DNA of 64,000 nucleotides from Clostridia bacterium (GTDB lineage: Bacteria > Bacillota > Clostridia > Oscillospirales > CAG-382): assembly GCA_017436675.1 (NCBI GenBank), contig JAFSCS010000031.1, forward strand, positions 1 through 64,000, written 5' to 3'. Positions 1 through 64,000 of the stretch are shown here, one piece after another (position 1 is the stretch's first letter; each line of letters begins with the position of its first letter). The translations under genes were made by a program, and so were the position numbers. The notes beneath the pieces were generated by a model, which saw only the letters and a list, made by a program, of their open reading frames with translations, had not been told where the DNA came from and did no database searches.

Positions 1-60
1 AACAGAAAGAGCAAGAGTAAAAGGAAAGAATCCTTCTATTCTTGCTCTTGTTTTTTCTTT
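1..60 (+). terminator. Possible Rho-independent terminator of an upstream gene
   Basis: An imperfect hairpin pairs AGAGCAAGAGTA near position 9 with TTCTTGCTCTT near 39-50 and is followed by a T-rich run. It probably ends a gene lying left of the window. No coding sequence is seen here. Confidence 0.55.
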
Positions 61-62
61 TG

Positions 63-230
63 TCGATATGTCAACTCTGTTGACTCGATATGCCTTCGCT
101 ACGCTCAGGCTCGATATATTGTCGCTCCGCTCCAATTCGATATGAGATAAATCCCTCGTTATCGAGTGCGTCAGCACATATCGAACGCCGTAGGCGTATA
201 TCGAAAATCCCGCAAGGGATTTATCTCGAT
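63..230. repeat. Nested hairpin array with six TCGATAT boxes
   Basis: Four copies of TCGATAT (63-69, 85-91, 111-117, 137-143) and two inverted copies ATATCGA (178-184, 198-204) alternate with small hairpins. These are GTCAAC/GTTGAC (70-84), GCCT/AGGC (92-110), ATTG/CAAT (118-136), GTGC/GCAC (166-177), ACGCC/GGCGT (185-197) and AAATCCC/GGGATTT (205-222). A long-range pair GAGATAAATCCCT (144-156) and AGGGATTTATCTC (215-227) closes the right half. It looks like a REP- or MITE-like non-coding element. No function is known to me. Confidence 0.7.
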
Positions 231-308
231 GCGTGTTCTCCGTTAAGGATAACACGCTAAGCTCTGCCTTTATCATTCTCCGATCCCCTTAGAAGCTAAA
301 AAAAGGCG

Positions 309-340
309 TAAAAAAAGACCCTGCGGTAGGTCTTTTTTTA
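309..340. terminator. Bidirectional terminator hairpin
   Basis: A 12-bp stem, TAAAAAAAGACC (309-320) and GGTCTTTTTTTA (329-340), encloses an 8-base loop. A-run and T-run flanks make it a terminator in either direction. The segment from 341 to 498 holds no gene that I can support. Confidence 0.8.
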
Positions 341-498
341 CAAAGAAAAAGGGGGGTATATTAATCAAAGTCGAAAATGCAAATTAAAAAATTTAGGAAA
401 TTCAATATTTATTTCCTTTTTACACTTGAATTATATCACAAAATAAGTTATAATGCAAATAACTTTTAAGGCGTTTAGTTATAACTTTTTGGAATATA

Positions 499-643
499 GT
501 GCGGGCGTTATCTTTCCGGAAATTGCAACCCCTACACCCGCACCACGAAATTTAAATTAAAAATGGGACCCGACCCATTTTTGCTCGCAAAGCGAACACA
601 TTTAAATTTAGAACAAGCGAGGATCGAGGCGTGCGGGCGTTAT
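499..643. repeat. Hairpin-rich segment flanked by a 13-bp direct repeat
   Basis: GTGCGGGCGTTAT occurs at 499-511 and again at 631-643. Between the copies are inverted repeats: GTGCGGG/CCCGCAC, AAAAATGGG/CCCATTTTT and an AAATTTAAAT pair around the centre. The layout resembles a MITE with a target duplication. The second copy supplies the ATG at 642, which would add 16 residues to the LysR gene, so that ATG is probably not the real start. Confidence 0.5.
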
Positions 644-689
644 GGTTACAAAACCGATGCCTATAGCCCGCTATGGAAAGGAAGATATT

Positions 690-1610
690 ATGAGAATTGA
701 GCTTTTGAGAAGGTTTATCGTGATAGCAGAGGAGCTGAATTTAACTACCGCTGCTGCGAAGCTTTTCGTTGCGCAGCCGCTTCTCTCAAAGCAGCTGAAG
801 CAGCTTGAGGAGGAGTATGGAACGAAGCTGATCAACAGAACGACGACGAGTATGACCTTGACGCCCGAGGGCGAGGTCTTGTATGAACGTGCGAAGCTGA
901 TCTGTGAGATCGACTCACAGACGAGAAATGATTTATCTATAAACAGAAGACGCGGAAACCGTGTTTTGCGCTTGGCGTTACCTCCGTTTGTCGCAACGTC
1001 GTTTTTCGGCGGAAAAGGTAAGGAGTTTTTGGACAAATACCCGTTTTTGCGTTTAAACGTGCTTGAGGGCGGAGCGTTCAACACGGTCCAACACCTGAAG
1101 ATCGGTGTTGCCGACGTTGTCGTAACTCATACCTCCGAGTCTTTTCTCGGCGAGGTCGAATCGTTTTACTCGCGCAAGGTGAGCTTTATCCTCGCATATT
1201 CGAAGGAGGAGTTCCCCGAATTTTGCGGAAGGGAAGTCGTATCGACGCGCGACCTCGTGGACGTGCCGCTTTACGTCTGCAGCCGCTTTGCTTCGCTTTT
1301 GCACGCATCCGAGCTTTCACGAAATCTGCATTTCAACATCACCTGCACGACCAACGTACTGCTGACGGGTGTTAAGCTCGTTGAAAACGGATATGCCGTC
1401 GGCTTATTTCCGAGCTACGTATATCCGCAGCTGAAGGAGAAGAGCGATCTCGGTCTTTGCTTTATCGACGACGAGCATCTTTCGATCGAGATGCACGTTT
1501 TGATGGCGTCAAGCAAAGAGCCGGACGATATGCTGATGGATCTGATATACACTCTCAGCGAGTCACTTGACGAGCTGATCGACAGGGAGGAAGCTGATGA
1601 TGACGCTTGA
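690..1610 (+). CDS. LysR-family transcriptional regulator
   Basis: The protein has about 306 residues, the usual LysR length. The first 60 residues form the winged helix-turn-helix, with the typical opening RIELLRRF, AAAKLFVAQPLLSKQLKQLE and the closing TLTPEGE. The rest is the periplasmic-binding-like effector domain. I chose the ATG at 690 because AAGGAAG lies just upstream and the family normally starts at this point; an ATG at 642 lies in a flanking repeat. The stop overlaps the next gene by 14 bases, so the two are probably co-transcribed. The effector and targets cannot be read from the sequence. Confidence 0.85.
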   Translation: MRIELLRRFIVIAEELNLTTAAAKLFVAQPLLSKQLKQLEEEYGTKLINRTTTSMTLTPEGEVLYERAKLICEIDSQTRNDLSINRRRGNRVLRLALPPFVATSFFGGKGKEFLDKYPFLRLNVLEGGAFNTVQHLKIGVADVVVTHTSESFLGEVESFYSRKVSFILAYSKEEFPEFCGREVVSTRDLVDVPLYVCSRFASLLHASELSRNLHFNITCTTNVLLTGVKLVENGYAVGLFPSYVYPQLKEKSDLGLCFIDDEHLSIEMHVLMASSKEPDDMLMDLIYTLSESLDELIDREEADDDA

Positions 1611-2139
1611 GACCGCAAGAACAAACAAAGATATCCATGCGATGAAAAAGCTCTATCTCGAGGCGTTCCCGCGTGAGGAACGGAAGCCGTTTTGGTTGAT
1701 GAGAAAAAAGGTGAAAACGAAAGAGATGGAGATGCTCTCAATAAAGGACGGGGATGAGTTTCTCGGACTTATGATTACGATCCCGCGCTCCGACGCGGTG
1801 CTTCTCGATTATTTTGCCGTAGTCCCGGAAAAGCGAGGCGGTGGCATCGGCGAACGTGCCTTGAAGCTTTTCGGCGAGTATTACGAGGGCAAAACGCTCG
1901 TCATCGAGATAGAGACACCTAAGGAGGATGCACCGAACAACGACGAACGAAAAAGACGCGAGCGATTCTATCACAGATGCGGGTTTTCGGAGGTCGGAGT
2001 CGATATTCTGCTTTTCGGAGTTGAGATGAAGCTGTTGACACTCGGACGTCCGATGGATTACGACGAATATATTTCGTTTTACAGCGAACTGTTCGGAAAA
2101 GGAATAATTAATAATATAAAAATGTTGAAAACGGGTTGA
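1597..2139 (+). CDS. GNAT-family N-acetyltransferase
   Basis: A 180-residue protein with the GNAT core. The beta-strand LLDYFAVVPEKRGGGIGERAL contains the acetyl-CoA pyrophosphate loop (R/Q-x-x-G-x-G/A form), followed by an ERFYHRCGF motif typical of the C-terminal half. It would transfer an acetyl group from acetyl-CoA to an amine; the substrate is unknown. It starts inside the end of the LysR gene, which suggests translational coupling. The pfk promoter overlaps its stop codon. Confidence 0.8.
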   Translation: MMTLETARTNKDIHAMKKLYLEAFPREERKPFWLMRKKVKTKEMEMLSIKDGDEFLGLMITIPRSDAVLLDYFAVVPEKRGGGIGERALKLFGEYYEGKTLVIEIETPKEDAPNNDERKRRERFYHRCGFSEVGVDILLFGVEMKLLTLGRPMDYDEYISFYSELFGKGIINNIKMLKTG

Positions 2140-2164
2140 TTTTTATCGATTGATGTAATATAAT
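2136..2164 (+). promoter_or_regulatory. Sigma-70-type promoter of the phosphofructokinase gene
   Basis: TTGATT at 2136-2141 and a perfect TATAAT at 2159-2164 are separated by 17 bases. They lie about 40 bases before the pfk start and overlap the stop codon of the acetyltransferase gene. Confidence 0.7.
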
Positions 2165-2202
2165 GTTAGATAGAGAAATATGGAAAAACGAGGGACTTCG
2201 TT

Positions 2203-3270
2203 ATGGAAAAAACATGTAAGAAAATTGGTGTATTGACAAGCGGTGGTGACGCACCGGGTATGAACTGTGCTATCCGTGCAGTGACGAGACTTGCTATCCA
2301 AAAGGGCCTTCAAGTCGTTGGTATCTACAACGGATACGACGGATTGCTCAAGGAGAATTTCAAAGAGCTGAAGGAACGCGACGTTTCTTCGATCATGAAC
2401 CACGGCGGTACTATGCTCTATACATCGCGTTCAGATAGATTTAAATCCACCGAAGGTCTCGAGCAAGCCGCTGAGATCTGCCGTCGTCACGAGATCGACG
2501 GTATCGTTACCATCGGTGGTGACGGAACGTTCAGAGGTGCGGCTGACCTTGTTGAGCACGGCGTGCCTTGTATCGGTGTTCCCGGTACTATCGATAACGA
2601 TATCGCGGTCACCGACGCTACGATCGGCTTCGACACGGCGATGAGCACCGTCGTTGAGCTTGTCGACAAGATACGTGACACCTGCGAAAGCCACGCGAGA
2701 TGTAACGTCGTTGAGGTTATGGGAAGACGCGCAGGTGATATCGCGATCTCCTCTGCTATCGCAACGGGCGCAACTGCGGCTGTAGTTCGTGAATACAGAT
2801 TTGACGAGGACGTGCTTTTCGAGAAGATGAGAAAAGCGAAGAAGAACGGAAAACGTAACTTCATCATAATCGTCTCCGAGGGTAAAGGGAAGCACTTCGG
2901 TGAAGCACTCGCAGAACAGATCGAGGCTGCTACGGGCATCAACTCCAACTTCGCAAAATTCGCTCACGTTCAAAGAGGCGGCTCGCCTACTCTCGCTGAC
3001 CGCGTGCTTGCGACACGTATGGGTGCGGCTGCTGTTGAAGAGCTTCTTGCAGGTAACGCAAAACGTGTAATCGCACTCCAAAACACGAAGATCGTTTCCG
3101 TTGATATCGCAGAAAGCCAACTCGCCGACGCGATAATGAAGAATACCGCAACGCCCGAGATGTTCGAGAAATTCTCTCCAGAGGTCATCGAAAGATGCAA
3201 AGCTCGTGTTGCCGAGGTCGAAGCAAAGAAAAAACAACTCTATGATCTCGTCGATATTATGTCGCTCTGA
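2203..3270 (+). CDS. pfkA: ATP-dependent 6-phosphofructokinase
   Basis: Phosphorylates fructose 6-phosphate to fructose 1,6-bisphosphate in glycolysis, in the cytosol. The N terminus GVLTSGGDAPGMN is the classical nucleotide-binding opening. GGDGTFRGA and PGTIDND follow near residues 103-135; TIDND holds the catalytic aspartate. Gly in GGDG and Gly in PGTIDND are the residues of ATP-using enzymes, whereas PPi-dependent enzymes carry Asp and Lys. MGRRAG and the later HVQRGG motifs are also present. At 355 residues it is longer than the usual 320, mostly at the C terminus. It is monocistronic, with its own promoter and a downstream hairpin. Confidence 0.95.
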   Translation: MEKTCKKIGVLTSGGDAPGMNCAIRAVTRLAIQKGLQVVGIYNGYDGLLKENFKELKERDVSSIMNHGGTMLYTSRSDRFKSTEGLEQAAEICRRHEIDGIVTIGGDGTFRGAADLVEHGVPCIGVPGTIDNDIAVTDATIGFDTAMSTVVELVDKIRDTCESHARCNVVEVMGRRAGDIAISSAIATGATAAVVREYRFDEDVLFEKMRKAKKNGKRNFIIIVSEGKGKHFGEALAEQIEAATGINSNFAKFAHVQRGGSPTLADRVLATRMGAAAVEELLAGNAKRVIALQNTKIVSVDIAESQLADAIMKNTATPEMFEKFSPEVIERCKARVAEVEAKKKQLYDLVDIMSL

Positions 3271-3282
3271 TGACTTCGACGT

Positions 3283-3320
3283 GACTTAAGAAAACTTTTA
3301 GAAAAAGTTTTCTTAAGAAT
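3283..3320 (+). terminator. Hairpin after pfkA
   Basis: CTTAAGAAAACTTTT pairs with AAAAGTTTTCTTAAG across a very short loop, directly after the pfkA stop codon. It could serve as terminator and is also the opening part of the repeat-rich gap that follows. Confidence 0.55.
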
Positions 3321-3340
3321 CTTTCAAAACTTTTTGATTG

Positions 3341-3414
3341 CTTTTCCCCAATGGGTGCTTTGTTGCCCTTTGGGGATTTTCTTTTTTTGTTAATAAGCAC
3401 CCATTGGGGAAAAG
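3341..3414. repeat. Perfect 20-bp inverted repeat with a 34-base loop
   Basis: CTTTTCCCCAATGGGTGCTT at 3341-3360 is matched exactly by its reverse complement at 3395-3414. The loop is T-rich. A shorter, similar hairpin (GGGGGTGCTTT/AAAGCACCCCC) stands at the same relative place before the second copy of the dispersed repeat near 12.65 kb. Confidence 0.75.
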
Positions 3415-3512
3415 TAGTTAGAAGCTCTAAAGACTCTAAAGAAACTCTTCTAAAGGTTTTCTTTAATCGTCGAAACTACAAGGACAAACAACCAAAAGTT
3501 TTAGTCGAGATT

Positions 3513-3770
3513 ATTTGTGTTGAAACATATTCGTCACCACACAATCAAAAGTTTTGGTCGAGCTTTTCCAAAAGCTCGCGGGTGGATGGCTTTTTTGGCG
3601 AAGCCAAAATCCAACACTATTTGCTTTGCAAATAGTGTGCGCCCACCAAAATGTGAAGCCTTGGTACGCCACGGCTTTGAAATCGTTTTCAGTCAAGGCG
3701 TCGCCTTATGGCGACCATATTTCACGAATTTGAAAAAGACGGCATTTTGCCGTCTTTGTTGTTGTTCATA
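3513..3770. repeat. Dispersed structured intergenic repeat, copy 1
   Basis: Contains in order the hairpins CGAGCTTTT/AAAAGCTCG (3559-3578), TTTTGGCGAAGCCAAAA (3593-3609) and ACACTATTTGC/GCAAATAGTGT (3614-3638), then GACGGC/GCCGTC followed by T's near 3748. The same hairpins in the same order recur at 12.71-12.93 kb. Open frames across it are not conserved between the two copies, so I treat it as non-coding. Confidence 0.7.
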
Positions 3771-3868
3771 ATGCAAAAGCGCTCATATTTACCACTAAAA
3801 TGGCTTTTGTTCATAATTTATTCATATTTTGTTCATAATTTGTTTACATTTAAATTTGGCAAAAACTA

Positions 3869-3896
3869 TTGACATTTTGCGGGGGGGTATTATAAT
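3869..3896 (+). promoter_or_regulatory. Strong promoter upstream of the secreted protein gene
   Basis: A perfect TTGACA at 3869-3874 and a perfect TATAAT at 3891-3896 are separated by 16 bases. It starts a leader of about 150 bases before the gene at 4056. Confidence 0.8.
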
Positions 3897-3904
3897 GTAA
3901 TTGA

Positions 3905-4050
3905 AGAGTAAAGGGTGCTCTTCTTAAAGGAAAAACAAGCACTCGGTAAGTACGGTGCAGTAATATTTTTTTGACTTATAGCCGTACTTTCTTTTTGATG
4001 ATTTGTTTTCAAGGGACAGGTATGGTTTTTTATTTTTTAAGGAGGAGAGA
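3905..4050 (+). promoter_or_regulatory. Long leader with an attenuator-like hairpin
   Basis: After the promoter, AAGTACGG near 3949 can pair with CCGTACTT near 3982, followed by TCTTTTT. An overlapping pair, GGGTGCTC with GAGCAC-like segments, lies upstream. The arrangement could be a regulatory leader or only an incomplete terminator. I do not recognise a known riboswitch class. Confidence 0.3.
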
Positions 4051-4055
4051 ATGTA

Positions 4056-5687
4056 ATGAAAAAATTTTTAGCATTAATATTTGTCGTTCTTTTGCTTTTT
4101 CTAACTGTTTCGCCGACGTTTGCGTTGAGCATAGATCATTTGAACGTTGAAGTTACTGAATCGGAGAAAGAGGAAATAATTGAGTTTTTGAAAAAATATA
4201 ATGAGTTGATCTTGCTCGGTTATATGTGTGAGGGCTCTTTTGAATATGATGACTCGGTGATGTACGGCACCTCAGAGGAGATCAATATTGAAAGCGATAT
4301 GTTTCCCGATAACGTTAACGAGTATATTTCAAAAAGATACGAGCAGTATTCGAATGTCGGATATCTTGTCACCGATGAGCGTTTCAACAGTTATGAAGAG
4401 CTTTATGACTTAGTATATGAGGTTTTTCTTGAACGGTATTCATATACTCGTTTTCACGAAAAATGTAGGGACGTCTATTATGAGTTTTTCGGAAACGATC
4501 CGCTATTTCAGGATTGGGTTTCTGACAACTATGGAGAATCGAATTATTCTGCGGTACTCGCCCCATCTTTTAAGGTAGATAACGATGGAAATATGTATAC
4601 GGCGAAGCCGATAAACGATTATGCAACCTTGTACTACAGATATATTGATATAGAGTCCGTAGAGATCGGCGCTGATCATAATTTTTATTATATTTTTGCA
4701 AGAGGCTCATCGGAATTCAAAAACGGAAAGGTGAGCGAACCCGATTCCGATGTCAGAATGATGATCACAAAAAAGAGTTCTGACCCCGAAACTCCGGAAC
4801 CTTACAAAATGTTTACAATTCAATCTATATATGCCAAGCGAGATCACATCCAAAGTCAAGATATCAGCAAATTGACAGAAGAAGAAATGGTAAACTATTG
4901 TATCGAAAGATATGATACTATAAATTCCGAGCTTCTTAAAGTTGACAGAGGAAAAATCTATAAATTAGATAATCTTAATACACGCATACTTGGGGAAGAT
5001 AACAACAACTATTATAAAATTGAGAGCGATATTTTCCGTTCGATCGTTGACGTGTATGATTGGTTGAAGAGTTTGAAAGAAAACACAAGGGAGTTTTATA
5101 ATCTCTATCTTACGGGTGGATATTTTGAGTTGAGGAATGAAAGAGGGATCGGAACAGATGAATGGGCTATCCATTTCCCGTACCTTGCTGATACGGAATA
5201 CGGTCTGTTTCTTTCCGAAACTGCGTTAGAGCAAGGATTTCTCGAGCTTCCGCTGAGTGATGAGATAAAGGAAACTCCGAAAATGTCAAAAAAATCCTAT
5301 TTCACTTTTTCGTTGAGCAGCGGTAAGTATTATGGAGATTATTATTTTGATCTATTTTCCGCTAAAGAAACAGGCAAAATAACTAATCTTCAATTTATCG
5401 CACATACTCATTCGGAAGTATTATCTGACGCCTACTTCGATTGGTCGGCAGACACTTGGTTGAGATATAAGATCAGGTCTAACGATGGAGATGACTATAC
5501 CTATGATAACTATCGTTATGACCGTGACCAAGAAAAATGGGTACCCACCTTGCTTGAGAGCGAAAAGCCGTATGAAATATGCTTATATTTACAACATGAA
5601 AACGTTAACGCTAAATTTTTTGGTTTTAATTTATTTGAATACGGCATCTATGATACCGAGTACGTTTTGCCGAGCTCGATTGAATAA
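4056..5687 (+). CDS. Secreted protein of unknown function
   Basis: A 543-residue protein with a clear signal peptide: KK, then a run of about 16 hydrophobic residues and a likely cleavage after TFA near residue 23. The mature part is acidic and rich in Tyr, Asp and Glu, with no membrane segment and no catalytic motif that I recognise. AAGGAGGAGA precedes the ATG. It stands alone, between a strong promoter with a long leader and a strong terminator, so it is probably its own transcription unit. Export outside the membrane is inferred from the signal peptide; no function is proposed. Confidence 0.75.
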   Translation: MKKFLALIFVVLLLFLTVSPTFALSIDHLNVEVTESEKEEIIEFLKKYNELILLGYMCEGSFEYDDSVMYGTSEEINIESDMFPDNVNEYISKRYEQYSNVGYLVTDERFNSYEELYDLVYEVFLERYSYTRFHEKCRDVYYEFFGNDPLFQDWVSDNYGESNYSAVLAPSFKVDNDGNMYTAKPINDYATLYYRYIDIESVEIGADHNFYYIFARGSSEFKNGKVSEPDSDVRMMITKKSSDPETPEPYKMFTIQSIYAKRDHIQSQDISKLTEEEMVNYCIERYDTINSELLKVDRGKIYKLDNLNTRILGEDNNNYYKIESDIFRSIVDVYDWLKSLKENTREFYNLYLTGGYFELRNERGIGTDEWAIHFPYLADTEYGLFLSETALEQGFLELPLSDEIKETPKMSKKSYFTFSLSSGKYYGDYYFDLFSAKETGKITNLQFIAHTHSEVLSDAYFDWSADTWLRYKIRSNDGDDYTYDNYRYDRDQEKWVPTLLESEKPYEICLYLQHENVNAKFFGFNLFEYGIYDTEYVLPSSIE

Positions 5688-5718
5688 TCTGCTCCGACGG
5701 TGTTATTGAATTGTAATA

Positions 5719-5744
5719 AAAAAGTCCTCTTTCGAGGACTTTTT
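5719..5744. terminator. Bidirectional terminator between convergent genes
   Basis: An 11-bp stem, AAAAAGTCCTC (5719-5729) with GAGGACTTTTT (5734-5744), has a TTTC loop. It lies between the secreted protein gene (plus) and the DUF1846 gene (minus) and fits both. Confidence 0.9.
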
Positions 5745-5750
5745 CTTATA

Positions 5751-7235
5751 TTATTTATGATAAAGTTTTTTCGTTTGGTATATCGGCTCGGTGGTGATGT
5801 TGATCCCGAGCTTGCGAAGCACGTTATCGTCGACTTGCGAAAGAATTACGCTCGAGTGCATCTCGCATCCTCTCAATTTCGGGAGCTGTGCGAGCGCGAG
5901 TGCTGCCGTCGGGTTCGTCGCCGCGCATATCGAGAGCGCAACGAGCACCTCGTCGGTGTGGAGTCTCGGGTTTCTGTTGCCGAGATACGTCGTTTTGAGG
6001 TCTTGAACGGGCTCGATAACGACGGGTGAGATCAAAAGCAGGTCGTCAGGTGTGTCGCTGAGTGCCTTCAAAGCATTGAGAAGCGCCGCTGATGTCGCGC
6101 CGAGAAGCGATGACGTTTTACCAGTGACGATACGTCCGTCAGGTAGCTCGATCGCTGCCGCAGGGCCTTCGGTCGCCTCAGCCTTTTCAAGCGCCGCCTT
6201 AACGACTGTGCGCTCGGCGGTGGTAACGCCCGCCTGTTTCATAAGCAATTCTATTCTGAACACCTCGTCGTTGGTGTTCTTTCCGTTTTTAACGCCGCAA
6301 AGCGTGTTGTAATAACGTCTAACGATCTCCATCTTCGCCGCGCTTCTGACAGCCTCGTCGTCGAAGATGCAGTTTCCGACCATATTGACACCCATATCGG
6401 TCGGGGATCTATAGGGTGACGAGCCGTAGATAAGCTCGAACATCGCGTTAAGCACGGGGAATATCTCGACGTCACGGTTGTAGTTTACCGTAGTCACGCC
6501 ATATGCATCAAGATGGAACGGGTCGATCATATTGACGTCGTTGAGGTCAGCGGTCGCCGCCTCGTATGCGAGGTTGACAGGATGCTTCAACGGAATATTC
6601 CAGATCGGGAAAGTCTCGAATTTCGAATATCCCGATTTTATACCGCGCTTATTGTCGTGGTAGAGCTGAGAAAGGCAGGTCGCCATCTTTCCGCTTCCGG
6701 GACCGGGTGCGGTAACGACGACGAGCGAGCGGCTCGTTTCGATATAGTCGTTTTTACCGTACCCCTCGTCGCTGACGATATGGGGGATGTTCGACGGATA
6801 TCCGCTGATCTTATAGTGGCAATACGTTTTCAGCCCGAGGTTTTCGAGCTTCGTTTTGAACTTATCGGCTGACGGTTGTCCGTTATAGTGGGTGAGCACA
6901 ACGCTACCGACGTAGAGCCCGATCCCTCTGAGCGCGTCGATAAGGCGCAACGCATCGAGGTCATAGGTGATACCCAAGTCGCCTCTGACCTTATTTTTTT
7001 CGATATCCTCACTGCTTACGACGATAACGACCTCTGCTTGATCCTTCAGCTTCATCAGCATCTTCACCTTCGAGTCGGGAGCAAAGCCGGGCAACACGCG
7101 AGCTGCGTGATAGTCGTCGAAAAGCTTTCCGCCAAACTCCAAATAGAGCTTGCCGCCGAACTGATCGATGCGCTCCTTGATATGCTGTGATTGCAGAGCA
7201 ATATATTTATCGTTATCGAAACCGATCCTATCCAT
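5751..7235 (-). CDS. DUF1846 family protein
   Basis: With the start at 7235 the protein has 494 residues, the normal size of this family (PF08903). The opening [17 protein letters not shown], the mid-part [19 protein letters not shown] and the late segment with [17 protein letters not shown] agree with what I know of it. The family is a conserved cytosolic protein of Bacillota with reported weak links to phosphatase or nucleotide chemistry; no reaction is assigned here. An earlier ATG at 7328 is open, but AGGACGG sits before 7235 and a promoter lies between the two. It is monocistronic on the minus strand. Confidence 0.85.
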
Positions 7236-7254
7236 TTTACACCGTCCTGAACAT

Positions 7255-7292
7255 ACTGCATCTATTTTATACTTTATCTCGTGTTTTGTCAA
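7255..7292 (-). promoter_or_regulatory. Promoter of the DUF1846 gene
   Basis: Read on the minus strand, TTGACA is followed after 17 bases by TAAAAT, about 20 bases before the chosen ribosome site. Its position supports the later start at 7235. Confidence 0.6.
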
Positions 7293-7347
7293 CCAATTTC
7301 GACTAAATAATTTTTTAAAAATAATCACGCTGAAATGAATATTTATA

Positions 7348-7376
7348 TTGATTTTTCAGATGAATCGTGCTAAACT
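7348..7376 (+). promoter_or_regulatory. Candidate promoter of the ABC-DUF1854 operon
   Basis: TTGATT at 7348-7353 and TAAACT at 7371-7376 are separated by 17 bases. A leader of about 190 bases follows, containing TCTCACGGTGC twice (near 7409 and 7432). No other gene is supported between 7236 and 7568. Confidence 0.45.
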
Positions 7377-7568
7377 TATTCCGTATGTTTATGGCGTTCG
7401 TTTTGTTGGTCTCACGGTGCAAAATCGCATTTCTCACGGTGCCGCCTCCAATCTCACGAGGAAAACGTACAAAATCTATCAATAAGAAAGGTAATGGGGT
7501 ATTTTGCCGCGTTTTTGAGTTGCGTGGCTGCAAAATAGTCCCTGTTTCGCAAAGAAAGGATAACAAAA

Positions 7569-9836
7569 ATGTTTGAGATAAAAAAGCTGCCGAGCTATGT
7601 TGCGGAGTTTTTCGGCTCAAAGGGTATAGATATGTCATCTGCCGTTATCACGATGCAAAGCGATATGGGCAGGGATTCCGTCTATAAGGACGTCTATATC
7701 GTTTTGACGGAAAATACTCTTGCTTATGCCGAGGGAAGCGTTGTTGTCGCTGACCGAAGCGGTGGCACTTTTATTGAAAAAGAATTTATCGTTTACGAAA
7801 AAGAAAAGCTCGAGGAGCTGAAGGTCGAATCGATGATCTCCTCGGGAGCCGTCGTCGGAAAATATGACGGCACAGACACACTTATCTTCAACTTTTCGAA
7901 CACGTACCGTCACGAAGCAAACAGCTTTTGCAGAATGTACGGTGAGCTGAAAAAGGACGGAAAGATCAACGAGGAGAAGGCGAAGAAGGATCTCGAAAGC
8001 GAGAATTTTTGCCCGAAATGTCATCTTCGTTATCCCGATCCGTCTCGCAAGGTGTGTCCGAAATGTATGGACAAGGCAAAGCTGATAAAACGCTTGATGG
8101 GCTTTTTCGTCAAATATAAGGGCTATATGCTTCTTATAATGCTGACGTTTTTGCTCAGCGGCGGTCTTACCGTTCTCAGTCCATACGTCAGCAATAAGGT
8201 CTTTTATGACGACGTGCTGACCGAAGGCGGAAAAATGTTCGGTCAGATCGGTATCGTTATCGCGATGATCGTTGGTGTCAGGATCATTTCGATGGGCGTA
8301 AGTATGATCAACGGTATCATTTCGTCGAGAGTTGCGGCGAAGGTGGTATACGACCTCAAAAAGACGATATTCGATGCGATAAGAAGGCTTTCGCTTGGAT
8401 TTTTCACTAACAGACAAACGGGCGGACTGATGACTCAGGTCAACAGCGACGCCACGACGATATATTGGTTCTTCTGCGACGGATTTCCGTATCTTGTCAC
8501 GAGCGTGATCCAGCTCGTCGTAGTAATGACGATGATGCTGTTTCTCAATCCGAAGCTGACGCTTTATACGTTCTTGACAGTGCCGTTTTTCTTCCTGTCA
8601 TATCGTCTCGTTTTCAGATTGTTCTCGAAGCTCCACGCTCGAAGCTATTCGCGCCGCCGCTCGTTCAACTCGCTGATAAGCGACGTTTTGACGGGTGTGC
8701 GCGTTGTAAAATCGTTCTCGCGCGAGGAAGCGGAGATAAAGAGATTTGAAAAGAGCAACCGTAACCTTCGCGATGCCACGATCAACATCGGCACGACGCG
8801 AAACCTCATTTTCCCCGCGATCGGATTTATGCTGAAGATCGGAACGTTTCTCGTTTGGGGTATCGGCGGCTGGAGCGTTATCAAGGGCGAGGGCGAGATG
8901 ACTTACGGTATCTTGATGCAGTTTATCGCATATATGGATCTCGTTTATTCACCGCTTGATTTCTTGGCGGACGTGTCGAACTGGTGGGCAGAATGCCTCA
9001 ACTCGATGCAGCGTCTTTTCGAGATCTCCGATGCAGTTCCCGAGGTTCGCGAAAAGGAAGAGCCCGTCGTTCTCGACGAGGTGAAGGGCGACGTCGAGTT
9101 TCGAAACGTATCCTTTGCATATGAGGAAAACCGAAAGGTCATCGATTCCGTCAGCTTCAACGTTGAAGCGGGAAGCACACTCGGCATCGTCGGTCATACC
9201 GGTGCAGGAAAAAGTACACTTGCCAACCTTTTGACTCGTCTCTACGATCCTGCGGACGGTGATGTGTTCATCGACGGAGTGAATTTGAAGGACATCTCCT
9301 TCAGCCAGCTCCACGATATGATCGCGATAGTGAGCCAAGAGACTTATCTTTTCCGAGGTACGATACTCGACAATATAAGATATGCAAAGCCCGATGCGAC
9401 GTATGAGGAGGTCGTTCGTGCGGCGAAGATCGCCTCGGCGCATCAATTTATAATAAAATATCCCGATGGATACCAAACGCTTGTCGGTTGGGGACACAAG
9501 GATCTTTCCGGCGGTGAAAGACAGCGTGTTTCGATAGCAAGAGCTATTTTGAAAAACCCGAAGATACTCATCCTCGACGAAGCGACCGCGGCAATGGATA
9601 CCCAGACGGAAAGACAGATACAAGAAGCACTCAACCTCATCACGAAGGACAGAACGACGATAATAATCGCCCACCGTCTTTCGACGCTTCGCGAAGCGGA
9701 TAAGCTCATCGTCGTTGAAAACGGCAAGGTCGTTGAAAGCGGCACCGCGAAGGAGCTTTTGAAGGCTGAGGGTGTGTATTACAAGCTCTATAAGCTTCAA
9801 GCCGAGGCGTTGAAGACCGTCGGTATTGAAGAGTAA
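7569..9836 (+). CDS. ABC exporter half-transporter with N-terminal zinc ribbon
   Basis: A 755-residue fused membrane-ATPase protein. Residues 1 to about 150 are a soluble extension. Next come two CPKC pairs (CPKCHLRY and CPKCMDK, about 154-176), a zinc ribbon just before the first membrane helix. The six-helix exporter domain covers about 185-480. The ATPase domain has Walker A GHTGAGKST, Q-loop VSQETYLF, signature LSGGERQR, Walker B ILILDEATAAMD and the IAHRL histidine, so it should be active. It probably pairs with the second ABC gene of the operon. The substrate is unknown; DUF1854-linked exporters are best known beside cyanophycin genes, none of which are seen here. Confidence 0.88.
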   Translation: MFEIKKLPSYVAEFFGSKGIDMSSAVITMQSDMGRDSVYKDVYIVLTENTLAYAEGSVVVADRSGGTFIEKEFIVYEKEKLEELKVESMISSGAVVGKYDGTDTLIFNFSNTYRHEANSFCRMYGELKKDGKINEEKAKKDLESENFCPKCHLRYPDPSRKVCPKCMDKAKLIKRLMGFFVKYKGYMLLIMLTFLLSGGLTVLSPYVSNKVFYDDVLTEGGKMFGQIGIVIAMIVGVRIISMGVSMINGIISSRVAAKVVYDLKKTIFDAIRRLSLGFFTNRQTGGLMTQVNSDATTIYWFFCDGFPYLVTSVIQLVVVMTMMLFLNPKLTLYTFLTVPFFFLSYRLVFRLFSKLHARSYSRRRSFNSLISDVLTGVRVVKSFSREEAEIKRFEKSNRNLRDATINIGTTRNLIFPAIGFMLKIGTFLVWGIGGWSVIKGEGEMTYGILMQFIAYMDLVYSPLDFLADVSNWWAECLNSMQRLFEISDAVPEVREKEEPVVLDEVKGDVEFRNVSFAYEENRKVIDSVSFNVEAGSTLGIVGHTGAGKSTLANLLTRLYDPADGDVFIDGVNLKDISFSQLHDMIAIVSQETYLFRGTILDNIRYAKPDATYEEVVRAAKIASAHQFIIKYPDGYQTLVGWGHKDLSGGERQRVSIARAILKNPKILILDEATAAMDTQTERQIQEALNLITKDRTTIIIAHRLSTLREADKLIVVENGKVVESGTAKELLKAEGVYYKLYKLQAEALKTVGIEE

Positions 9837-9849
9837 GGAGGACAGATAA

Positions 9850-10416
9850 ATGGATAATAATCGTGCCTTCACCGATCTGGTGGAGATAACATATTTCAAC
9901 AGCGAAAACACAAAATTCTATCTCACCCCCGCGGGATTTCCCGCACTTGAGGCGTATATGAAGAAGGTAGTTACCAACGACCTCAAGGAAGAGAGCGAAG
10001 AGGTGCTTTGGCAGGACCTCGGAAGAGTGTATTTTCACCGTGCGTTTCCGTTCGATATGCCGACGAAGTTCATCTCCGTCGTAGACAAGGAGGGAAAGGA
10101 ATACGGGATAATCAAGGACGTTGAGGATCTCAGCGACGAAGCGAAGGAGATCGTTTTGGCGTCACTCGACAGAAAATACTTCGCACCCGAGATAACGAAG
10201 ATCAATTCCGTAAAGGATAGATTCGGTTATTCATATTGGAGCGTTGAGACCGACCACGGAAAAATGGATTTCACGCTTCAGGACACGTTCAGAGCTATCG
10301 CGAGGATCAGCGACAATCGTGTCGTCATCACAGACATCAAGGGTAACCGCTTCAATATAACGGACGTGGAAGCGCTCGACCATTCGAGCTACCGCAAGAT
10401 CGAGCTCTATCTGTAA
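9850..10416 (+). CDS. DUF1854 family protein
   Basis: A 188-residue soluble protein matching the DUF1854 family. Segments such as ITKINSVKDRFGYSYWSVET, TDIKGNRFNITDVEALD and the final IELYL are typical. It lies 13 bases after the first ABC gene and 17 before the second, each with a GGAG-type ribosome site, so the three form one operon. The family is known mainly as a companion of ABC exporters. A role as regulatory or coupling subunit is inference from this arrangement. Confidence 0.8.
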   Translation: MDNNRAFTDLVEITYFNSENTKFYLTPAGFPALEAYMKKVVTNDLKEESEEVLWQDLGRVYFHRAFPFDMPTKFISVVDKEGKEYGIIKDVEDLSDEAKEIVLASLDRKYFAPEITKINSVKDRFGYSYWSVETDHGKMDFTLQDTFRAIARISDNRVVITDIKGNRFNITDVEALDHSSYRKIELYL

Positions 10417-10433
10417 TAGAGCAGGGAGAAAAA

Positions 10434-12638
10434 ATGAAACCTATAGTTAATACATCGTGGCTGAAGCGAAACGAATTGAAGCTCCGCTTTCCCGAAGATG
10501 CGAGGGAATCGGACGTTTATTTCGCATACAGTCTGAATAAAAACAACGAATTGATTGTCGGTGTGTGTTGCTATAATGACGGTGTGCTCTATCGGACCGA
10601 CACCGAGAGCGAGGAGGTATATACCTTGTCGCTTGGAGATATAAAGTCGGTCAGATGTGTGACCTACGTTGGATGTATCGCGTTCGAATACACCGATATG
10701 AACGACGTTGAGTGGGAGCTTTGCCGTGCAGGGATGGAATGTCGCTTGATGATGCAGAATGCCGCGAAGCAGATCGAGGTAATAAAAGAGGGAAGAACAC
10801 CGCCAAAAACGGTCGAGAACCTCGAGCTTTGTTGCCCGAAATGCGGCGCACCGTATCGAAGCGGCTCGAACATCTGTCTCGAATGCTCGGACAAGAAGGG
10901 AATGATAAAGCGAATACTTCCGTATGCCGCGCCGTATTGGAAGCCGCTTCTTTTCTCGATCCTTCTCTACTTCGCGACGACGGGTGTTGCACTCATCACT
11001 CCGAGGATCAACAAAATACTTATCGACGATTATATCAAAGCGGAGGCAACTCCACTTCTTGGCGGCTTTATTGCCGTAATATTGGCGCTCGTCGGCGTCA
11101 GCCTCTTTAACGTTATTTCGGGAGTGATCCGAAATATCCTGATAGTTAAGGTGGGAAACAATATTTCATCCGAGCTCAAGGATGCACTTTTCAAAAAGGT
11201 GCAGCAGCTTTCCGTTGCGGGTATCTCACGCCGCTCGGCAGGTGAGCTGATAACGCGAATAACGAGCGACACGGTATCGATGATGGAGCTTTTGACCGAC
11301 ACGATGCCGACACTAATACAGCAATCGCTCGTGTTCATCGGTGTTGGAGTGATGATGTTCTCTATGAACTGGCAGCTCACACTTCTGATCATCTTCCCGA
11401 TGCCGTTTATAATGTTTTTCTTCTTCTCAACGAGAAGATATATCAACCGCCGTTACCACAGACAATGGCAAAGCGAATCCGAGGCAAACACAGTGCTTCA
11501 CGATATTTTCCAAGGTATCCGCGTTGTCAAGGTGTTCGGTATGGAGGAATATGAAGCGAAGCGATTCGACAAGCAGATAAAGAAGATTTCCGAGATATCG
11601 GCGTCAAACGAGGTGTTCTGGCAACTCATTATGCCACCGATAAACCTCTTGATGAGCATCGGTGAGTTCTTCATCCTCGCGTATGCGGGCTCGAAGATCA
11701 TCGACGGCACGATGACGCTCGGTGATATGCAGGTATTCTTGTCCTATGCGGCGATGCTCTACGGTCCGTTGCGCTGGATCTCGTTCCTGCCGAGACGACT
11801 CACACGTCAGCTCACCTCGGCACAAAAGGTATTCGAGATAATGGACGAAAAGATCGATATGGTCGACCTCGACGATTCGATCGAACGCGAGATAGATGGC
11901 GACATAACGCTCAAAAACGCATATTTCGGATATGACAAGGGCGAATACGTTCTGAAGGACATCAGCCTCGAGGTGAAGCAGGGCGAGATGCTCGGCATCG
12001 TCGGACGAAGCGGCGTTGGTAAGAGTACGCTTATAAACCTCGTTATGCGTCTGTATGACTTGGACGAAGGTAACCTTTTGATCGACGATATCGATATTCG
12101 CGATTACTCACAACATTGTTTGCGCAGCCAGATCGGTGTCGTGTTGCAGGAAACGTTCTTGTTCAAGGGAACGCTCTATAAAAATATAGCATACGCCAAC
12201 CCGAACGCGACGCCCGATGAGGTCATCAAGGCGGCGAAGCTTGCGAACGCACATCAGTTTATTATGAAGCTGCCCGACGGCTATAATACGATGGTAGGCG
12301 AGCGCGGACAAACGCTTTCGGGCGGTGAACGTCAACGTATCGCGATCGCGCGTGCGGTGCTCAGAAACCCGAAGATATTGATACTTGACGAGGCGACCGC
12401 GTCGCTCGACACCGAGACGGAAAAGCTTATCCAAGACTCCGTTGCGGCGTTGACGAAGGATAGAACGACGCTTGCGATAGCGCATAGACTCTCGACACTT
12501 CGTAATTGCACGAAGCTCATCGTGCTCGAAAAAGGAAAGATCGAGGAGATGGGCAGCCACGACGAGCTGATGCGTAAGCAGGGCAGATACTTCGATCTCG
12601 TAATGGCTCAACGCCAGATCTCAAAATTCAAGAAATAG
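10434..12638 (+). CDS. Second ABC exporter half-transporter with N-terminal zinc ribbon
   Basis: The 734-residue paralogue of the first half-transporter, with the same order: a soluble N-terminal domain, a ribbon formed by CCPKCGAPY and CLECSDKKG (about residues 133-155), six membrane helices and an ATPase domain. The ATPase motifs are GRSGVGKST, VLQETFLF, LSGGERQR, ILILDEATASLD and IAHRL. Both nucleotide sites of the presumed heterodimer therefore look intact. The shared N-terminal architecture suggests that it binds the same partner, perhaps the DUF1854 protein between them. Confidence 0.88.
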   Translation: MKPIVNTSWLKRNELKLRFPEDARESDVYFAYSLNKNNELIVGVCCYNDGVLYRTDTESEEVYTLSLGDIKSVRCVTYVGCIAFEYTDMNDVEWELCRAGMECRLMMQNAAKQIEVIKEGRTPPKTVENLELCCPKCGAPYRSGSNICLECSDKKGMIKRILPYAAPYWKPLLFSILLYFATTGVALITPRINKILIDDYIKAEATPLLGGFIAVILALVGVSLFNVISGVIRNILIVKVGNNISSELKDALFKKVQQLSVAGISRRSAGELITRITSDTVSMMELLTDTMPTLIQQSLVFIGVGVMMFSMNWQLTLLIIFPMPFIMFFFFSTRRYINRRYHRQWQSESEANTVLHDIFQGIRVVKVFGMEEYEAKRFDKQIKKISEISASNEVFWQLIMPPINLLMSIGEFFILAYAGSKIIDGTMTLGDMQVFLSYAAMLYGPLRWISFLPRRLTRQLTSAQKVFEIMDEKIDMVDLDDSIEREIDGDITLKNAYFGYDKGEYVLKDISLEVKQGEMLGIVGRSGVGKSTLINLVMRLYDLDEGNLLIDDIDIRDYSQHCLRSQIGVVLQETFLFKGTLYKNIAYANPNATPDEVIKAAKLANAHQFIMKLPDGYNTMVGERGQTLSGGERQRIAIARAVLRNPKILILDEATASLDTETEKLIQDSVAALTKDRTTLAIAHRLSTLRNCTKLIVLEKGKIEEMGSHDELMRKQGRYFDLVMAQRQISKFKK

Positions 12639-12651
12639 TTTTTTGATGAGG

Positions 12652-12676
12652 GGGTGCTTTTTTCGAAAAGCACCCC
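12652..12676 (+). terminator. Hairpin after the ABC operon
   Basis: GGGGGTGCTTT and AAAGCACCCCC form an 11-bp stem over a TTCG-like loop shortly after the stop codon of the second ABC gene. It lacks a long T-run and may belong to the repeat that follows. Confidence 0.5.
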
Positions 12677-12706
12677 CTCAAACTCCCCCGAAAAACTCAA
12701 TATACC

Positions 12707-12880
12707 GTGAGGCTTGTCAAGTGTCGAAACGGCTTCGTCACCATAGAATTGAAAGTTTCGTCAACCTTTTTAAAGGTTGTGCGGGTCAAGGGGCGCGTTT
12801 TTGGCGAAGCCAAAACCCAACACTATTGCTTGCAATAGTGTGTGAGCTCTCCCTTGAAAGCGACGATGCTGATATGCTTC
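12707..12880. repeat. Dispersed structured intergenic repeat, copy 2
   Basis: Contains CAACCTTTTTAAAGGTTG (about 12762-12779), TTTTGGCGAAGCCAAAA (12799-12815, identical to copy 1) and CACTATTGC/GCAATAGTG (12821-12840). These are the same hairpins as in copy 1, with compensating length changes. No conserved protein frame runs across it. Confidence 0.7.
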
Positions 12881-12902
12881 CATCTTGATTGGAACTGCAA
12901 TA

Positions 12903-12976
12903 TAGGCGGACGGCTGATGCCGTCCCTTTTTTTCGCTCATAAAAAAAGACGGCTTTTATAAGCCGTCTTTTGAATT
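12903..12976. terminator. Two adjacent terminators between convergent operons
   Basis: GGACGGC-TGAT-GCCGTCC followed by T's (about 12908-12935) would end plus-strand transcription. AAAAGACGGCTT-TTAT-AAGCCGTCTTTT (about 12945-12972) fits either strand and sits just after the capA-like gene on the minus strand. Confidence 0.8.
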
Positions 12977-12989
12977 TGTCTGGATAAGG

Positions 12990-14447
12990 TTAAAAATCGA
13001 CCGAGATGACCTCTCTGATGACGTTGTCCGATGCAACGTAGCCGTTGACCGAGATGCTCGCGATGTGGTCGCGTACTCGCTGCTGCTCCTTTTCGCTGAG
13101 CATCGAAAGATAGCAGTTTTTCTGCTTCAGCGGAAGCATCCTGCTTGTTATCTCGCCGTCGCCGTCTATCTCGACGCTCATCAAGACCGTGTCGCGATCC
13201 TTCGCATTGAAAAGATAGTTTCCGATGTTGTAGGCAATGAGCTTGCCCTTGTAGAACTCAACGCCTTGGAGATTGTGCGCGTGCGCACCGATTATAACGT
13301 CCGCACCGCTGTTTATGTAGTTTTTTCCTTGCTTCCTGATGATATCTTCGATATACGTTTCGTTCTCCGCACCCCAGTGTACGAAAAGTATAACGATGTC
13401 GGAGTTAGCCTTCGCTTCCTCTATCGTTTGGCACATCATCGCGTCGTCATAGATACCGAACACCCCGGGAGAAGTCTCGGTCGCTATCGGTGTATGATAC
13501 ACCTTTTCTGCTCTTGAGCCGCAAATATACGCGATCTTTCTGCCGTTTATGATGTAGTAGAGCGGCTTTCTTGCCTCGTCAACGTCGCGCCCTGCGCCAA
13601 TGCGCTGAAGTCCCGCGGCGTCCACCGTGTCGAGCGTGTCGTAAAAGGCAGTTTCACCAAAGTCGAAAACGTGGTTGTTCGCAAGTCCGAGCACGTCGAC
13701 TCCCATATCGTGATAGATAAAAGTCCTGTTTGTCGGTGCGCGGAAGGTGTAGGATTTGTTTGGATTTCTCGTGCCTCTGTCACTGAAGCAAAACTCGTTG
13801 TTGAGCGTCATAACGTCGAACGCCTTCATCAGCTCGACTATCTCGCTGTCCATAATGCCGTCGAGCCCTTTTCCGCGCTCGTAATACGCAGGCCCGATAA
13901 CGTAGTCGTCGCAAAACGAGAAATCACCGCCAAACCCGAGCGAGATAAGTCCGCTTTCGGTCTGCCCAAGCTCTATCGAAGTGACACCGTTCATACGTTC
14001 ACGCAACACGTGGAGCGTGTCGCCCGTTTTGTCGTGCCAAAGCTCACGAGTGTATGAGCCTTCCTTTAATGAAGCCGTTATCCCTTCAAGTGCACCTCTG
14101 CCCTTCGTTTCGCAGACGAATCGTATAAGTTCCTCGGTGACGAGCGGCTTGTCCTCCTCGGGCAAGAGCCCGATCGATGCGAGTAGCTCCGTGATCGCCG
14201 TCTCGTCAAGCTCATCATCGCTGTCCGATACGTCGGAGCTGCTTTCCGTTTCACTTTCGGCTTCACTCTCCGTCTCGCTTTCAGCCTCGCTCTCCTCGGT
14301 TGACGAGGAGTTGAGGCTTTCCTCATCGCTGACGGGTGCGGAAATGTCGACCGACACCTCGGGACTCACCTCGCAAGCCAAAAGAAAAACCAAGCAAAGA
14401 CACAAGATCAATGCAAAAACTCTGTGTTTCAAAAAAGATCCCCCCAT
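12990..14447 (-). CDS. CapA-family lipoprotein (metallophosphoesterase-like)
   Basis: A 485-residue protein with an N-terminal signal ending in a lipobox (VFLLAC, cysteine near residue 25), so it is probably anchored to the outer face of the membrane. A Ser/Glu/Asp-rich linker (about 35-85) leads to the CapA fold, with GFGGDFSF, LGLANNHVFDFG, VHWGAENE and GAHAHNLQG. CapA proteins belong to poly-gamma-glutamate capsule systems, but many stand-alone members have no proven role. The ATG at 14447 has a weak ribosome site; a TTG at 14432 preceded by GGGGGG is a good alternative. It lies 12 bases after the MurL-MurD gene in one operon. Confidence 0.85.
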   Translation of the reverse strand: MGGSFLKHRVFALILCLCLVFLLACEVSPEVSVDISAPVSDEESLNSSSTEESEAESETESEAESETESSSDVSDSDDELDETAITELLASIGLLPEEDKPLVTEELIRFVCETKGRGALEGITASLKEGSYTRELWHDKTGDTLHVLRERMNGVTSIELGQTESGLISLGFGGDFSFCDDYVIGPAYYERGKGLDGIMDSEIVELMKAFDVMTLNNEFCFSDRGTRNPNKSYTFRAPTNRTFIYHDMGVDVLGLANNHVFDFGETAFYDTLDTVDAAGLQRIGAGRDVDEARKPLYYIINGRKIAYICGSRAEKVYHTPIATETSPGVFGIYDDAMMCQTIEEAKANSDIVILFVHWGAENETYIEDIIRKQGKNYINSGADVIIGAHAHNLQGVEFYKGKLIAYNIGNYLFNAKDRDTVLMSVEIDGDGEITSRMLPLKQKNCYLSMLSEKEQQRVRDHIASISVNGYVASDNVIREVISVDF

Positions 14448-14459
14448 TCTTTTCTTTAT

Positions 14460-17057
14460 TTATCGTTCGAACACAAGACGCTTGAATTCGTCCCCTCTGT
14501 GTTCGAAATTTTTGAATATACCGTAGCTTGCCGCCGCAGGCGAGAGAAGGCATATCCTTCCCTTCGGCGTAACAGCCTTCGCCACCTTGACGGCTTCCTC
14601 AAGCGTCGGTGTTAAGACCGCTCTGCCCGAAAACGATTCGTCGTCCTTTATCTGCTCAAAAATACGCCTTCCCGTGTCCGCCATCAAAAGTATATGCTCA
14701 ACGCTCGACGTCCTCAAAAATTCGATTAGCTCGTCATAGTGAAGCCCTCTGTCCATTCCTCCGAGAAGCAAAGTTGCCGTCGTCGGAAGCGACTTGAGTG
14801 CGCTGATCACGGTCTCCGATGCCGTCGAGATGGAGTCGTTGTAATAGATCACACCGTCAACCTCGCCGAGACACTCGAGCCTATGCGGAAGCGGGCGGAA
14901 GGTCTTCAAAGCAGCGAAGAATTGCGGCTCACTGACGTATCGTGAGCACACCGCGTATGCAAACGCGACGTTGAATATATTGTGACTGCCGACGAGCGAG
15001 GTCTTCGTCTCGTCGATCGTGAAATATTTTTTGTCGAACTTGAAGCCGTGCTCGTCGACGGGAATATCCGCATCCTTGCCGATACAGATCGCCGTATATC
15101 TCGGATAGAGATCGACGTGGCAGTAGAGAAGATCGCCAGACATTTGAAGACGGTAGATGTTTTCCTTCGCCGCCTTGTATTTCTCGAATGAACCGTAGTG
15201 GTCGAGATGCTCCTCGTATAGATTGAGGTAAAGCGCAGTGTGCGGAGCGGTCTTCGCATATTCAAGCTGGTGGGACGATAGCTCCATAACGACGACCGTG
15301 TTTTTTTCTACCTTTTCAGCAACGTCAAACGGCGGAATTCCGATATTCCCCGCAATAACGGAGTCAACTCCGCTTTCGTGAAGCACGTGATAGATGAGGC
15401 TCGTCGTCGTGCTTTTTCCCTTCGTTCCCGTGATGCCGATGGTGTTGTGTCGGAAATACTGCAAAAACAGCTCGACCTGAGAGAGTATCAATGCCTTCGG
15501 TGTGTATTCGAGCACGACACCGGGACTTTTCATAACGATGTCAAAATCGTCCATCGCCTTTTGGTAGCCGTCGCCGAAAATATCAACGCCCTCGCCCTCG
15601 AATTTGTCGGCAACCGTATAGCTGATACCGAGCTTGTCGAACAGAGATGCGGTGGACTTGCCCTCACGTCCGTATCCGAGAATAAGCACCTTTCCTCTGA
15701 CGATGCCCTTTATATATCCGTAAAACGAGCAGCATTTTTTCAAAACGAGCGGCAAAAGATGGCTCGGGACGTTATGCTCGTTTTCGACGAAGCTGAAGAA
15801 GTTGCCCTCGTCGGTGAGATCGACCTTGTTTTTGTAATATTCGAGAAGATAGGGAAGTGTTTCGCGCTTTTTGATAGCCTCGAGGATGCTTGCCCTGACC
15901 TCGCTTCTGCTTCCGACGCACTCAAACGGCTTTTCGGGAACGAGCCCGACAAGGCTTTCGAGAACGGGAACGAGCGTTTCGTCGTTCAGTATATCGCATC
16001 CGAATATCTCGCTGATCTCCTCGTCGCCGAGGTGGGCGGAGAGCATCAGCGCAACGAAAAGGCACTTCGGACATTTACCGCACCACGAATCAGTCTTGCT
16101 TCCGACGTTACAGCTTCGGAAGATCGGGTGGTATTTTTTCTGCTCGGCGAACGCCTTCGCGATCTGGTATTCGCTGAGCGGACGCAAAAGTGAGAAGTAA
16201 TAAACACCGCTTGCGATATATTTTTTCTCATATTCGAAGAAATCGCGCTCAAATTCATAGCTCTTCGAATATTGATGGTTGACCTTGGAGTTCGGAACGG
16301 TAGATTCGTTCGCACTCGATTCGTTCGAGAGGGCGACGTATTTCTTTCCGTTCAGGTATGCAAGGAGCACGGTCGAAAACGCAACGACAGCGGAAAACGG
16401 AGTGTGTCCGTTGAGAAAGCCCTTTTTGTTGAGCTCGAGCATGTTTTTGTCGAGCGTGCGCTTGACGTGCAGCGCCCCTCTGCCCGATACCTCGATGCAC
16501 CGATCCGTTGCGCCTCTGGAGTTGATAACGGCACAGTCAACGTCGTCGAAATTTTTCAAAAGCTCGAGAGTGAGAGCCGAGTCCTTGCCTCCGCCGACGG
16601 GAACGAGATATCCGCAAAGCTCATTCTTCGGTGCGGTCTCGGAAAAACCGTCACCCGTGAACACAAGCTCCATAAAATCATCCTCGGTGCAAACGATCCC
16701 GTTTACGTGGAAAAATTCGCCAAGCCCGTTGTAGTAGAGCTTTTTCCACCAAGATATCGCCTCGTCGTCAAGATGAGCACATTTCACGTTGACTTTTTTC
16801 GGGCAACACGTTTTCCAATAGCTGACGAGCTCAACGAGTCCGAGCGAGAAAACGAGCTTTTTCACCGTTTCATCGACCATTGCATCGGCTTTTTTCGGGA
16901 TGACGTAAGTCGGTGCAAACGAGCATAGCCCATCGACAGAAAAATCATATTTTATGGATAACGAGTCGCCGTTGTCGGTGACGTCGTATCCGTTATAATT
17001 AAAAACAGGGTAAATATTCCTCAATTCATCGTATCTGTTCAATTTCACATACTCCAA
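14460..17057 (-). CDS. MurL-MurD fusion: glutamate epimerase plus muramoyl-alanine ligase
   Basis: An 865-residue fusion. Residues 1 to about 450 match MurL, the UDP-MurNAc-L-Ala-L-Glu epimerase: PVGGGKDSALTLE, ALSNESSANES, VNHQYSKSYEFE, SLLRPLSEYQIA and WCGKCPKCLFV. From about 465 the protein is a MurD-type ligase, with the N-terminal Rossmann start VLILGYGREGKST, ATP loop GITGTKGKSTTT, MELSSHQLEYA and NLYEEHLDHYG. In the known pathway MurD2 adds L-Glu to UDP-MurNAc-L-Ala and MurL inverts it, replacing MurI plus MurD. The first codon is TTG at 17057; a GTG at 17048 follows GGAG closely and is possible. Confidence 0.88.
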   Translation of the reverse strand: MEYVKLNRYDELRNIYPVFNYNGYDVTDNGDSLSIKYDFSVDGLCSFAPTYVIPKKADAMVDETVKKLVFSLGLVELVSYWKTCCPKKVNVKCAHLDDEAISWWKKLYYNGLGEFFHVNGIVCTEDDFMELVFTGDGFSETAPKNELCGYLVPVGGGKDSALTLELLKNFDDVDCAVINSRGATDRCIEVSGRGALHVKRTLDKNMLELNKKGFLNGHTPFSAVVAFSTVLLAYLNGKKYVALSNESSANESTVPNSKVNHQYSKSYEFERDFFEYEKKYIASGVYYFSLLRPLSEYQIAKAFAEQKKYHPIFRSCNVGSKTDSWCGKCPKCLFVALMLSAHLGDEEISEIFGCDILNDETLVPVLESLVGLVPEKPFECVGSRSEVRASILEAIKKRETLPYLLEYYKNKVDLTDEGNFFSFVENEHNVPSHLLPLVLKKCCSFYGYIKGIVRGKVLILGYGREGKSTASLFDKLGISYTVADKFEGEGVDIFGDGYQKAMDDFDIVMKSPGVVLEYTPKALILSQVELFLQYFRHNTIGITGTKGKSTTTSLIYHVLHESGVDSVIAGNIGIPPFDVAEKVEKNTVVVMELSSHQLEYAKTAPHTALYLNLYEEHLDHYGSFEKYKAAKENIYRLQMSGDLLYCHVDLYPRYTAICIGKDADIPVDEHGFKFDKKYFTIDETKTSLVGSHNIFNVAFAYAVCSRYVSEPQFFAALKTFRPLPHRLECLGEVDGVIYYNDSISTASETVISALKSLPTTATLLLGGMDRGLHYDELIEFLRTSSVEHILLMADTGRRIFEQIKDDESFSGRAVLTPTLEEAVKVAKAVTPKGRICLLSPAAASYGIFKNFEHRGDEFKRLVFER

Positions 17058-17111
17058 AATAAGTTATACTATTATTATACACAATAAGTGTTTTTTTGCA
17101 AGTGGAAAATA

Positions 17112-17143
17112 AGAAACGCCAAAGCGGCAACCTCGGCGTTTTC
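17112..17143 (-). terminator. Terminator of the pyruvate kinase gene
   Basis: On the minus strand AACGCC pairs with GGCGTT around a GC-rich inner part and is followed by TCTTATTTT, a few bases after the pyk stop codon. Confidence 0.6.
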
Positions 17144-17150
17144 TCAAATA

Positions 17151-18566
17151 TTAAACAATTTGCTCCACCTTGATGGTGTTGGTGTTTCCCGATCGTCCGT
17201 TGATCGGACCTGCCGTCAAAACGACGTTGTCTCCGCTTTTCAATTCGAGCGCGAGCTTTGCGCATTCCATCGCTTTATAGAACATAACGTCAACGGAAAC
17301 GAATTGCTCCGAGAGCATCGGCTTTACGCCCCAACTGAGCGCAAGCTTCCTCCAGACCTTTTTGTCGGTAGTCATACCGATGATATCGACGGGGCTGCGG
17401 AATCTGCTGACCATACGAGCCGTCGTTCCCGAAACGGAGTTGACAACGATCGCCTTTGCGCCGACGTCGATCGACATCGCGCAGGTGGCGTGGGAGATCG
17501 CATCAAGCGTATTTTTTATGCGGAATTCATAGGTAGTAAACCGTTTTTCATAGCTGATGTGTTGCTCTGTGAACTCGCATATCTGCGCCATATTGTGAAC
17601 TGCTTCAACAGGGTATTTTCCCGCCGCAGATTCACCCGAAAGCATAACCGCAGAAGTACCGTCATATACGGCGTTGGCAACGTCCGATATCTCTGCTCTC
17701 GTGGGGCGCGGGTTTTGGATCATCGATTCGAGCATCTCCGTTGCGGTGATAACTCTTTTGCCGAGCATACGGCATTTGCTGATGAGATGCTTTTGCACCG
17801 AAGGGACCTTGACGAACGGTATCTCAACGCCGAGGTCTCCTCTCGCGATCATAATGCCCTCACAAGCCTCGCAAATATCCTCGATATTATCAACGCCCGC
17901 TTGGTTTTCGATCTTCGCGATGATCTCAATATTCTTTCCGCCGTTGCTGTCAAGAAGCTCGCGTATTGCCAAAACGTCGGATTTCGTTGATACAAACGAT
18001 GCCGCAACAAAATCAACGTCGTTTTCGATCCCAAAAAGTATATCTGCCTTGTCCTGCTCCGAAAGATACGGACCTGACATCACCTTGTTCGGAAACGACA
18101 TACTTTTACGGTTCGATAGCGTACCGCCGATAAGCGTCGTGCATATCGCGTCGGTATTTGTCAGCTCCTTGACCTCAAAAACAACGAGTCCGTTGTTGAC
18201 AAGTATCTTGTCTCCGACTTTTATATCTTTAATAAGCCCCGCGTAGCTGACCGAAACACGCGATCCGTCACCTTCGACGTCTTTTGTCGTAAAGGTGAAT
18301 TCGCTTCCCGTGGGGATATCGACGCTGCCGCCGACAAAGGTTTTGATCCTGTATTCGGGTCCTTTGGTGTCGAGCATTATCGGTATCGGTTGACCGAGCC
18401 TTTCGCGAACTCTTTTTATCAGATCTATTTTTTCCTTGTGCTCCTCGTGTGTTCCGTGGGAAAAATTGAGACGTGCAACGTTCATTCCCGCGAGGATCAT
18501 TTTTTCCAACACCTCCTCGGTCGCGCTTGACGGACCGATGGTGCATATTATTTTTGTTTTTCTCAT
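17151..18566 (-). CDS. pyk: Pyruvate kinase
   Basis: Converts phosphoenolpyruvate and ADP to pyruvate and ATP, the last step of glycolysis. The 471-residue protein has the usual pyk plan: TKIICTIGPSS at the N terminus, GMNVARLNFSHG, MLDTKGPE, the active-site lysine in IEIIAKIEN, MIARGDLGVEIP, TATEMLESM and the C-terminal allosteric domain ending in VEQIV. There is no extra C-terminal PEP-binding domain of the kind found in Bacillus. An AGG-rich ribosome site lies 8 bases before the ATG. It is transcribed alone from its own promoter. Confidence 0.96.
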   Translation of the reverse strand: MRKTKIICTIGPSSATEEVLEKMILAGMNVARLNFSHGTHEEHKEKIDLIKRVRERLGQPIPIMLDTKGPEYRIKTFVGGSVDIPTGSEFTFTTKDVEGDGSRVSVSYAGLIKDIKVGDKILVNNGLVVFEVKELTNTDAICTTLIGGTLSNRKSMSFPNKVMSGPYLSEQDKADILFGIENDVDFVAASFVSTKSDVLAIRELLDSNGGKNIEIIAKIENQAGVDNIEDICEACEGIMIARGDLGVEIPFVKVPSVQKHLISKCRMLGKRVITATEMLESMIQNPRPTRAEISDVANAVYDGTSAVMLSGESAAGKYPVEAVHNMAQICEFTEQHISYEKRFTTYEFRIKNTLDAISHATCAMSIDVGAKAIVVNSVSGTTARMVSRFRSPVDIIGMTTDKKVWRKLALSWGVKPMLSEQFVSVDVMFYKAMECAKLALELKSGDNVVLTAGPINGRSGNTNTIKVEQIV

Positions 18567-18576
18567 TAATAAGACC

Positions 18577-18622
18577 TCCGTGCTTCTTTTGGTATTATAC
18601 TATTGTGTCTTCACTTTTTCAA
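18577..18622 (-). promoter_or_regulatory. Promoter of the pyruvate kinase gene
   Basis: On the minus strand TTGAAA, a 17-base spacer and a perfect TATAAT lie about 30 bases before the pyk start codon. Confidence 0.7.
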
Positions 18623-18650
18623 GCACAAAAACAGCAAAGATTTCATCGCC

Positions 18651-19556
18651 TCAATCATCGTTGCCCTCAAGCAGATATTTCTCGAGCTCGCGCGCGGCGA
18701 TGCTGAGCGGTCTTTCTCTGTCCTTGACGAGACAGAACCACCGTGGCGGTATCTCGTCGCGGAGCGGTATGTTGTATATCTCACCCTTTTCGATAAATTC
18801 GCCCGCAAAGATATCGGGCAAAAACCCGAGCCCGAAATCGTTTTTTATCAGTGGGAGTATCTGGTCCGTCGTCGCGACCTCCATATCGGGAAGCACGGAG
18901 ACGCCGCGCTCCGAAAAGTACGTGTTGAAGAATTCATACGTCTTCGTCGTTTTTCCGAGCCCGATATACGGATATGACGACATCTGCTCGAGATCGAACG
19001 GCTCGGCGCAAAGATGACGGAATTTCGGTCCGCCGACGAAAAGCTCACGAAAGGATTTCAGCCTCGTTTCCTTCAGCGGACGCGAAACGCCCGTCGGCGT
19101 CGTTACAACGCAAAAATCAACGAGTCCGCTCTTGAGCGCGGCGATCGCTTGCGGTGTCGAGTGGTTTGAGATGTGTATTTTTATTCCGGGGTACGATTTC
19201 ATAAAACGCTTCAACGTCGGAATGATAATTCCGTGAAGCGCCGTTTCGCTCGCTCCGACGGTAACCGTACCGCTCTCAAGCCCCTTGCCCGCCGTCAGCT
19301 CCTCCTCGGCGCTGTGGATATGCTCGTAAGCGAGAGAGATGTGCTCGAAGAGCCGCTCTCCCTCGGGTGTTAACGACACACCCTTGTTCGTCCTCACAAA
19401 CAGAACGCACCCAAGCTCGTTTTCGAGATTCTTGATCGCTCTCGTGATGTTCGGTTGGCTTCCGAGTAAAACGTTCGCCGCTTGGCTGAAGCTCCCGTAT
19501 TTCGCAACGTAATAAAATATCCGATAATAATCGTAGCTTATATACATATCCTTCAT
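18651..19556 (-). CDS. LysR-family transcriptional regulator
   Basis: A 301-residue protein. The winged helix near residues 8-65 includes FYYVAKYGSFSQAANVL, SQPNITRAIKNLE and SLTPEGERLF; the rest is the effector-binding domain (VTVGASETALHG). It is transcribed away from the aminotransferase gene that begins 130 bases to its right. LysR proteins often control a divergent neighbour, so that gene is the first candidate target; this is inference only. The region between them carries the aminotransferase promoter. Confidence 0.87.
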   Translation of the reverse strand: MKDMYISYDYYRIFYYVAKYGSFSQAANVLLGSQPNITRAIKNLENELGCVLFVRTNKGVSLTPEGERLFEHISLAYEHIHSAEEELTAGKGLESGTVTVGASETALHGIIIPTLKRFMKSYPGIKIHISNHSTPQAIAALKSGLVDFCVVTTPTGVSRPLKETRLKSFRELFVGGPKFRHLCAEPFDLEQMSSYPYIGLGKTTKTYEFFNTYFSERGVSVLPDMEVATTDQILPLIKNDFGLGFLPDIFAGEFIEKGEIYNIPLRDEIPPRWFCLVKDRERPLSIAARELEKYLLEGNDD

Positions 19557-19601
19557 CCTTGTTCATATCAAAATCATATAGCTGTAATAATAAATATATA
19601 T

Positions 19602-19630
19602 TTTACATATCGCTCTGATGGTATTATACT
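19602..19630 (+). promoter_or_regulatory. Promoter of the aminotransferase gene
   Basis: TTTACA at 19602-19607 and TATACT at 19625-19630 are 17 bases apart, in the space between the divergent LysR and aminotransferase genes. Confidence 0.6.
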
Positions 19631-19687
19631 GTAGCAGTACGAAAAAGTAAATAGCTTTTTTAAATTTTTTTATCGGAGAATGGTCCA

Positions 19688-20968
19688 ATGCAGTACGTAA
19701 ATATGACAAAAGAACAGCTCAAGCTTGAGCTTGAAAAATATAATGCCGAAATGAACGCCTTGAAGGAGAAGGGCTTGAAGCTCGATCTCTCAAGAGGTAA
19801 GCCGTCGAAGGAGCAGCTCGACCTTTCGATGCCGATGCTGAACGTGATCAACTCGCGCTCCGTGATGGATTCCGAAAACGGAGTCGATTGCCGTAACTAC
19901 GGCGGACTCGACGGTATCCCCGAGGCGAAAAGACTTCTCGCCGATATGCTCTCAACGAGAAGCGAAAACGTCCTCGTCAGCGACAACTCCAGCCTTTCGT
20001 TGATGTTCTCGCTCGTTTCTCACGGTATGCTCGAGGGAATTATGGGTGAAACACCGTGGTACGAGGTGAAAAACAGAAAATTCCTTTGCCCCGTCCCCGG
20101 ATATGACCGCCATTTCGCGATCACCGAGCATTTCGGATTTGAGCTTATTTCCGTGCCGATGAACGAAGAAGGTCCCGATATGGACGTTGTTGAACGACTC
20201 GTGTCAAGCGATGATTCGATAAAGGGTATCTGGTGCGTTCCGATGTATTCCAACCCGACGGGTATCGTGTTTAGCGATGAGACGGTGAAGAGATTTGCAC
20301 ACCTGAAGCCGAAGGCGAAGGATTTCAGGATCTTCTGGGATAACGCATATTGTGTCCACAGCCTCTACCCCGACGATAACGTCAAATTCCCCGATATCCT
20401 CGAGGAATGCGCAAAGGCAGGGAATGCGGATATGGTCTATGAGTTCTGCTCGACGAGTAAGATCTCGTTCCCGGGCGACGGCATCTCCGCTCTTGCAACG
20501 AGCGTCGCCAACCTCATCGACGTTAAAAACTTTATGAAATTCTCGACGATCGGCCCCGATAAGCTCAACCAGCTCCGCCACGCGAGATATTTCAAAAACC
20601 TCGCAGGTATCAAAGCACATATGGCGAAGCACGCCGATATAATGCGTCCGAAATTCGAAAAGGTGCTCGAGATCCTCGCGCGCGAGCTTGAAGGCACGGG
20701 CATCGCAAGCTGGACGAAGCCGAGAGGCGGATATTTCCTCTCGTTCGATACGATGAACGGATGCGCGGCGAAGGTGGTCGCGCTTTGCAAAGAAGCAGGC
20801 GTCGTGTTCACGGGTGCCGGTGCAACGCATCCCTATGGCGTCGATCCCGAGGATAAGAATATCAGAATAGCACCCTCATTCGCAACGCTCGACGAGATCG
20901 ATACCGCAGCAAGTCTATTTTGCCTCGCTGTGAAGATCGTTTCGCTCGAAAAGCTGATCGCAGAATAA
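19688..20968 (+). CDS. PLP-dependent aminotransferase (AspT/MocR-like class I)
   Basis: A 426-residue fold-type I aminotransferase. The opening LDLSRGKPSKEQLDLS, the NYGGLDGIPEAKRLLADML segment, PGYDRHFAI, PMYSNPTGIVFS and WDNAYCVHSL are typical. The PLP-binding lysine is in CSTSKISFPGDG, and RGGYFLSFD carries the region before the substrate arginine. It matches the family of aspartate aminotransferases known from Corynebacterium (PF12897 type). Aspartate or a related amino acid is the likely substrate, but the specificity is not proven by the sequence. GGAG lies before the ATG. Confidence 0.88.
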   Translation: MQYVNMTKEQLKLELEKYNAEMNALKEKGLKLDLSRGKPSKEQLDLSMPMLNVINSRSVMDSENGVDCRNYGGLDGIPEAKRLLADMLSTRSENVLVSDNSSLSLMFSLVSHGMLEGIMGETPWYEVKNRKFLCPVPGYDRHFAITEHFGFELISVPMNEEGPDMDVVERLVSSDDSIKGIWCVPMYSNPTGIVFSDETVKRFAHLKPKAKDFRIFWDNAYCVHSLYPDDNVKFPDILEECAKAGNADMVYEFCSTSKISFPGDGISALATSVANLIDVKNFMKFSTIGPDKLNQLRHARYFKNLAGIKAHMAKHADIMRPKFEKVLEILARELEGTGIASWTKPRGGYFLSFDTMNGCAAKVVALCKEAGVVFTGAGATHPYGVDPEDKNIRIAPSFATLDEIDTAASLFCLAVKIVSLEKLIAE

Positions 20969-20975
20969 TAAATAC

Positions 20976-21003
20976 CAACCGCAGAAATCTTTCTGCGGTT
21001 TCA
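20976..21003 (+). terminator. Terminator after the aminotransferase gene
   Basis: AACCGCAGAAA and TTTCTGCGGTTT form an 11-bp stem with a tiny loop just after the stop codon. An almost identical stem recurs at about 21245-21270. Confidence 0.8.
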
Positions 21004-21270
21004 GTTTGCAGACAAAGTCTGGAAACTGAAGCAGACTGAGAGAAACGAAGTTATTTTTCACGAAAAACGAGCGTCGGCTTACAAAGGTAAGGTAGTCGAG
21101 TTTTTCGTGAAAACCCTTGAAATTTCAATAGATAATTATTATTCCTTATAAAAAGAACCAAGCTTATTATTGGTGATAAGCTTGGTCTTTTGCTTTAATT
21201 CATCCTTCAAGGGTGTAAAGAACGAGTTTGTCTTCAGTCTGCAACCGCAGAAAATTTTTTCTGCGGTTTT
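21003..21270. repeat. Run of four hairpins between aminotransferase and GntR genes
   Basis: In order: CAGTTT-G-CAGAC/GTCTG-G-AAACTG (about 21004-21030), TTTTCACGAAAAAC with its complement (about 21055-21113), ACCAAGCTTAT/ATAAGCTTGGT plus T's (about 21157-21190) and AACCGCAGAAAA/TTCTGCGGTTTTTT (about 21245-21270). The last two are good terminators. I see no gene here. Confidence 0.6.
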
Positions 21271-21282
21271 TTGTTATCCTAT

Positions 21283-21325
21283 TGACAAACGAGCGAAAAT
21301 GTTGTACTATTGTATTACAACAAGG
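21283..21325 (+). promoter_or_regulatory. Promoter and likely GntR operator
   Basis: TTGACA (21283-21288), a 17-base spacer and TACTAT. An inverted repeat GTTGTA-N9-TACAAC overlaps the -10 box and start site. YtrA-type GntR regulators bind such spaced repeats at their own promoters, so autorepression is likely. Confidence 0.65.
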
Positions 21326-21346
21326 ACACAAAAGGAGGAGAGTCAG

Positions 21347-21712
21347 TTGGCGTATGTATTTAACCCGAAATTGCCGATCTATCTTCAGATGATGGATATC
21401 ATCAAGGAGCGTATCTTCAACGGAACGTATAACGCGCGGGAGGCGATACCGTCCGTGAGAGAGCTTTCGGGCGAGTTTTCTTTGAACCCCAATACCGTCC
21501 AAAGAGCTTTTCGTGAGCTTGAGGACACGGGGCTTATAATCACCCATTCGACGATCGGACGAACCGTTACCGACGACGATCAGCTCATCGAAAGAGAGCG
21601 GGAAAAGACTTGCTCGAAAATAATCGAAAGAATGCTTCTTGAAATGGAAAAGATCGGGATCGACGAAAGTGAGATCGTCTCTCGCGTCGAAAAGAAAATA
21701 AAGAATAAATAA
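21347..21712 (+). CDS. GntR-family regulator, YtrA type
   Basis: I chose the TTG at 21347, preceded by AAAGGAGGAGA at 7 bases; the open frame to the left would cross the promoter. The 121-residue protein opens with FNPKLPIYLQMMDIIKERI and contains the GntR winged helix with PSVRELSGEFSLNPNTVQRAFRELE. The short helical tail, without an effector domain, defines the YtrA class. Such regulators control the ABC transporter encoded downstream. Here that ABC gene starts 20 bases later but is broken by the prophage. Confidence 0.88.
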   Translation: MAYVFNPKLPIYLQMMDIIKERIFNGTYNAREAIPSVRELSGEFSLNPNTVQRAFRELEDTGLIITHSTIGRTVTDDDQLIEREREKTCSKIIERMLLEMEKIGIDESEIVSRVEKKIKNK

Positions 21713-21732
21713 AATTGAAAGGAAAAGGAAAA

Positions 21733-21865
21733 ATGAACGGATATTTAGTTAATGCCGTAAACCTGACGAAAACGTTCGGAAGCGTTACAGCATTGAACAA
21801 TTTCAGTATCTCATTGCCAAAGGGGCGAATAATCGGACTTCTCGGTCCGAACGGAAACGGTAGAA
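21733..21865 (+). pseudogene. ABC transporter ATPase gene, 5' fragment cut by the prophage
   Basis: The first 43 or so codons encode a normal ABC ATPase start: NLTKTFGSVTALNNFSISL, then GLLGPNGNG, the first half of Walker A. Where GKTT should follow, the frame reads RKVQCF and then runs into sequence next to the integrase gene. The protein is therefore truncated within its ATP-binding loop in the lysogen. The 3' part should lie at the other prophage end, beyond the window. It was the second gene of the gntR operon. Confidence 0.85.
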
Positions 21866-21884
21866 AAGTACAATGTTTTAGTCA
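21858..21884. other. Left prophage attachment site (attL region)
   Basis: Host ABC coding sequence ends at about 21860-21866 and the integrase stop codon (minus strand) is at 21882-21884, so the junction lies in this short interval. Large serine integrases use a 2-base crossover core inside 40-50 bp sites. The exact core cannot be fixed without attR or an empty site. Confidence 0.7.
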
Positions 21885-23303
21885 AAAAAATATAATGCTT
21901 TCAGGAACGATTTGTTTATTTTCGTCTATACTAAACTCTCGTATAATCGTTCGCCAAAAAGCCTTTTTATTTTCTTTTGTCAGCTTTTCGTATATTCCTT
22001 TATAATCCGTCTCTAACAAACCTTTCAACGCATCAAGATCACGCTTGGGCGGTTCTTCGGTTATGTCGAGTGCTTTCAATTTCTTTTCGAGTTGGAAATA
22101 TTCGGTGTCATACTCCTCCTCGGATATGCGCCCCTTCCTAAACATCGTGTTTAGTCGTTCCATTTCTGCTTTAAGTTTTTCAGCTTTTAGGGCGTTGTTA
22201 TTTTTAGGTTGGCTTTCCTCAACGGTTTCGATTTTCAGCACTTCGTTATTTATATACTGCTCAAAGTTGTTTAATAATTGCTTCTCGATTTTTCGTTCGC
22301 TAATAGATTTAAGGAACGTACATATTTTTCGCGTTCTTGCAGCATTACAACGATAGGTGAACACATCGTACTTACCACTACTTTTAACGTAGTTCCCCGA
22401 TAGGTTGTTATGGCAACAAGGACATTTTATCAATCCGCTAAATATAAATGTGTGGTTTGGGCGAGACGGCATGCGCGAATTTCTTTTCTTAATATCTTGT
22501 ATGCGGTCAAACCTCTCTTTAGATATATACGGCTCTACATAATCGGGAACACCTTTGTACTCACCATATAGCAAAGTATCCGAAAGAAAATTGTTAAGTG
22601 TAGTCATAGTCATTTTTTTGCCGTACTTTAGATTGACATATCCCAACGTTGCTCCCTTGCTTTGGTGTTGCTCAAAGAAATCCAAAATATCAAGTGTCAT
22701 TTCTTCGTTTTCTTTGTCTTTAACGAGATACCTATTTTTCTTTTCGCCTTCTACTACCCACGGAAACAGAAAACATTGTGAGCCTGTTATGACTTGTTTG
22801 TTTTTTATCCGCATTTTGTTGTTGAACTTGATTCTTTTGGAGGTTTTTTTAGCCTCGTATTCCGCCATAGTCAAATAAATATTAATCTTAAAAGCCGCAT
22901 CGGGGTCTTCGGGGTCGAGGTCGGGTTCTTCAATAGAAATCCAAGAAACGCCTGCCGCGGTGAGTTGCTTTTGTGCAACGTAAAACTCGCCGACATTCCT
23001 AAAGTAGCGGTCAATACACTTAAATACAACAATATCAAATTTCCCAACCTTTGCGTCCTCTAAAAGCTCCGCAAGGGCTTTTCTTTTGCTGATTTCGAGT
23101 GTCGCACTTATTCCCTCGTCAACATATTCATCCACGGCTACAAGTTCATTTTCGGCAGCAAATTCATCGATGAGATTAAGCTGATCCGAAATTGTATATC
23201 CGTTTTTCTTTTGCTCATCGGAGGAACATCTCGCATATTTGGCTATGCGTATCACTCGGTTTCTCTCCTGATATCTCAATAGTTGTTTGTAATTTCCATA
23301 CAT
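21882..23303 (-). CDS. Large serine recombinase (phage integrase)
   Basis: A 473-residue site-specific recombinase that integrates and excises the prophage. The catalytic serine lies in YARCSSDEQ near residue 28, and the resolvase domain continues through DIVVFKCIDRYFRN. The recombinase domain follows, then a zinc ribbon with CPCCHNNLSG and a later cysteine pair (about 310-345). A coiled-coil segment rich in Lys and Glu (about 370-415) completes the usual plan of large serine integrases. It is the outermost phage gene, transcribed towards the left junction. GGAG stands before the ATG. Confidence 0.95.
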   Translation of the reverse strand: MYGNYKQLLRYQERNRVIRIAKYARCSSDEQKKNGYTISDQLNLIDEFAAENELVAVDEYVDEGISATLEISKRKALAELLEDAKVGKFDIVVFKCIDRYFRNVGEFYVAQKQLTAAGVSWISIEEPDLDPEDPDAAFKINIYLTMAEYEAKKTSKRIKFNNKMRIKNKQVITGSQCFLFPWVVEGEKKNRYLVKDKENEEMTLDILDFFEQHQSKGATLGYVNLKYGKKMTMTTLNNFLSDTLLYGEYKGVPDYVEPYISKERFDRIQDIKKRNSRMPSRPNHTFIFSGLIKCPCCHNNLSGNYVKSSGKYDVFTYRCNAARTRKICTFLKSISERKIEKQLLNNFEQYINNEVLKIETVEESQPKNNNALKAEKLKAEMERLNTMFRKGRISEEEYDTEYFQLEKKLKALDITEEPPKRDLDALKGLLETDYKGIYEKLTKENKKAFWRTIIREFSIDENKQIVPESIIFF

Positions 23304-23483
23304 TTCAATCGTTCTCCTTTGTTATTTTGTTGGTAACTGTAAAAAACAGTATCACCTCCCTTATACGACATATTTTTCTTCTGATATCAGTTTCTAACAA
23401 TTTCCGCTATTCGATTTTTGAAAATTGTCTTATAATAAAAATCGCAAGAACATAAGTTTGCCCCGGTGAAAGGAGAACCGCTT

Positions 23484-23594
23484 ATGCAAGAAAAGTACAT
23501 AGAAGAAATTGTAGAATTACTGAAAAACTGCAATGACGTGTCGTTACTTGATCTTATTTTTCAGTTGTTAAGAAAGCAAGCAACACAGGCTTAA
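23484..23594 (+). CDS. Small phage protein, 36 residues
   Basis: Begins with ATG after AAGGAGAACCGCTT. The protein is a short helical sequence containing EEIVELLKNCNDVSLLDLIF, resembling tiny proteins seen near repressors in Clostridia phages. Its last 41 bases overlap the end of the repressor gene on the other strand. A TATAAT near 23430 could serve it. The function is unknown. Confidence 0.5.
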   Translation: MQEKYIEEIVELLKNCNDVSLLDLIFQLLRKQATQA

Positions 23595-23946
23595 CGGCTT
23601 GTCGCTTTTCGGGGCTGAGTCTTGAAAGCATTTCAACCATAGAAAAAAGTTCATCATCCGATCTCATTTCAATAACGATGTCTGCGAGGACATCGTTCTT
23701 TTTTTGCGACAAAGTTCTTTCGCGTGGCACGTCGTAACCCCACAACCATAGTTCGGAAACGTTAAGCAATACCGAAAGTTTATGAGTAGCATCTTGTCGC
23801 GGTTCGACCGCTCCCGAAAGATATCTACTTATAGTGCTATGGCTTAACCCTGCCTCTTTTGCGAGATCAATTTGTTTTTTTCCTGCATCTTTCATAGCCT
23901 CGGCTATTCTTTCTGCCGTAGTTGCTACTCTTTCCATTTTTCCCAT
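23554..23946 (-). CDS. XRE-family phage repressor (CI-like)
   Basis: A 130-residue protein with an N-terminal helix-turn-helix (about residues 10-65: KQIDLAKEAGLSHSTISRYLSGAVEPRQ) and a helical C-terminal part without a peptidase domain. GGAGGTG lies before the ATG. Its promoter faces the cro-like gene, the standard lysis-lysogeny arrangement. Because no LexA-like protease part is present, self-cleavage is not expected. Release of repression may involve the ImmA-like peptidase at 37.87 kb, which is inference. Confidence 0.85.
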   Translation of the reverse strand: MGKMERVATTAERIAEAMKDAGKKQIDLAKEAGLSHSTISRYLSGAVEPRQDATHKLSVLLNVSELWLWGYDVPRERTLSQKKNDVLADIVIEMRSDDELFSMVEMLSRLSPEKRQAVKPVLLAFLTTEK

Positions 23947-24120
23947 ATTGACACCTCCTTACTTTATTGCATTATATCACCATTTTTGCACTAATGCAAG
24001 GTTTTCGAGAAAAAAATTGCAAAAAAGCACAAAAAACTATTGACAAATCAAAAGTATATCAATATAATAAATTACAGATGTGCAAGATTGCACATAACCC
24101 AACGAAAGGAGGCTCACCCA
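23947..24120. promoter_or_regulatory. Divergent switch promoters
   Basis: Minus strand: TTGCAT, 17 bases, TATAAT for the repressor, with TTGCA-N4-TGCAA over the -35 box. Plus strand: TTGACA near 24042, 17 bases, TATAAT for the cro-like gene. The two promoters lie back to back. Confidence 0.75.
24078..24095. promoter_or_regulatory. 18-bp palindromic operator, copy 1
   Basis: ATGTGCAAGATTGCACAT, a perfect palindrome except for the central GA, lies just downstream of the cro-like promoter and before the gene's ribosome site. An identical copy follows the gene. Confidence 0.7.
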
Positions 24121-24323
24121 TGAGACGAGATTATACTGAACTTCGCAAAAAGATTCGAGGAAAATATCTTAAACTTGAAGATTTTGCAAAAGACCTCGGC
24201 ATAAGCGTAGGCACTTTAACTCTTAAACTTGCGGGAAAAAGCGAATGGTCGAGAATGGAAATAGAAAGAACAGCTATTTTATTAGACTTAACGCCTGACG
24301 AGATTTTAGAGTATTTTTTTTAA
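24120..24323 (+). CDS. Cro-like helix-turn-helix protein (DUF739 type)
   Basis: The ATG at 24120 follows AAAGGAGGCTCACCC. The 67-residue protein has one helix-turn-helix (LEDFAKDLGISVGTLTLKLAG) and ends with LLDLTPDEILEYFF, the pattern of DUF739 phage regulators. It probably opposes the CI-like repressor. The gene is bracketed by two identical 18-bp palindromes, probably its own binding sites or those of the repressor. Confidence 0.8.
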   Translation: MRRDYTELRKKIRGKYLKLEDFAKDLGISVGTLTLKLAGKSEWSRMEIERTAILLDLTPDEILEYFF

Positions 24324-24329
24324 TCTTCT

Positions 24330-24347
24330 ATGTGCAAGATTGCACAT
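24330..24347. promoter_or_regulatory. 18-bp palindromic operator, copy 2
   Basis: Exact repeat of the palindrome at 24078-24095, located 7 bases after the cro-like stop codon and before the next gene. Confidence 0.7.
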
Positions 24348-24368
24348 AATAAGAGAGGAGTCGATGCA

Positions 24369-24494
24369 ATGGCAAAACCCAATGGGGCAGATATCTTGAA
24401 AATCTTAATTGAACTTTACGCAAAACAAGAGGGAGTAAAGATAACCTACGAAATTGAGAAGGGAGGAGAAACCAATGAAACTCACGGAGGCTAA
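24369..24494 (+). CDS. Small phage protein, 41 residues
   Basis: ATG after AGAGAGGAG. The short helical protein (ADILKILIELYAKQEG) overlaps the next gene by 20 bases, which suggests coupled translation. I do not recognise a function. Its placement at the start of the early operon is common for tiny phage proteins. Confidence 0.45.
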   Translation: MAKPNGADILKILIELYAKQEGVKITYEIEKGGETNETHGG

Positions 24495-25290
24495 CTACTA
24501 TTCGAGAGAAGCAAACCTTCACTATTTCAGCGTATCGCAGTTCAAGGATTTTATGAAATGCCCCGCGATGGCAATGGCGAAATTGAGGGGCGAATACGAG
24601 GATAGAGCAACACGCGCCTTATTGCTCGGAAAGTTCGTTGACGAAATGCTGACAGGTACACGGAAATCGCAAATGGAGTTCATCGAGGAGAACCGAGAAG
24701 ACCTTATAAAAAAAGACGGCAATTATTACGCCGACGTAGCCCAAGCGGTAGGAACGATAGAACGAATAAAGCAACAACCGAAAATGATGCACTACCTCAA
24801 CGGAAAACATCAAGTCATTATGACGGGCGAGATTGAGGGAGTTCCGTTCAAGATAAAAATGGATAGCTTCGACGAGAACGAGTTCATAGCAGACCTTAAA
24901 TATATGAAAAGTCTGCGTAGCCCTAACCTATTTCAACCAATGATTAAGTATTGGGGCTATGACTACCAAGCAGGGGCTTACCAAGAAATCGTTCGGCAGA
25001 ACATCGGAAAACGGCTACCGTTCTTCTTCGATGTTGGAACAAAAGAAAAACCCGCACACCTCGCTCTCGGAGAGATTAATCAATGGAATATGGACGAGGC
25101 TTTAGATGTCATAAAAAAGAATATCGTCCGTTTTCAGAAGATTAAGACAGGCGAACTACCTGCCGAGCGGTGCGAAGATTACGATTGTGATCATTGCACC
25201 ACAACGAAAATCATAACAGAAGCGATAGATACCGATTTATTCGGTATGAGTACCGCGCAGATTAAAGCCATGAAAGGCGAGATTATATAG
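24475..25290 (+). CDS. PD-(D/E)XK nuclease, RecE/exonuclease VIII-like
   Basis: A 271-residue protein starting at the ATG after GGGAGGAGAAACC. SVSQFKDFMKCPAMAM at the N terminus and the core FKIKMDSFDENEFIADLKYMKS give the D-x(n)-D-x-K nuclease motif; YDYQAGAYQE follows. The family degrades one strand of double-stranded DNA for phage recombination. A cluster of cysteines and a histidine near residues 230-242 (CEDYDCDHC) may bind metal. It precedes a Sak4-like ATPase, forming a probable recombination pair. Confidence 0.8.
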   Translation: MKLTEANYYSREANLHYFSVSQFKDFMKCPAMAMAKLRGEYEDRATRALLLGKFVDEMLTGTRKSQMEFIEENREDLIKKDGNYYADVAQAVGTIERIKQQPKMMHYLNGKHQVIMTGEIEGVPFKIKMDSFDENEFIADLKYMKSLRSPNLFQPMIKYWGYDYQAGAYQEIVRQNIGKRLPFFFDVGTKEKPAHLALGEINQWNMDEALDVIKKNIVRFQKIKTGELPAERCEDYDCDHCTTTKIITEAIDTDLFGMSTAQIKAMKGEII

Positions 25291-25309
25291 AAAGGAGAAC
25301 CATTACAAA

Positions 25310-25957
25310 ATGGCAACAGCATTAATTTACGGAGCGCCCGGCTCAGGCAAAACAATTAACACAACACGGATTCCGGGCAAAACACTTTTATTGAGTAGCG
25401 ATAACTCGGCATCGGTTCTTAAAAACTTTGACCGACCGAACCTCATTATTAAAGAGGTAAAAAACTTTCAAGAGTTTATAGATGCTTTTGAGGCTGCTAC
25501 CACAAACAAACAATATGACAATATCATCGTGGATTGTCTCACCGACCTTATCGACGCATATATCGTCGAAATCCGCGAGAACGGATTTTCGGGTGATATC
25601 CGTCAATACTACCTCGCAATTTACACAAAAGTTAAATACCTCGTTCGTAAAGCCGCGTTCTGCGACACAAACTGTATTTTTAATTGTTGGGAAGATAGCG
25701 AAATGGGAGAGTTGAGTTCGGGAGAAATGGCAAGATGTGTTTCACCGATGCTCCCTGCGAAGATCAAGCAACAAGTATGTGGATTGTGCAACGTCGTAGC
25801 TCGTGTTTCGTCTGCGATGGATAAGCAGAACAACCGCCAATGGTATTTCCACACAATGGCGGGCAAGGAAACGATTATGGCGAAAGACCAACTTTACCTC
25901 CGCAATTCTTGTATGCCCGAAGATTTGTTCACCAAACCGCAGGAGGCTAAGAAGTGA
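25310..25957 (+). CDS. Phage AAA-type ATPase, Sak4-like recombination protein
   Basis: A 215-residue P-loop protein with Walker A GAPGSGKT at residues 8-15 and a Walker B region IIVDCLTDLID near 77. The size, the RecA-core type and its position between an exonuclease and DUF669 match phage nucleotide-binding proteins of the Sak4 type, which act as single-strand annealing or RecA-like factors. A kinase-like role is a less likely alternative. The stop overlaps the next gene by 4 bases. Confidence 0.7.
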   Translation: MATALIYGAPGSGKTINTTRIPGKTLLLSSDNSASVLKNFDRPNLIIKEVKNFQEFIDAFEAATTNKQYDNIIVDCLTDLIDAYIVEIRENGFSGDIRQYYLAIYTKVKYLVRKAAFCDTNCIFNCWEDSEMGELSSGEMARCVSPMLPAKIKQQVCGLCNVVARVSSAMDKQNNRQWYFHTMAGKETIMAKDQLYLRNSCMPEDLFTKPQEAKK

Positions 25958-26502
25958 AATTCATAGAAGTATATGAAAAATACATAGAACGTCAGGGCGC
26001 GAAAGAGTTCCTTGAATGGCTCAAAACGACGGATTTCTTTTCCGCACCCGCAAGCACTCGCTTTCACGAAGATTACGCGGGAGGACTTGCGGAACACTCC
26101 GTAAACGTTTTTAACGAACTCGTTAGGCTACTTAAAGCCTATCCCGAAGTTAAGGTATCGGCAGAAACCGCCGCTATCGTATCTCTACTCCACGATGTTT
26201 GCAAAGCTGATTGTTACAAAGTAGAGTATCGAAACCGCAAGAACGAATACGGACAATGGGAACAATACCCGTTTTACACATTCAAAGAAGATTTTTGTTA
26301 CGGAGGTCACGGCAGTAAATCCGTGTATTTGGTACAAAAATTTATGCCGCTCTCCAAAGAAGAAGCGGTAGCGATTAACTGTCACATGGGCGTTGAAAAC
26401 GGAAACTACGCCGTTACCGACGCATTTAGAGCTTATCCATTAGCATTTCTGCTACACACGGCAGATATGAGTTCAACAATAAATTTTAATAAGGAGATAT
26501 AA
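25954..26502 (+). CDS. HD-domain phosphohydrolase
   Basis: A 182-residue protein with a histidine after LAE (LAEHSVNVFNELVRLL), the HD pair in SLLHDVCKADCYK, histidines in GGHGSKS and a late LLHTADMSS. This pattern is the HD hydrolase metal site. Phage members may act on nucleotides or nucleic acid ends; the substrate is not clear. It begins with ATGA overlap after the ATPase gene and lies 2 bases before the DUF669 gene, in one operon. Confidence 0.8.
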   Translation: MKFIEVYEKYIERQGAKEFLEWLKTTDFFSAPASTRFHEDYAGGLAEHSVNVFNELVRLLKAYPEVKVSAETAAIVSLLHDVCKADCYKVEYRNRKNEYGQWEQYPFYTFKEDFCYGGHGSKSVYLVQKFMPLSKEEAVAINCHMGVENGNYAVTDAFRAYPLAFLLHTADMSSTINFNKEI

Positions 26503-26504
26503 AA

Positions 26505-26972
26505 ATGGCTAATTGGACTTTTAACCCCCAAGATTACTCAGAAAACGATTTCGCCCCCATTCCTAAAGGCGACCACCGCGTAAGGATAAACGACGTTGTG
26601 GAAAAGAAATTTAGTTCAGGAAACGAAGGTTTTGAAATAACACTCGATGTATCGGGTTACGGCTCGAAACTGTGGTTTTACCTTGTCTTAGATGCAAACG
26701 ATCCGAAGCGTACAAATCAACGCATCGGTGAGTTTTTCGAGTCATTCAACATCGGAGATTTAAACCTCACACACTACCGCGCTTGGATCGGTAAAATCGG
26801 TGGCGTTCGTGTCAAACACGAAGAATACAACGGCGAAAGCAGAGCAAAAGTAGCGTTCTGCCTCAAACAAAAAAACCAAGAAAAGCTCCCCGCTTGGAGG
26901 GGTGAAGCACTTGCAACGCCTACCGCAAACTTTGAAACTATCACACCCGACGAAGAATTGCCGTTTGATTGA
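26505..26972 (+). CDS. DUF669 phage protein, probable single-strand DNA binding
   Basis: A 155-residue protein beginning WTFNPQDYSENDFAPIPKGDHRVRI, the typical DUF669 opening. The pattern of beta strands and the acidic tail ending DEELPFD resemble single-strand DNA-binding proteins. DUF669 genes usually sit beside Sak4-like ATPases, as here. Binding to DNA is inferred from family context. Confidence 0.8.
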   Translation: MANWTFNPQDYSENDFAPIPKGDHRVRINDVVEKKFSSGNEGFEITLDVSGYGSKLWFYLVLDANDPKRTNQRIGEFFESFNIGDLNLTHYRAWIGKIGGVRVKHEEYNGESRAKVAFCLKQKNQEKLPAWRGEALATPTANFETITPDEELPFD

Positions 26973-26973
26973 T

Positions 26974-27615
26974 ATGGGAAAGCTCATAGATTTAACGGGT
27001 CAGCGTTTCGGTAGGCTCATAGTGGTTAATTTGGCGGGTCGCGATAATTTTCGACAAGCCGTATGGAACTGTGTTTGCGATTGTGGAAATACGACACAAG
27101 TTCGTAGCAATAATCTTCGCAATGGCTCGACAACAAGTTGTGGTTGTTTTCATAGAAAAAGGGCAAAAGAAACTCACGAAATTCACGGTTTTAGATACAC
27201 TCGGTTGTTCTCTATTTGGTGTGGTATGAAGCAGCGTTGCTACAACCCTAAATACCATAATTACCCAAGATATGGTGGACGCGGAATCGTTATTTGTGAA
27301 GCGTGGAAAAACGATTTTATTTCCTTTCAAGAATGGGCGATTGCTAATGGTTATTCCGATGAACTAACCATCGACAGGATAGATGTAAACGGAAATTACG
27401 AACCGTCTAACTGCCGATGGGCGACGCAAAAAACACAATGCAACAACAAGCGAAATAATCGCTTTATTGAATATAACGGAGAAACCCACACCTTGCAAGA
27501 GTGGGCGCAGAAAATTGGCATCTGCCACACGACGCTGATTGAACGCATTAAACGATGGGGTTCTATCGAAGAAGCGTTGACTATTCCCAAAGGAGGAAAA
27601 CAACGATGGGGATAA
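26974..27615 (+). CDS. Homing-endonuclease-like protein (HNH/AP2 group)
   Basis: A 213-residue protein. The N-terminal LTGQRFGRLIV plus a CVCDCGN...SCGC cysteine cluster (about residues 33-60) forms a zinc-binding module. WCGMKQRCYNPKYHNYPRYGGRG and LTIDRIDVNGNYEPSNCRWAT are hallmarks of free-standing phage homing-type endonucleases related to the HNH and AP2 groups. The C-terminal part looks like a DNA-binding repeat (LQEWAQKIGI). The ATG follows the previous stop by 1 base with no strong ribosome site. It is probably a selfish gene inserted in the replication operon, directly before a helicase gene that is broken. Confidence 0.7.
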   Translation: MGKLIDLTGQRFGRLIVVNLAGRDNFRQAVWNCVCDCGNTTQVRSNNLRNGSTTSCGCFHRKRAKETHEIHGFRYTRLFSIWCGMKQRCYNPKYHNYPRYGGRGIVICEAWKNDFISFQEWAIANGYSDELTIDRIDVNGNYEPSNCRWATQKTQCNNKRNNRFIEYNGETHTLQEWAQKIGICHTTLIERIKRWGSIEEALTIPKGGKQRWG

Positions 27616-28963
27616 CGCTATATGACTATCAAAATGACCTTTATATACGCTCTAAAAACTCTTTTAAGGAGGGCAATCGCAGGGTGCTTGTTGTAGCGCC
27701 CTGCGGATAGGAGCGGGCAAGAGTTATTTGTTCTTGAAAATGTGCGAGAGTGCCACCAATAAAGGAAACAAGGTGTTAGTTCTCGTTCATAGGAAAGAAC
27801 TCGCAGAACAACATAAACAGTTGCTTAAGGATAACGGGCTTGATACCGAAAACATTCGTGTTGCGTTGTTTTGGTCGGAGGCAAACAGACTTGGAAAATA
27901 CGACAACCCCGATCTTATCATCGCTGACGAAGCCCATTGGATACCACAAACTTTGAGGAAGGTGTTAGATTACTACGATTGCAGAGTTATAGCCTTAACT
28001 GCTACCCCGTGTCGTCTTTCGGGCGATCCTATGGGCGCGGTGTACGAGGATATGGTTGTAGGAATTGGAGTAAAAGAGTTAATTGAAAGAAAACGACTCG
28101 CTCCCTATGACTACTACTCCGTGCCTGTCGTAGATGTATCGGGCCTTTCGGTAAATCGTGGAGATTATGTAATAGGCGAAGCGGAAGAACTTTTATCCAA
28201 ACCTGCCATATACGGCGATGTGATAGAAAGCTATGAAAAATATGCAGAAAACAAAAAAACCATAGTTTACTGCACGAGTATAAAACACTCACAAAGCGTA
28301 GCAGAAGCATTTAAAAACGCGGGGTTCAAAGCTGCCCACATGGATAGTAACACCCCAAAAGCAGAGCGAATAAAGATTATGGATGATTTCCGCAACGGCG
28401 ATATACAAATTATTTGTAACGTTATGTTGATTGTCGAAGGAATATCGGTATCGGATTGTGAGTGTTGCATACTGCTTAGACCCACTTTGAGTACAACGAT
28501 TTTTATACAAAGTGCTATGCGGTGTATGCGATACAAGGAAGGTAAACGCGCGGTGATAATCGATATGGTCGCTAATTATCTAAAACTCGGTATGCCCGAC
28601 GAGGACAGAGAATGGAGTTTGGATAAGCCCATAAAGCACCGCAAAGACATCAACCCCGAAGGCGATTTTTATATCCGAACGTGTAAAAAATGCTTCAAAG
28701 TGTTCAAGACCGCTCCCGTATGTCCGTACTGCGGAGAAACATATCCGTTGCACCCAAGAGAGATTAAAGCACACGAGAATATCGAACTTGCAAGAATAAC
28801 GGCAGAACAAGCCGAAGAAGCGGAGCAAAAGCGTAAGCAAGCTCGAATGGAGCAAGGCAGAGCGCAGACGTTCGAGGAACTACTTGCAATAGGTAGAGCC
28901 AAAGGATATAAAAACCCCGCTTATTGGGCGCAACAAGTAATGAGAGGAAGGAAAAGACAATGA
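27606..28963 (+). pseudogene. SF2 DEAH-type helicase, frameshifted at Walker A
   Basis: The first 34 codons from the ATG at 27606 (YDYQNDLYIRSKNSF, then VLVVAPCG) are the normal start of a phage SF2 helicase, but a TAG follows at 27708. The remaining protein continues in another frame as GAGKSYLFLK to 28963. The two halves together would read APC-GAGKS, so about five extra bases (within GGATAGGA at 27705-27712) seem inserted. The second part has DEAH (IIADEAHWI), a TATPCR motif III, helicase motifs V-VI (QSAMRCMR) and a C-terminal zinc ribbon. A TTG at 27728 could start a product lacking Walker A. Confidence 0.8.
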
Positions 28964-31206
28964 GTTTCACAATAGGTAGTTTATTCGACGGCTCGGGCGG
29001 TTTTCCGCTATCAGCATTTATGTGTGGCGGTGTGCCTGTGTGGGCATCCGAAATCGAGCCGTATCCAATAGCAGTAACTACATCAAGGTTTCCATATATG
29101 AAACATATCGGTAGCGTCACCGATGTAAATGGCGCAAATGTAGAACCCGTGGACGTTATCACATTCGGTTCACCTTGTCAAGATTTATCCGTGGCGGGTA
29201 AACGAGCAGGATTGAAGCACGAAGATAACGGCGACGACGAAACAACACGAAGCGGTTTGTTTATGGAAGCCGTAAGAATTATTAAAGAAATGAGGGAGAA
29301 GACCAATGGAGAATATCCAAAATTCGCAGTATGGGAAAACGTTCCCGGAGCCTTTAGTAGCAACAAAGGAGAGGACTTCCGTATCGTCCTCGAAGAACTT
29401 ATTAAAATCGTCGAGCCGTCAGCCGTTATGCCTGATGTTCCTAAATTCGGATGGGCTTACGCCGACAGTTATAGCGGAAACGGATGGAGCATCGCTTACC
29501 GAGTTCTTGACGCTCAATATTGGGGAGTCGCCCAACGTCGCAGAAGAATCTACCTTGTCCTCGATCTTAGAGGTCAATGCGCCCGAAAAGTATTATTTGA
29601 GCGCGAAGGCTTGCGAGGGTATTTTACGGAGGGCAGAACGCCGTGGCAAACAACTCCCGCCGATGTTGAAAGAAGCGTTGGAGCAAATGATAGCGCGGTC
29701 GGATGCGACCTTTACAACCATACACTAACAGGCGATAAGGCAGTAACGCTAAACGCTAATAGTGGCACAAGTGCAAACCACGCAGGTCCTACGGTCGCAA
29801 TCCCTTATACATTAAAAATCCGTTCGGGTGTATCGGTCGATAGTTACGGCAAGGCGGCGGGAAAAGGTGCTTTGATTCAAAAAAATCTTTCCGCTACGCT
29901 TGGAGTGAGTCAAGACCAATACCTCTTTCAGCCCGTATGTTACGGCATCGGTGCATACGATAGTAACGCTATGAAATCGGATAACCCTCATAGCGGTATC
30001 TATGAAGCTGACACGAGCCGAACGCTCGATGTGAATGGTGGCAACCCCGCTTGTAATCAAGGCGGGATAGCGATAGTACAAGGTATTGACGGATATAATG
30101 CCGATGTCACGGGAGACAAAGCGGCGACGCTCGGCGTGAACTGCGGAATGTCAACGGGTAGAAACGGCGTAATAACAGTTGAACCCGGCATAGCTGCAAG
30201 AGAGGGCGGTCACATATACGAAGGCGTAAGCGGTGGTAACGTGCCGATGGTGATGGAAACGGTTGGAGTAGATTGCTACAACCTCTGCACCACGGGAGGC
30301 GTTGGGCGTACCGTTACCACGGCAAGCGGCGGTTTAAATGAACATATCCCCGTTGTTATGTGTATGGCTACCCAACAAGGCGGTGCAGAAATCGCAGAAA
30401 ATCTCTGCCCCACCATTACGGCGGCGGCAGGTATGAGCGGAAACAATCAACCCGTAGCGGTTTATGAAGAAACCGTAGCGCTCGAAGGCAACGGACAACG
30501 CCCCTCTCACAGAGGCGACGGATATTCCGTAACCGATAAGAGTTATACGCTTAACTCTACGGAGGTACACGGCGTTGTATATGCGGTAGATCAGGGTGGT
30601 GGCAAATCACAAGCGAATGTTTCTGAAAATCTATCACCCACACTTACTTGCACTCACGGAGGCGAACCCGCGGTATGTCTCGGCATAGGTATTCAATCCT
30701 CGCAAGGTGTAGATAAAATTGGTGAAGATTTGTCGCCTTGTCTTATCAATGGTAGCAATCCCGGTTGGCAAAACGGCGTAGCATACGCTGAATGCCTCGA
30801 AACATTCCATTGTACGACGGAGGAAAACAAAGCTCAACCGTTAAAAGCGAGGGATTATAAAGACCCGCTAACGGTAGTATATTCCGATACATCGCCGAAA
30901 TACATAGTTCGCCGTCTCACACCTACCGAGTGTGCGAGATTACAAGGTTTTCCCGATCGATGGGGCGATATTGACAAGAAAACCGAGTTTACCGATGAAG
31001 AATATCAGTTTTGGCTCAATGTTCGTAATACTCACGCTGAAATCAATGGTAAGCAAGTTAAGGAATACGACAAAAAGCAAATGCTCACTTGGTATAACAA
31101 GCTGCACAACGATTCGGCAGAGTATAAACTGTGGGGCAACGGCATCGCCCTTCCGTGTGCTTTATATGTAATGCAAGGAATAGCAGAAATCGTAGAGCAA
31201 CATTGA
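28960..31206 (+). CDS. C5-cytosine DNA methyltransferase with a long repeat insertion
   Basis: A 748-residue protein, about twice the usual size. Catalytic parts in order: SLFDGSGG (AdoMet site), GSPCQDLSVAGKR with the catalytic cysteine, WENVPGAFSS, and WGVAQRRRRIYLV. From about residue 240 to 630 there are roughly ten imperfect repeats of an (x)T-L-x(4-8)-G-x(n)-V type, occupying the place of the target-recognition domain. The enzyme then resumes with RRLTPTECARLQGFPD and WGNGIALPCA. It probably methylates phage DNA against host restriction. The ATG at 28960 overlaps the helicase stop. Confidence 0.85.
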   Translation: MSFTIGSLFDGSGGFPLSAFMCGGVPVWASEIEPYPIAVTTSRFPYMKHIGSVTDVNGANVEPVDVITFGSPCQDLSVAGKRAGLKHEDNGDDETTRSGLFMEAVRIIKEMREKTNGEYPKFAVWENVPGAFSSNKGEDFRIVLEELIKIVEPSAVMPDVPKFGWAYADSYSGNGWSIAYRVLDAQYWGVAQRRRRIYLVLDLRGQCARKVLFEREGLRGYFTEGRTPWQTTPADVERSVGANDSAVGCDLYNHTLTGDKAVTLNANSGTSANHAGPTVAIPYTLKIRSGVSVDSYGKAAGKGALIQKNLSATLGVSQDQYLFQPVCYGIGAYDSNAMKSDNPHSGIYEADTSRTLDVNGGNPACNQGGIAIVQGIDGYNADVTGDKAATLGVNCGMSTGRNGVITVEPGIAAREGGHIYEGVSGGNVPMVMETVGVDCYNLCTTGGVGRTVTTASGGLNEHIPVVMCMATQQGGAEIAENLCPTITAAAGMSGNNQPVAVYEETVALEGNGQRPSHRGDGYSVTDKSYTLNSTEVHGVVYAVDQGGGKSQANVSENLSPTLTCTHGGEPAVCLGIGIQSSQGVDKIGEDLSPCLINGSNPGWQNGVAYAECLETFHCTTEENKAQPLKARDYKDPLTVVYSDTSPKYIVRRLTPTECARLQGFPDRWGDIDKKTEFTDEEYQFWLNVRNTHAEINGKQVKEYDKKQMLTWYNKLHNDSAEYKLWGNGIALPCALYVMQGIAEIVEQH

Positions 31207-31234
31207 TTGCCTTCACATATTAAGGAGGTACTTA

Positions 31235-32032
31235 ATGAAAGTAATCAAAATTGACCTTCCGCAAGAGTTACCGCAAGTTGAATTACACATATTCGCCGAC
31301 GAACATTTTGGCGACGAACATTGCGATGTTAAACGCCTAATGCAACGAATCGAATATGTGCGTGACACACCGACCGCGTATTGCATTTTAAACGGCGATA
31401 TTATCGACAATGCAACAAAGACGAGCATAGGTGACACATATACACAAACATTCAACCCTATGGAGCAGTTGCGGAGAGCAGTAGAAATCTTTGAGCCTAT
31501 CAAAGATAAAATTCTCTGCATCACACACGGCAACCACGAAAACCGCACATATTAAAAGGAAGGCATCAACCTCTCCGCATTGATGGCAACACAACTCGGT
31601 TTAGAGGATAGATACACTTCAACGTCTGCGGTAATGTTTGTTCGACTCGGAGCAGAAACCCGTGGACGAAAAGAATCAAACGGTAGTGGTTTGACACGCA
31701 GAATTTCTTACAGTTTATATGTCCTACATGGTAGTGGCGGTGGACGTAAAGAGGGTGCAAAGGCTATTCGACTTGCTGACTTAGCATCGATAATCGACAC
31801 CGATATTTACATTCACTCACACACACATTTACCGCTCATTATGAAGCAAGCGTTTCACCGAATCAATTATCAAAACAATAGCGTCGCGATTGTAGATAAG
31901 TTGTTCGTAAACACGGCGGCAAACCTCAATTATGGCGGTTATGGCGAGGCAGGGGCGTTTAAGCCTTCGAGTAAGGAAACTCCCATTATCTATTTGAGCG
32001 GAACAAATAAGAGTTTTGTAGCGAGGTTGTAA
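31235..32032 (+). pseudogene. Metallophosphoesterase gene with an in-frame TAA
   Basis: A single reading frame runs from the ATG at 31235 (after AAGGAGG) to 32032, interrupted only by TAA at 31553-31555. The upstream part holds the phosphoesterase motifs ADEHFG, LNGDIID and THGNHENR. The downstream part holds VLHGSGGG and HSHTHLP, the last two motifs of the same fold. Together they give a normal 265-residue phage phosphoesterase of the Mre11/SbcD group. The part after the stop has an ATG at 31580 but no good ribosome site. A nonsense mutation, read-through or sequence error could explain it. Confidence 0.8.
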
Positions 32033-32034
32033 AC

Positions 32035-32355
32035 GTGAATCAAGAAACAATTTTACAAAACAAAATAATCGTCGCTCTCTGTGAGCGTGGGTGTTTCGCG
32101 GTAAACCATACCGTCGGCGATTTCTATACGAAATACGGCGGTAGGGTTTCCGTGGGGAATCCGGGCGAGAGCGATATATGGGGGCATCGCCCCCACGATG
32201 GTAAAGCCTTCTATGTGGAGGTTAAAATGCCGGGCGAGAAGCCTCGCAAAGACCAACTTGATTTTATAGAGGCTATGAAAAATTCAGGTGCAATCGCGGG
32301 ATGGTGTACGTCCATCCCCGAAGCACTAAACATTGTGTTTGAAGGAGGAAACTAA
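32035..32355 (+). CDS. VRR-NUC domain nuclease
   Basis: A 106-residue protein starting at GTG. GNPGESDIWG, FYVEVKMPG and RKDQLDFIEAMKNSG give the E-x-K type nuclease site of stand-alone VRR-NUC proteins. These are phage structure-specific endonucleases usually found beside replication genes. The gene begins 2 bases after the phosphoesterase stop. Confidence 0.85.
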   Translation: MNQETILQNKIIVALCERGCFAVNHTVGDFYTKYGGRVSVGNPGESDIWGHRPHDGKAFYVEVKMPGEKPRKDQLDFIEAMKNSGAIAGWCTSIPEALNIVFEGGN

Positions 32356-32356
32356 G

Positions 32357-32461
32357 ATGTATGTAAATCCATTTTGGGTAGGCTTTTTGGTAGGTTTCAT
32401 CGTTGGGATCGCCACGCTTATTATGCTCGTTAATCTCAGCACAGGAAAGAAGGACGAATAA
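32357..32461 (+). CDS. Small membrane protein, 34 residues
   Basis: ATG after GGAGGAAACTAAG. One membrane helix (WVGFLVGFIVGIATLIMLV) is followed by a charged tail, STGKKDE. The function is unknown. The stop overlaps the start of the next gene. Confidence 0.5.
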   Translation: MYVNPFWVGFLVGFIVGIATLIMLVNLSTGKKDE

Positions 32462-32688
32462 TGAGACGGATCGAAAACGATTGTTGCAGTTGTGCAACGG
32501 ATACATACCCTTGTAGGGGGTCTTTATGCCCCCTGCTCAACGCAGAACATATCTATTGTGATAAGTGCAAATACGAGCTAACGGGCGATGTGTTTTTCAC
32601 ATACGACGGACAAGACCTCTGCCCCGATTGTATCATCGATGCACTTATCGAGGATGAAATAATCGAGAAGGAGGACCATTCGTTGTGA
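32461..32688 (+). CDS. Small zinc-ribbon protein
   Basis: A 75-residue protein with about ten cysteines, including CCSC, CDKCKYE and CPDC, so it probably binds zinc. It has an acidic tail. It overlaps its neighbours by 1 and 4 bases in the early accessory operon. The function is unknown. Confidence 0.5.
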   Translation: MRRIENDCCSCATDTYPCRGSLCPLLNAEHIYCDKCKYELTGDVFFTYDGQDLCPDCIIDALIEDEIIEKEDHSL

Positions 32689-32957
32689 AAGAAACGATTG
32701 TATTAGGATTGCTCGGTTTGTTAATGATTCTACTGCTTATCGAAATAGCGATTTCGCCCACGCTCGATGATGTCGTATGGTGTGAAGATACACATATCGT
32801 TCGACACGGTGAAACACTATGGAGCATATCAAAACTGTATTGTCCTGACTCGGTTGACCGCCGAGAATGGATTGACGAAATTAAGCAGCTTAACAATATC
32901 GGCGACACGATTTATGAAGGCGAAGAAATCATAGTTCTTGTGGAGGTAACGGAATAA
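32685..32957 (+). CDS. Membrane-anchored LysM-like protein
   Basis: A 90-residue protein from GTG after GAAGGAGG. An N-terminal membrane helix (LGLLGLLMILLLIEIAI) is followed by a LysM-like segment: HIVRHGETLWSISKLY, then INELN-like ending and GEEIIVLV. LysM binds N-acetylglucosamine polymers. A role at the cell wall, for example superinfection control, is inference. Confidence 0.65.
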   Translation: MKETIVLGLLGLLMILLLIEIAISPTLDDVVWCEDTHIVRHGETLWSISKLYCPDSVDRREWIDEIKQLNNIGDTIYEGEEIIVLVEVTE

Positions 32958-33106
32958 TGATGGATAAAAACAAAGCGTTAAAAATGATAGACGAGTATTT
33001 AACCGAGCCGAATAGTATTGCTCCCGAATGGGTAGAGTGCTTACTGTTTTGCCGTAAGTGTATTCAAAAAGCGGAGGAAAGCGACGATGAAAAACCCATG
33101 TTATGA
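32957..33106 (+). CDS. Small phage protein, 49 residues
   Basis: Begins ATGATG right after the LysM stop. Short acidic helical protein (ALKMIDEYLTEPNSIAPEW). Its end overlaps the next gene by 20 bases. Not recognised. Confidence 0.45.
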   Translation: MMDKNKALKMIDEYLTEPNSIAPEWVECLLFCRKCIQKAEESDDEKPML

Positions 33107-33269
33107 CATCAAAACAAAAACAGATTGCCCCGATCGTAAAGGGGGATGCAATAAAGACTGCGAAAAATGGGCGAAATGGTGCGAATTGCGGAACAAAGAC
33201 TACCGCAGAAGGCTCATGGTGTATTTAAGCAGCACCGAGGAATTAGAACGAAAACATAGGAGGTTTTAA
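33087..33269 (+). CDS. Small cysteine-rich phage protein
   Basis: A 60-residue protein with CYDIKTKTDCPDRKGGCNKDC, then a basic helical tail. It may bind zinc. It overlaps the preceding gene and ends 1 base before the next. The function is unknown. Confidence 0.5.
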   Translation: MKNPCYDIKTKTDCPDRKGGCNKDCEKWAKWCELRNKDYRRRLMVYLSSTEELERKHRRF

Positions 33270-33270
33270 T

Positions 33271-33465
33271 ATGACTTGCCCCCAATGTAACGGCAGAACG
33301 GAAATATACGACAGCCGACACGAAGACGATGCCGTGAACCGCAAGCGCCAATGTCGCAAATGCGGATATCGGTTTCAAACAATAGAAATAGACAAAGATT
33401 ATTACGAAAGGTTGGTTAAAAAGAAAGACGATGATTGTAGATTCAGGACACAGACACGAATTTGA
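33271..33465 (+). CDS. NrdR-like zinc ribbon protein
   Basis: A 64-residue protein: CPQCNG, DSRHEDDAVNRKRQCRKCGYRFQTIE. This is almost exactly the N-terminal zinc ribbon of the NrdR regulator of ribonucleotide reductase, without its ATP-cone. It overlaps the dATP/dGTP diphosphohydrolase gene by 35 bases. A regulatory or DNA-binding role in nucleotide metabolism is inferred. Confidence 0.65.
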   Translation: MTCPQCNGRTEIYDSRHEDDAVNRKRQCRKCGYRFQTIEIDKDYYERLVKKKDDDCRFRTQTRI

Positions 33466-33898
33466 TTTGGGAGCGGTGAGAGACGTTCAAGAGGGTAAAG
33501 GCCGTTGTGATCTTCTCCCTCTCGACGTAGTAGCCGAATTATATAACGACGATATTTTTTCGGATATTAATAATTTTATAAGAAGCGGTGACACGGCGCA
33601 CTTATACGAGGTGTTGAAAAAGATAGCACCTAAATTCGGTAGTTATTCAACAATGTTGCTCGAAGTATCCATACATTTCGAGGAAGGCGCGAAAAAATAT
33701 AATGAGCGAAATTGGGAAAAAGGCATAAATGCAAAAAATTATATCAATAGTGGCGTAAGACACCTCTTAAAGTGGATACGAGGCGACGAGGACGAAAATC
33801 ACGAGAGGGCGTTCGTATTTAACATTATGTGTTGTATATGGACTTGTAAGAACAAGCCCGAATTGAATGATTTCAGAAAGGAAACAGAGAATGATTAA
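33431..33898 (+). CDS. dATP/dGTP diphosphohydrolase-like protein (MazZ/DUF5664 type)
   Basis: A 155-residue all-helical protein. GAVRDVQEGKGRCDLLPLD, HFEEGAKKYNERNWEKGI and SGVRHLLKWIRGDEDENH contain the conserved acidic and histidine residues of the phage dATP/dGTP diphosphohydrolase family (PF18909 type). Such enzymes reshape the dNTP pool; in some phages this supports 2-aminoadenine DNA. No PurZ or DpoZ is seen in this window, so that system is not claimed. A ThyX-like gene follows directly. Confidence 0.75.
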   Translation: MIVDSGHRHEFDLGAVRDVQEGKGRCDLLPLDVVAELYNDDIFSDINNFIRSGDTAHLYEVLKKIAPKFGSYSTMLLEVSIHFEEGAKKYNERNWEKGINAKNYINSGVRHLLKWIRGDEDENHERAFVFNIMCCIWTCKNKPELNDFRKETEND

Positions 33899-34634
33899 GC
33901 TCGAAAGAACACAAACATTAAATTGGGAGGCTGCCATTCGTGGTATGAGGAATCCGATGAACTCTTGGGAGTTGAGCGACTCCACCGTCTGTCCTAACGC
34001 TGACGGTTTCGAGGATTGTACGGTATCTTGTCTCGGAAAGTGTCCGAGAGGAGACGATCCTAAATGGAACGAGGCGATTTTCTGTATCGGCCCCAACGAC
34101 CTCTCACTTATGAAAAAACTCATAAAATCGGGTTCGGATCACCGAAAGTTTATGCGACAGATTTTCGTTAGCGTAGATATCACCGCACCGCTTTATTGGT
34201 GGAAAGAGTTTGACACTTATAAGGTTGGCACGGTTGCGAACTCTTGCTCAACAATGCATAAGATACACGAGAAGGAGTTTACTCTTGACGATTTTAGCCA
34301 CGAGCATCTCAGCAATGACGACTATATGTACGGAGACAACGAATATCAATATGATCTTGCATACACATATATTAAAGTTCTCAGAGGGAATATATTCGTA
34401 TTAAATGTGGCACGAGAACAATATCTCAAAACCCGCGATAAGAAATATTGGTGGCAAATGATTCAACTCCTCCCCTCGTCCTACAACCAAAAACGCACCG
34501 TAACCCTCAACTACGAAAATCTTTTCAATATGTATCACGCACGAAAAAACCATAAGCTCGACGAATGGCGAACACTCTGCGAATGGATCGAGAGCCTGCC
34601 ATACGCTAAAGAATTGATTGGAGAACAACGATGA
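33891..34634 (+). CDS. ThyX-like phage protein
   Basis: A 247-residue protein starting at the ATG that overlaps the previous stop. LMKKLIKSGSDHRKFMRQIF, YWWKEFDTYKVG, LLPSSYNQKRTVTLNYENL and the end NMYHARKNHKLDEWRTL follow the order of flavin-dependent thymidylate synthases. The canonical RHRxxS-x-N motif is altered, however. It is probably a divergent ThyX homologue that may act on pyrimidine nucleotides. The N-terminal part has a cysteine group CTVSCLGKC. Activity is uncertain. Confidence 0.5.
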   Translation: MIKLERTQTLNWEAAIRGMRNPMNSWELSDSTVCPNADGFEDCTVSCLGKCPRGDDPKWNEAIFCIGPNDLSLMKKLIKSGSDHRKFMRQIFVSVDITAPLYWWKEFDTYKVGTVANSCSTMHKIHEKEFTLDDFSHEHLSNDDYMYGDNEYQYDLAYTYIKVLRGNIFVLNVAREQYLKTRDKKYWWQMIQLLPSSYNQKRTVTLNYENLFNMYHARKNHKLDEWRTLCEWIESLPYAKELIGEQR

Positions 34635-35071
34635 AAAACCAACAACTTCGAGAAAAGTATGAGTTATCAGAAAGCATCTATATGAGTGGTTATGGATTGC
34701 TTCGCCAAGATTGTGAAAACATTGCGGAGCAACTTTATAACGAGGGTTATCGCAAACAAGAGTGGATAAGCGTTGAAGAGAAGCTACCCGATGATGAGCA
34801 AAAAGTCATTGTATCAGCCATAGAAAAAACCTTTGGAAAGCGATGGACTATAATGGCGGCTCATATAGGATATCACAAAATAACAACAGAGGAATACGGA
34901 TGGCGAGATTTCGAAGGCGATACAGAATATGACGAAGAAAACGATTGCTTTTGGATTCCCGAATGTTGGTATGAAACAAATTCGGTAGATGGCAACGATA
35001 ATTGGATTATTGACGATGATTTTATTGTAACCCATTGGATGCCTTTGCCCGAAGCACCGAAAGGAGAATGA
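34631..35071 (+). CDS. DUF551-type phage protein
   Basis: A 146-residue protein. EWISVEEKLPDDEQKVIVSAIE and the ending VTHWMPLPEAPKGE are the two conserved ends of DUF551. The family is common in phage accessory regions and has no known reaction. It overlaps the ThyX-like stop by 4 bases. Confidence 0.75.
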   Translation: MKNQQLREKYELSESIYMSGYGLLRQDCENIAEQLYNEGYRKQEWISVEEKLPDDEQKVIVSAIEKTFGKRWTIMAAHIGYHKITTEEYGWRDFEGDTEYDEENDCFWIPECWYETNSVDGNDNWIIDDDFIVTHWMPLPEAPKGE

Positions 35072-35072
35072 A

Positions 35073-35288
35073 ATGAAAAGGGTTTTCTACAAGGTTTATT
35101 TACACGCAACCCATAATTTTTACGGTGATGAACGTAGGGCGTTAATTCCCGTTTTTATTCCCAAAACGAAACAATCGTTGACAACGGATCAACAAATCGA
35201 AATAGGCACACGGGCATTAGAAGCAGAGGGATATTACAATATCACCTACGGTAGCACTATCGAAGCAAAATTAATTATTGCAGAATGA
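35073..35288 (+). CDS. Hypothetical phage protein
   Basis: A 71-residue protein with GAAAGGAG before the ATG. Mixed helix and strand; no recognised motif. It is part of the continuous early operon and begins 1 base after the previous stop. Confidence 0.5.
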   Translation: MKRVFYKVYLHATHNFYGDERRALIPVFIPKTKQSLTTDQQIEIGTRALEAEGYYNITYGSTIEAKLIIAE

Positions 35289-35302
35289 AAGGACAATGAG
35301 CA

Positions 35303-35884
35303 ATGAAAAAAATACCTACATTATTTAAAAGAGAATTTAACAATCATAAAGTCGTTGGAATAACCAACGAAATCACGCCCGGTTGCGAAGAAGCGTTTCT
35401 CAAAGGAAAGGCTACCGTGAAAATCGATGGTAGTTGTTGCGCGATTATCGGCGGTGAGCTTTACAAGAGATACGATGCAAAACGCAACAAGAAACCACCC
35501 AAAGGAGCTATACCGTGTTGCGAACCCGACCCCATAACAGGACATTGGCCCCATTGGGTAAAGGTTGACGCTGATTATCCCGGCGATAAATGGTTTGTCG
35601 AAGCTTTTAATAATAGTTTCGATTGGGCGCTTAGAAATAACAAACTACCGCTTGCAGATGGAACTTATGAAGCCATAGGACCTCACTTTCAAGGAAATCC
35701 TCACGGTTTGACAATAGAGTGGTTAGAGCCTCACGGAATCTGCGAAATAGAGGTAGAGAGAACTTTCGAGGCTATTAAACAGTATCTCACCGACAATTAT
35801 ATGGAGGGTATTGTATTTTGGCTTGATGGTGAACCCGTGTGCAAAATCAAACGATCTGATTTCGGCTTAGAATGGGGGGTCTAA
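35303..35884 (+). CDS. RNA ligase-like nucleotidyltransferase (DUF5565 type)
   Basis: A 193-residue protein. The nucleotidyltransferase motif I is ATVKIDGSCC (lysine near residue 39), followed by RYDAKRN, YEAIGPHFQGN, EGIVFW (motif IV) and CKIKRSDFG (motif V). This is the minimal adenylation domain of the RNA ligase 1-like family without an added domain. Phage relatives are thought to repair RNA cut by host defences. Substrate and need for a partner kinase are unknown; none is seen here. Confidence 0.75.
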   Translation: MKKIPTLFKREFNNHKVVGITNEITPGCEEAFLKGKATVKIDGSCCAIIGGELYKRYDAKRNKKPPKGAIPCCEPDPITGHWPHWVKVDADYPGDKWFVEAFNNSFDWALRNNKLPLADGTYEAIGPHFQGNPHGLTIEWLEPHGICEIEVERTFEAIKQYLTDNYMEGIVFWLDGEPVCKIKRSDFGLEWGV

Positions 35885-35886
35885 AA

Positions 35887-36144
35887 ATGGCACGATATAA
35901 CATTTACTACCGCAAGTACAACATTATGGCGAGGGCTTATATTCCTTACGTTAAAATAGTCGAAACCGACGATATTTACCACGAGGTAGGCAAGATGATT
36001 TGTACCTCATTGGAGAAGATCGAGAATATTCGTTACACACAACCGAGAGCAAGTCGAGAAGATTGCGAAAAACTGTGGTTAGAACGCGGATATACGAAGA
36101 TAACGGATACGCTTTGGAGGATGGAAAAGGAAGGAGAACAATGA
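35887..36144 (+). CDS. Hypothetical phage protein
   Basis: An 85-residue protein from the ATG preceded by GGGGGG; an ATG at 35872 in frame is possible. It opens with a basic stretch (ARYNIYYRKYN) and ends in charged helices. Not recognised. It overlaps the ASCH gene by 4 bases. Confidence 0.5.
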   Translation: MARYNIYYRKYNIMARAYIPYVKIVETDDIYHEVGKMICTSLEKIENIRYTQPRASREDCEKLWLERGYTKITDTLWRMEKEGEQ

Positions 36145-36692
36145 AATCAGTATTAATATCGATTCAACCGAAATGGTGCGAGCTTATCGCATCGGGTAAA
36201 AAGACGGTTGAGGTGCGAAAGACAAGACCGAAGATAGCGACGCCGTTTAAGTGTTATATCTATTGCACTGCAAACAAACAAGGTACAAAGGATTTGCTTG
36301 AAATACACGGAACAGACGGTAAAATCCGAAAGGCAAACGGCAAAGTCATAGGCGAGTTTGTGTGTGATTGTATAACACCACTATATAATGTGTGTTATGA
36401 CGAATGGGAACGGCTTTTAGGCGGCTTGCATAGAATTGAAAAAGAGCTTGTAGGACAAGCGTGTTTAACCGAAAAAGAACTTCACAGTTATGCAAACGGA
36501 AAAAGATGCTATGCGTGGCACATCTCCGACCTTGTTATCTATGACAAGCCGAGAGAGTTGAGCGAGTTTAAAAGAGCTTGTCCCGAGTATGTCTATGCTT
36601 GTGCTATGTGCCGTCACAGTGATTATACAGGAATGAGATGCACGCCAATTACAAGACCACCTCAATCGTGGTTATACGTGGAGGTAGAATGA
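36141..36692 (+). CDS. ASCH-domain protein
   Basis: A 183-residue protein. SVLISIQPKWCELIASGKKTVEVRKTRP is the ASCH/PUA-like opening, with the G-x-K-x-x-E-x-R pattern. The later VIGEFVCDCI and CYAWHISDLVIYDKP complete the fold. ASCH domains bind RNA or modified nucleosides; phage members are common and mostly uncharacterised. A cysteine- and histidine-containing tail follows. Confidence 0.85.
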   Translation: MKSVLISIQPKWCELIASGKKTVEVRKTRPKIATPFKCYIYCTANKQGTKDLLEIHGTDGKIRKANGKVIGEFVCDCITPLYNVCYDEWERLLGGLHRIEKELVGQACLTEKELHSYANGKRCYAWHISDLVIYDKPRELSEFKRACPEYVYACAMCRHSDYTGMRCTPITRPPQSWLYVEVE

Positions 36693-36693
36693 A

Positions 36694-36900
36694 ATGATAA
36701 CTTGTGATAAATGCAAAAAAACGATAGATAAGCCGATAGATGAACATTTTCAAACTCATTTGCCTTATGTTTACGCTTGTAGAGCGTGGCAAGTGAAAGG
36801 ATTTGACTTGTGCGACGATTGTAGAAATCGTTTAGACGATGTTGTGGCAAGAGCAAAATGTGCCTTTATCAACCGAAAGGAGAAAGAGAATGACTTGTAA
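36694..36900 (+). CDS. Small zinc-finger phage protein
   Basis: A 68-residue protein with CDKCKK near the N terminus and CDDCRN near residue 45, a likely zinc site. It overlaps the next gene by 11 bases. The function is unknown. Confidence 0.5.
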   Translation: MITCDKCKKTIDKPIDEHFQTHLPYVYACRAWQVKGFDLCDDCRNRLDDVVARAKCAFINRKEKENDL

Positions 36901-37282
36901 AGAATGTATCCACTATGATGTGTGCGAAGCGTTAGAAAGTAACGGCATCTCCAAAATTTATCCGTCTCAATGCGGATGTTATAAACCAAAATCACGCTTT
37001 ATTGAATTGCCTTGTGAGATCGGGCAGACGGTGTATGTGTTGTGGGCATATACTAAAGCCCGCAAAAAACAGGTATATCCCGCAACAGTCTACGCCTTAC
37101 GCTACGACCAAAAGAAAAACAATATGAGAGTATGTGTCAAGGGCGAATTTAAAATGGAAAGCTACGGTGGATGGTACACACATTATTATCAAGGCACTTT
37201 TACTTGGGAAAATGTCGGCAAAACAGTATTTCTCACCAAAGAAGAAGCAGAAAAAGCACTTGAAGAAAGGAATAAGAAATGA
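36890..37282 (+). CDS. Hypothetical phage protein with N-terminal cysteines
   Basis: A 130-residue protein, ATG after GAAAGGAGAAAGAG. Cysteines in CKECIHYDVC and CGCYKP form a small metal-binding head. The centre, FIELPCEIGQTVYVLW, and the end, TVFLTKEEAEKALEE, are typical of a large family of small phage proteins of unknown role. Confidence 0.6.
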   Translation: MTCKECIHYDVCEALESNGISKIYPSQCGCYKPKSRFIELPCEIGQTVYVLWAYTKARKKQVYPATVYALRYDQKKNNMRVCVKGEFKMESYGGWYTHYYQGTFTWENVGKTVFLTKEEAEKALEERNKK

Positions 37283-37500
37283 ACGAGAACACATTATTCG
37301 TATCGAGTGACTTTTTGAAGAAAAGAAAACACATTCACTATTTGATGAAATACAGCACACATAATTCTGCTCACGCTATTGCGACATTTAATAGCAAAAA
37401 GAACACAATAACACTTAAAGAAGAAGCGTTTGAATTGTGTTCGGTAGCAAAAGATTTTGTTAGGTTGGCTTTGGAAGATGAAAGGAACAAACAACAATGA
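37279..37500 (+). CDS. Hypothetical phage protein
   Basis: A 73-residue basic protein in the overlapping operon, sharing 4 bases with each neighbour. No motif recognised. Confidence 0.5.
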   Translation: MNENTLFVSSDFLKKRKHIHYLMKYSTHNSAHAIATFNSKKNTITLKEEAFELCSVAKDFVRLALEDERNKQQ

Positions 37501-37874
37501 TAGATAACGAGATTATAAAGGCTTTGGAGTGTATAAGCGGTAAATTGATCTTTTGCCAAAATTGTGCATACAACAAAAGCGATGGACCGTCTTATGCTTG
37601 TATAGAAAGGGCTGCGAAAGATGCCCTCGACCTTTTCAACCGCCTAAAAGCAGAGAATGATAGGTTGGAGAAAGCGGGAAATGAAGCGGTATCATGCTTC
37701 AACCGAATGGAAAGTCTTTACAACATAAAAAATATGGAATTAAAGGTTGCCAAAGCCGAAGCAATAGAAGAGTTTGCGGAGAGGTTGAAAAGCAAATGCG
37801 ATTCTCCGCATTGGTGCGTATGGATGAGGGATATCAATGACCTTGTAAAAGAAATGGTAGGTGAAAACGAGTGA
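37497..37874 (+). CDS. Hypothetical phage protein with coiled coil
   Basis: A 125-residue protein. A short cysteine pair (CQNCAYNK) precedes a likely coiled coil (DALDLFNRLKAENDRLEKAGN). The end, KCDSPHWCVWMRDINDLVKEM, is a pattern common in Clostridia phage proteins. The function is unknown. Confidence 0.55.
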   Translation: MIDNEIIKALECISGKLIFCQNCAYNKSDGPSYACIERAAKDALDLFNRLKAENDRLEKAGNEAVSCFNRMESLYNIKNMELKVAKAEAIEEFAERLKSKCDSPHWCVWMRDINDLVKEMVGENE

Positions 37875-38206
37875 AAATACCTGAGTCAATAAGGATCGGC
37901 GGCGTTGAATATGAGATTAAATACAAAGATAATTTAAGAGACGGAAACCGACTCCTATATGGTCAAATTAATTACGATGATTGCGTAATCTATCTCTCGA
38001 CGACCGACGGAACGGGTCATCAGCATATGTGCATTACTCTTTTGCACGAGATATTGCACGGTATCCGTGAACACGCAGGATTCGAAATCGAAGACGAAGA
38101 AAAGGTAGTTGATATTTTATCAAAAGGGCTATACCAAGTTTTGCAAGATAACGGCAAAAGGCTTTTCGATATAGCAGAACGGAGGGAAGACGATGCAACT
38201 AATTGA
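37871..38206 (+). CDS. ImmA/IrrE-like metallopeptidase
   Basis: A 111-residue protein from GTG. The zinc peptidase signature HEILHGIREHAG (HExxH) lies near residue 58. In other mobile elements ImmA-type proteases cut the CI-like repressor to start excision. The repressor here lacks its own protease part, so such a link is plausible but unproven, and the gene lies far from the switch. Confidence 0.7.
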   Translation: MKIPESIRIGGVEYEIKYKDNLRDGNRLLYGQINYDDCVIYLSTTDGTGHQHMCITLLHEILHGIREHAGFEIEDEEKVVDILSKGLYQVLQDNGKRLFDIAERREDDATN

Positions 38207-38336
38207 TCTATTTCCATACTACAAGATATCCAAAGAGGATTTGAGAGCAGGAACACCAAACGGAAGGTATTTACCTTCTCGCTCAAAAAAACTTAAAAAT
38301 AAGCGTTTAAAGAAGCAGAAAGGCAAAAGGAAATGA
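38193..38336 (+). CDS. Small basic phage protein, 47 residues
   Basis: ATG after GGAGGGAAGACG. The sequence ends in a very basic tail (KKLKNKRLKKQKGKRK). It overlaps the ImmA-like gene and the next gene. It may bind nucleic acid; not recognised. Confidence 0.5.
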   Translation: MQLIDLFPYYKISKEDLRAGTPNGRYLPSRSKKLKNKRLKKQKGKRK

Positions 38337-38542
38337 AACAATTCAAAGATGTTCTCCGCGCCAAACGCAAGGCGCTCAATCTTACTCAATACGAACTCGC
38401 CGACATAATAGGCACATCGCAAAACATAGTGACTAAGTGGGAGACAGGTAGATTTTTTCCGGGGTTTCTTTATCTCGCAGACCTCGCAGACTTTTTTCAA
38501 TGTTCAGTTGACGAATTAATGGGAAGGGAGCAAAAACCATGA
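38333..38542 (+). CDS. XRE-family regulator 1
   Basis: A 69-residue protein that is almost only a helix-turn-helix (NLTQYELADIIGTSQNIVTKWETGRFFPG). It is a tandem paralogue of the next gene, with a 4-base overlap. It could control late or early gene timing; the target is unknown. Confidence 0.8.
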   Translation: MKQFKDVLRAKRKALNLTQYELADIIGTSQNIVTKWETGRFFPGFLYLADLADFFQCSVDELMGREQKP

Positions 38543-38745
38543 AAGAATTTAAGGATATTTTACGGCAACAACGTAAGAAAAAATGCTTAACTCAAAAAGA
38601 ATTATGTGAAATCATCGGCGTATCTCAGAACGCTTATAGTCGATGGGAGCAAGGCGAAAATTTCCCGAACTTTTTCAATATCATCGACTTATCGAGAGCG
38701 CTTGAATGTACGACGGACGAGCTACTTTTAGGGGAGGCGAAATAA
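38539..38745 (+). CDS. XRE-family regulator 2
   Basis: A 68-residue helix-turn-helix protein (CLTQKELCEIIGVSQNAYSRWEQGENFP) similar in length and layout to the preceding gene, probably by duplication. The recognition helices differ, so the two may bind different sites. Confidence 0.8.
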   Translation: MKEFKDILRQQRKKKCLTQKELCEIIGVSQNAYSRWEQGENFPNFFNIIDLSRALECTTDELLLGEAK

Positions 38746-38966
38746 TGCAACTCAACTACGATCAGGGCGACATCGTTTATAACAAACTCAGTTGTCATTT
38801 CGGTATCGTGTTATCCGACGTGGGCGAAGACACCGTAGAGATAATCGAGGTTTCTGCCGTCTGCTATGTCAACACACCGCCGAGAAACGCACTCCAATAT
38901 CACGGCAGCGTCGGTGATATGCGAGGCACATTAAAACAACTTATATGGGAGAACGCGAAAATATGA
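38745..38966 (+). CDS. Hypothetical phage protein
   Basis: A 73-residue protein with a strand-rich opening (DQGDIVYNKLSCHFGIVLSD) that suggests a small barrel. The start shares 1 base with the previous stop, and the end overlaps the next gene by 4. The function is unknown. Confidence 0.5.
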   Translation: MQLNYDQGDIVYNKLSCHFGIVLSDVGEDTVEIIEVSAVCYVNTPPRNALQYHGSVGDMRGTLKQLIWENAKI

Positions 38967-39133
38967 ACGAATGTGAGAAAACACCCCAAGTTTACATCGG
39001 CGATATCCCCGTGGACCCACACATATACGAGGAAATCGAGGTACATCATAACTGCACCGTTATTATTTCTCGGTGTAAAAAGTGTGGAAAAATCGATATT
39101 TCGTGGTCGAAGGAGGCTGACGATGAAATATGA
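38963..39133 (+). CDS. Small zinc-binding phage protein
   Basis: A 56-residue protein with CTVIISRCKKCGK, probably a ribbon. Overlaps of 4 bases on both sides keep it in the operon. Not recognised. Confidence 0.45.
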   Translation: MNECEKTPQVYIGDIPVDPHIYEEIEVHHNCTVIISRCKKCGKIDISWSKEADDEI

Positions 39134-39357
39134 CAGGCGAAGAAGCTCGACACGCTCTATTCCGCAAAACACCCGTAATATATAACGGCATCGAATATCT
39201 ATACATATCAGCAATAATCTATAAATGCGACGAAAACAACGAACTTTATGTATCCGCAGAACTACTCGATAAAAACAAACGAAGCGTTATCATCGCTAAA
39301 CTAAAGGACGTGACAACACATGATAACCAAAATCAAAGAACGGATTTCGTGTCCTGA
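39130..39357 (+). CDS. Hypothetical phage protein
   Basis: A 75-residue protein. The centre, GIEYLYISAIIYK, and the ordered strands suggest a small beta fold. Its last 38 bases overlap the primase start. The function is unknown. Confidence 0.5.
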   Translation: MTGEEARHALFRKTPVIYNGIEYLYISAIIYKCDENNELYVSAELLDKNKRSVIIAKLKDVTTHDNQNQRTDFVS

Positions 39358-41698
39358 ATACTTAGCACGGCACGGCATCCACATCAACAAGGGCGGGCGG
39401 TGCGTCTCACCGCTTCGCCCCGGCGCAAAAAACCCAACCTCGTTTTACTGCGACGACGACTATTTCTACGACTTCGGCTCGGCGACGGGCGGTGACGTTA
39501 TCGATCTCGCTGCTCAACTCCACTATAACGGCGACATCGGCACTGCCGTTCGAGAGTTAGCCCGTGAACTCGGCATACAATCCGATAGCCTTCCGTCTCA
39601 GCAGTATAAACAGGATATCCAAAACCTATGCAACCGAACGGCAGCTTATCACGCGGCATTAACCCCCGACGACTACCGATATCTTGCCGATAGAGGACTC
39701 AACCGCGACGACGCTGAACGACTTATGATAGGGCGAGTAACGGACGGCTACCTCAAAGGACGGCTATTTCTCCCTTATTTCAAAAACTCCGCAGTCGTAT
39801 ATTACGCGACTCGTGCTATGCCCGATGGTGCTTTCGCCGAAAACAAATATATGAAAGCCTCCTCCAACGAGTGCGAGTCATATCAGCATATTCCGTGGGG
39901 TATGCAAACACTAAACCGCCGATCCGATATACTCGTTATATCCGAGGGCTATTTCGATGCGGTGGCGTGGGAGCGCGAGGGCTACGCGGTTCTCTCGCCT
40001 ATCACGGGAAACTTTTCAAAATCACAGTGGCCCGATGTTATATCAGCGTGCAAAATGTTCCAAAAAATATTAATTATTTTCGACAACGACGCTATATCAC
40101 ACGCGGGCGACGGATTCACGACACGAACGGCAAAAAAATTATTCCAAAACCGAATACCGTTCCTCGTGTCGCACACGCCCCCGGATATCAAGGACGTTAA
40201 CGACTATTACACGGGTGGCGGTTCATTACAAACACTTATCGACACCGCAGAGGACGGCTTACGCTATATGGCTTCACGCTATACCGATGCGGCAGAACTT
40301 AAAAAATTCATTATGTCGATAAACCGATTTACCGACACCACGGCTATCGCCGCCGCCTTATTTCAACCGACGCTCGAAGAACGGTTCTCCTCGGCTGTTT
40401 TAAAATCTATACAGAAATCAGCCGACACCGCGCCGACGGAATCACAAATAACCGACGAAATCATATCCAAGCACAACCTTATATATGTAAACAACGTCGG
40501 TTTCTACGAGTGGAGCGGTCGTGTGTGGCAATTCATACCCGATCTTCTCGTCGAGAACTACGCTGACACGACCTACGGCAAGCGGTTTTCAACATCTAAC
40601 CGCGTTAAATCGGTTAAAAACCTACTGAAATCTCGAACTATCCGCGAGATAACTTTCGACCGTAACCCCGTGCTTACATTCCAAAACGGAACTCTCGAAA
40701 TCGACACGGGGAACTTTCGAGATTTCTCGCAAGCCGACTACTGCTCCGTTATTATGGACTACGACTACGACCCCGAAGCTCGATGTCCTACATGGGAGAA
40801 ATTCATCGACGATGTAACCGACGAAGAACCGCGCCGAGCGGAAAACTTACAGTTTATCGCAGGTTATACGCTCGTTCCCGATTGTCGTTACCAAAAAATA
40901 TTCTGTCTGCTCGGTAGCGGTAGTAACGGAAAATCCGTGTACCTCGAAATCATTCAAGCACTTTTCGGCCCTCGCAACGTTTCCGTTGTCTCGCCGACGG
41001 GTCTTACGAAGGAGTTCGAGCGTGTCAAAATCAAGGACTCTCTATTAAACATCGGTAAGGACGTTTCCCCTGACTTTTCGACGGGTGAGATTCGCGAGTG
41101 GTTGCTTCAAATCTCGGACGGCACTCTTATTCAAGCCTGTTACAAAGGGCAAACCCACATAACTTTCGAGCCTCGGTGCAAACTCATTTATTCTATGAAT
41201 AAACCGCCTGTTGCTGCCGTTATCGAAGGTCTTAACCGACGACTACGCTTCATAGAGTTTCCGTGTTCCTTCGTGGATTTCCCCGATAAGGACGACCGAA
41301 AGCAGAAACCGAAGGACGTTAATATCGTCTCGAAGTTACTCGCAGAACTACCGGGAATCTTTAATTGGGCTTACGAAGGATATCAAATGCTTAAAACCGC
41401 CGGTTATTTCACCGATACTCCCGAGCAAGCGGAGATAACGCAACAGTTTGAGGAGATGTCCGATCCTATCTCAGTTTTCTGCAAAGACTATGAATTTGAC
41501 GGAGAACACACGAGAGAGGAAATATACGAATGGTATAAAGATTGGTGTGAGGATACAGGACACAAAAGTATGTCTCGCGAACGATTTATACCGAGGTTCA
41601 GAGATTGTATGAAAGACAAAATCTTTGACGAACGAGCAACAAAAAGAAGCGGTAGGTATGTACGAATTTTCAGGTTTGAAAGTTGCAACCTACGCTGA
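39320..41698 (+). CDS. P4-type primase-helicase
   Basis: A 792-residue replication protein. The N-terminal zinc-binding primase part (residues 8-80, RCVSPLRPGAKNPTSF and FYDFGSATGGDVIDL) is followed by a TOPRIM domain with VISEGYFDAVAWE and ILIIFDNDA (about 205-260). Then come a D5/P4 linker and an SF3 helicase with Walker A GSGSNGKS near residue 535. The winged-helix-like tail starts near 700. Such proteins make primers and unwind the phage origin. The repeats right after its stop codon are the best origin candidate in the window. Confidence 0.92.
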   Translation: MITKIKERISCPEYLARHGIHINKGGRCVSPLRPGAKNPTSFYCDDDYFYDFGSATGGDVIDLAAQLHYNGDIGTAVRELARELGIQSDSLPSQQYKQDIQNLCNRTAAYHAALTPDDYRYLADRGLNRDDAERLMIGRVTDGYLKGRLFLPYFKNSAVVYYATRAMPDGAFAENKYMKASSNECESYQHIPWGMQTLNRRSDILVISEGYFDAVAWEREGYAVLSPITGNFSKSQWPDVISACKMFQKILIIFDNDAISHAGDGFTTRTAKKLFQNRIPFLVSHTPPDIKDVNDYYTGGGSLQTLIDTAEDGLRYMASRYTDAAELKKFIMSINRFTDTTAIAAALFQPTLEERFSSAVLKSIQKSADTAPTESQITDEIISKHNLIYVNNVGFYEWSGRVWQFIPDLLVENYADTTYGKRFSTSNRVKSVKNLLKSRTIREITFDRNPVLTFQNGTLEIDTGNFRDFSQADYCSVIMDYDYDPEARCPTWEKFIDDVTDEEPRRAENLQFIAGYTLVPDCRYQKIFCLLGSGSNGKSVYLEIIQALFGPRNVSVVSPTGLTKEFERVKIKDSLLNIGKDVSPDFSTGEIREWLLQISDGTLIQACYKGQTHITFEPRCKLIYSMNKPPVAAVIEGLNRRLRFIEFPCSFVDFPDKDDRKQKPKDVNIVSKLLAELPGIFNWAYEGYQMLKTAGYFTDTPEQAEITQQFEEMSDPISVFCKDYEFDGEHTREEIYEWYKDWCEDTGHKSMSRERFIPRFRDCMKDKIFDERATKRSGRYVRIFRFESCNLR

Positions 41699-41949
41699 TT
41701 TGCTTGCAACACTACTTGCAACTTTGGAGCGCGAAAATCTCAAAAGTTGCAGGTTGTTGCAGGTAGGTTGCAAGTAACCTGCAACCGATTTTTCCTTTAT
41801 TCGCAAGACTTTTTATTAAAAGTTGCAAGGTTGCAAGTAAAATATAAGTAAGAGAAAAATAAATTAAAAAATGCTTAAAATAGCGTATATTTAAGGAAAA
41901 ATGCAAAATGTATTAAGGCTTTTCGATTTTGCTTGCAACACCTGCAACC
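41682..41949. repeat. Cluster of about 11 GTTGCAAC-like repeats, possible origin
   Basis: Perfect or near-perfect copies of the palindrome GTTGCAAC lie at 41682, 41703, 41715, 41746, 41756, 41767, 41779 (complement), 41822, 41830, 41932 and 41942, in both orientations. An AT-rich stretch lies between the last two groups (41838-41930). Iterated short sites plus AT-rich DNA beside the primase-helicase gene fit a replication origin or a regulator binding array. There is no gene between 41699 and 41972. Confidence 0.6.
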
Positions 41950-41972
41950 TCGACTTTTTAGGAGGTGATTTT

Positions 41973-42143
41973 ATGGCTACCGTTACACCCACGATTGAGA
42001 CTTTTGTGTATTGGTACAATAAATATAAAGCCAAAGAGTGTTCCAAAGACTATGCACGGCAAAAGGTCGGTTTTCACTATACCAAGTGGTATCACCTATG
42101 CCGCGACTATGAAAACGGACACGATATATCTAAATACTTTTAG
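41973..42143 (+). CDS. Small phage protein, 56 residues
   Basis: ATG preceded by an ideal AGGAGGTGAT. The upstream in-frame extension to 41901 would run through the repeat cluster and is rejected as the start. Aromatic-rich helical sequence (FVYWYNKYKAKECSKDYAR); possibly DNA-binding. It leads into the terminase genes. Confidence 0.6.
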   Translation: MATVTPTIETFVYWYNKYKAKECSKDYARQKVGFHYTKWYHLCRDYENGHDISKYF

Positions 42144-42154
42144 GAGGTATTTTT

Positions 42155-42676
42155 ATGGACGAAAAAATCACTCAGATTATTAAGAAACCAACTCGCACCG
42201 ATCTTCCGAACGTCGTCGAACTCCCGGAAGGCGACAACAACAAATACACGACTTTCGCTCTTGCTATTATGCAACTACCGAAAATCGATGTTCGCGATCC
42301 GCAACAACTTCAAGCGAGGGTGATAGAGTATTTTCAACTCTGCGCCGACCACGATATGAAACCGGGTGTCGCTGCTGTTGGTCTTGCTATTGGGCTTGAC
42401 CGCAGACGACTATGGGAAATTAGGTCGGGTTCTTCTCGCAACTCGACTATACCGCAGGAATGTAAGGATATTATTATGGGAGTTTACGACTCTCTCGAAA
42501 CCTTGTGGGAGAGCTATATGATTAACGGCAAAATCAATCCCGTGTCAGGTATCTTCCTCGGCAAGAACAACTTTGGGTATCAGGATAAGCAAGAGTATGT
42601 GGTTACGCCGAATCAGATGCAGACCGCAGACCCAAAGGTTATTGAAGCGAAGTATGATGCGTTGCCTGAAGACTAA
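42155..42676 (+). CDS. Terminase small subunit
   Basis: A 173-residue protein. LQARVIEYFQLC, then GLAIGLDRRRLWEIRSG (helix-turn-helix) and the end IFLGKNNFGYQDKQEYVVTPN are typical of small terminase subunits that bind the packaging site. AGGAGGT stands before the ATG. The large subunit normally follows at once; here it is 4.3 kb away, with an accessory island in between. Confidence 0.8.
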   Translation: MDEKITQIIKKPTRTDLPNVVELPEGDNNKYTTFALAIMQLPKIDVRDPQQLQARVIEYFQLCADHDMKPGVAAVGLAIGLDRRRLWEIRSGSSRNSTIPQECKDIIMGVYDSLETLWESYMINGKINPVSGIFLGKNNFGYQDKQEYVVTPNQMQTADPKVIEAKYDALPED

Positions 42677-42987
42677 CACGACTTTCGGCTTCACGACTTT
42701 CACGACTTTCGGGACTTTTGACCTTGAAGCTCGGCGTTACGGGAGGGGACACCACAAAAAAGAGCCGATTTTTGACCTAAAAATCGCTCATTTCCATAAT
42801 TTTACTGTAAAAATATGGTAAAATATAACCCTCTCGCCCAAAGTGATTTAAAGCCGTTTTAAAGCGTTTTAATGCTTTGGGGTATAATTACCCTATAAGC
42901 AAATAAAAACGCCAAAAACGGCGTTTAATGAAGCGACGGGAATATAGACAGCAAAAAGAAAACCCCGGAATTAATCCGGGGCTTTTG
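42677..42987. other. Gap after the small terminase gene with repeats and a terminator
   Basis: CACGACTTTC repeats occur at about 42678-42716. A TATAAT-containing stretch lies near 42890 and a weak hairpin AACGCC/GGCGTT near 42910. A terminator, CCCCGGA-ATTAA-TCCGGGG, stands at 42963-42981 and fits both strands. A 49-codon open frame crosses the start of the gap but has no ribosome site. No gene is supported. Confidence 0.6.
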
Positions 42988-43170
42988 TTATATTTTGCGT
43001 TTGTATTCGTTTATCGGCTCAGCGCTTAAAACGTCTATATTTTTAATATGTTCGATGGGGCGCACCATTTTATAACGGAAAATAACATCACCGCAAGCAC
43101 AAAAAAATATGTCGCTGTGTGTTTGTTTGCTTTTGTCGTTTTTATATGTGTAAAAAATTCTATAATACAT
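42988..43170 (-). CDS. Island protein 9, 60 residues
   Basis: Last gene of the minus-strand cassette. It has a GGAG ribosome site (GGAGATCAGAAGCG) before the ATG. Tyr/Lys-rich with one CACG motif; not recognised. Confidence 0.55.
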   Translation of the reverse strand: MYYRIFYTYKNDKSKQTHSDIFFCACGDVIFRYKMVRPIEHIKNIDVLSAEPINEYKRKI

Positions 43171-43185
43171 CGCTTCTGATCTCCT

Positions 43186-43528
43186 TTAAAATGCGCTTGT
43201 AACGATTGATATATCAACCCATAAATTTATATATTGTTTTACCCACTTATAATTATCATCGTCTCGAAAATCCGCCGATGCGGTCAAAACATATCCCATT
43301 TGTTTGGGTCCGTCTTTTGTGTCAATATACATAGGGCTTTTATTTTTTAATGCGTTATCAGATATTTTTATATAATTCTGATCCGTACATTTTTCTTGAT
43401 ATTGTTTTAAAGCGTCGTTGATGTTTTCCGCTTCTATGTACGCATCGCGTATTATATCGCCGTCAATCCACCATTTTTTTTTTGTTGTATTTTTTCATTG
43501 TTGCGTAAGTTTTGAATAAGTATGTCAT
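43186..43528 (-). pseudogene. Island protein 8, frameshifted in an A10 run
   Basis: GGAGGTAAAACA precedes the ATG at 43528. The first 18 codons are open, then a run of ten A's (about 43474-43483) shifts the frame into TGA. Removing one A gives an uninterrupted 113-residue protein (WWIDGDIIRDAYIEAENI...) ending at 43186; the total span is 3n+1. This may be a phase-variable switch, a slippage site or a sequencing error. The family is unknown. Confidence 0.6.
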
Positions 43529-43566
43529 TGTTTTACCTCCATATAAAAACCACGCGCAGCGCGTGG

Positions 43567-43884
43567 TTATTTGATGATTCTATTTTCTAAATCACTTTTT
43601 GAATAGTTGCCCCATTTATCAAAAGCGCGTCCACCGTTTAGGACGTGGAAAAGCATTTGGTTCCAAAAGGCTTTGAAATTTTCGCCATTAAGCTCTTCGG
43701 CGGTGTGTTGTTCGTAAAATTCCGAATAATCGGCTTGCTCTGTGCTTGTATCCGCGTTACATATATAAATCGTTTCGCTTTCGTCGTCGGTTCGGAAATA
43801 TAAACCGCTTGCTAACTGTCCGTAATAAATATATATGCCTCCGCCCGTATAACACGCCGTCGCCGTTTTAATTGTGTGTGTCAT
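43567..43884 (-). CDS. Island protein 7, 105 residues
   Basis: AAGGAGCGGG lies before the ATG. Acidic protein with many Tyr and Thr residues; the end (DKWGNYSKSDLENRIIK) is helical. A CGCGC hairpin near 43550-43563 separates it from the next cassette gene. The function is unknown. Confidence 0.6.
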   Translation of the reverse strand: MTHTIKTATACYTGGGIYIYYGQLASGLYFRTDDESETIYICNADTSTEQADYSEFYEQHTAEELNGENFKAFWNQMLFHVLNGGRAFDKWGNYSKSDLENRIIK

Positions 43885-43896
43885 TGGTCCCGCTCC

Positions 43897-43971
43897 TTAT
43901 TTGTATTTTTTTGTTAATTCTAAAATTACGCCGATAGGAAAATATAAAACTGCGATAATGAAATATATCAC
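43897..43971 (-). CDS. Tiny membrane peptide, 24 residues
   Basis: GTG start overlapping the preceding stop, with GAGGGGGTG 5 bases upstream. The peptide is a single hydrophobic helix (MIYFIIAVLYFPIGVILEL) with a basic tail. It could be a toxin-like or holin-like peptide, but nothing proves it. Confidence 0.35.
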   Translation of the reverse strand: MIYFIIAVLYFPIGVILELTKKYK

Positions 43972-44183
43972 CGTTTCACCCCCTCAACAAACATTTTCAC
44001 ATGGTCTTTTATAAGCCCCTCATAGGTTTTTATAATTGTTTCGTATATTGTCGGCGTTTCGGGATCGATGATATACACCCTATAACGAGGATTTCCGTTA
44101 ATGTCGTTTTTTTCTCGTATGTAAAAATAATCTATTGCGATATGGTCTATTACTACCGTTTTTAAATCGTGATTTTTTGCCAT
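43968..44183 (-). CDS. Island protein 5, 71 residues
   Basis: Start chosen at 44183 because GGGAGGC lies just upstream; an in-frame start at 44198 is possible. Mixed alpha/beta protein with VVIDHIAIDYFYIREK. The end overlaps the tiny membrane peptide gene. Not recognised. Confidence 0.55.
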   Translation of the reverse strand: MAKNHDLKTVVIDHIAIDYFYIREKNDINGNPRYRVYIIDPETPTIYETIIKTYEGLIKDHVKMFVEGVKR

Positions 44184-44185
44184 TG

Positions 44186-44344
44186 TTAAGCCTCCCAAAA
44201 TTTAGTTATTACAACAAAAAAGTTATATATTGAGTGGGTCGGATTCGGTGTTATGTTGTCGGCGATGATATCGCAAAAGCTCAGAAACACCCACAGAAAG
44301 AAAAGCATTAAAACGATATAATAAATTCGTTCGGCTATTTTCAT
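44186..44344 (-). CDS. Island membrane protein 4, 52 residues
   Basis: GGAGGG stands before the ATG. One membrane helix (IYYIVLMLFFLWVFLSFCDII) with short tails. The ATGA overlap with the preceding gene points to coupled translation. The function is unknown. Confidence 0.5.
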   Translation of the reverse strand: MKIAERIYYIVLMLFFLWVFLSFCDIIADNITPNPTHSIYNFFVVITKFWEA

Positions 44345-44499
44345 TTTTTAACCCTCCGCTTTCTGATCGTTACGCCTCCGTGAAAAGCGGTGTTATATTC
44401 CATTTTTAAAAATATTGCATCCGCTCGGCTTTCGGTTTCGTCGATTTCCTCGCCTTGCCACATCAAAATATAAATGTCTTTCGTTTTACGCACGTACAT
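44341..44499 (-). CDS. Island protein 3, 52 residues
   Basis: GGAGGTAAAAAAAT stands before the ATG. The basic protein (MYVRKTKDIYILMWQGEE) overlaps both neighbours. Not recognised. Confidence 0.5.
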   Translation of the reverse strand: MYVRKTKDIYILMWQGEEIDETESRADAIFLKMEYNTAFHGGVTIRKRRVKK

Positions 44500-44887
44500 A
44501 TTTTTTTACCTCCTTGAAAAGCTCTTGATATATTAATTTTGTTAAAAGCGTTTCGGCTTGATCTTCTGAGTATTTCGCTTTTTCGCTTTGTGTTTCTTCG
44601 AGAACCGCCCCCAAGTCATTAACGGCAGAGCGGTTATAGTAGTAACAAGTATCCAACACGGACGGCAAGCCTTGACACCAATCTATAAAAGCGTGCAGCT
44701 CGTTATATTTGTAATATTGGAAGTCTTGCATAATACTGTATTTTTCAGAGCGGAAACAGTTATATATAAATTCCGCTATTTCGTGCCATTCGGTCGGCGG
44801 TGTTTCGGTGTAGCTCGTAGCGTCGAAATGTTCAATAATATAATTGCGTGTGTTTTCTCTTGCCTTTTTGCTATTCGTTTTTAACAT
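44486..44887 (-). CDS. Island protein 2, 133 residues
   Basis: The start at 44887 is supported by GGAGGATATCG. Helical protein opening with NSKKARENTRNYIIEHFD, containing WHEIAEFIYNCF and a Tyr-rich centre. Similar proteins appear in mobile elements of gut Clostridia as far as I recall, without a known role. It overlaps gene 1 of the cassette. Confidence 0.6.
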   Translation of the reverse strand: MLKTNSKKARENTRNYIIEHFDATSYTETPPTEWHEIAEFIYNCFRSEKYSIMQDFQYYKYNELHAFIDWCQGLPSVLDTCYYYNRSAVNDLGAVLEETQSEKAKYSEDQAETLLTKLIYQELFKEVKKYVRA

Positions 44888-45096
44888 TGTTCGATATCCT
44901 CCAAAGTTTGTTTTAAAAAGGTACATAAATTTTCGTATGATTCGGGGCACATAGGAACGGCAATAAAACGATTACCTACTTTTACAGAAATGTCGTTTAA
45001 TTCTTGTCCGTAGTCTAAGCGGTTCATAGTATCCGCTATTACTCTATCGGTGAAGAATTTAACCCCGGTCTTATTAAATGGCGTTTTGTGTTTCAT
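44881..45096 (-). CDS. Island protein 1, 71 residues
   Basis: First gene of the cassette, GGAGGATGCC before the ATG. FNKTGVKFFTDRVIADTMN and the closing ENLCTFLKQTLEDIEQ are helical. Not recognised. It lies directly downstream of the palindrome-controlled promoter. Confidence 0.6.
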   Translation of the reverse strand: MKHKTPFNKTGVKFFTDRVIADTMNRLDYGQELNDISVKVGNRFIAVPMCPESYENLCTFLKQTLEDIEQC

Positions 45097-45126
45097 TTGT
45101 TGGCATCCTCCGCTTGTTCGTGTTAT

Positions 45127-45373
45127 TCAAGATTAATCTTGATACTTTTATTATATAAGATTAATCTTGAAAGTCAATAGTTTTTGATAAAAAAATCAAG
45201 ATAAATCTTAACAAAAATATGGTGTCGTTTTTGTGTACTTTGACGAACAATAATAAACCTGATCGAACGATATTTTTATAGTGGGGATGGGGTAGCATCC
45301 CGGATGGACCCGCCCCGGTGATGTGTCTCAGCAGAGAAAAAAATAAAAAGAGAAATTTCAAGATAGGTCTTGA
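45127..45373. promoter_or_regulatory. Divergent promoters with four 16-bp palindromes
   Basis: TCAAGATTAATCTTGA (45127-45142), TAAGATTAATCTTGA (45156-45170), TCAAGATAAATCTTAA (45196-45211) and TCAAGATAGGTCTTGA (45358-45373) share TCAAGAT-N2-ATCTTGA. The minus promoter (TTGACT, 16 bases, TATAAT) has one palindrome between its boxes and another at the start site. The plus promoter (TTGACT near 45371, 17 bases, TACCAT) is overlapped by the fourth. This looks like repression of both directions by one protein, probably the regulator at 45427. Confidence 0.75.
45275..45335. other. GC-rich structured patch in an AT-rich promoter region
   Basis: GGGATG-GGGTAG-CATCCC forms a hairpin near 45279-45301, followed by CCGGATGG and CCGCCCCGG. 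It stands out from the surrounding AT-rich DNA. It could be a recombination site for the neighbouring resolvase or a packaging signal; neither is shown. Confidence 0.35.
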
Positions 45374-45426
45374 CTTTTTCTTTCGAATGTGCTACCATAT
45401 AGCCATAGCGAACAAAGGAGGAAAAC

Positions 45427-45702
45427 ATGAGCATTAACGAAATCATTTTAGATGTCATTGAAAACACAACGAACGAAGAAGGCAAGCGCATACGCCAAGT
45501 AGAGATAATCGAACGGATAAAAGACAAATTCGGCTTAGAAGTATCATCGGCTGCGTTTTCCGATAGGCTAAAAAACAAGAGTATGAAAACGAACACAGTT
45601 ATAGAGATATTAGATGTGTTGGGTTACGAGTTAGTAGCTCGCCCCAAGAAAGGTGACAGACGCGAGTATGTTGCCGAACGAGGAGAGGGGCGCAGTAAGT
45701 AA
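45427..45702 (+). CDS. Small helix-turn-helix regulator of the island
   Basis: A 91-residue protein, ATG after AAGGAGGAAAAC. VSSAAFSDRLKNKSMKTNTVIEILDVLGYELVARPKKG resembles short XRE-like regulators of mobile elements. The upstream palindromes and the promoter overlap suggest autorepression and control of the divergent cassette. It shares its stop region with the resolvase gene. Confidence 0.65.
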   Translation: MSINEIILDVIENTTNEEGKRIRQVEIIERIKDKFGLEVSSAAFSDRLKNKSMKTNTVIEILDVLGYELVARPKKGDRREYVAERGEGRSK

Positions 45703-46328
45703 TGGCGAAATATTTTTCTGTCCGTGTGTCGAGTAAAGACCAAAACTTAGCTCGTCAATTAGCAGAGGCGCAGAAATACGGAATCCCCAAAGAAAACATA
45801 TTTTGCGACAAGATAACGGGTCGAAAAAAAGACCGCCCCGAATACGAGCGTATGAAATCGCTATTAAAAAGGGGCGACGAGGTATATTTTAAAGAACTCG
45901 ACCGAATTGGTCGTGCTAAATATTTAATTAAGGACGAGCTTGAATGGTTTAAAGAGCGTGGCGTAATAGTGCGTATATTAGATATACCGACAACACTTAT
46001 GGAAGTTCCAAAGGGGCAAGAGTGGGTGTTTGAAATGGTGCATAACATTCTCATTGAGGTGTTGGCAACGATAGCCGAGCAAGAGTGGGAAAAGACGAAG
46101 AAAAGACAAAGCGAAGGCATAGCCTCTATGCCTATTGTGAATGGTCGCAGAGTAAGCGCAAAGACGGGTCGCGGTTTTGGACGCGAGAGAAAATGCCCCG
46201 ATAATTTTGAGGAAGTGTATAACCGACAACAGAGTGGCGAGGTTTCAATGAAAGAGGCGTTGCAGTTGGTTGGGGTTGGTAGAACACGTTGGTATGAATT
46301 AGTTAAGGAGAATCGCTGCCGAGCGTAA
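45702..46328 (+). CDS. Small serine recombinase (resolvase/invertase type)
   Basis: A 208-residue protein. The catalytic serine is in FSVRVSSKDQNLARQL, and KELDRIGRAKY and LEVLATIAEQEWEKTKKRQ complete the catalytic domain. The tail from about residue 150 holds a resolvase-like helix-turn-helix (MKEALQLVGVGRTRWYELV). It is clearly different from the large integrase at 22 kb and may mobilise the island or invert or resolve DNA. It overlaps the regulator gene by 1 base. Confidence 0.88.
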   Translation: MAKYFSVRVSSKDQNLARQLAEAQKYGIPKENIFCDKITGRKKDRPEYERMKSLLKRGDEVYFKELDRIGRAKYLIKDELEWFKERGVIVRILDIPTTLMEVPKGQEWVFEMVHNILIEVLATIAEQEWEKTKKRQSEGIASMPIVNGRRVSAKTGRGFGRERKCPDNFEEVYNRQQSGEVSMKEALQLVGVGRTRWYELVKENRCRA

Positions 46329-46348
46329 ACGGAGAAAGGAAAAGATTA

Positions 46349-46912
46349 GTGAAATGCCCTAAATGTAACTCGGAAAACATTAAGTTACAAGCCGAGGAAG
46401 TTAAGCCAAAATTAACAGGTCCGCTCTGCTTATTGTTTTCAGGAATCGCTACGATAGTATTAGGTTTTGTAGGAACGATAATTGGTGCAATAATAGGTCT
46501 TATAATTGGCTTGATATTATCCTCGCTTCTGCCGTCGGGAAGACAATCGATAGTGGTTTGTCAAAACTGTGGATATGTTTCTCAACCCATTAACAATCAA
46601 AACTTGGGAACTAAAATTCACCCATTGTTTTGTTCGCAAAGCGAGAGCAATCTAACAATCGTAAGAAACGATATTGTAAAAGGAACAATCATAGTTATTA
46701 GAATTTGTGTTGATGGTGGATTGCCCTTCGACATCAGCGACAACTCAACTACATATTTAAAACTTGCCGATGGTTCACACGTTTTAACCTACGAGCAAAT
46801 CAATGGTTTCGGCAAAAAGAAAAATAAAGGGCAACTAAATATTGATATAGATAGAGTAAATGAAATTACAATATCTTTTTCACAACAAGGCTTAATTGTA
46901 AATCAGAAATAA
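46349..46912 (+). CDS. Membrane protein with zinc ribbon
   Basis: A 187-residue protein from GTG after GGAGAAAGG. CPKCNSENIK at the start pairs with CQNCGYVS near residue 74. Between them is a glycine- and isoleucine-rich membrane hairpin (IATIVLGFVGTIIGAIIG and following). The C-terminal half is a beta-rich soluble domain. It belongs to the island's plus-strand arm. The function is unknown. Confidence 0.6.
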   Translation: MKCPKCNSENIKLQAEEVKPKLTGPLCLLFSGIATIVLGFVGTIIGAIIGLIIGLILSSLLPSGRQSIVVCQNCGYVSQPINNQNLGTKIHPLFCSQSESNLTIVRNDIVKGTIIVIRICVDGGLPFDISDNSTTYLKLADGSHVLTYEQINGFGKKKNKGQLNIDIDRVNEITISFSQQGLIVNQK

Positions 46913-46919
46913 AATAAGC

Positions 46920-46965
46920 AGAGCGCCAAAGAGCGCCTACCTTAAATGGTGGGCGCTCTATTTTT
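46920..46965 (+). terminator. Terminator at the right end of the island
   Basis: AGAGCGCC pairs with GGCGCTCT (about 46930-46962), followed by ATTTTTATTTT, just before the large terminase ribosome site. Confidence 0.75.
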
Positions 46966-46982
46966 ATTTTAGGAGGTATAGT

Positions 46983-48599
46983 ATGGAAATACCCGTAATT
47001 GAGAGAATTAAAAGATTACCGCAGCAGACGGAGGAAAGTTTGCGAGACGCTTTCAGCGTGTTAATGAGCGTTGAAAATCGAAAATTAGCAGACGAATATA
47101 TTAAATGGGTCCGTAGCGAAGCGAAAAAGATACGCTCCGCCGATATGTACGATCTGATAAAGAACACATATTTTTATGCGGGTCAGTATAGTCTCGATGA
47201 TTTCATGATAGGAATGGAATGGAATCGAGAACCACAAGCGAGGTTTTGGTTGCCACGTCGAAAAGTGTTGGAGGGCAAACACGGAATAGCGACGGAGATA
47301 CAAGAGTTTATGAACGACCCCGAAGCGTTGTTTTTGGGATTCAGTTTGCCTCCCGGCACGGGTAAGACAACGCTTATAAAGTTTTTGATAACGAGCATAA
47401 TCGGTAGCGATCCACAATCGGCGAATATGTATGTTTCGTATTCGGATGGTATGACGAAAATGATGCTCGATAGCGTGAGATCGATGATAACGGATACGAG
47501 CGAGTATTGTTTCCACGATATATTTCCGGGATTGGGTATGCCCGATATATCGGCAGAGTATAAGACGCTGAGCTATCGTCGTGCGGGTGATTTCCCTACC
47601 CTTGGCTTGATTTCATTGGGTGGTTCAGTAACGGGTCGTACAAGAGCGAACAAGTATTTGATAACGGACGACTTGGTTAAGAACAAGGAAGAAGCTCGAA
47701 GCCCCGAACGGCTCGCGAAATTGTATGACGATTACACGGCGACGCTCACCACTCGTATGATTGGTGATAGGGTTAAACAGATAATGTTGGGAACTCGTTG
47801 GAGTGCTTACGACCCTATCGGTCGAATGGAGGCAGAACACGGCAACGACCCACGATATAGGTTTATCGCTATTCCCGTGTGGGATGAAAACGAGGTATCG
47901 AATTTCGAGTATGAACACCCCGATAGATATACGACCGAGAAGATCAGGGATATTAAAGCCACGATAGATAGCGCGGATTTCGAGTGTTTGTTTATGCAAC
48001 ACGGAGTTGAAAAAGAAGGTTTGGCGTTCGCCCCGGAGAGTTTGAGATTTTATAACGGCGTTCTCCCCGATGGCGAACCCGATAATATTGTGTTTGTCAA
48101 CGACGTTGCGTGGGGCGGTGGCGATAGTTTGAGTATGCCCGTGGCGTATATTTATGGCGGCGACGTGTATATTCACGATTGGATTTTCGACCGCAGAGAT
48201 AAGAGTTTTACGAAGCCGAGAGTGGTCGGTAAGATATTACACCATAAGATTAAAATGGGTCAGACCGAGGCGAATAACGGTGGTGAAGAATACTCCGACG
48301 ATGTTTATCGGATCTTGAAAGAGGAACACGGATATAGCATAAATATGAGTCACAAGAAAGCGCCTACCACGATGGCGAAGCTGACGAGGATAGAGCAACA
48401 CGCGCCGACGATCCGAAATTATTATTTCCGTGATAGTAGTTGCCGTGACGATGATTATAAAAGAGCGATGTCGGAATTGACGAGTTTTTCGTTTACCGCG
48501 AAGAACCTCCACGATGATGCTGCCGATAGTTTGGCTATGCTTGCGGGGTATATTTCGGAGCGACCGAAGACGATAACGGTGGCGAAAAGACCGCTTTAG
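46983..48599 (+). CDS. terL: Terminase large subunit
   Basis: A 538-residue packaging motor. The ATPase part has Walker A LPPGTGKTT near residue 123 and Walker B KYLITDDLV near 220, with TRWSAYDPIG as coupling motif. The nuclease half begins near 345 with VNDVAWGGGDSLS, and includes NNGGEEYSDD and LHDDAADSLAM acidic residues. AGGAGGT precedes the ATG. It is separated from the small subunit by the accessory island. Confidence 0.93.
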   Translation: MEIPVIERIKRLPQQTEESLRDAFSVLMSVENRKLADEYIKWVRSEAKKIRSADMYDLIKNTYFYAGQYSLDDFMIGMEWNREPQARFWLPRRKVLEGKHGIATEIQEFMNDPEALFLGFSLPPGTGKTTLIKFLITSIIGSDPQSANMYVSYSDGMTKMMLDSVRSMITDTSEYCFHDIFPGLGMPDISAEYKTLSYRRAGDFPTLGLISLGGSVTGRTRANKYLITDDLVKNKEEARSPERLAKLYDDYTATLTTRMIGDRVKQIMLGTRWSAYDPIGRMEAEHGNDPRYRFIAIPVWDENEVSNFEYEHPDRYTTEKIRDIKATIDSADFECLFMQHGVEKEGLAFAPESLRFYNGVLPDGEPDNIVFVNDVAWGGGDSLSMPVAYIYGGDVYIHDWIFDRRDKSFTKPRVVGKILHHKIKMGQTEANNGGEEYSDDVYRILKEEHGYSINMSHKKAPTTMAKLTRIEQHAPTIRNYYFRDSSCRDDDYKRAMSELTSFSFTAKNLHDDAADSLAMLAGYISERPKTITVAKRPL

Positions 48600-48632
48600 C
48601 ACTACATATAGTTTCGAACACTATATGTAGTG
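48600..48632 (+). promoter_or_regulatory. 13-bp perfect hairpin after terL
   Basis: CACTACATATAGT (48600-48612) and ACTATATGTAGTG (48620-48632) flank the loop TTCGAAC. No long T-run follows, so it may be an mRNA processing or stability element rather than a strong terminator. Confidence 0.6.
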
Positions 48633-48697
48633 TTCGGCATATTGATTTTTTGAGTTTATTGAATAGAATGAGAATTAGATAGGTAGGTGATTTTTAA

Positions 48698-50104
48698 GTG
48701 AGCTACGGCCGTCGAAAAATCTACTCCGATGCGGAATATATAACAGCAGAAAACGTTGTCGAGGAAGTACGCAAAGCGCTCACGGTTCACGAATTAAACC
48801 GCCTCGAAATTGATAGTCTGTGGAATGAGTATCGTGGTAAGACGAAGATTGAACAAAAGACAAAAGAGATACGCCCGGAAATAAATCATAAGGTCGTTGA
48901 GAATAGAGCTTATGAGATAGCGAAGTTTCATTTGGGCTATGTATTCGGCGAACCTATACAGTATGTTCGCCGTGAAAACCCCACGTCGAAAGAAAACGAC
49001 GATGTTATTGCCGCAGATATAAACGCCCTCAACGGATATATGACAGACGCGGGTAAATCGGCTTGCGATAATGATTTAGCGGAATGGATTTATGTAGGTG
49101 GCGCAGGCTACCGCTTAACCCTGCCGAACAAGAAATGGACGGCAGACGGCGACGAACCTCCGTTCAAGGTCCGTTCGCTCGATCCGAGAAAAACGTTCAT
49201 CGTATATCGTAACAGTATAGACGAAGAACCGTTAATGGCGGTGTGCTACGTTAAGTTGACATCGGGAGATATACATTTCAGCGTATATACCGAAAATGGA
49301 TTCTTCGAGTTTATAGAAGGGCATCAAGGCGTTACTACAAAAGGAAATCCGCTCGGTATGATACCGATAGTGGAATATATATCCGAGAAGGCTCGTTTGG
49401 GAGTGTTCGAGGTAGTTGTTTCGCAGCTCCACGCACTCAACGAATTGCAGAGCAACCGAATGGACGATATCGTTCAGTTCGTTAATAGTTTCTTAGCGGT
49501 GCTTGGTGGTGAACTCGACGAGGAAACATATAAGAAACTCGAAGAATGGAAAACGCTTTGCCTCCCGGAAGGAACGGACGCGAAATACCTCTCTGCTACA
49601 TTGAGTCAGGCAGACGTGCAAACGTTCAAGGAAGATATCGTACAAGCGATATTTGAAATCTGCGCCGTACCTAATAGAACGGGCGGTGAGAGCGCAAGCG
49701 ATAACGGCGTGGCCGTATTGCTTCGTAACGGATATACCGCTTCGGAGGCGAGAGCGAAAGCAACCGAAGAAGTGTTTAAGGTATCCGAGTTTGAAACGCT
49801 TAAAATAGTATTACGAATTATGCGTGATACTGTGGGAACGAAATTGAGGTTATCCGATATTATTCCACACTTTACACGCCGTAATTATGAGAATATCGCT
49901 ACGAAGGCACAAGTGCTTGTGGCGTTGCTTAATAACCCGAAAGTTCATCCCGAAGTCGCTTATGCGGCGTGTGGAATGTTCCCCGACCCCGAGAGTGCAT
50001 ACTTGCAAGGTATGGCTTACTACGAGGAGCAGATGAAGAAATGGGAGCCTATCGAGGTAGACGAAAGCGAGAGCGAGGACGAGGAAGATGTACGGGCATC
50101 TTGA
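48698..50104 (+). CDS. Portal protein (SPP1 gp6 type)
   Basis: A 468-residue protein starting at GTG. IRPEINHKVVENRAYEIAKFHLGYVFGEPIQYV is a typical portal N-terminal part. ALNELQSNRMDDIVQFVNSF follows in the centre. The acidic C-terminal tail (VDESESEDEEDV) is common in SPP1-like portals. It forms the dodecameric DNA channel. The stop overlaps the next gene by 17 bases. Confidence 0.88.
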   Translation: MSYGRRKIYSDAEYITAENVVEEVRKALTVHELNRLEIDSLWNEYRGKTKIEQKTKEIRPEINHKVVENRAYEIAKFHLGYVFGEPIQYVRRENPTSKENDDVIAADINALNGYMTDAGKSACDNDLAEWIYVGGAGYRLTLPNKKWTADGDEPPFKVRSLDPRKTFIVYRNSIDEEPLMAVCYVKLTSGDIHFSVYTENGFFEFIEGHQGVTTKGNPLGMIPIVEYISEKARLGVFEVVVSQLHALNELQSNRMDDIVQFVNSFLAVLGGELDEETYKKLEEWKTLCLPEGTDAKYLSATLSQADVQTFKEDIVQAIFEICAVPNRTGGESASDNGVAVLLRNGYTASEARAKATEEVFKVSEFETLKIVLRIMRDTVGTKLRLSDIIPHFTRRNYENIATKAQVLVALLNNPKVHPEVAYAACGMFPDPESAYLQGMAYYEEQMKKWEPIEVDESESEDEEDVRAS

Positions 50105-50717
50105 TAAACTTCTTGCGGAAGAAAAGAAGAAGATACGAACCGAGTTTAATCGTTTAAGCGTTATGGGCTTTGACGAATTAAACGTGGTGAACACTCGCAA
50201 AACCACGCAAGATATGTTCGATAGGTTTATGAAAGAGAACGAGGCGTTATATGTTAAAGCGGCGAAATCAGCGTATAAGAAAGCTGCCGAAACTGAAAAA
50301 ACGCCCGAAGGTATTGCCGCGTTAGTCGCAGTTATATTAGGCGGTTATAATCTCGTAACGGGTTATTTGTACGAGAAAGAGGCAGAGCGAAAACGCCTCC
50401 GCTTGAACGAGCAGATATTAACCGCTCGTGAGTATAACGATAGGCAGATGTTTCAAGACAGCCTGAGACGAACGGCGAACCTATGGTGGACCCAAACCAC
50501 ACAATACGGAATTAGCGTAGTCGATAGTGCTACGATACAAGCGTATAAAGATATGGGTATCGATTATGCAAAGTGGATAGCAGAGGACGACGGACAAACT
50601 TGCGCGACGTGTAAAGCGCGAGACGAGAAGATATATCCGATATCGAAAATCCCCTCGAAAACACATTACGGTTGCCGTTGCTATTTACTACCTGTCAAGA
50701 ACGATAAGGAGAATTGA
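50088..50717 (+). CDS. Minor head protein (SPP1 gp7 / Mu F-like)
   Basis: A 209-residue protein. The C-terminal motif DDGQTCATCKARDEKIYPISKIPSKTHYGCRCYL (cysteines plus H and R, about 165-200) is the hallmark of the phage Mu F/SPP1 gp7 family that assists capsid morphogenesis. The rest is helical. It lies between portal and scaffold, as expected. Confidence 0.88.
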   Translation: MYGHLDKLLAEEKKKIRTEFNRLSVMGFDELNVVNTRKTTQDMFDRFMKENEALYVKAAKSAYKKAAETEKTPEGIAALVAVILGGYNLVTGYLYEKEAERKRLRLNEQILTAREYNDRQMFQDSLRRTANLWWTQTTQYGISVVDSATIQAYKDMGIDYAKWIAEDDGQTCATCKARDEKIYPISKIPSKTHYGCRCYLLPVKNDKEN

Positions 50718-50719
50718 AA

Positions 50720-50893
50720 ATGTTAATATACGAACAAATTCGGTGTCCTCGATGTGGCAGGCGACTCGTCGATATGAAAGGGCAAGCGCAGATACGATGT
50801 CCTAAATGTAAGGCACTCGTCGAGATCGATACCGAAGCAAGAAAAATATTTATTAAAACAGAGCGTCAAATAGAACGCCAACAATCGAAGTAA
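50720..50893 (+). CDS. Com-like zinc-ribbon protein
   Basis: A 57-residue protein with CPRCGRRL and CPKCKALVE, a four-cysteine ribbon like the Mu Com family, and a basic tail. Com regulates translation of the mom gene in phage Mu; here only a nucleic-acid-binding role can be inferred. ATG after AAGGAGAATTGAAA. Its stop codon lies within a terminator hairpin. Confidence 0.65.
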   Translation: MLIYEQIRCPRCGRRLVDMKGQAQIRCPKCKALVEIDTEARKIFIKTERQIERQQSK

Positions 50894-50912
50894 TTCGGTC
50901 GTTGGCGTTTTT
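50874..50912 (+). terminator. Terminator overlapping the Com-like stop codon
   Basis: AACGCCAAC with GTTGGCGTT, extended by ATCGAA/TTCGGT, is followed by TTTTTATTT. It separates head-assembly genes from the scaffold-capsid unit. Confidence 0.85.
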
Positions 50913-50943
50913 TATTTACTGAGAGAACAGGTCAAACACAAAC

Positions 50944-51000
50944 ATAGGTAGAGAAACCTTAAATCGCAAACCACGAGGCAGAGAAGCCCTAAATCGCAAA
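50944..51000. repeat. Tandem 24-bp imperfect direct repeat
   Basis: GGTAGAGAAACCTTAAATCGCAAA and GGCAGAGAAGCCCTAAATCGCAAA stand 7 bases apart upstream of the scaffold gene. It may be a regulatory site for late structural genes. Confidence 0.6.
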
Positions 51001-51011
51001 GGAGAATTTCT

Positions 51012-51566
51012 ATGAAAATCAACATTGAAAACTACGAAAACATGACACCCGAAGAAAAACTCGCGGCACTTGAAGCGTATGAGCCTGATATGAGCGGTTT
51101 CGTTGCAAAGTCTGTTTTTGATAAAACAGCATCCGAACTCGCTGCCGCCAAGAAATCTCTCAAAGAGAAAATGACAGAGGATGAAGCGAAGATAGCGAAA
51201 GAAGCAGAGGAACGCGCGGCGTTGCTTGCTCGTGTTGAAGAACTCGAAAGAGAAAAGGCTATCAACAGTTACACGACAGCGTATCTCGGTATGGGATACA
51301 ACGAAAAATTGGCTAAAGCAACCGCAGAGGCTTTACAAAAAGGTGATATGGACGCGGTTTTCGCAAATCAAAAAACATACATCGAAGATCGGGAAAAAAC
51401 GCTACGAGCTGAACTGCTCAAACAAACACCTCCCCCGGCAGGCGGCGGTGGTAGTGGCGACGTTATGACACTTGAAAAATTAAGAAAGATGTCGCCGCAA
51501 GACAGATTACAGTTCTCCGTAGAACACCCCGAAGAATACAAGAACTTATACGGAGGTAATTCATAA
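51012..51566 (+). CDS. Capsid scaffolding protein (DUF4355-like)
   Basis: A 184-residue protein rich in Glu, Lys and Ala, mostly coiled coil from about residue 38 to 85 (ELAAAKKSLKEKMTEDEAK). The glycine linker PPPAGGGGSGDV is followed by a helical C-terminal end likely to bind the capsid protein. It stands directly before the capsid gene, sharing 1 base. Confidence 0.8.
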   Translation: MKINIENYENMTPEEKLAALEAYEPDMSGFVAKSVFDKTASELAAAKKSLKEKMTEDEAKIAKEAEERAALLARVEELEREKAINSYTTAYLGMGYNEKLAKATAEALQKGDMDAVFANQKTYIEDREKTLRAELLKQTPPPAGGGGSGDVMTLEKLRKMSPQDRLQFSVEHPEEYKNLYGGNS

Positions 51567-52372
51567 TGGCTAACACAGTTTATGACAATTTCTATCTTTC
51601 TAACGAAGTAGAAGACCAATTTAATTCGCATCTTGATCTTTTGCGTTTCTGCACACACGACCCTTCTCTTGAAGGCACGGCAGGAATGAAACGTATTATT
51701 CACGTTTATAGTGCTACTGACGGCACAGAAAAACTCGCGCAAGGCGCAGGTAACACGAAGTCTATCACAGTAGGTTTCGCAACTAAGGAATACGAAATCT
51801 TGCTTGCTCAAAACCGTTTCGAGTGGTTCGACGAGGAAGCAATGAAAGACCCTATGCTTGTTCCCGTAGGTATGAAACACGCAGGTACAGACCTTTTCAA
51901 CACAGTACAAGGTGATGTTTTCGCTGAGTTCAAAAAGGCTACTCTTTCCGTAAACGCTTCTGTACCTAATTTTGATGCTTTTGCGGATGCAGTTGCAAAA
52001 CTTAACCTCGAAAACCAAGAGGGTGTTGAAATCTTTGCTCATGTAAACTCCACCGTTAAAGCTGCAATGAGAAAGGCTTTGAAAGACGACCTTAAATATG
52101 TTGAGGCTTATGCTCGTACAGGTTACATCGGTACAGTATGCGGCGTAAACATCTACGACAAACGCGATGCAGACGACGACGCTATCTACGTTGGTACAAA
52201 GAAAGCCGTAACAATGTTCACAAAGAAAGGCGTTGAAGTTGAACAAATCGTTAATGGTCTTCGTGGCGCTGACGATGCAAACGTTCGTAAGAATACCGCG
52301 TTCTCTCGCAAATACTATCTCCCTGCACTCACAGACGAGACACAGGTAGTTAAGATTGCTCTCGGAGCGTAA
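51566..52372 (+). CDS. Major capsid protein
   Basis: A 268-residue protein with an HK97-like composition; its position after scaffold and before connector genes supports the assignment. MKRIIHVYSATDGTEKLAQGAGNTKSITV and the C-terminal beta strands (DETQVVKIAL) are typical of small Clostridia phage capsid proteins. Codon use looks more uniform than in its neighbours, in line with strong expression. GGAGGTAATTCATA precedes the ATG. Confidence 0.85.
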   Translation: MANTVYDNFYLSNEVEDQFNSHLDLLRFCTHDPSLEGTAGMKRIIHVYSATDGTEKLAQGAGNTKSITVGFATKEYEILLAQNRFEWFDEEAMKDPMLVPVGMKHAGTDLFNTVQGDVFAEFKKATLSVNASVPNFDAFADAVAKLNLENQEGVEIFAHVNSTVKAAMRKALKDDLKYVEAYARTGYIGTVCGVNIYDKRDADDDAIYVGTKKAVTMFTKKGVEVEQIVNGLRGADDANVRKNTAFSRKYYLPALTDETQVVKIALGA

Positions 52373-52396
52373 ATTTTAATTCGGAGGTAAGCGCTA

Positions 52397-52738
52397 ATGA
52401 CGAATGACGAAAAACTCGATAGGTTAAAGGCGCTTATCTCGCCCGACACCGCAAACAACGACTTGCTCATGGTTCTCCTCCAACAATCCGAGGGGATAGT
52501 GTTAAACCAACGTTATCCCTTCGGACCTCCCTCCAATGCGAAGGTAGAGACAAGATATGAGCATATACAATTACAGATAGCCGTTGAGTTGTTTTCCAAA
52601 ATGGGCGCGGAAGGTCAAACCGCACACAATGAAAACGGCATAAACAGAACGTATGAAGCAGCAGACGTTAGCCCGTCTCTGCTCCGTAAAATCCTACCTC
52701 TTGTGGGAGGCGTAGCAGTATATGAGAAGTCTGAATAG
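52397..52738 (+). CDS. Head-tail connector (gp6/gp15-like)
   Basis: A 113-residue helical protein (DEKLDRLKALISPDTANNDLLMVLL, then VELFSKMGAEGQTAHNENG). Its length, position after the capsid gene and helical plan fit the connector that sits on the portal. It overlaps the next gene by 17 bases. Confidence 0.75.
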   Translation: MTNDEKLDRLKALISPDTANNDLLMVLLQQSEGIVLNQRYPFGPPSNAKVETRYEHIQLQIAVELFSKMGAEGQTAHNENGINRTYEAADVSPSLLRKILPLVGGVAVYEKSE

Positions 52739-53081
52739 AAATAAGCGCTCCATATATTACGCGCTACCCACCGGGGAAGAAGAAAAATTATACGATGAAT
52801 ATGGCAACGAAACGGGCGAAATTAATATCGTTTACGGCGATGCAGTTAAACTTGATATCAACGTTTCAGCTGCGACGGGCGAAGATGCGGTAGAGGCTTT
52901 CGGCAGTTTCACAAACTATTCTCGTATATTGTGTGTGTCCGATATTAAATGTCCTATCACAGAGGACGCGAAAGTATGGTTCGGTGTAGAACCCACCGAG
53001 GCTCATAACTACATCGTAACTCGTAAGGCTGACAGTAAAAACGGTCTCTTGTATGCGTTGAAAGAGGTAAAGGTGCGATGA
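52722..53081 (+). CDS. Head closure / head-tail joining protein
   Basis: A 119-residue beta-rich protein (NVSAATGEDAVEAFGSFTNYSRIL, ending YALKEVKVR). Similar proteins are stoppers (SPP1 gp16-like). Assignment rests mainly on position. It overlaps neighbours on both sides by 4-17 bases. Confidence 0.65.
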   Translation: MRSLNRNKRSIYYALPTGEEEKLYDEYGNETGEINIVYGDAVKLDINVSAATGEDAVEAFGSFTNYSRILCVSDIKCPITEDAKVWFGVEPTEAHNYIVTRKADSKNGLLYALKEVKVR

Positions 53082-53572
53082 AAAAGATTGTTATAAATCC
53101 ATTCGATCCTAAATCTATCCAAAACGCTATCAACCAATTAAACCAATATAAGAGAGAGTTTGAAGCCAAAGAGCAGGAGTTCGTTAGGCGACTCGCAGAG
53201 ATCGGTGTTTCCGTCGCAACGGATATCTATTCAATGGCAGATTACGACGGTACGAACGATGTGGTTGTAACGAGTATTCATAACGGCACTACCGCAACGG
53301 TGATAGCGTCGGGCGAAACGGTGGGATTCATTGAGTTCGGTACGGGTATCCGAAATCCCGAGTGGGATAATTCGGGTATGGATTACACACCACCGAAACA
53401 CGGTACATACGGCAAAGGATATGGTGCAAGACCTAAAGGGTGGTATTTCAAGCCCAACGAAGGCGTTGAGGCAATACACACTTATGGTAATGTTCCCGCC
53501 GAAGCGATGAAAACGGCGCGTGATGTGATGATAGAAAGAGTGATTCAAGTAGCAAGGGAGGTATTTAGATGA
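53078..53572 (+). CDS. HK97 gp10-like tail component
   Basis: A 164-residue protein. FIEFGTGI, then PKGWYFKPNEG and the C-terminal helix MKTARDVMIERVIQVAREVF are typical of HK97 gp10-like proteins at the head-tail joint. It overlaps the next gene by 4 bases. Confidence 0.78.
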   Translation: MKKIVINPFDPKSIQNAINQLNQYKREFEAKEQEFVRRLAEIGVSVATDIYSMADYDGTNDVVVTSIHNGTTATVIASGETVGFIEFGTGIRNPEWDNSGMDYTPPKHGTYGKGYGARPKGWYFKPNEGVEAIHTYGNVPAEAMKTARDVMIERVIQVAREVFR

Positions 53573-53973
53573 TTGATTATGAAAACGAAATCTTTACCTC
53601 TATTGCCGAGGAATCACGAGACAAGCATCCGGGCATTATCGTAAAGGGTGAATATGTACGTTCTCCCGCAGAGTTTCCTATGTTGGCAATTAGCGAGTTC
53701 CAAAACGTGATGATAGACGAGCTTATGGATTCGACAAAAGAGGAAAAGTACGCGGGGTTAGGCTATCGAATACAAGTTTTCTCGAATAAGCAATCGGGAA
53801 AGAAAGCCGAGGCAAAAGCAATTTTCGCTACGGCAGATGCAAAAATAAGAAGTATGGGTTTCCGTCGTAAGACTTATGCGCCTACCCCGGAAATCTACGA
53901 TTCAACAATTTTTTCCATTGTGGCGACTTATGAGGCAATAATCGACACAAACGGAGTCGTGTATAAGAGATAA
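53569..53973 (+). CDS. Tail terminator / completion protein
   Basis: A 134-residue alpha/beta protein (GLGYRIQVFSNKQSGKKAEAKAIFATADAKIRSMGF), a plan seen in phage tail terminators. Position between the gp10-like gene and the major tail gene agrees. Confidence 0.7.
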   Translation: MIDYENEIFTSIAEESRDKHPGIIVKGEYVRSPAEFPMLAISEFQNVMIDELMDSTKEEKYAGLGYRIQVFSNKQSGKKAEAKAIFATADAKIRSMGFRRKTYAPTPEIYDSTIFSIVATYEAIIDTNGVVYKR

Positions 53974-53989
53974 ACAGGAGGTTTATAAA

Positions 53990-54370
53990 ATGGCTATTTC
54001 GACATATCAAACACAATTAAAAATCGGCGAAAAAGATTACGCTATTAAAAGTTTTCCCTCGATTCTCGGTAAACGTAGTGCGCTTGAAACCACTACTATG
54101 AGTGACGACGCGCAAACGTTTATCCCCGGTATTCGTCAGCAAGCCGAAACATTGGATTTCGGTGCAAACTACGCGGCTGATACATACGCAGAACTCAACG
54201 GACTTACGGGCGATCAACCGTGCAAACTCGTGTTTAGCGATGGTTCGTTTTATTCGTGGCAAGGTGGCGTTAGCGCTACAATCGACGAGGGCGATGTTGG
54301 TGCTGTAATTAATATGACAATTTCTATTACGCCTTCAACAGTTCCCGTATGGGCTAAATCATCAACATAA
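53990..54370 (+). CDS. Major tail protein
   Basis: A 126-residue protein; ISTYQTQLKIGEKDYAIKSFPSI and the beta-rich C terminus (AVINMTISITPSTVPVW) match short tail-tube proteins. ACAGGAGG precedes the ATG. It is followed by a strong terminator and then the chaperone genes, the normal order of siphophages. Confidence 0.8.
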   Translation: MAISTYQTQLKIGEKDYAIKSFPSILGKRSALETTTMSDDAQTFIPGIRQQAETLDFGANYAADTYAELNGLTGDQPCKLVFSDGSFYSWQGGVSATIDEGDVGAVINMTISITPSTVPVWAKSST

Positions 54371-54375
54371 AAAAA

Positions 54376-54410
54376 CAGGGCGGTATAACCACCGCCCTAT
54401 AAAAAAATAA
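54376..54410 (+). terminator. Terminator after the major tail gene
   Basis: AGGGCGGT (54377-54384) pairs with ACCGCCCT (54391-54398), followed by ATAAAAAAATAAAAA. It probably sets a high level of tail protein relative to the chaperone genes. Confidence 0.8.
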
Positions 54411-54439
54411 AAACTATTTAATTTAAGGAGAGTAACATC

Positions 54440-54793
54440 ATGGCAACTAAGATTACCGTAACTTACAAAGACGAAGAATATGTTTTGGAGTTTTCCCGAA
54501 CAACAGCAAAAGCAATAGAAGATCAGGGCTTTGTCCTTAATCAGTTGACAGACAAACCCGCAACAATGGTTCCCTTACTCGTCTATGGTGCGTTTATGAA
54601 ACACAATCGCGGAATTAAACGTAACCTCGTGAACGCTATCTACAACAACCTCAAAAATAAAATGGGAGAGGAAGACGAAGATGGTTTTATCGCCGTACTT
54701 GGTGAAATGTACGCCGAAACCGTATCCACTTTGACAGACGAAGCAACCGACGACGAGGGAAACGCAGCGACTTGGAAGGTGACGAAAGGCTAA
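54440..54793 (+). CDS. Tail assembly chaperone, first frame (DUF5055, gpG analogue)
   Basis: A 117-residue helical protein of the DUF5055 family (VTYKDEEYVLEFSRTTAKAIEDQGF). Its position before the tape measure gene identifies it as the gpG-like chaperone. Near its end the heptamer GGGAAAC (54757-54763) is set as G GGA AAC in this frame, a classical -1 slippery site. A slip would extend it into the next frame as a 254-residue product. Confidence 0.82.
   Translation: MATKITVTYKDEEYVLEFSRTTAKAIEDQGFVLNQLTDKPATMVPLLVYGAFMKHNRGIKRNLVNAIYNNLKNKMGEEDEDGFIAVLGEMYAETVSTLTDEATDDEGNAATWKVTKG
54757..54763 (+). promoter_or_regulatory. Probable -1 programmed ribosomal frameshift site
   Basis: GGGAAAC in X-XXY-YYZ register with the first chaperone gene; lambda G-T uses GGGAAAG. 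After the slip, translation continues as KRSDLEGDERLTSQ in the -1 frame and joins the second chaperone frame without a stop. Confidence 0.8.
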
Positions 54794-55203
54794 CCTCCCA
54801 AAGTTATAGCGATATATTCAAAAAGCTCTGCCCTTACTATATGTCTATCGGTATGAGCCGTGACGAGTTTTGGAACGGCGACGTTGATATGGTTAAAGAG
54901 TATCGTGAGGCAGACGAATTAAGATACAAACGAAGGAATCAAGAGCTTTGGCTACAGGGTATGTATTTTTACGAAGCATTGTGCGATACAAGTGCGTTGT
55001 TCCGCTTCTCTACAAAGCCTGTGAAAGCCGAGCCTTATATTAAAGAACCATTCCCAATCACCGCAGAAGAAGTTCGCGAAAGAGAAGAACGAAAGATGCG
55101 TGAGGAAGAAGAACGGTTCAAAGCAGAGTTTGCGGCGTATGTCGAACGCTTGCAAGCGAAGATGCCCCAAGAGGCACATCCCATAACGGGAGGTGATTCA
55201 TAG
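54763..55203 (+). CDS. Tail assembly chaperone, frameshift extension (gpT analogue)
   Basis: A 146-residue extension read in the -1 frame; the open frame alone would begin at a TTG at 54772 without a ribosome site, which supports the frameshift. LCPYYMSIGMSRDEFWNGD is typical of the second chaperone in Clostridia phages. The tail is a highly charged helix (REREERKMREEEERFKAEF). The fusion is made in minor amounts and binds the tape measure protein in the lambda model. Confidence 0.8.
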   Translation, partial: RSDLEGDERLTSQSYSDIFKKLCPYYMSIGMSRDEFWNGDVDMVKEYREADELRYKRRNQELWLQGMYFYEALCDTSALFRFSTKPVKAEPYIKEPFPITAEEVREREERKMREEEERFKAEFAAYVERLQAKMPQEAHPITGGDS

Positions 55204-58200
55204 TGGGAACAACAATCGACAGTATTCAAATAGAAATACAGAGCGGTTCGATTAACGCCGCACAAGGAATCACCGATCTATCAAAAGCCCTCGGTGAGTT
55301 AAAGAAAAACGGCTCGATTGGAACGGCCGCTAAAAATCTACAAAAATTATCTGATTCTCTCAATGGGTTCACGGGTGCATATCAAGCCTCGAACTCATTG
55401 AGGAATCTTGCAAACTCAATAGAAAAATTAAAAAGTGTAGGGTCGATAGCGAGCCTTGCAAATAGTCTCGCGAAACTTCCTAAAGCCCTTGAATCGTTGG
55501 GAGCAATCGATATTAAAACAAATGTTACCGCTCAGATAAGTTCCCTCGTCGAAGCGGTTGCTCCTTTGTCGTCCGTAAAAACAAGCGGATTTACCTCAAT
55601 GGTAAATAGCCTCAAAAAACTCGGCGAGGTCACTAAAAGCCTCGACGAAAACGACACATTGAATGAGTTTATAAAAAGAGTAGAAAAGCTCAACGAAAAA
55701 CTCGCTCCATTGTCTCAAAAAATGACGACAATAAAAACGGGATTCAGTTCTGTTAATACAAATGCCCGGAAAGCAACGTCAAGCGTGAAGGAGTTCGCCG
55801 ATGGTGTTGATTCGTCTAAATTAAATATGGCGAGTTTCATTGAAATAGCGCGAACGGCTGTGGGGGCTTTGCAAAATCTTATCCAACAGTTTGCCGAAAT
55901 AACAGATAAGGCTATTCAATGGGATGGCGTAGCTGCTCGTTTCGGTAGAGGTTTTGGAGCGCAAGCGCAAGAAACTTATGCTTGGATACAGAGGTTAAAC
56001 GATGAATTGGGTATAAATATCCAACAGTTTATGCAACATTCTTCGGTTTATGCAACGATGCTTACAGGTTTCGGCGTAGCAAGTAAAGATGCTTCTAAAA
56101 TGGCTCTCGGCTACATGGAACTTACTTACGATATATGGGCGGGCTACAACGACATATATAAAACGTTAGACGAAGCTGCCGAAGCGGTACGTTCTGCCAT
56201 AGCGGGCGAGGTTGAGCCTGTCAGAAAAGCCGGGTTCACTATAATAGAATCAACGCTTCAACAAACAGCCGCTAACCACGGGCTTGAAATAAGTCTTGAA
56301 AAAGCAACCGAAGCGCAAAAATCTTATCTCCGCTATCTAACGTTGGTAGATCAGGCGCAAGCACAGAGCCTTATCGGTACTTATGCTAAAGAAATGAACA
56401 CCGCAGAAGGTTTGATGCGTACATTCGCCCAACAAGTAAAATCGTTGGCTCAGGCTTTTGGCTCTCTATTTTTACCTATTCTTACTAAAGTTATGCCTTA
56501 TCTACAAGCCGTTGTAGATTTGCTTGCAGATGGCGTTCGTTGGTTAGGCAGAATGTTTGGAATTGAAATCCAAGCGGTCGATTGGTCGGGATACAATTCG
56601 GGGGTAACAGATGCCGTTGAGAACACACAAGGGGTAACAGGGGCATTAAATGACGCAACAAAAGCGGCGAAAGAACTTAAAAATGCTTCAATCGGTCTTG
56701 ATGAACTTAATGTTATCAGCCCTCCAACCTCATCAAGTGGTGGTGTAGGTGGGGCAGGTAGTGGTTCAGGCGGTACGGGCTTTGAAAATATTGATATTGA
56801 TTCGTTGTGGGATGATTCGATATTCGATGGCGTGAAAAACAAAGTTTCCGATATCGTAAAGAACATGAAAGATTGGCTCGGCATTACGGATGATATAGAT
56901 AGTTGGGCTGATTTCTTTGAAACGAGATTAGGCCAAATATTAATAGTTGTTGGCGAAATTGGACTCGGCATTTCGGCTTGGAAGGTGTCTAAAACACTTA
57001 TTGATTCTATTGCAACGCTAAAAACATTACTTGCAAATCCTTATTACGCGATAACAATAGGCGCAATACTTACAATAGCGGGCGTTACATTCACCTATCA
57101 AGGGATGGAAGACGCTATTAAAAATGGTCTTGACGGCTTTAATTTTGCCGAGATAGTCGGCGGTAGCCTCTTTACTACGGGAGGCGTGGCGATACTTGGC
57201 TCAAAGTTAGCAACGTGGATCAGTACGGCGTTTACAGGAAGTGCTGTGGACCTTGCTATTACGCAAGCGGGAATAAATCTCGGTGTAGGTACGGCGGGTG
57301 CGGCAGGTGCAGCTTTGGCATCGGCGGTCGCGGGAATCGTTCTTGGAATACCCGCTATGTTTGTCGGTATATACGATGCGTGTATGAACGGACTTGATTG
57401 GCTTAACGGATTGCTTATCCCGGCAGGTTCTACCGCCGCGAGTGCAGGTATCGGTGCAATAATTGGTGCATTAGGTGGTCCTATTGGCGCGGGTGTTGGC
57501 GCGTTAATCGGTTTGGCTGTCGGTCTTGTTACGGACGGAGTAATCTTAATCGTTCAAGAATGGGATAAAATTTCAGCGTTCTTCTCAAAATTTTTCACAG
57601 AAACCATTCCTGAATTGTGGGATGATTTCGTCGGTTGGTGCGAAGGCGTTGGCGAGTTCTTCACGAAAGACATTCCAACATTCTTCACAGAAACTATTCC
57701 TGAATGGGGCAACGAAATATTCTATGGTTTAGGTTATGCGCTCGGCGAGGGTGCAAGGGCTGTGTACGATTGGTGGAACGACGATGTAGTACCGTTTTTC
57801 ACGAAAGATATTCCTAACTTCTTCACAGAAACTATTCCCGATTGGGGTACTCAGTTGTGGAATGGAATAACAAGTGCTTTCAACACCGCCACTCGTGCGA
57901 TATCAAGTTGGTGGAACGACGACGTAGTGCCGTTTTTTACAAAGACAATACCAAACTTTTTCACAAGCGACTTGCCCGGTTTTTTTGCAAGTCTTCCGGG
58001 AACATTCAAGGAAGTTGGCGAAAGCATCATTGATGGTTTGTGGGAGGGCGTAACAGGCGCTTGGACTTGGTTAAAAGAAACTATAGGTGGTTGGTGTGGT
58101 AACTTTGTTCAAGGCTTTAAAGATGCGTTTGGTATTCATAGCCCCTCTACCGTGTTTGCGGGGCTTGGCGAGAATATTGTCGCAGGTTTGCAAAGCACTT

Positions 58201-59066
58201 TAGGAATTACTTCCGTTACGGAAAAATTCTCCGAAATGTGGGAGAACGCAAAATCGTGGTGGAATGGTTCAAAAGAAACACTTAACACATATACACCGAG
58301 CATAGGCGACATAAAAGGCAAACTTTCTTCGGCTTGGTCCTCTGCTAAGTCGTGGTGGGATAACAAAAAAGCCGCGCTTAAATCTTACACTCCGTCAATC
58401 GGCTCTATTTACGAAAAGGTAAAAGAGCGTTGGGATAGTGCGAGAACATGGTGGAATAACAAAAAGTCTGCTATGAAAGCATACACACCGTCTATTGGCT
58501 CTATCTATGAGAAGGTCAGCGAACGGTGGAAAAATGCAAGAGATTGGTGGAACGGAAAGAAAGGAAGTTTCAAGTCTTATACTCCGTCGATCGGTAGCAT
58601 TACGGAAAAGGTAAAGAGCGCGTGGAACTCCGCTAAATCTTGGTGGAACAAAAACGTTAAGCTCTCTACGAAACTCGATATCAAAGTTCCGAAGATTAAA
58701 GTTAATTGGGATACCGCTTCGGCTTTTGGAAAGTCGTTCAAGTACCCGACGGGCTTTAAACTTGATTTTGCCGCAGACGGCGGTATGTTCAACGCAGGTA
58801 GTCTTATTTGGGCGGGCGAACGCGGTGCGGAAATCGTTGCGAACGCTTCGGGCGGTAAGACAGGTGTAATGAACGTTCAACAAATGCAAGACGCAGTTTA
58901 CGAAGGTGTTTACGCTGCCGTGATAGCCGCAATGAGAGGTTATAGTGGCGGTGGAGAACAATCCGTGAACGTGTACCTCGACGGAAAGCAAATCACAAGC
59001 GTAGTCGAGAAGCGTCAACGTGAGCGTGGAGCGTCCATTATGGGTAACGAAGTATATTCATATTAA
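55203..59066 (+). CDS. Tape measure protein with two internal repeat sets
   Basis: A 1287-residue protein from GTG. The N-terminal 200 residues are helical. A tape-measure core (GFGVASKDASKMALGYMEL) precedes several membrane-like segments at about 585-790. Two repeat sets follow. One has three units with FFT(E/K)xIPxFFTETIP and WWNDDVVPFF near 800-930. The other has four 32-residue units starting TPSIG at about 1031-1160. The end (WAGERGAEIVANASGGKTGVM) is typical. Its length sets the tail length. Confidence 0.93.
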   Translation: MGTTIDSIQIEIQSGSINAAQGITDLSKALGELKKNGSIGTAAKNLQKLSDSLNGFTGAYQASNSLRNLANSIEKLKSVGSIASLANSLAKLPKALESLGAIDIKTNVTAQISSLVEAVAPLSSVKTSGFTSMVNSLKKLGEVTKSLDENDTLNEFIKRVEKLNEKLAPLSQKMTTIKTGFSSVNTNARKATSSVKEFADGVDSSKLNMASFIEIARTAVGALQNLIQQFAEITDKAIQWDGVAARFGRGFGAQAQETYAWIQRLNDELGINIQQFMQHSSVYATMLTGFGVASKDASKMALGYMELTYDIWAGYNDIYKTLDEAAEAVRSAIAGEVEPVRKAGFTIIESTLQQTAANHGLEISLEKATEAQKSYLRYLTLVDQAQAQSLIGTYAKEMNTAEGLMRTFAQQVKSLAQAFGSLFLPILTKVMPYLQAVVDLLADGVRWLGRMFGIEIQAVDWSGYNSGVTDAVENTQGVTGALNDATKAAKELKNASIGLDELNVISPPTSSSGGVGGAGSGSGGTGFENIDIDSLWDDSIFDGVKNKVSDIVKNMKDWLGITDDIDSWADFFETRLGQILIVVGEIGLGISAWKVSKTLIDSIATLKTLLANPYYAITIGAILTIAGVTFTYQGMEDAIKNGLDGFNFAEIVGGSLFTTGGVAILGSKLATWISTAFTGSAVDLAITQAGINLGVGTAGAAGAALASAVAGIVLGIPAMFVGIYDACMNGLDWLNGLLIPAGSTAASAGIGAIIGALGGPIGAGVGALIGLAVGLVTDGVILIVQEWDKISAFFSKFFTETIPELWDDFVGWCEGVGEFFTKDIPTFFTETIPEWGNEIFYGLGYALGEGARAVYDWWNDDVVPFFTKDIPNFFTETIPDWGTQLWNGITSAFNTATRAISSWWNDDVVPFFTKTIPNFFTSDLPGFFASLPGTFKEVGESIIDGLWEGVTGAWTWLKETIGGWCGNFVQGFKDAFGIHSPSTVFAGLGENIVAGLQSTLGITSVTEKFSEMWENAKSWWNGSKETLNTYTPSIGDIKGKLSSAWSSAKSWWDNKKAALKSYTPSIGSIYEKVKERWDSARTWWNNKKSAMKAYTPSIGSIYEKVSERWKNARDWWNGKKGSFKSYTPSIGSITEKVKSAWNSAKSWWNKNVKLSTKLDIKVPKIKVNWDTASAFGKSFKYPTGFKLDFAADGGMFNAGSLIWAGERGAEIVANASGGKTGVMNVQQMQDAVYEGVYAAVIAAMRGYSGGGEQSVNVYLDGKQITSVVEKRQRERGASIMGNEVYSY

Positions 59067-59106
59067 TAGAGATTAGAGCGCCACAGAGCGCCTTTAAAGA
59101 GGTGAC

Positions 59107-59478
59107 ATGATGGCTGCTTTAGTATCAATCGGCGGTTTCAATTTTCCCGAGCCGTCTGCATACAACGGAACTACGGCTACGATAGTAGATTCGGCTCGTA
59201 ATGTTCAAGGTCGTGTGATCGGTACTGTGGTTCGTCACGATGTTGCGAAAGTGGAATTATCGTGGAAATATCTCACCGCGTATCAATGGTCGCAGATATT
59301 ATCACTATTTTCATCGAGCTTTTATAACGAAGTTACTTTTTTAAATCAAGTAACCAATTCTTACGATACACGAACAATGTATGTTTCGGATCGAAACGCG
59401 GCGATGTGGCGTAGAAATCCCAACACGGGCGAAGTGATGGGATACACGAATTGCTCGTTGTCGTTGATTGAGGTGTAA
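59107..59478 (+). CDS. Tail protein after tape measure
   Basis: A 123-residue beta-rich protein, ATGATG after AAAGAGGTGAC. SSFYNEVTFLNQVTNSYDTRTMYVSDRNA resembles small tail proteins next to the distal tail gene. I assign a tail-tip role from position only. Confidence 0.6.
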   Translation: MMAALVSIGGFNFPEPSAYNGTTATIVDSARNVQGRVIGTVVRHDVAKVELSWKYLTAYQWSQILSLFSSSFYNEVTFLNQVTNSYDTRTMYVSDRNAAMWRRNPNTGEVMGYTNCSLSLIEV

Positions 59479-59480
59479 CG

Positions 59481-61001
59481 ATGATAACAGTATCAGACGT
59501 ATGGAAAAACATACAACAACGATTTCTATTACCCGAAACATATATTGAGTTAGATTGTGTTATCTCCGAGGTTGGAGCGCAAGAGAGCGCTACCGCGAGT
59601 GGCACAGACGAAGCGGTGTTTTCAAGTGTTGAGAGTACGCTAACAGACGAGACGAAAACTGTCAAATATGCGACGAATGAGTTAAATCTGTGGGCGTTGG
59701 ATGGCACGAGGGCTATACTCCCCGATGCCGAGCCGTTTTCGGTATCAGGCTATGTCAGTAACACCGCATCAAGCGGAAGTGTAACGCTGACATTCCCCGA
59801 CGTTCATACCGCCGCGAGTTCAGGTCTTACGATAACTTGGAGTAGCACATTCGACGAATATCCTACCGTGTTCTCCGTTGTAGCGAAAAACGGTGATACG
59901 GTCGTAGCGGAAACTACTATTACCGATAACATAAGCGTTATTTCTAACGTGTTTGTTGAACTCGTGAACTATGACAGTATAACAATAACAGTTCACGCTT
60001 GGAATATACCCGAACACCGTGCAAGAATCGAAAAAATCGTTATCGGTCACGTTCTCACGTTGACGAAAAAAGATTTTTTGAGTTTCAAGCACGAGCAGGT
60101 CGGCGACCTTCTTAGTGGTGAGTTACCGAAATACAGTATTGAATTTTCGTTGGATAACACCGATGGTAGGTGGGACCCAAACAATCCTACGGGTATGGAG
60201 CAATATCTCTCCGAACGGCAGTTGATAACCCTCCGTTATGGTTTGGATATCGACGGCACGGTTGAGTGGATAAAAGGCGGTGAGTTCTATCTTTCCGAGT
60301 GGAACACACCGAGCAACGGACTCGAAGCTCGTTTTGTTGCAAGAGACGTTTTAGAGTTCATCGTAAATCAAGATGTTAGCGGTTCGGCAGTTTACGGAAA
60401 TTTGACACATCTTATCACATGGGCGACGGCAACATCATTCCCCAAAGATGCTTCGATATCGATTGACCCGTCGCTCGATTATTCTCCGGGGCGTAGCCCT
60501 GAAATAAACGGCACGTCTGCCGAGATAGTACAGAAAAGTGCGAACGCAGGGTGTTGTATTTTAAGATACGACCGAAACGGTGTGTTGAATGTCGAGCGAT
60601 TTAGAAACATTCTCACCGATTACACGATACCGCTATCGTTATCGTACACATACCCCGAACTCACATTGTCGAAGCCGTTAAAAGAGGTAGCCGTTAATTA
60701 CGGCGAAGGCACATATAAACTAACGGTATCAGACTCAGGCGAAACGCAAACAGTTTCAAACGATTACATACTCAACGAGGAGTACGCGGAGAATGTAGCG
60801 AATTGGGTTCAAGCCGTTTTACAACCGAGAAAAACGATACACGGCGAGTTCAGGGCAGACCCGAGATTAGACTTATACGACGTGGTTCGTGTAGAGGATA
60901 AATACGGTAGATGGCTCACCGTTGTAATAACGAATATAACATATACATTTAACGGCTCTTTGAGAGGCAGTTATACGGGCAGAATATTGGAGGAAGGCTG
61001 A
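59481..61001 (+). CDS. Tail tip / baseplate protein
   Basis: A 506-residue protein. The middle, SGELPKYSIEFSLDNTDGRWDPNNPTGM, and WIKGGEFYLSEWNTP followed by FVARDVLEF are typical of the tail hub-like protein of gut Clostridia siphophages. The N-terminal half is a beta domain that may bind receptors. It begins 2 bases after the previous gene. No peptidase motif was recognised. Confidence 0.65.
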   Translation: MITVSDVWKNIQQRFLLPETYIELDCVISEVGAQESATASGTDEAVFSSVESTLTDETKTVKYATNELNLWALDGTRAILPDAEPFSVSGYVSNTASSGSVTLTFPDVHTAASSGLTITWSSTFDEYPTVFSVVAKNGDTVVAETTITDNISVISNVFVELVNYDSITITVHAWNIPEHRARIEKIVIGHVLTLTKKDFLSFKHEQVGDLLSGELPKYSIEFSLDNTDGRWDPNNPTGMEQYLSERQLITLRYGLDIDGTVEWIKGGEFYLSEWNTPSNGLEARFVARDVLEFIVNQDVSGSAVYGNLTHLITWATATSFPKDASISIDPSLDYSPGRSPEINGTSAEIVQKSANAGCCILRYDRNGVLNVERFRNILTDYTIPLSLSYTYPELTLSKPLKEVAVNYGEGTYKLTVSDSGETQTVSNDYILNEEYAENVANWVQAVLQPRKTIHGEFRADPRLDLYDVVRVEDKYGRWLTVVITNITYTFNGSLRGSYTGRILEEG

Positions 61002-61002
61002 T

Positions 61003-61866
61003 ATGGTAACAGATAGAACATTACAAGATGTGTATTACCGCAAGGCGCTTTCCGCTAAAGGTTGGAACGGAATGACGGCCGCAGAGAGAGCCGAATGGTT
61101 AGGAGATCCGCTTGCGACAGTAGATGCAAACCTATTCTCGTGCGGTCCCTATTACTCGTCGGCGGTCGAGGTTAAATATCGCCGTAACGAAATATTCGCT
61201 AAAACGAATACGGCAGGAACATATCTTTACGCTATCTCGATTATCGGCGAAGCGGTAAATTATGCGAATAAAGTGTTTACATTGAGTGCCGAAAGCGTGG
61301 TATCGTCCACGACAGGCACACCGCAGCTTGCGGTATATTGGCACGACGACAACGGCTACGAATATGCGGGAGCGACCTTGCTATCTGCCGGGAGCGTTAC
61401 ATTCGATACAACAGAATGGCCCAACGCAAACGGACGAAAATATCTTGCCGTGTATGTGTATGTAACGACACACGAAAACGTTTCGGCGGGAGCGTCGGCA
61501 ACGTTCGGCAAGGTTATGTTGGTGAACGATAGAGTAAAACACGCATATAAGCCGTTTTACGAAATCCTCCCAACGAGAGCAACGAGAGGCGCTTATAATT
61601 ATTCTGATCTTAACCGAGTGGAGAGAGCAGTAGCCGAGATAAGCGATAAGTATAACATGGGGCTTATCACGAAAACGAATTGGAGCGCGTGGGATATTCC
61701 TCGTTATTCCGATATGATGCGTTTTCTGCTCAACCTCGAAGCAGTTCGCGGTAATATACCGAATAAAGACGGTGTACCGCCCGTGCCTACGACGATGAAT
61801 AATTTAACCTACGTTGAAGCGAATAACATCGAACTTATTTTAGAAACCGCTTATAAATATATTTGA
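61003..61866 (+). CDS. Tail/baseplate protein with beta-sandwich part
   Basis: A 287-residue protein. The centre (about 55-180) is a run of beta strands with GTPQLAVYWHDDNGYEYAGA, resembling a carbohydrate-binding sandwich. A helical tail follows, with SDMMRFLLNLEAVRGNIP and a conserved end. It is probably an accessory tail-tip or receptor-binding protein. Confidence 0.6.
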   Translation: MVTDRTLQDVYYRKALSAKGWNGMTAAERAEWLGDPLATVDANLFSCGPYYSSAVEVKYRRNEIFAKTNTAGTYLYAISIIGEAVNYANKVFTLSAESVVSSTTGTPQLAVYWHDDNGYEYAGATLLSAGSVTFDTTEWPNANGRKYLAVYVYVTTHENVSAGASATFGKVMLVNDRVKHAYKPFYEILPTRATRGAYNYSDLNRVERAVAEISDKYNMGLITKTNWSAWDIPRYSDMMRFLLNLEAVRGNIPNKDGVPPVPTTMNNLTYVEANNIELILETAYKYI

Positions 61867-61879
61867 GAGGTTAATCATT

Positions 61880-62797
61880 ATGGCTATTAAAGTAACATTT
61901 CCGACAGGTGCAAACGCCGCGAATATTTCCGGGCTTTATCAATGGGATTACGGTCAAGAACTCGAAATCGAATCCGCAGATTTGGGCTATAAGATAGTCG
62001 AAGTACATTTCTCCTGTGCTTATATGTCTGAGGCGATAGTTCGTCCGTGTGCGTTCACAAACGGCGTAGGAACTGTAATTATTCCCGATGCCTGCTTAGA
62101 GCAAGCGTCGGCAATTACGGCGTGGATATACGAAATCGACGGCACTTGCGGTCATACCATAAAAACAATAAGTATTCAAGTAACACCGAGAACACGTCCA
62201 AGCGTAGCTCGTGATATACCGCAAGAGGTATGTGATAAATACACCGAGCTTATTACCGAAGTCAACGAAACCATTGACGGACTTGAAACGGGCGCAGTAG
62301 TCGCAGGTCAAGCGAAGAACTCGCAAAAAGCCGATTTTGCAACCTCGGCAGGTAACGCTCAAAGCGCAAGTTTCGCGACCTCGGCGGGTAGTGCTAATAG
62401 CGTTAATTCGTATAAAGCACTCACTACTCCCGGCGGTAATGTAGCTCTCACCACGACGCTTCAAGCCTTTGATATTGGAAGAAGTGTAAAAGAGATAGAT
62501 TATATCACCGCAGTATTTTCCATTGAACGTGGCGGTAGTGAGGTGGCAAGAATACGCACGAAGCCTTTTAGTTTCAAGAACATAGCAACTTACGGCTTAT
62601 ATTCCGAGCCATACGATATTTTAACGTATCAGCAAAGTCGCCCCGATAACCTCGCTATCTCAGTATCGAACGAAGCGAAATTATTGATAGGTGTTGCTAC
62701 GACCGCTTCTGCCTCGAAATTGTTCGTGGGCGTTTCGCAAACGTTTGAAGATTACATTGTGTATTTCGTCGGCATCGAAACGATGGGTCAGCTTTAG
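61880..62797 (+). CDS. Tail fibre/baseplate protein
   Basis: A 305-residue protein. The N-terminal part (ANISGLYQWDYGQELEIESADLG) is a module seen in BppU-like baseplate proteins of Clostridia phages. Residues about 130-175 contain the repeats ADFATSAGNAQSASFATSAGSA, a flexible linker. The C-terminal half is beta-rich. A baseplate or receptor-binding role is likely. Confidence 0.6.
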   Translation: MAIKVTFPTGANAANISGLYQWDYGQELEIESADLGYKIVEVHFSCAYMSEAIVRPCAFTNGVGTVIIPDACLEQASAITAWIYEIDGTCGHTIKTISIQVTPRTRPSVARDIPQEVCDKYTELITEVNETIDGLETGAVVAGQAKNSQKADFATSAGNAQSASFATSAGSANSVNSYKALTTPGGNVALTTTLQAFDIGRSVKEIDYITAVFSIERGGSEVARIRTKPFSFKNIATYGLYSEPYDILTYQQSRPDNLAISVSNEAKLLIGVATTASASKLFVGVSQTFEDYIVYFVGIETMGQL

Positions 62798-62809
62798 GAG
62801 GTATAGAGC

Positions 62810-64000
62810 ATGAATATATTACATATCAGCGTAATTAATAAAGTTGCGACGTATCAGCAGAGAGACGGCGCTATCGTTTGCGGTAACTCCGATTATCAGA
62901 TCGAATTTACTTTCGACGACGAATGGAACACCTCGACATATAAGACGGCTCGTTTCGTTTATTCGAGAGGTAGCGAACTAATACACCAAGACGTTGATTT
63001 CACGGGTAACACCGTTATAGCTCCCGTGTTGACGAAAACAACGGAGGTTTATGTTGGTATTTACGCGGGAGAACTCCGCACGAGTACACCTGCCGTTATC
63101 CCTTGTAAACTATCGATCTTGTGCGAATCGGGTTCGCCTGCTATACCTTCTCCCGAAATCGACGCTCGTATAATGCAACTCTTGAACACCGCAATCTCAC
63201 TTGAAGAAAGAGCGGAACAAGCCGCAGTAAGAGCGACCGAGGCGGCGTTAGAGTCTGCTACGCCTATCGTGCTTGCTGCTTCGGGTGAAAGCGTGACGCT
63301 CAACAATAGTGTATTAAGAGCGATTCAAGGTTTGAATGTACTTGGTAAGACGGTACAAAACGGAACTCCTACTCAAAGTGTTCCGATTCCTTTGGAGAAC
63401 GCGGGCGGCGATGGAGCGGCGCTATTAAGCATCGAAGGTTCAAATGCAGAACCGCAACATTTTATTATGACAACATCAAACGGAATATGCGGTATTCCTG
63501 TTACAAGTGGTGGGAATTACACCGATTCAAATGGTCAACAATGGGTTTGTGATGAAATCGATCTTGAACGTGGGGTGCTGATAAAACGAACACATACAAT
63601 GACATTCGTTGGAAAGGAAAATTTTATTACGTTAGGTCTTGTTGGTGATGTAAACGCATTTTTCTACCAAGTTGATTTGTCAGTAAAACCACTTATTGTC
63701 AACAATGAAGGATTTTCGTTGTGTAGTCATTTTGCACAAAAGAGAATAGCATCAACAACAACTGATATTGGGCATCAAGTGAGAAAAATATCAAACGGAG
63801 AACAATATCGTATTCTTTTTCGTCCTGAAGGTATCGCAAGTATGGACGGAGCGACATTCAATAATTGGTTGAAAGCGAACCCAACGACGATTACCTATGC
63901 TCTTGCAAACCAAAACGAAACACCTCTTTCGGCAGAAGATATTGCAAAATATAAACAGTTACACACGAATTGCCCAACAACAGTAATCACGAGCGACGGA
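62810..64000 (+). CDS. BppU-like baseplate upper protein, cut by the window end
   Basis: The ATG at 62810 follows TAGGAGGTATAGAGC, and 397 codons are open up to the right edge without a stop. The N-terminal domain (NILHISVINKVATYQQRDG, then FVYSRGSELIHQDVDF) and the following helix (ARIMQLLNTAISLEERAEQAA) are typical of BppU-type proteins, which link the baseplate to receptor-binding parts. The rest is beta-rich with Thr/Asn. Confidence 0.7.
   Translation, partial: MNILHISVINKVATYQQRDGAIVCGNSDYQIEFTFDDEWNTSTYKTARFVYSRGSELIHQDVDFTGNTVIAPVLTKTTEVYVGIYAGELRTSTPAVIPCKLSILCESGSPAIPSPEIDARIMQLLNTAISLEERAEQAAVRATEAALESATPIVLAASGESVTLNNSVLRAIQGLNVLGKTVQNGTPTQSVPIPLENAGGDGAALLSIEGSNAEPQHFIMTTSNGICGIPVTSGGNYTDSNGQQWVCDEIDLERGVLIKRTHTMTFVGKENFITLGLVGDVNAFFYQVDLSVKPLIVNNEGFSLCSHFAQKRIASTTTDIGHQVRKISNGEQYRILFRPEGIASMDGATFNNWLKANPTTITYALANQNETPLSAEDIAKYKQLHTNCPTTVITSDG

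Follow-up and report, generated by a model that had tools for sequence, protein, structure and literature searches.

Which protein reads a cluster of short palindromes placed between two divergent operons of a prophage, and what would it control? The window, by which we mean the whole stretch of DNA analysed (64 kb), is host chromosome carrying a prophage. Within it, an intergenic region of 330 bp (45097-45426) separates a leftward gene for a 71-residue protein from a rightward gene for a 91-residue helix-turn-helix (HTH) protein. A preliminary description of this locus had reported the sequence TCAAGAT-N2-ATCTTGA four times between the two genes, and had proposed that a dimeric regulator, most obviously the adjacent HTH protein, represses both transcription units. 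All four sites are indeed present between 45127 and 45373, but only one is a perfect copy, the other three being near-perfect with one, one and two mismatches.

The operator array and its cassette

The placement of the sites on both promoters is as originally described (Table 1). Against these four real sites, 3000 dinucleotide shuffles of the 330-bp region gave a mean of 0.004 sites and a maximum of 1 at two or fewer mismatches. A search of the rest of the assembly (1.54 Mb, 54% complete) returned 24 scattered places at the same threshold, and the three matches with a single mismatch all fell within long open frames; the array itself is unique in this assembly.

The "island" of the preliminary description proved to be a prophage cassette (43548-46959) located between the genes for the small and large terminase subunits (terS and terL), the latter of which we take to be such from its sequence and position. 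The cassette is bounded by a terminator-like hairpin at each end, and its GC content is 36-40%, compared with 42-47% in the flanks. The leftward operon comprises six small genes, of which one resembles TreK, the terminal-repeat protein of staphylococcal phage, and one matches PHROG 11100. The rightward operon encodes the HTH protein, a small serine resolvase of 208 residues, whose start (45702) overlaps the stop of the HTH gene, and a 187-residue protein. A PADLOC search returned no matches. Elsewhere in the prophage, two genes that we recognised from sequence, one resembling a large serine integrase and the other a CI-like HTH gene divergent from the early genes, likely constitute the integration and repressor module (21882-23946).

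Searches with the HTH protein of the window gave no hit that passed the Pfam cut-off and none in PHROGs. Its structural model, of moderate confidence (pLDDT 76.5), folds into four helices with a beta hairpin at the C-terminus, and the better fold matches are XRE-like HTH domains, including EspR, the N-terminal domain of TP901-1 CI, and HigA, with a best E of 0.09. Relatives of the protein match HTH_3/HTH_37, above the curated cut-off in L012 and L013 and below it in the others.

Between operators 3 and 4 lies a conserved non-coding element that is common to 13 aligned cassettes (the window, L008, L046, L048, L050, L051, L053, L054, L055, L060, L066, L075 and L079), including cassettes that have no HTH gene. 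It contains GGGG, followed after approximately 25-30 bases by GGGGTGATGCSTCTCNGCAGAG and then by an A-rich tract immediately before the rightward promoter. The element had no Rfam matches. It may be a cos site or some other packaging or replication element; among the contigs checked, none ended at the GC-rich element, as they might at a cos site.

Table 1. Features of the cassette and of its prophage setting, in window coordinates
Feature	Position	Strand	Remarks
Large serine integrase-like gene (presumed)	21882..23303	-	recognised from sequence
CI-like HTH gene (presumed)	23554..23946	-	recognised from sequence
Terminase small subunit, left flank	42155..42676	+	Pfam GP3_package 9e-8; PHROG 606
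Terminator-like hairpin, leftward operon end	43548..43568	-	9 pairs and T tail
105-residue protein, last leftward gene	43567..43884	-	homologue in L051 (70%)
76-residue protein, TreK-related	43968..44198	-	22.4 bits (Pfam cut-off 22); homologue in L079 (48%)
154-residue protein	44486..44950	-	PHROG 11100, E 6e-10
71-residue protein, first leftward gene	44881..45096	-	homologues in L008/L047 (75%), L079 (37%)
Operator 1	45127..45142	none	TCAAGATTAATCTTGA, exact 7-2-7 palindrome; over leftward start region
Leftward promoter	45150..45177	-	TTGACT-16-TATAAT; -35 at 45172-45177, -10 at 45150-45155; consensus 11/12
Operator 2	45155..45170	none	ATAAGATTAATCTTGA, 2 mismatches; fills leftward promoter spacer
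Operator 3	45196..45211	none	TCAAGATAAATCTTAA, 1 mismatch; upstream of leftward -35
Conserved non-coding element	45283..45351	none	GC-rich and A-rich
Operator 4	45358..45373	none	TCAAGATAGGTCTTGA, 1 mismatch; overlaps rightward -35
Rightward promoter	45370..45398	+	TTGACT-17-TACCAT; -35 at 45370-45375; consensus 9/12
HTH protein, 91 residues, proposed autorepressor	45427..45702	+	weak fold matches
Small serine resolvase, 208 residues	45702..46328	+	Pfam Resolvase 3.9e-21; PHROG 125 2.4e-33
187-residue protein, last rightward gene	46349..46912	+	CxxC (zinc-ribbon-like) start, hydrophobic stretch; weak matches only
Terminator-like hairpin, rightward operon end	46930..46959	+	12 pairs and T tail
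Terminase large subunit (presumed), right flank	46983..48599	+	named from sequence and position

Related cassettes, their operators and their cargo

Direct similarity searches with the window HTH protein yielded almost no matches, and relatives were therefore sought by way of the resolvase and the large terminase subunit. The resolvase search identified L008 (71% identity), in which this cassette occupies an equivalent position but has ACAACAA-N2-TTGTTGT operators, and further cassettes were found in L012 (an Oscillospiraceae MAG), L039, L046 and L013 (a Tenericutes MAG). The large-terminase search retrieved 39 viral loci, many of them in terS-cassette-terL order. A gene for an HTH protein of 72-93 residues immediately precedes one for a small serine resolvase in 15 loci (the window and 14 others), and across these loci the two genes overlap or abut. 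The resolvase is modular: the window protein shares 87% of the N-terminal part and 51% of the C-terminal domain with that of L008, and 37% and 74%, respectively, with that of L054.

Most of the 15 loci have four to five operators in the same places, the exceptions being L078, with only two rightward sites, and L013, where the sites are weak. Including the window, 14 loci (13 of the 14 others) have a leftward array; an operator fills the leftward promoter spacer in every one of these, and operators 1 and 2 are spaced 27-30 bp apart in 13 of the 14. An operator is present on the rightward promoter in all 15 loci. The operators are 16 bp long and mostly palindromic, and their sequence is private to each locus or clade. 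About eight classes could be distinguished: TCAAGAT (window, L054, L078), ACAA-type (L008, L012, L039, L046), AACAC/CACACG (L079, L048), ACGCG (L050), ATC..GAT (L051, L053), ACGGATA (L066), TCAGATA (L073) and ACTTRT (L013). Repeat and palindrome counts clearly exceeded those of shuffled sequences in the window, L008, L012, L039 and L046; in the later loci the operators were identified by eye, and the shuffle statistics cover part of the 15 loci. In L013, four ACTTRT-NN-AYRAGT sites occupy the right places but are weak relative to shuffles, and are suggestive of an operator array.

Several candidates were set aside. L005 encodes an HTH relative (37%), and its apparent repeats were not above shuffles; L040, L042 and L007 gave HTH-like matches without a cassette. 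Three cassettes in the same terS-terL slot (L055, L060 and L075) have no HTH gene, and in these the resolvase gene directly follows the promoter. They carry at the leftward promoter a non-palindromic repeat, approximately ACCCWAAAYAAACA, that differs from the operators.

Four distinct leftward operons of the relatives (L008, L053, L060 and L066) carry the antirestriction gene ardA (PF07275, E 2e-26 to 4e-30), in each case as the first or second gene; it is also present in L068 and L077, which were counted with L053, and in L059 and L061, which were counted with L060. One of these carriers, L060, is an HTH-less cassette. The window's own cassette has no ArdA under its array, its leftward genes include no known counter-defence gene, and no known anti-CRISPR was found among its leftward or rightward genes in Pfam, PHROGs or NCBIfam. 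Some of the window's small genes recur in the related cassettes, the 71-residue protein in L008 and L079, the 76-residue protein in L079 and the 105-residue protein in L051. By analogy with the relatives, the window's leftward operon may have a counter-defence or host-takeover function.

Other cargo was also observed. GP88-family genes (PF17338), in place of ArdA, lead the leftward operons of L051 (2584-3228, minus strand) and L054 (2471-3112, minus strand). The last leftward gene of L039 (1531-2274, minus strand) is FtsK/SpoIIIE-like (PHROG 1358, E 1e-62), which is odd among small cargo. Downstream of the HTH-resolvase pair of L013 (5195-6054) is what we take, from its sequence, to be a SocA/Panacea-type antitoxin with a PemK-like toxin.

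Which protein reads the operators

The nearest relatives of the window HTH protein, in L054 (47%) and L078 (44%), both keep TCAAGAT sites, and L054 does so even though the catalytic half of its resolvase is only 37% identical to that of the window. Using hand-curated operator sites, we found significant Mantel correlations of operator distance with the distance between whole HTH proteins (r 0.34-0.49), between HTH recognition helices (r 0.40-0.57) and between resolvase C-terminal domains (r 0.46-0.63), the last being as strong as those of the HTH protein or stronger. The HTH and resolvase C-terminal correlations each persisted after controlling for the other. Co-change of operators and HTH protein is directly observed, as are the sites, their placement and the persistence of this arrangement across related phages; the simple rule that operators follow the HTH protein and not the resolvase failed in the Mantel tests. 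Both proteins correlate with the operators, and therefore correlation alone cannot decide which of them is the reader.

Only two kinds of evidence favour the HTH protein, namely discordant pairs of loci and the length of the footprint. L066 has 66% of the resolvase C-terminus in common with L008, yet their operators are unrelated (distance 0.90) and their HTH proteins are 16% identical, whereas L066 and L073 share 46% of the HTH protein and have similar operators (distance 0.43) with a common GATATTTC core. Similarly, L046 shares 76% of the N-terminal part of the resolvase with L079 but not the operator; L046 and L039 have the same HTH type and the same operator. As to the footprint, conservation among the operator copies within loci reaches 0.69-0.98 over positions 3-8 bp away from the centre, drops to 0.48 at 9 bp and is approximately 0.33 from 12 bp outward, where chance is approximately 0.27. 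Such a footprint, of about 8 bp to either side (16 bp), suits the dimer of a small HTH protein, and is short for a resolvase dimer. Dimer sites of serine resolvases span about 26-30 bp and have conserved outer half-sites; here, conservation is near background by 10-12 bp. Counting against the HTH protein as the reader, the three cassettes that have no HTH gene (L055, L060 and L075) still bear repeats, though different ones, on their leftward promoters.

These observations bear on two readings that involve the resolvase. According to one, the palindromes are res-like sites through which the adjacent resolvase autoregulates the divergent promoters, as does the Tn3/gamma-delta resolvase. This would agree with a resolvase gene following the HTH gene in 15 of 15 loci and with the covariation of the resolvase C-terminal domain and operators, which holds even where the catalytic half has been swapped, as between the window and L054. 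We nevertheless consider it very unlikely given the short footprint and the two pairs, L066/L008 and L046/L079, that share resolvase sequence without sharing the operator. In addition, the resolvase homologues examined that have no HTH neighbour show no such arrays, with at most three repeated sites upstream and none with four or more. Alternatively, both proteins may use the array, the HTH protein for repression and the resolvase C-terminus to recognise the same sites or ones that overlap them, perhaps for recombination or for lifting repression. That both track the operators, each when controlled for the other, and that their genes overlap or abut, are compatible with such sharing, which is very unlikely in view of the L066/L008 mismatch; the dual correlation may reflect neighbouring genes being inherited together within phage lineages.

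Control regions of the CI/Cro type have divergent promoters with several operators, and the array recalls them, as would be expected if it were part of the main lysis-lysogeny switch of the prophage. But the CI-like HTH gene and the large serine integrase gene are 21 kb from the array, no site with two or fewer mismatches is found there, and the array itself is part of the accessory cassette flanked by terS and terL; on the location of the CI-like repressor and integrase we rejected this reading, the chances of which are remote. That the palindromes are chance AT-rich repeats with no regulatory role is most improbable: the intergenic region is AT-rich and the half-sites partly overlap the promoter consensus, but none of the 3000 shuffles produced even two sites, and the same geometry recurs with different sequences in 13 other loci, a comparison by which this reading is already contradicted.

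We regard it as probable that the palindromes serve as operators for the 91-residue HTH protein, which probably binds them as a dimer and would repress both divergent operons of a prophage cassette of counter-defence type. In this the comparison of loci supports the preliminary proposal on both counts, the repression of two divergent units by a dimeric regulator and the choice of the adjacent HTH protein, with which the operators appear to change in step.

A predicted switch and its known counterparts

Related phages keep the layout, and in each the operators match the phage's own regulator, so the array looks like an on/off switch. The binding, repression and timing described here are inferred from sequence. 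HTH repression would extend both to the leftward operon, with its small proteins, and to the HTH protein's own operon, which includes the serine resolvase. Upon entry of the phage into a new cell both promoters would fire, because no repressor would be present, and host-takeover or antirestriction proteins would be made in a burst. As the repressor accumulated, it would bind within the leftward promoter, at the spacer and start-region operators and with assistance from the upstream site, and would also fill operator 4 on the promoter of its own gene, where autorepression is predicted; both promoters would then be shut down.

More broadly, the comparison places the array in a regulatory chassis that recurs among phages and diversifies between them. 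It is possible, though we hold this view only tentatively and with more doubt than confidence, that the terS-terL slot of a broad phage group, including phages in Oscillospiraceae- and Tenericutes-labelled MAGs, houses a conserved chassis of HTH autorepressor, serine resolvase and divergent counter-defence operon, in which repressor-operator pairs diversify like immunity groups, resulting in counter-defence heteroimmunity. Diversification of the operators would be selected because the repressor of a resident prophage would, without it, shut off an incoming phage's counter-defence genes just when they are needed. If so, the array and chassis would serve as a locator of counter-defence genes in this phage group, any terS-terL gene under such operators would be a counter-defence candidate (many here have no assigned function), and the silencing of incoming phages' counter-defence genes by resident repressors would become directly testable. 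The operator/HTH pairs also lend themselves to deciphering the code by which a small HTH family achieves its specificity. A limited literature search found no description of this arrangement, which does not in itself prove novelty.

Parts of the arrangement have counterparts in known systems. Like the CI/Cro regions of lambda and TP901-1, the array has several operators over divergent promoters and an XRE-like HTH regulator, but it has only one regulator and lies in the terS-terL accessory cassette, away from the prophage repressor locus. The resolvase-res regions of Tn3/gamma-delta similarly have several dimer sites between divergent promoters beside a small serine resolvase gene; in the window, however, the sites are 16 bp, fitting a separate HTH protein, a transposase is absent, and across loci the operators do not follow the resolvase in discordant pairs. 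The cassette resembles phage morons in having its own promoters and terminators at an accessory place between conserved phage genes, and in its lower GC content relative to the flanks, and differs from them in that a dedicated regulator serves two divergent operons and in that its position recurs in many phages. With the ArdA antirestriction genes of mobile elements, the likeness is the early position of ArdA in four of the related leftward operons, although the window cassette is without one.

The anti-CRISPR-associated (Aca) regulators offer a further comparison. For Aca proteins it is established that strong promoters, with one or two inverted repeats in or near the core promoter, are unrepressed upon entry and that autorepression follows as the HTH protein builds up (PMC9410906); a structure of Aca2 has been reported (PMC8434428). 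As with Aca1 and Aca2, the locus belongs to a mobile element and encodes a small HTH protein (91 residues, with a modelled HTH core and weak XRE fold matches), has an inverted repeat within a core promoter (operator 2, in the leftward spacer) with copies nearby, and is predicted to autorepress strong early-type promoters before counter-defence genes. The differences are the regulator's position, divergent from the cargo and not downstream in the same operon; the number of operators, four to five compared with one or two inverted repeats per Aca promoter; the serine resolvase partner; the ArdA cargo of the relatives; and an HTH protein that matches no named family. Aca genes accompany an anti-CRISPR gene, as a rule within a single operon, whereas here the cargo is divergent, and because no anti-CRISPR gene was found the protein was not filed as an Aca. 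On our best reading, although membership of the family is unproven, the 91-residue protein would work in the manner of an Aca autorepressor.
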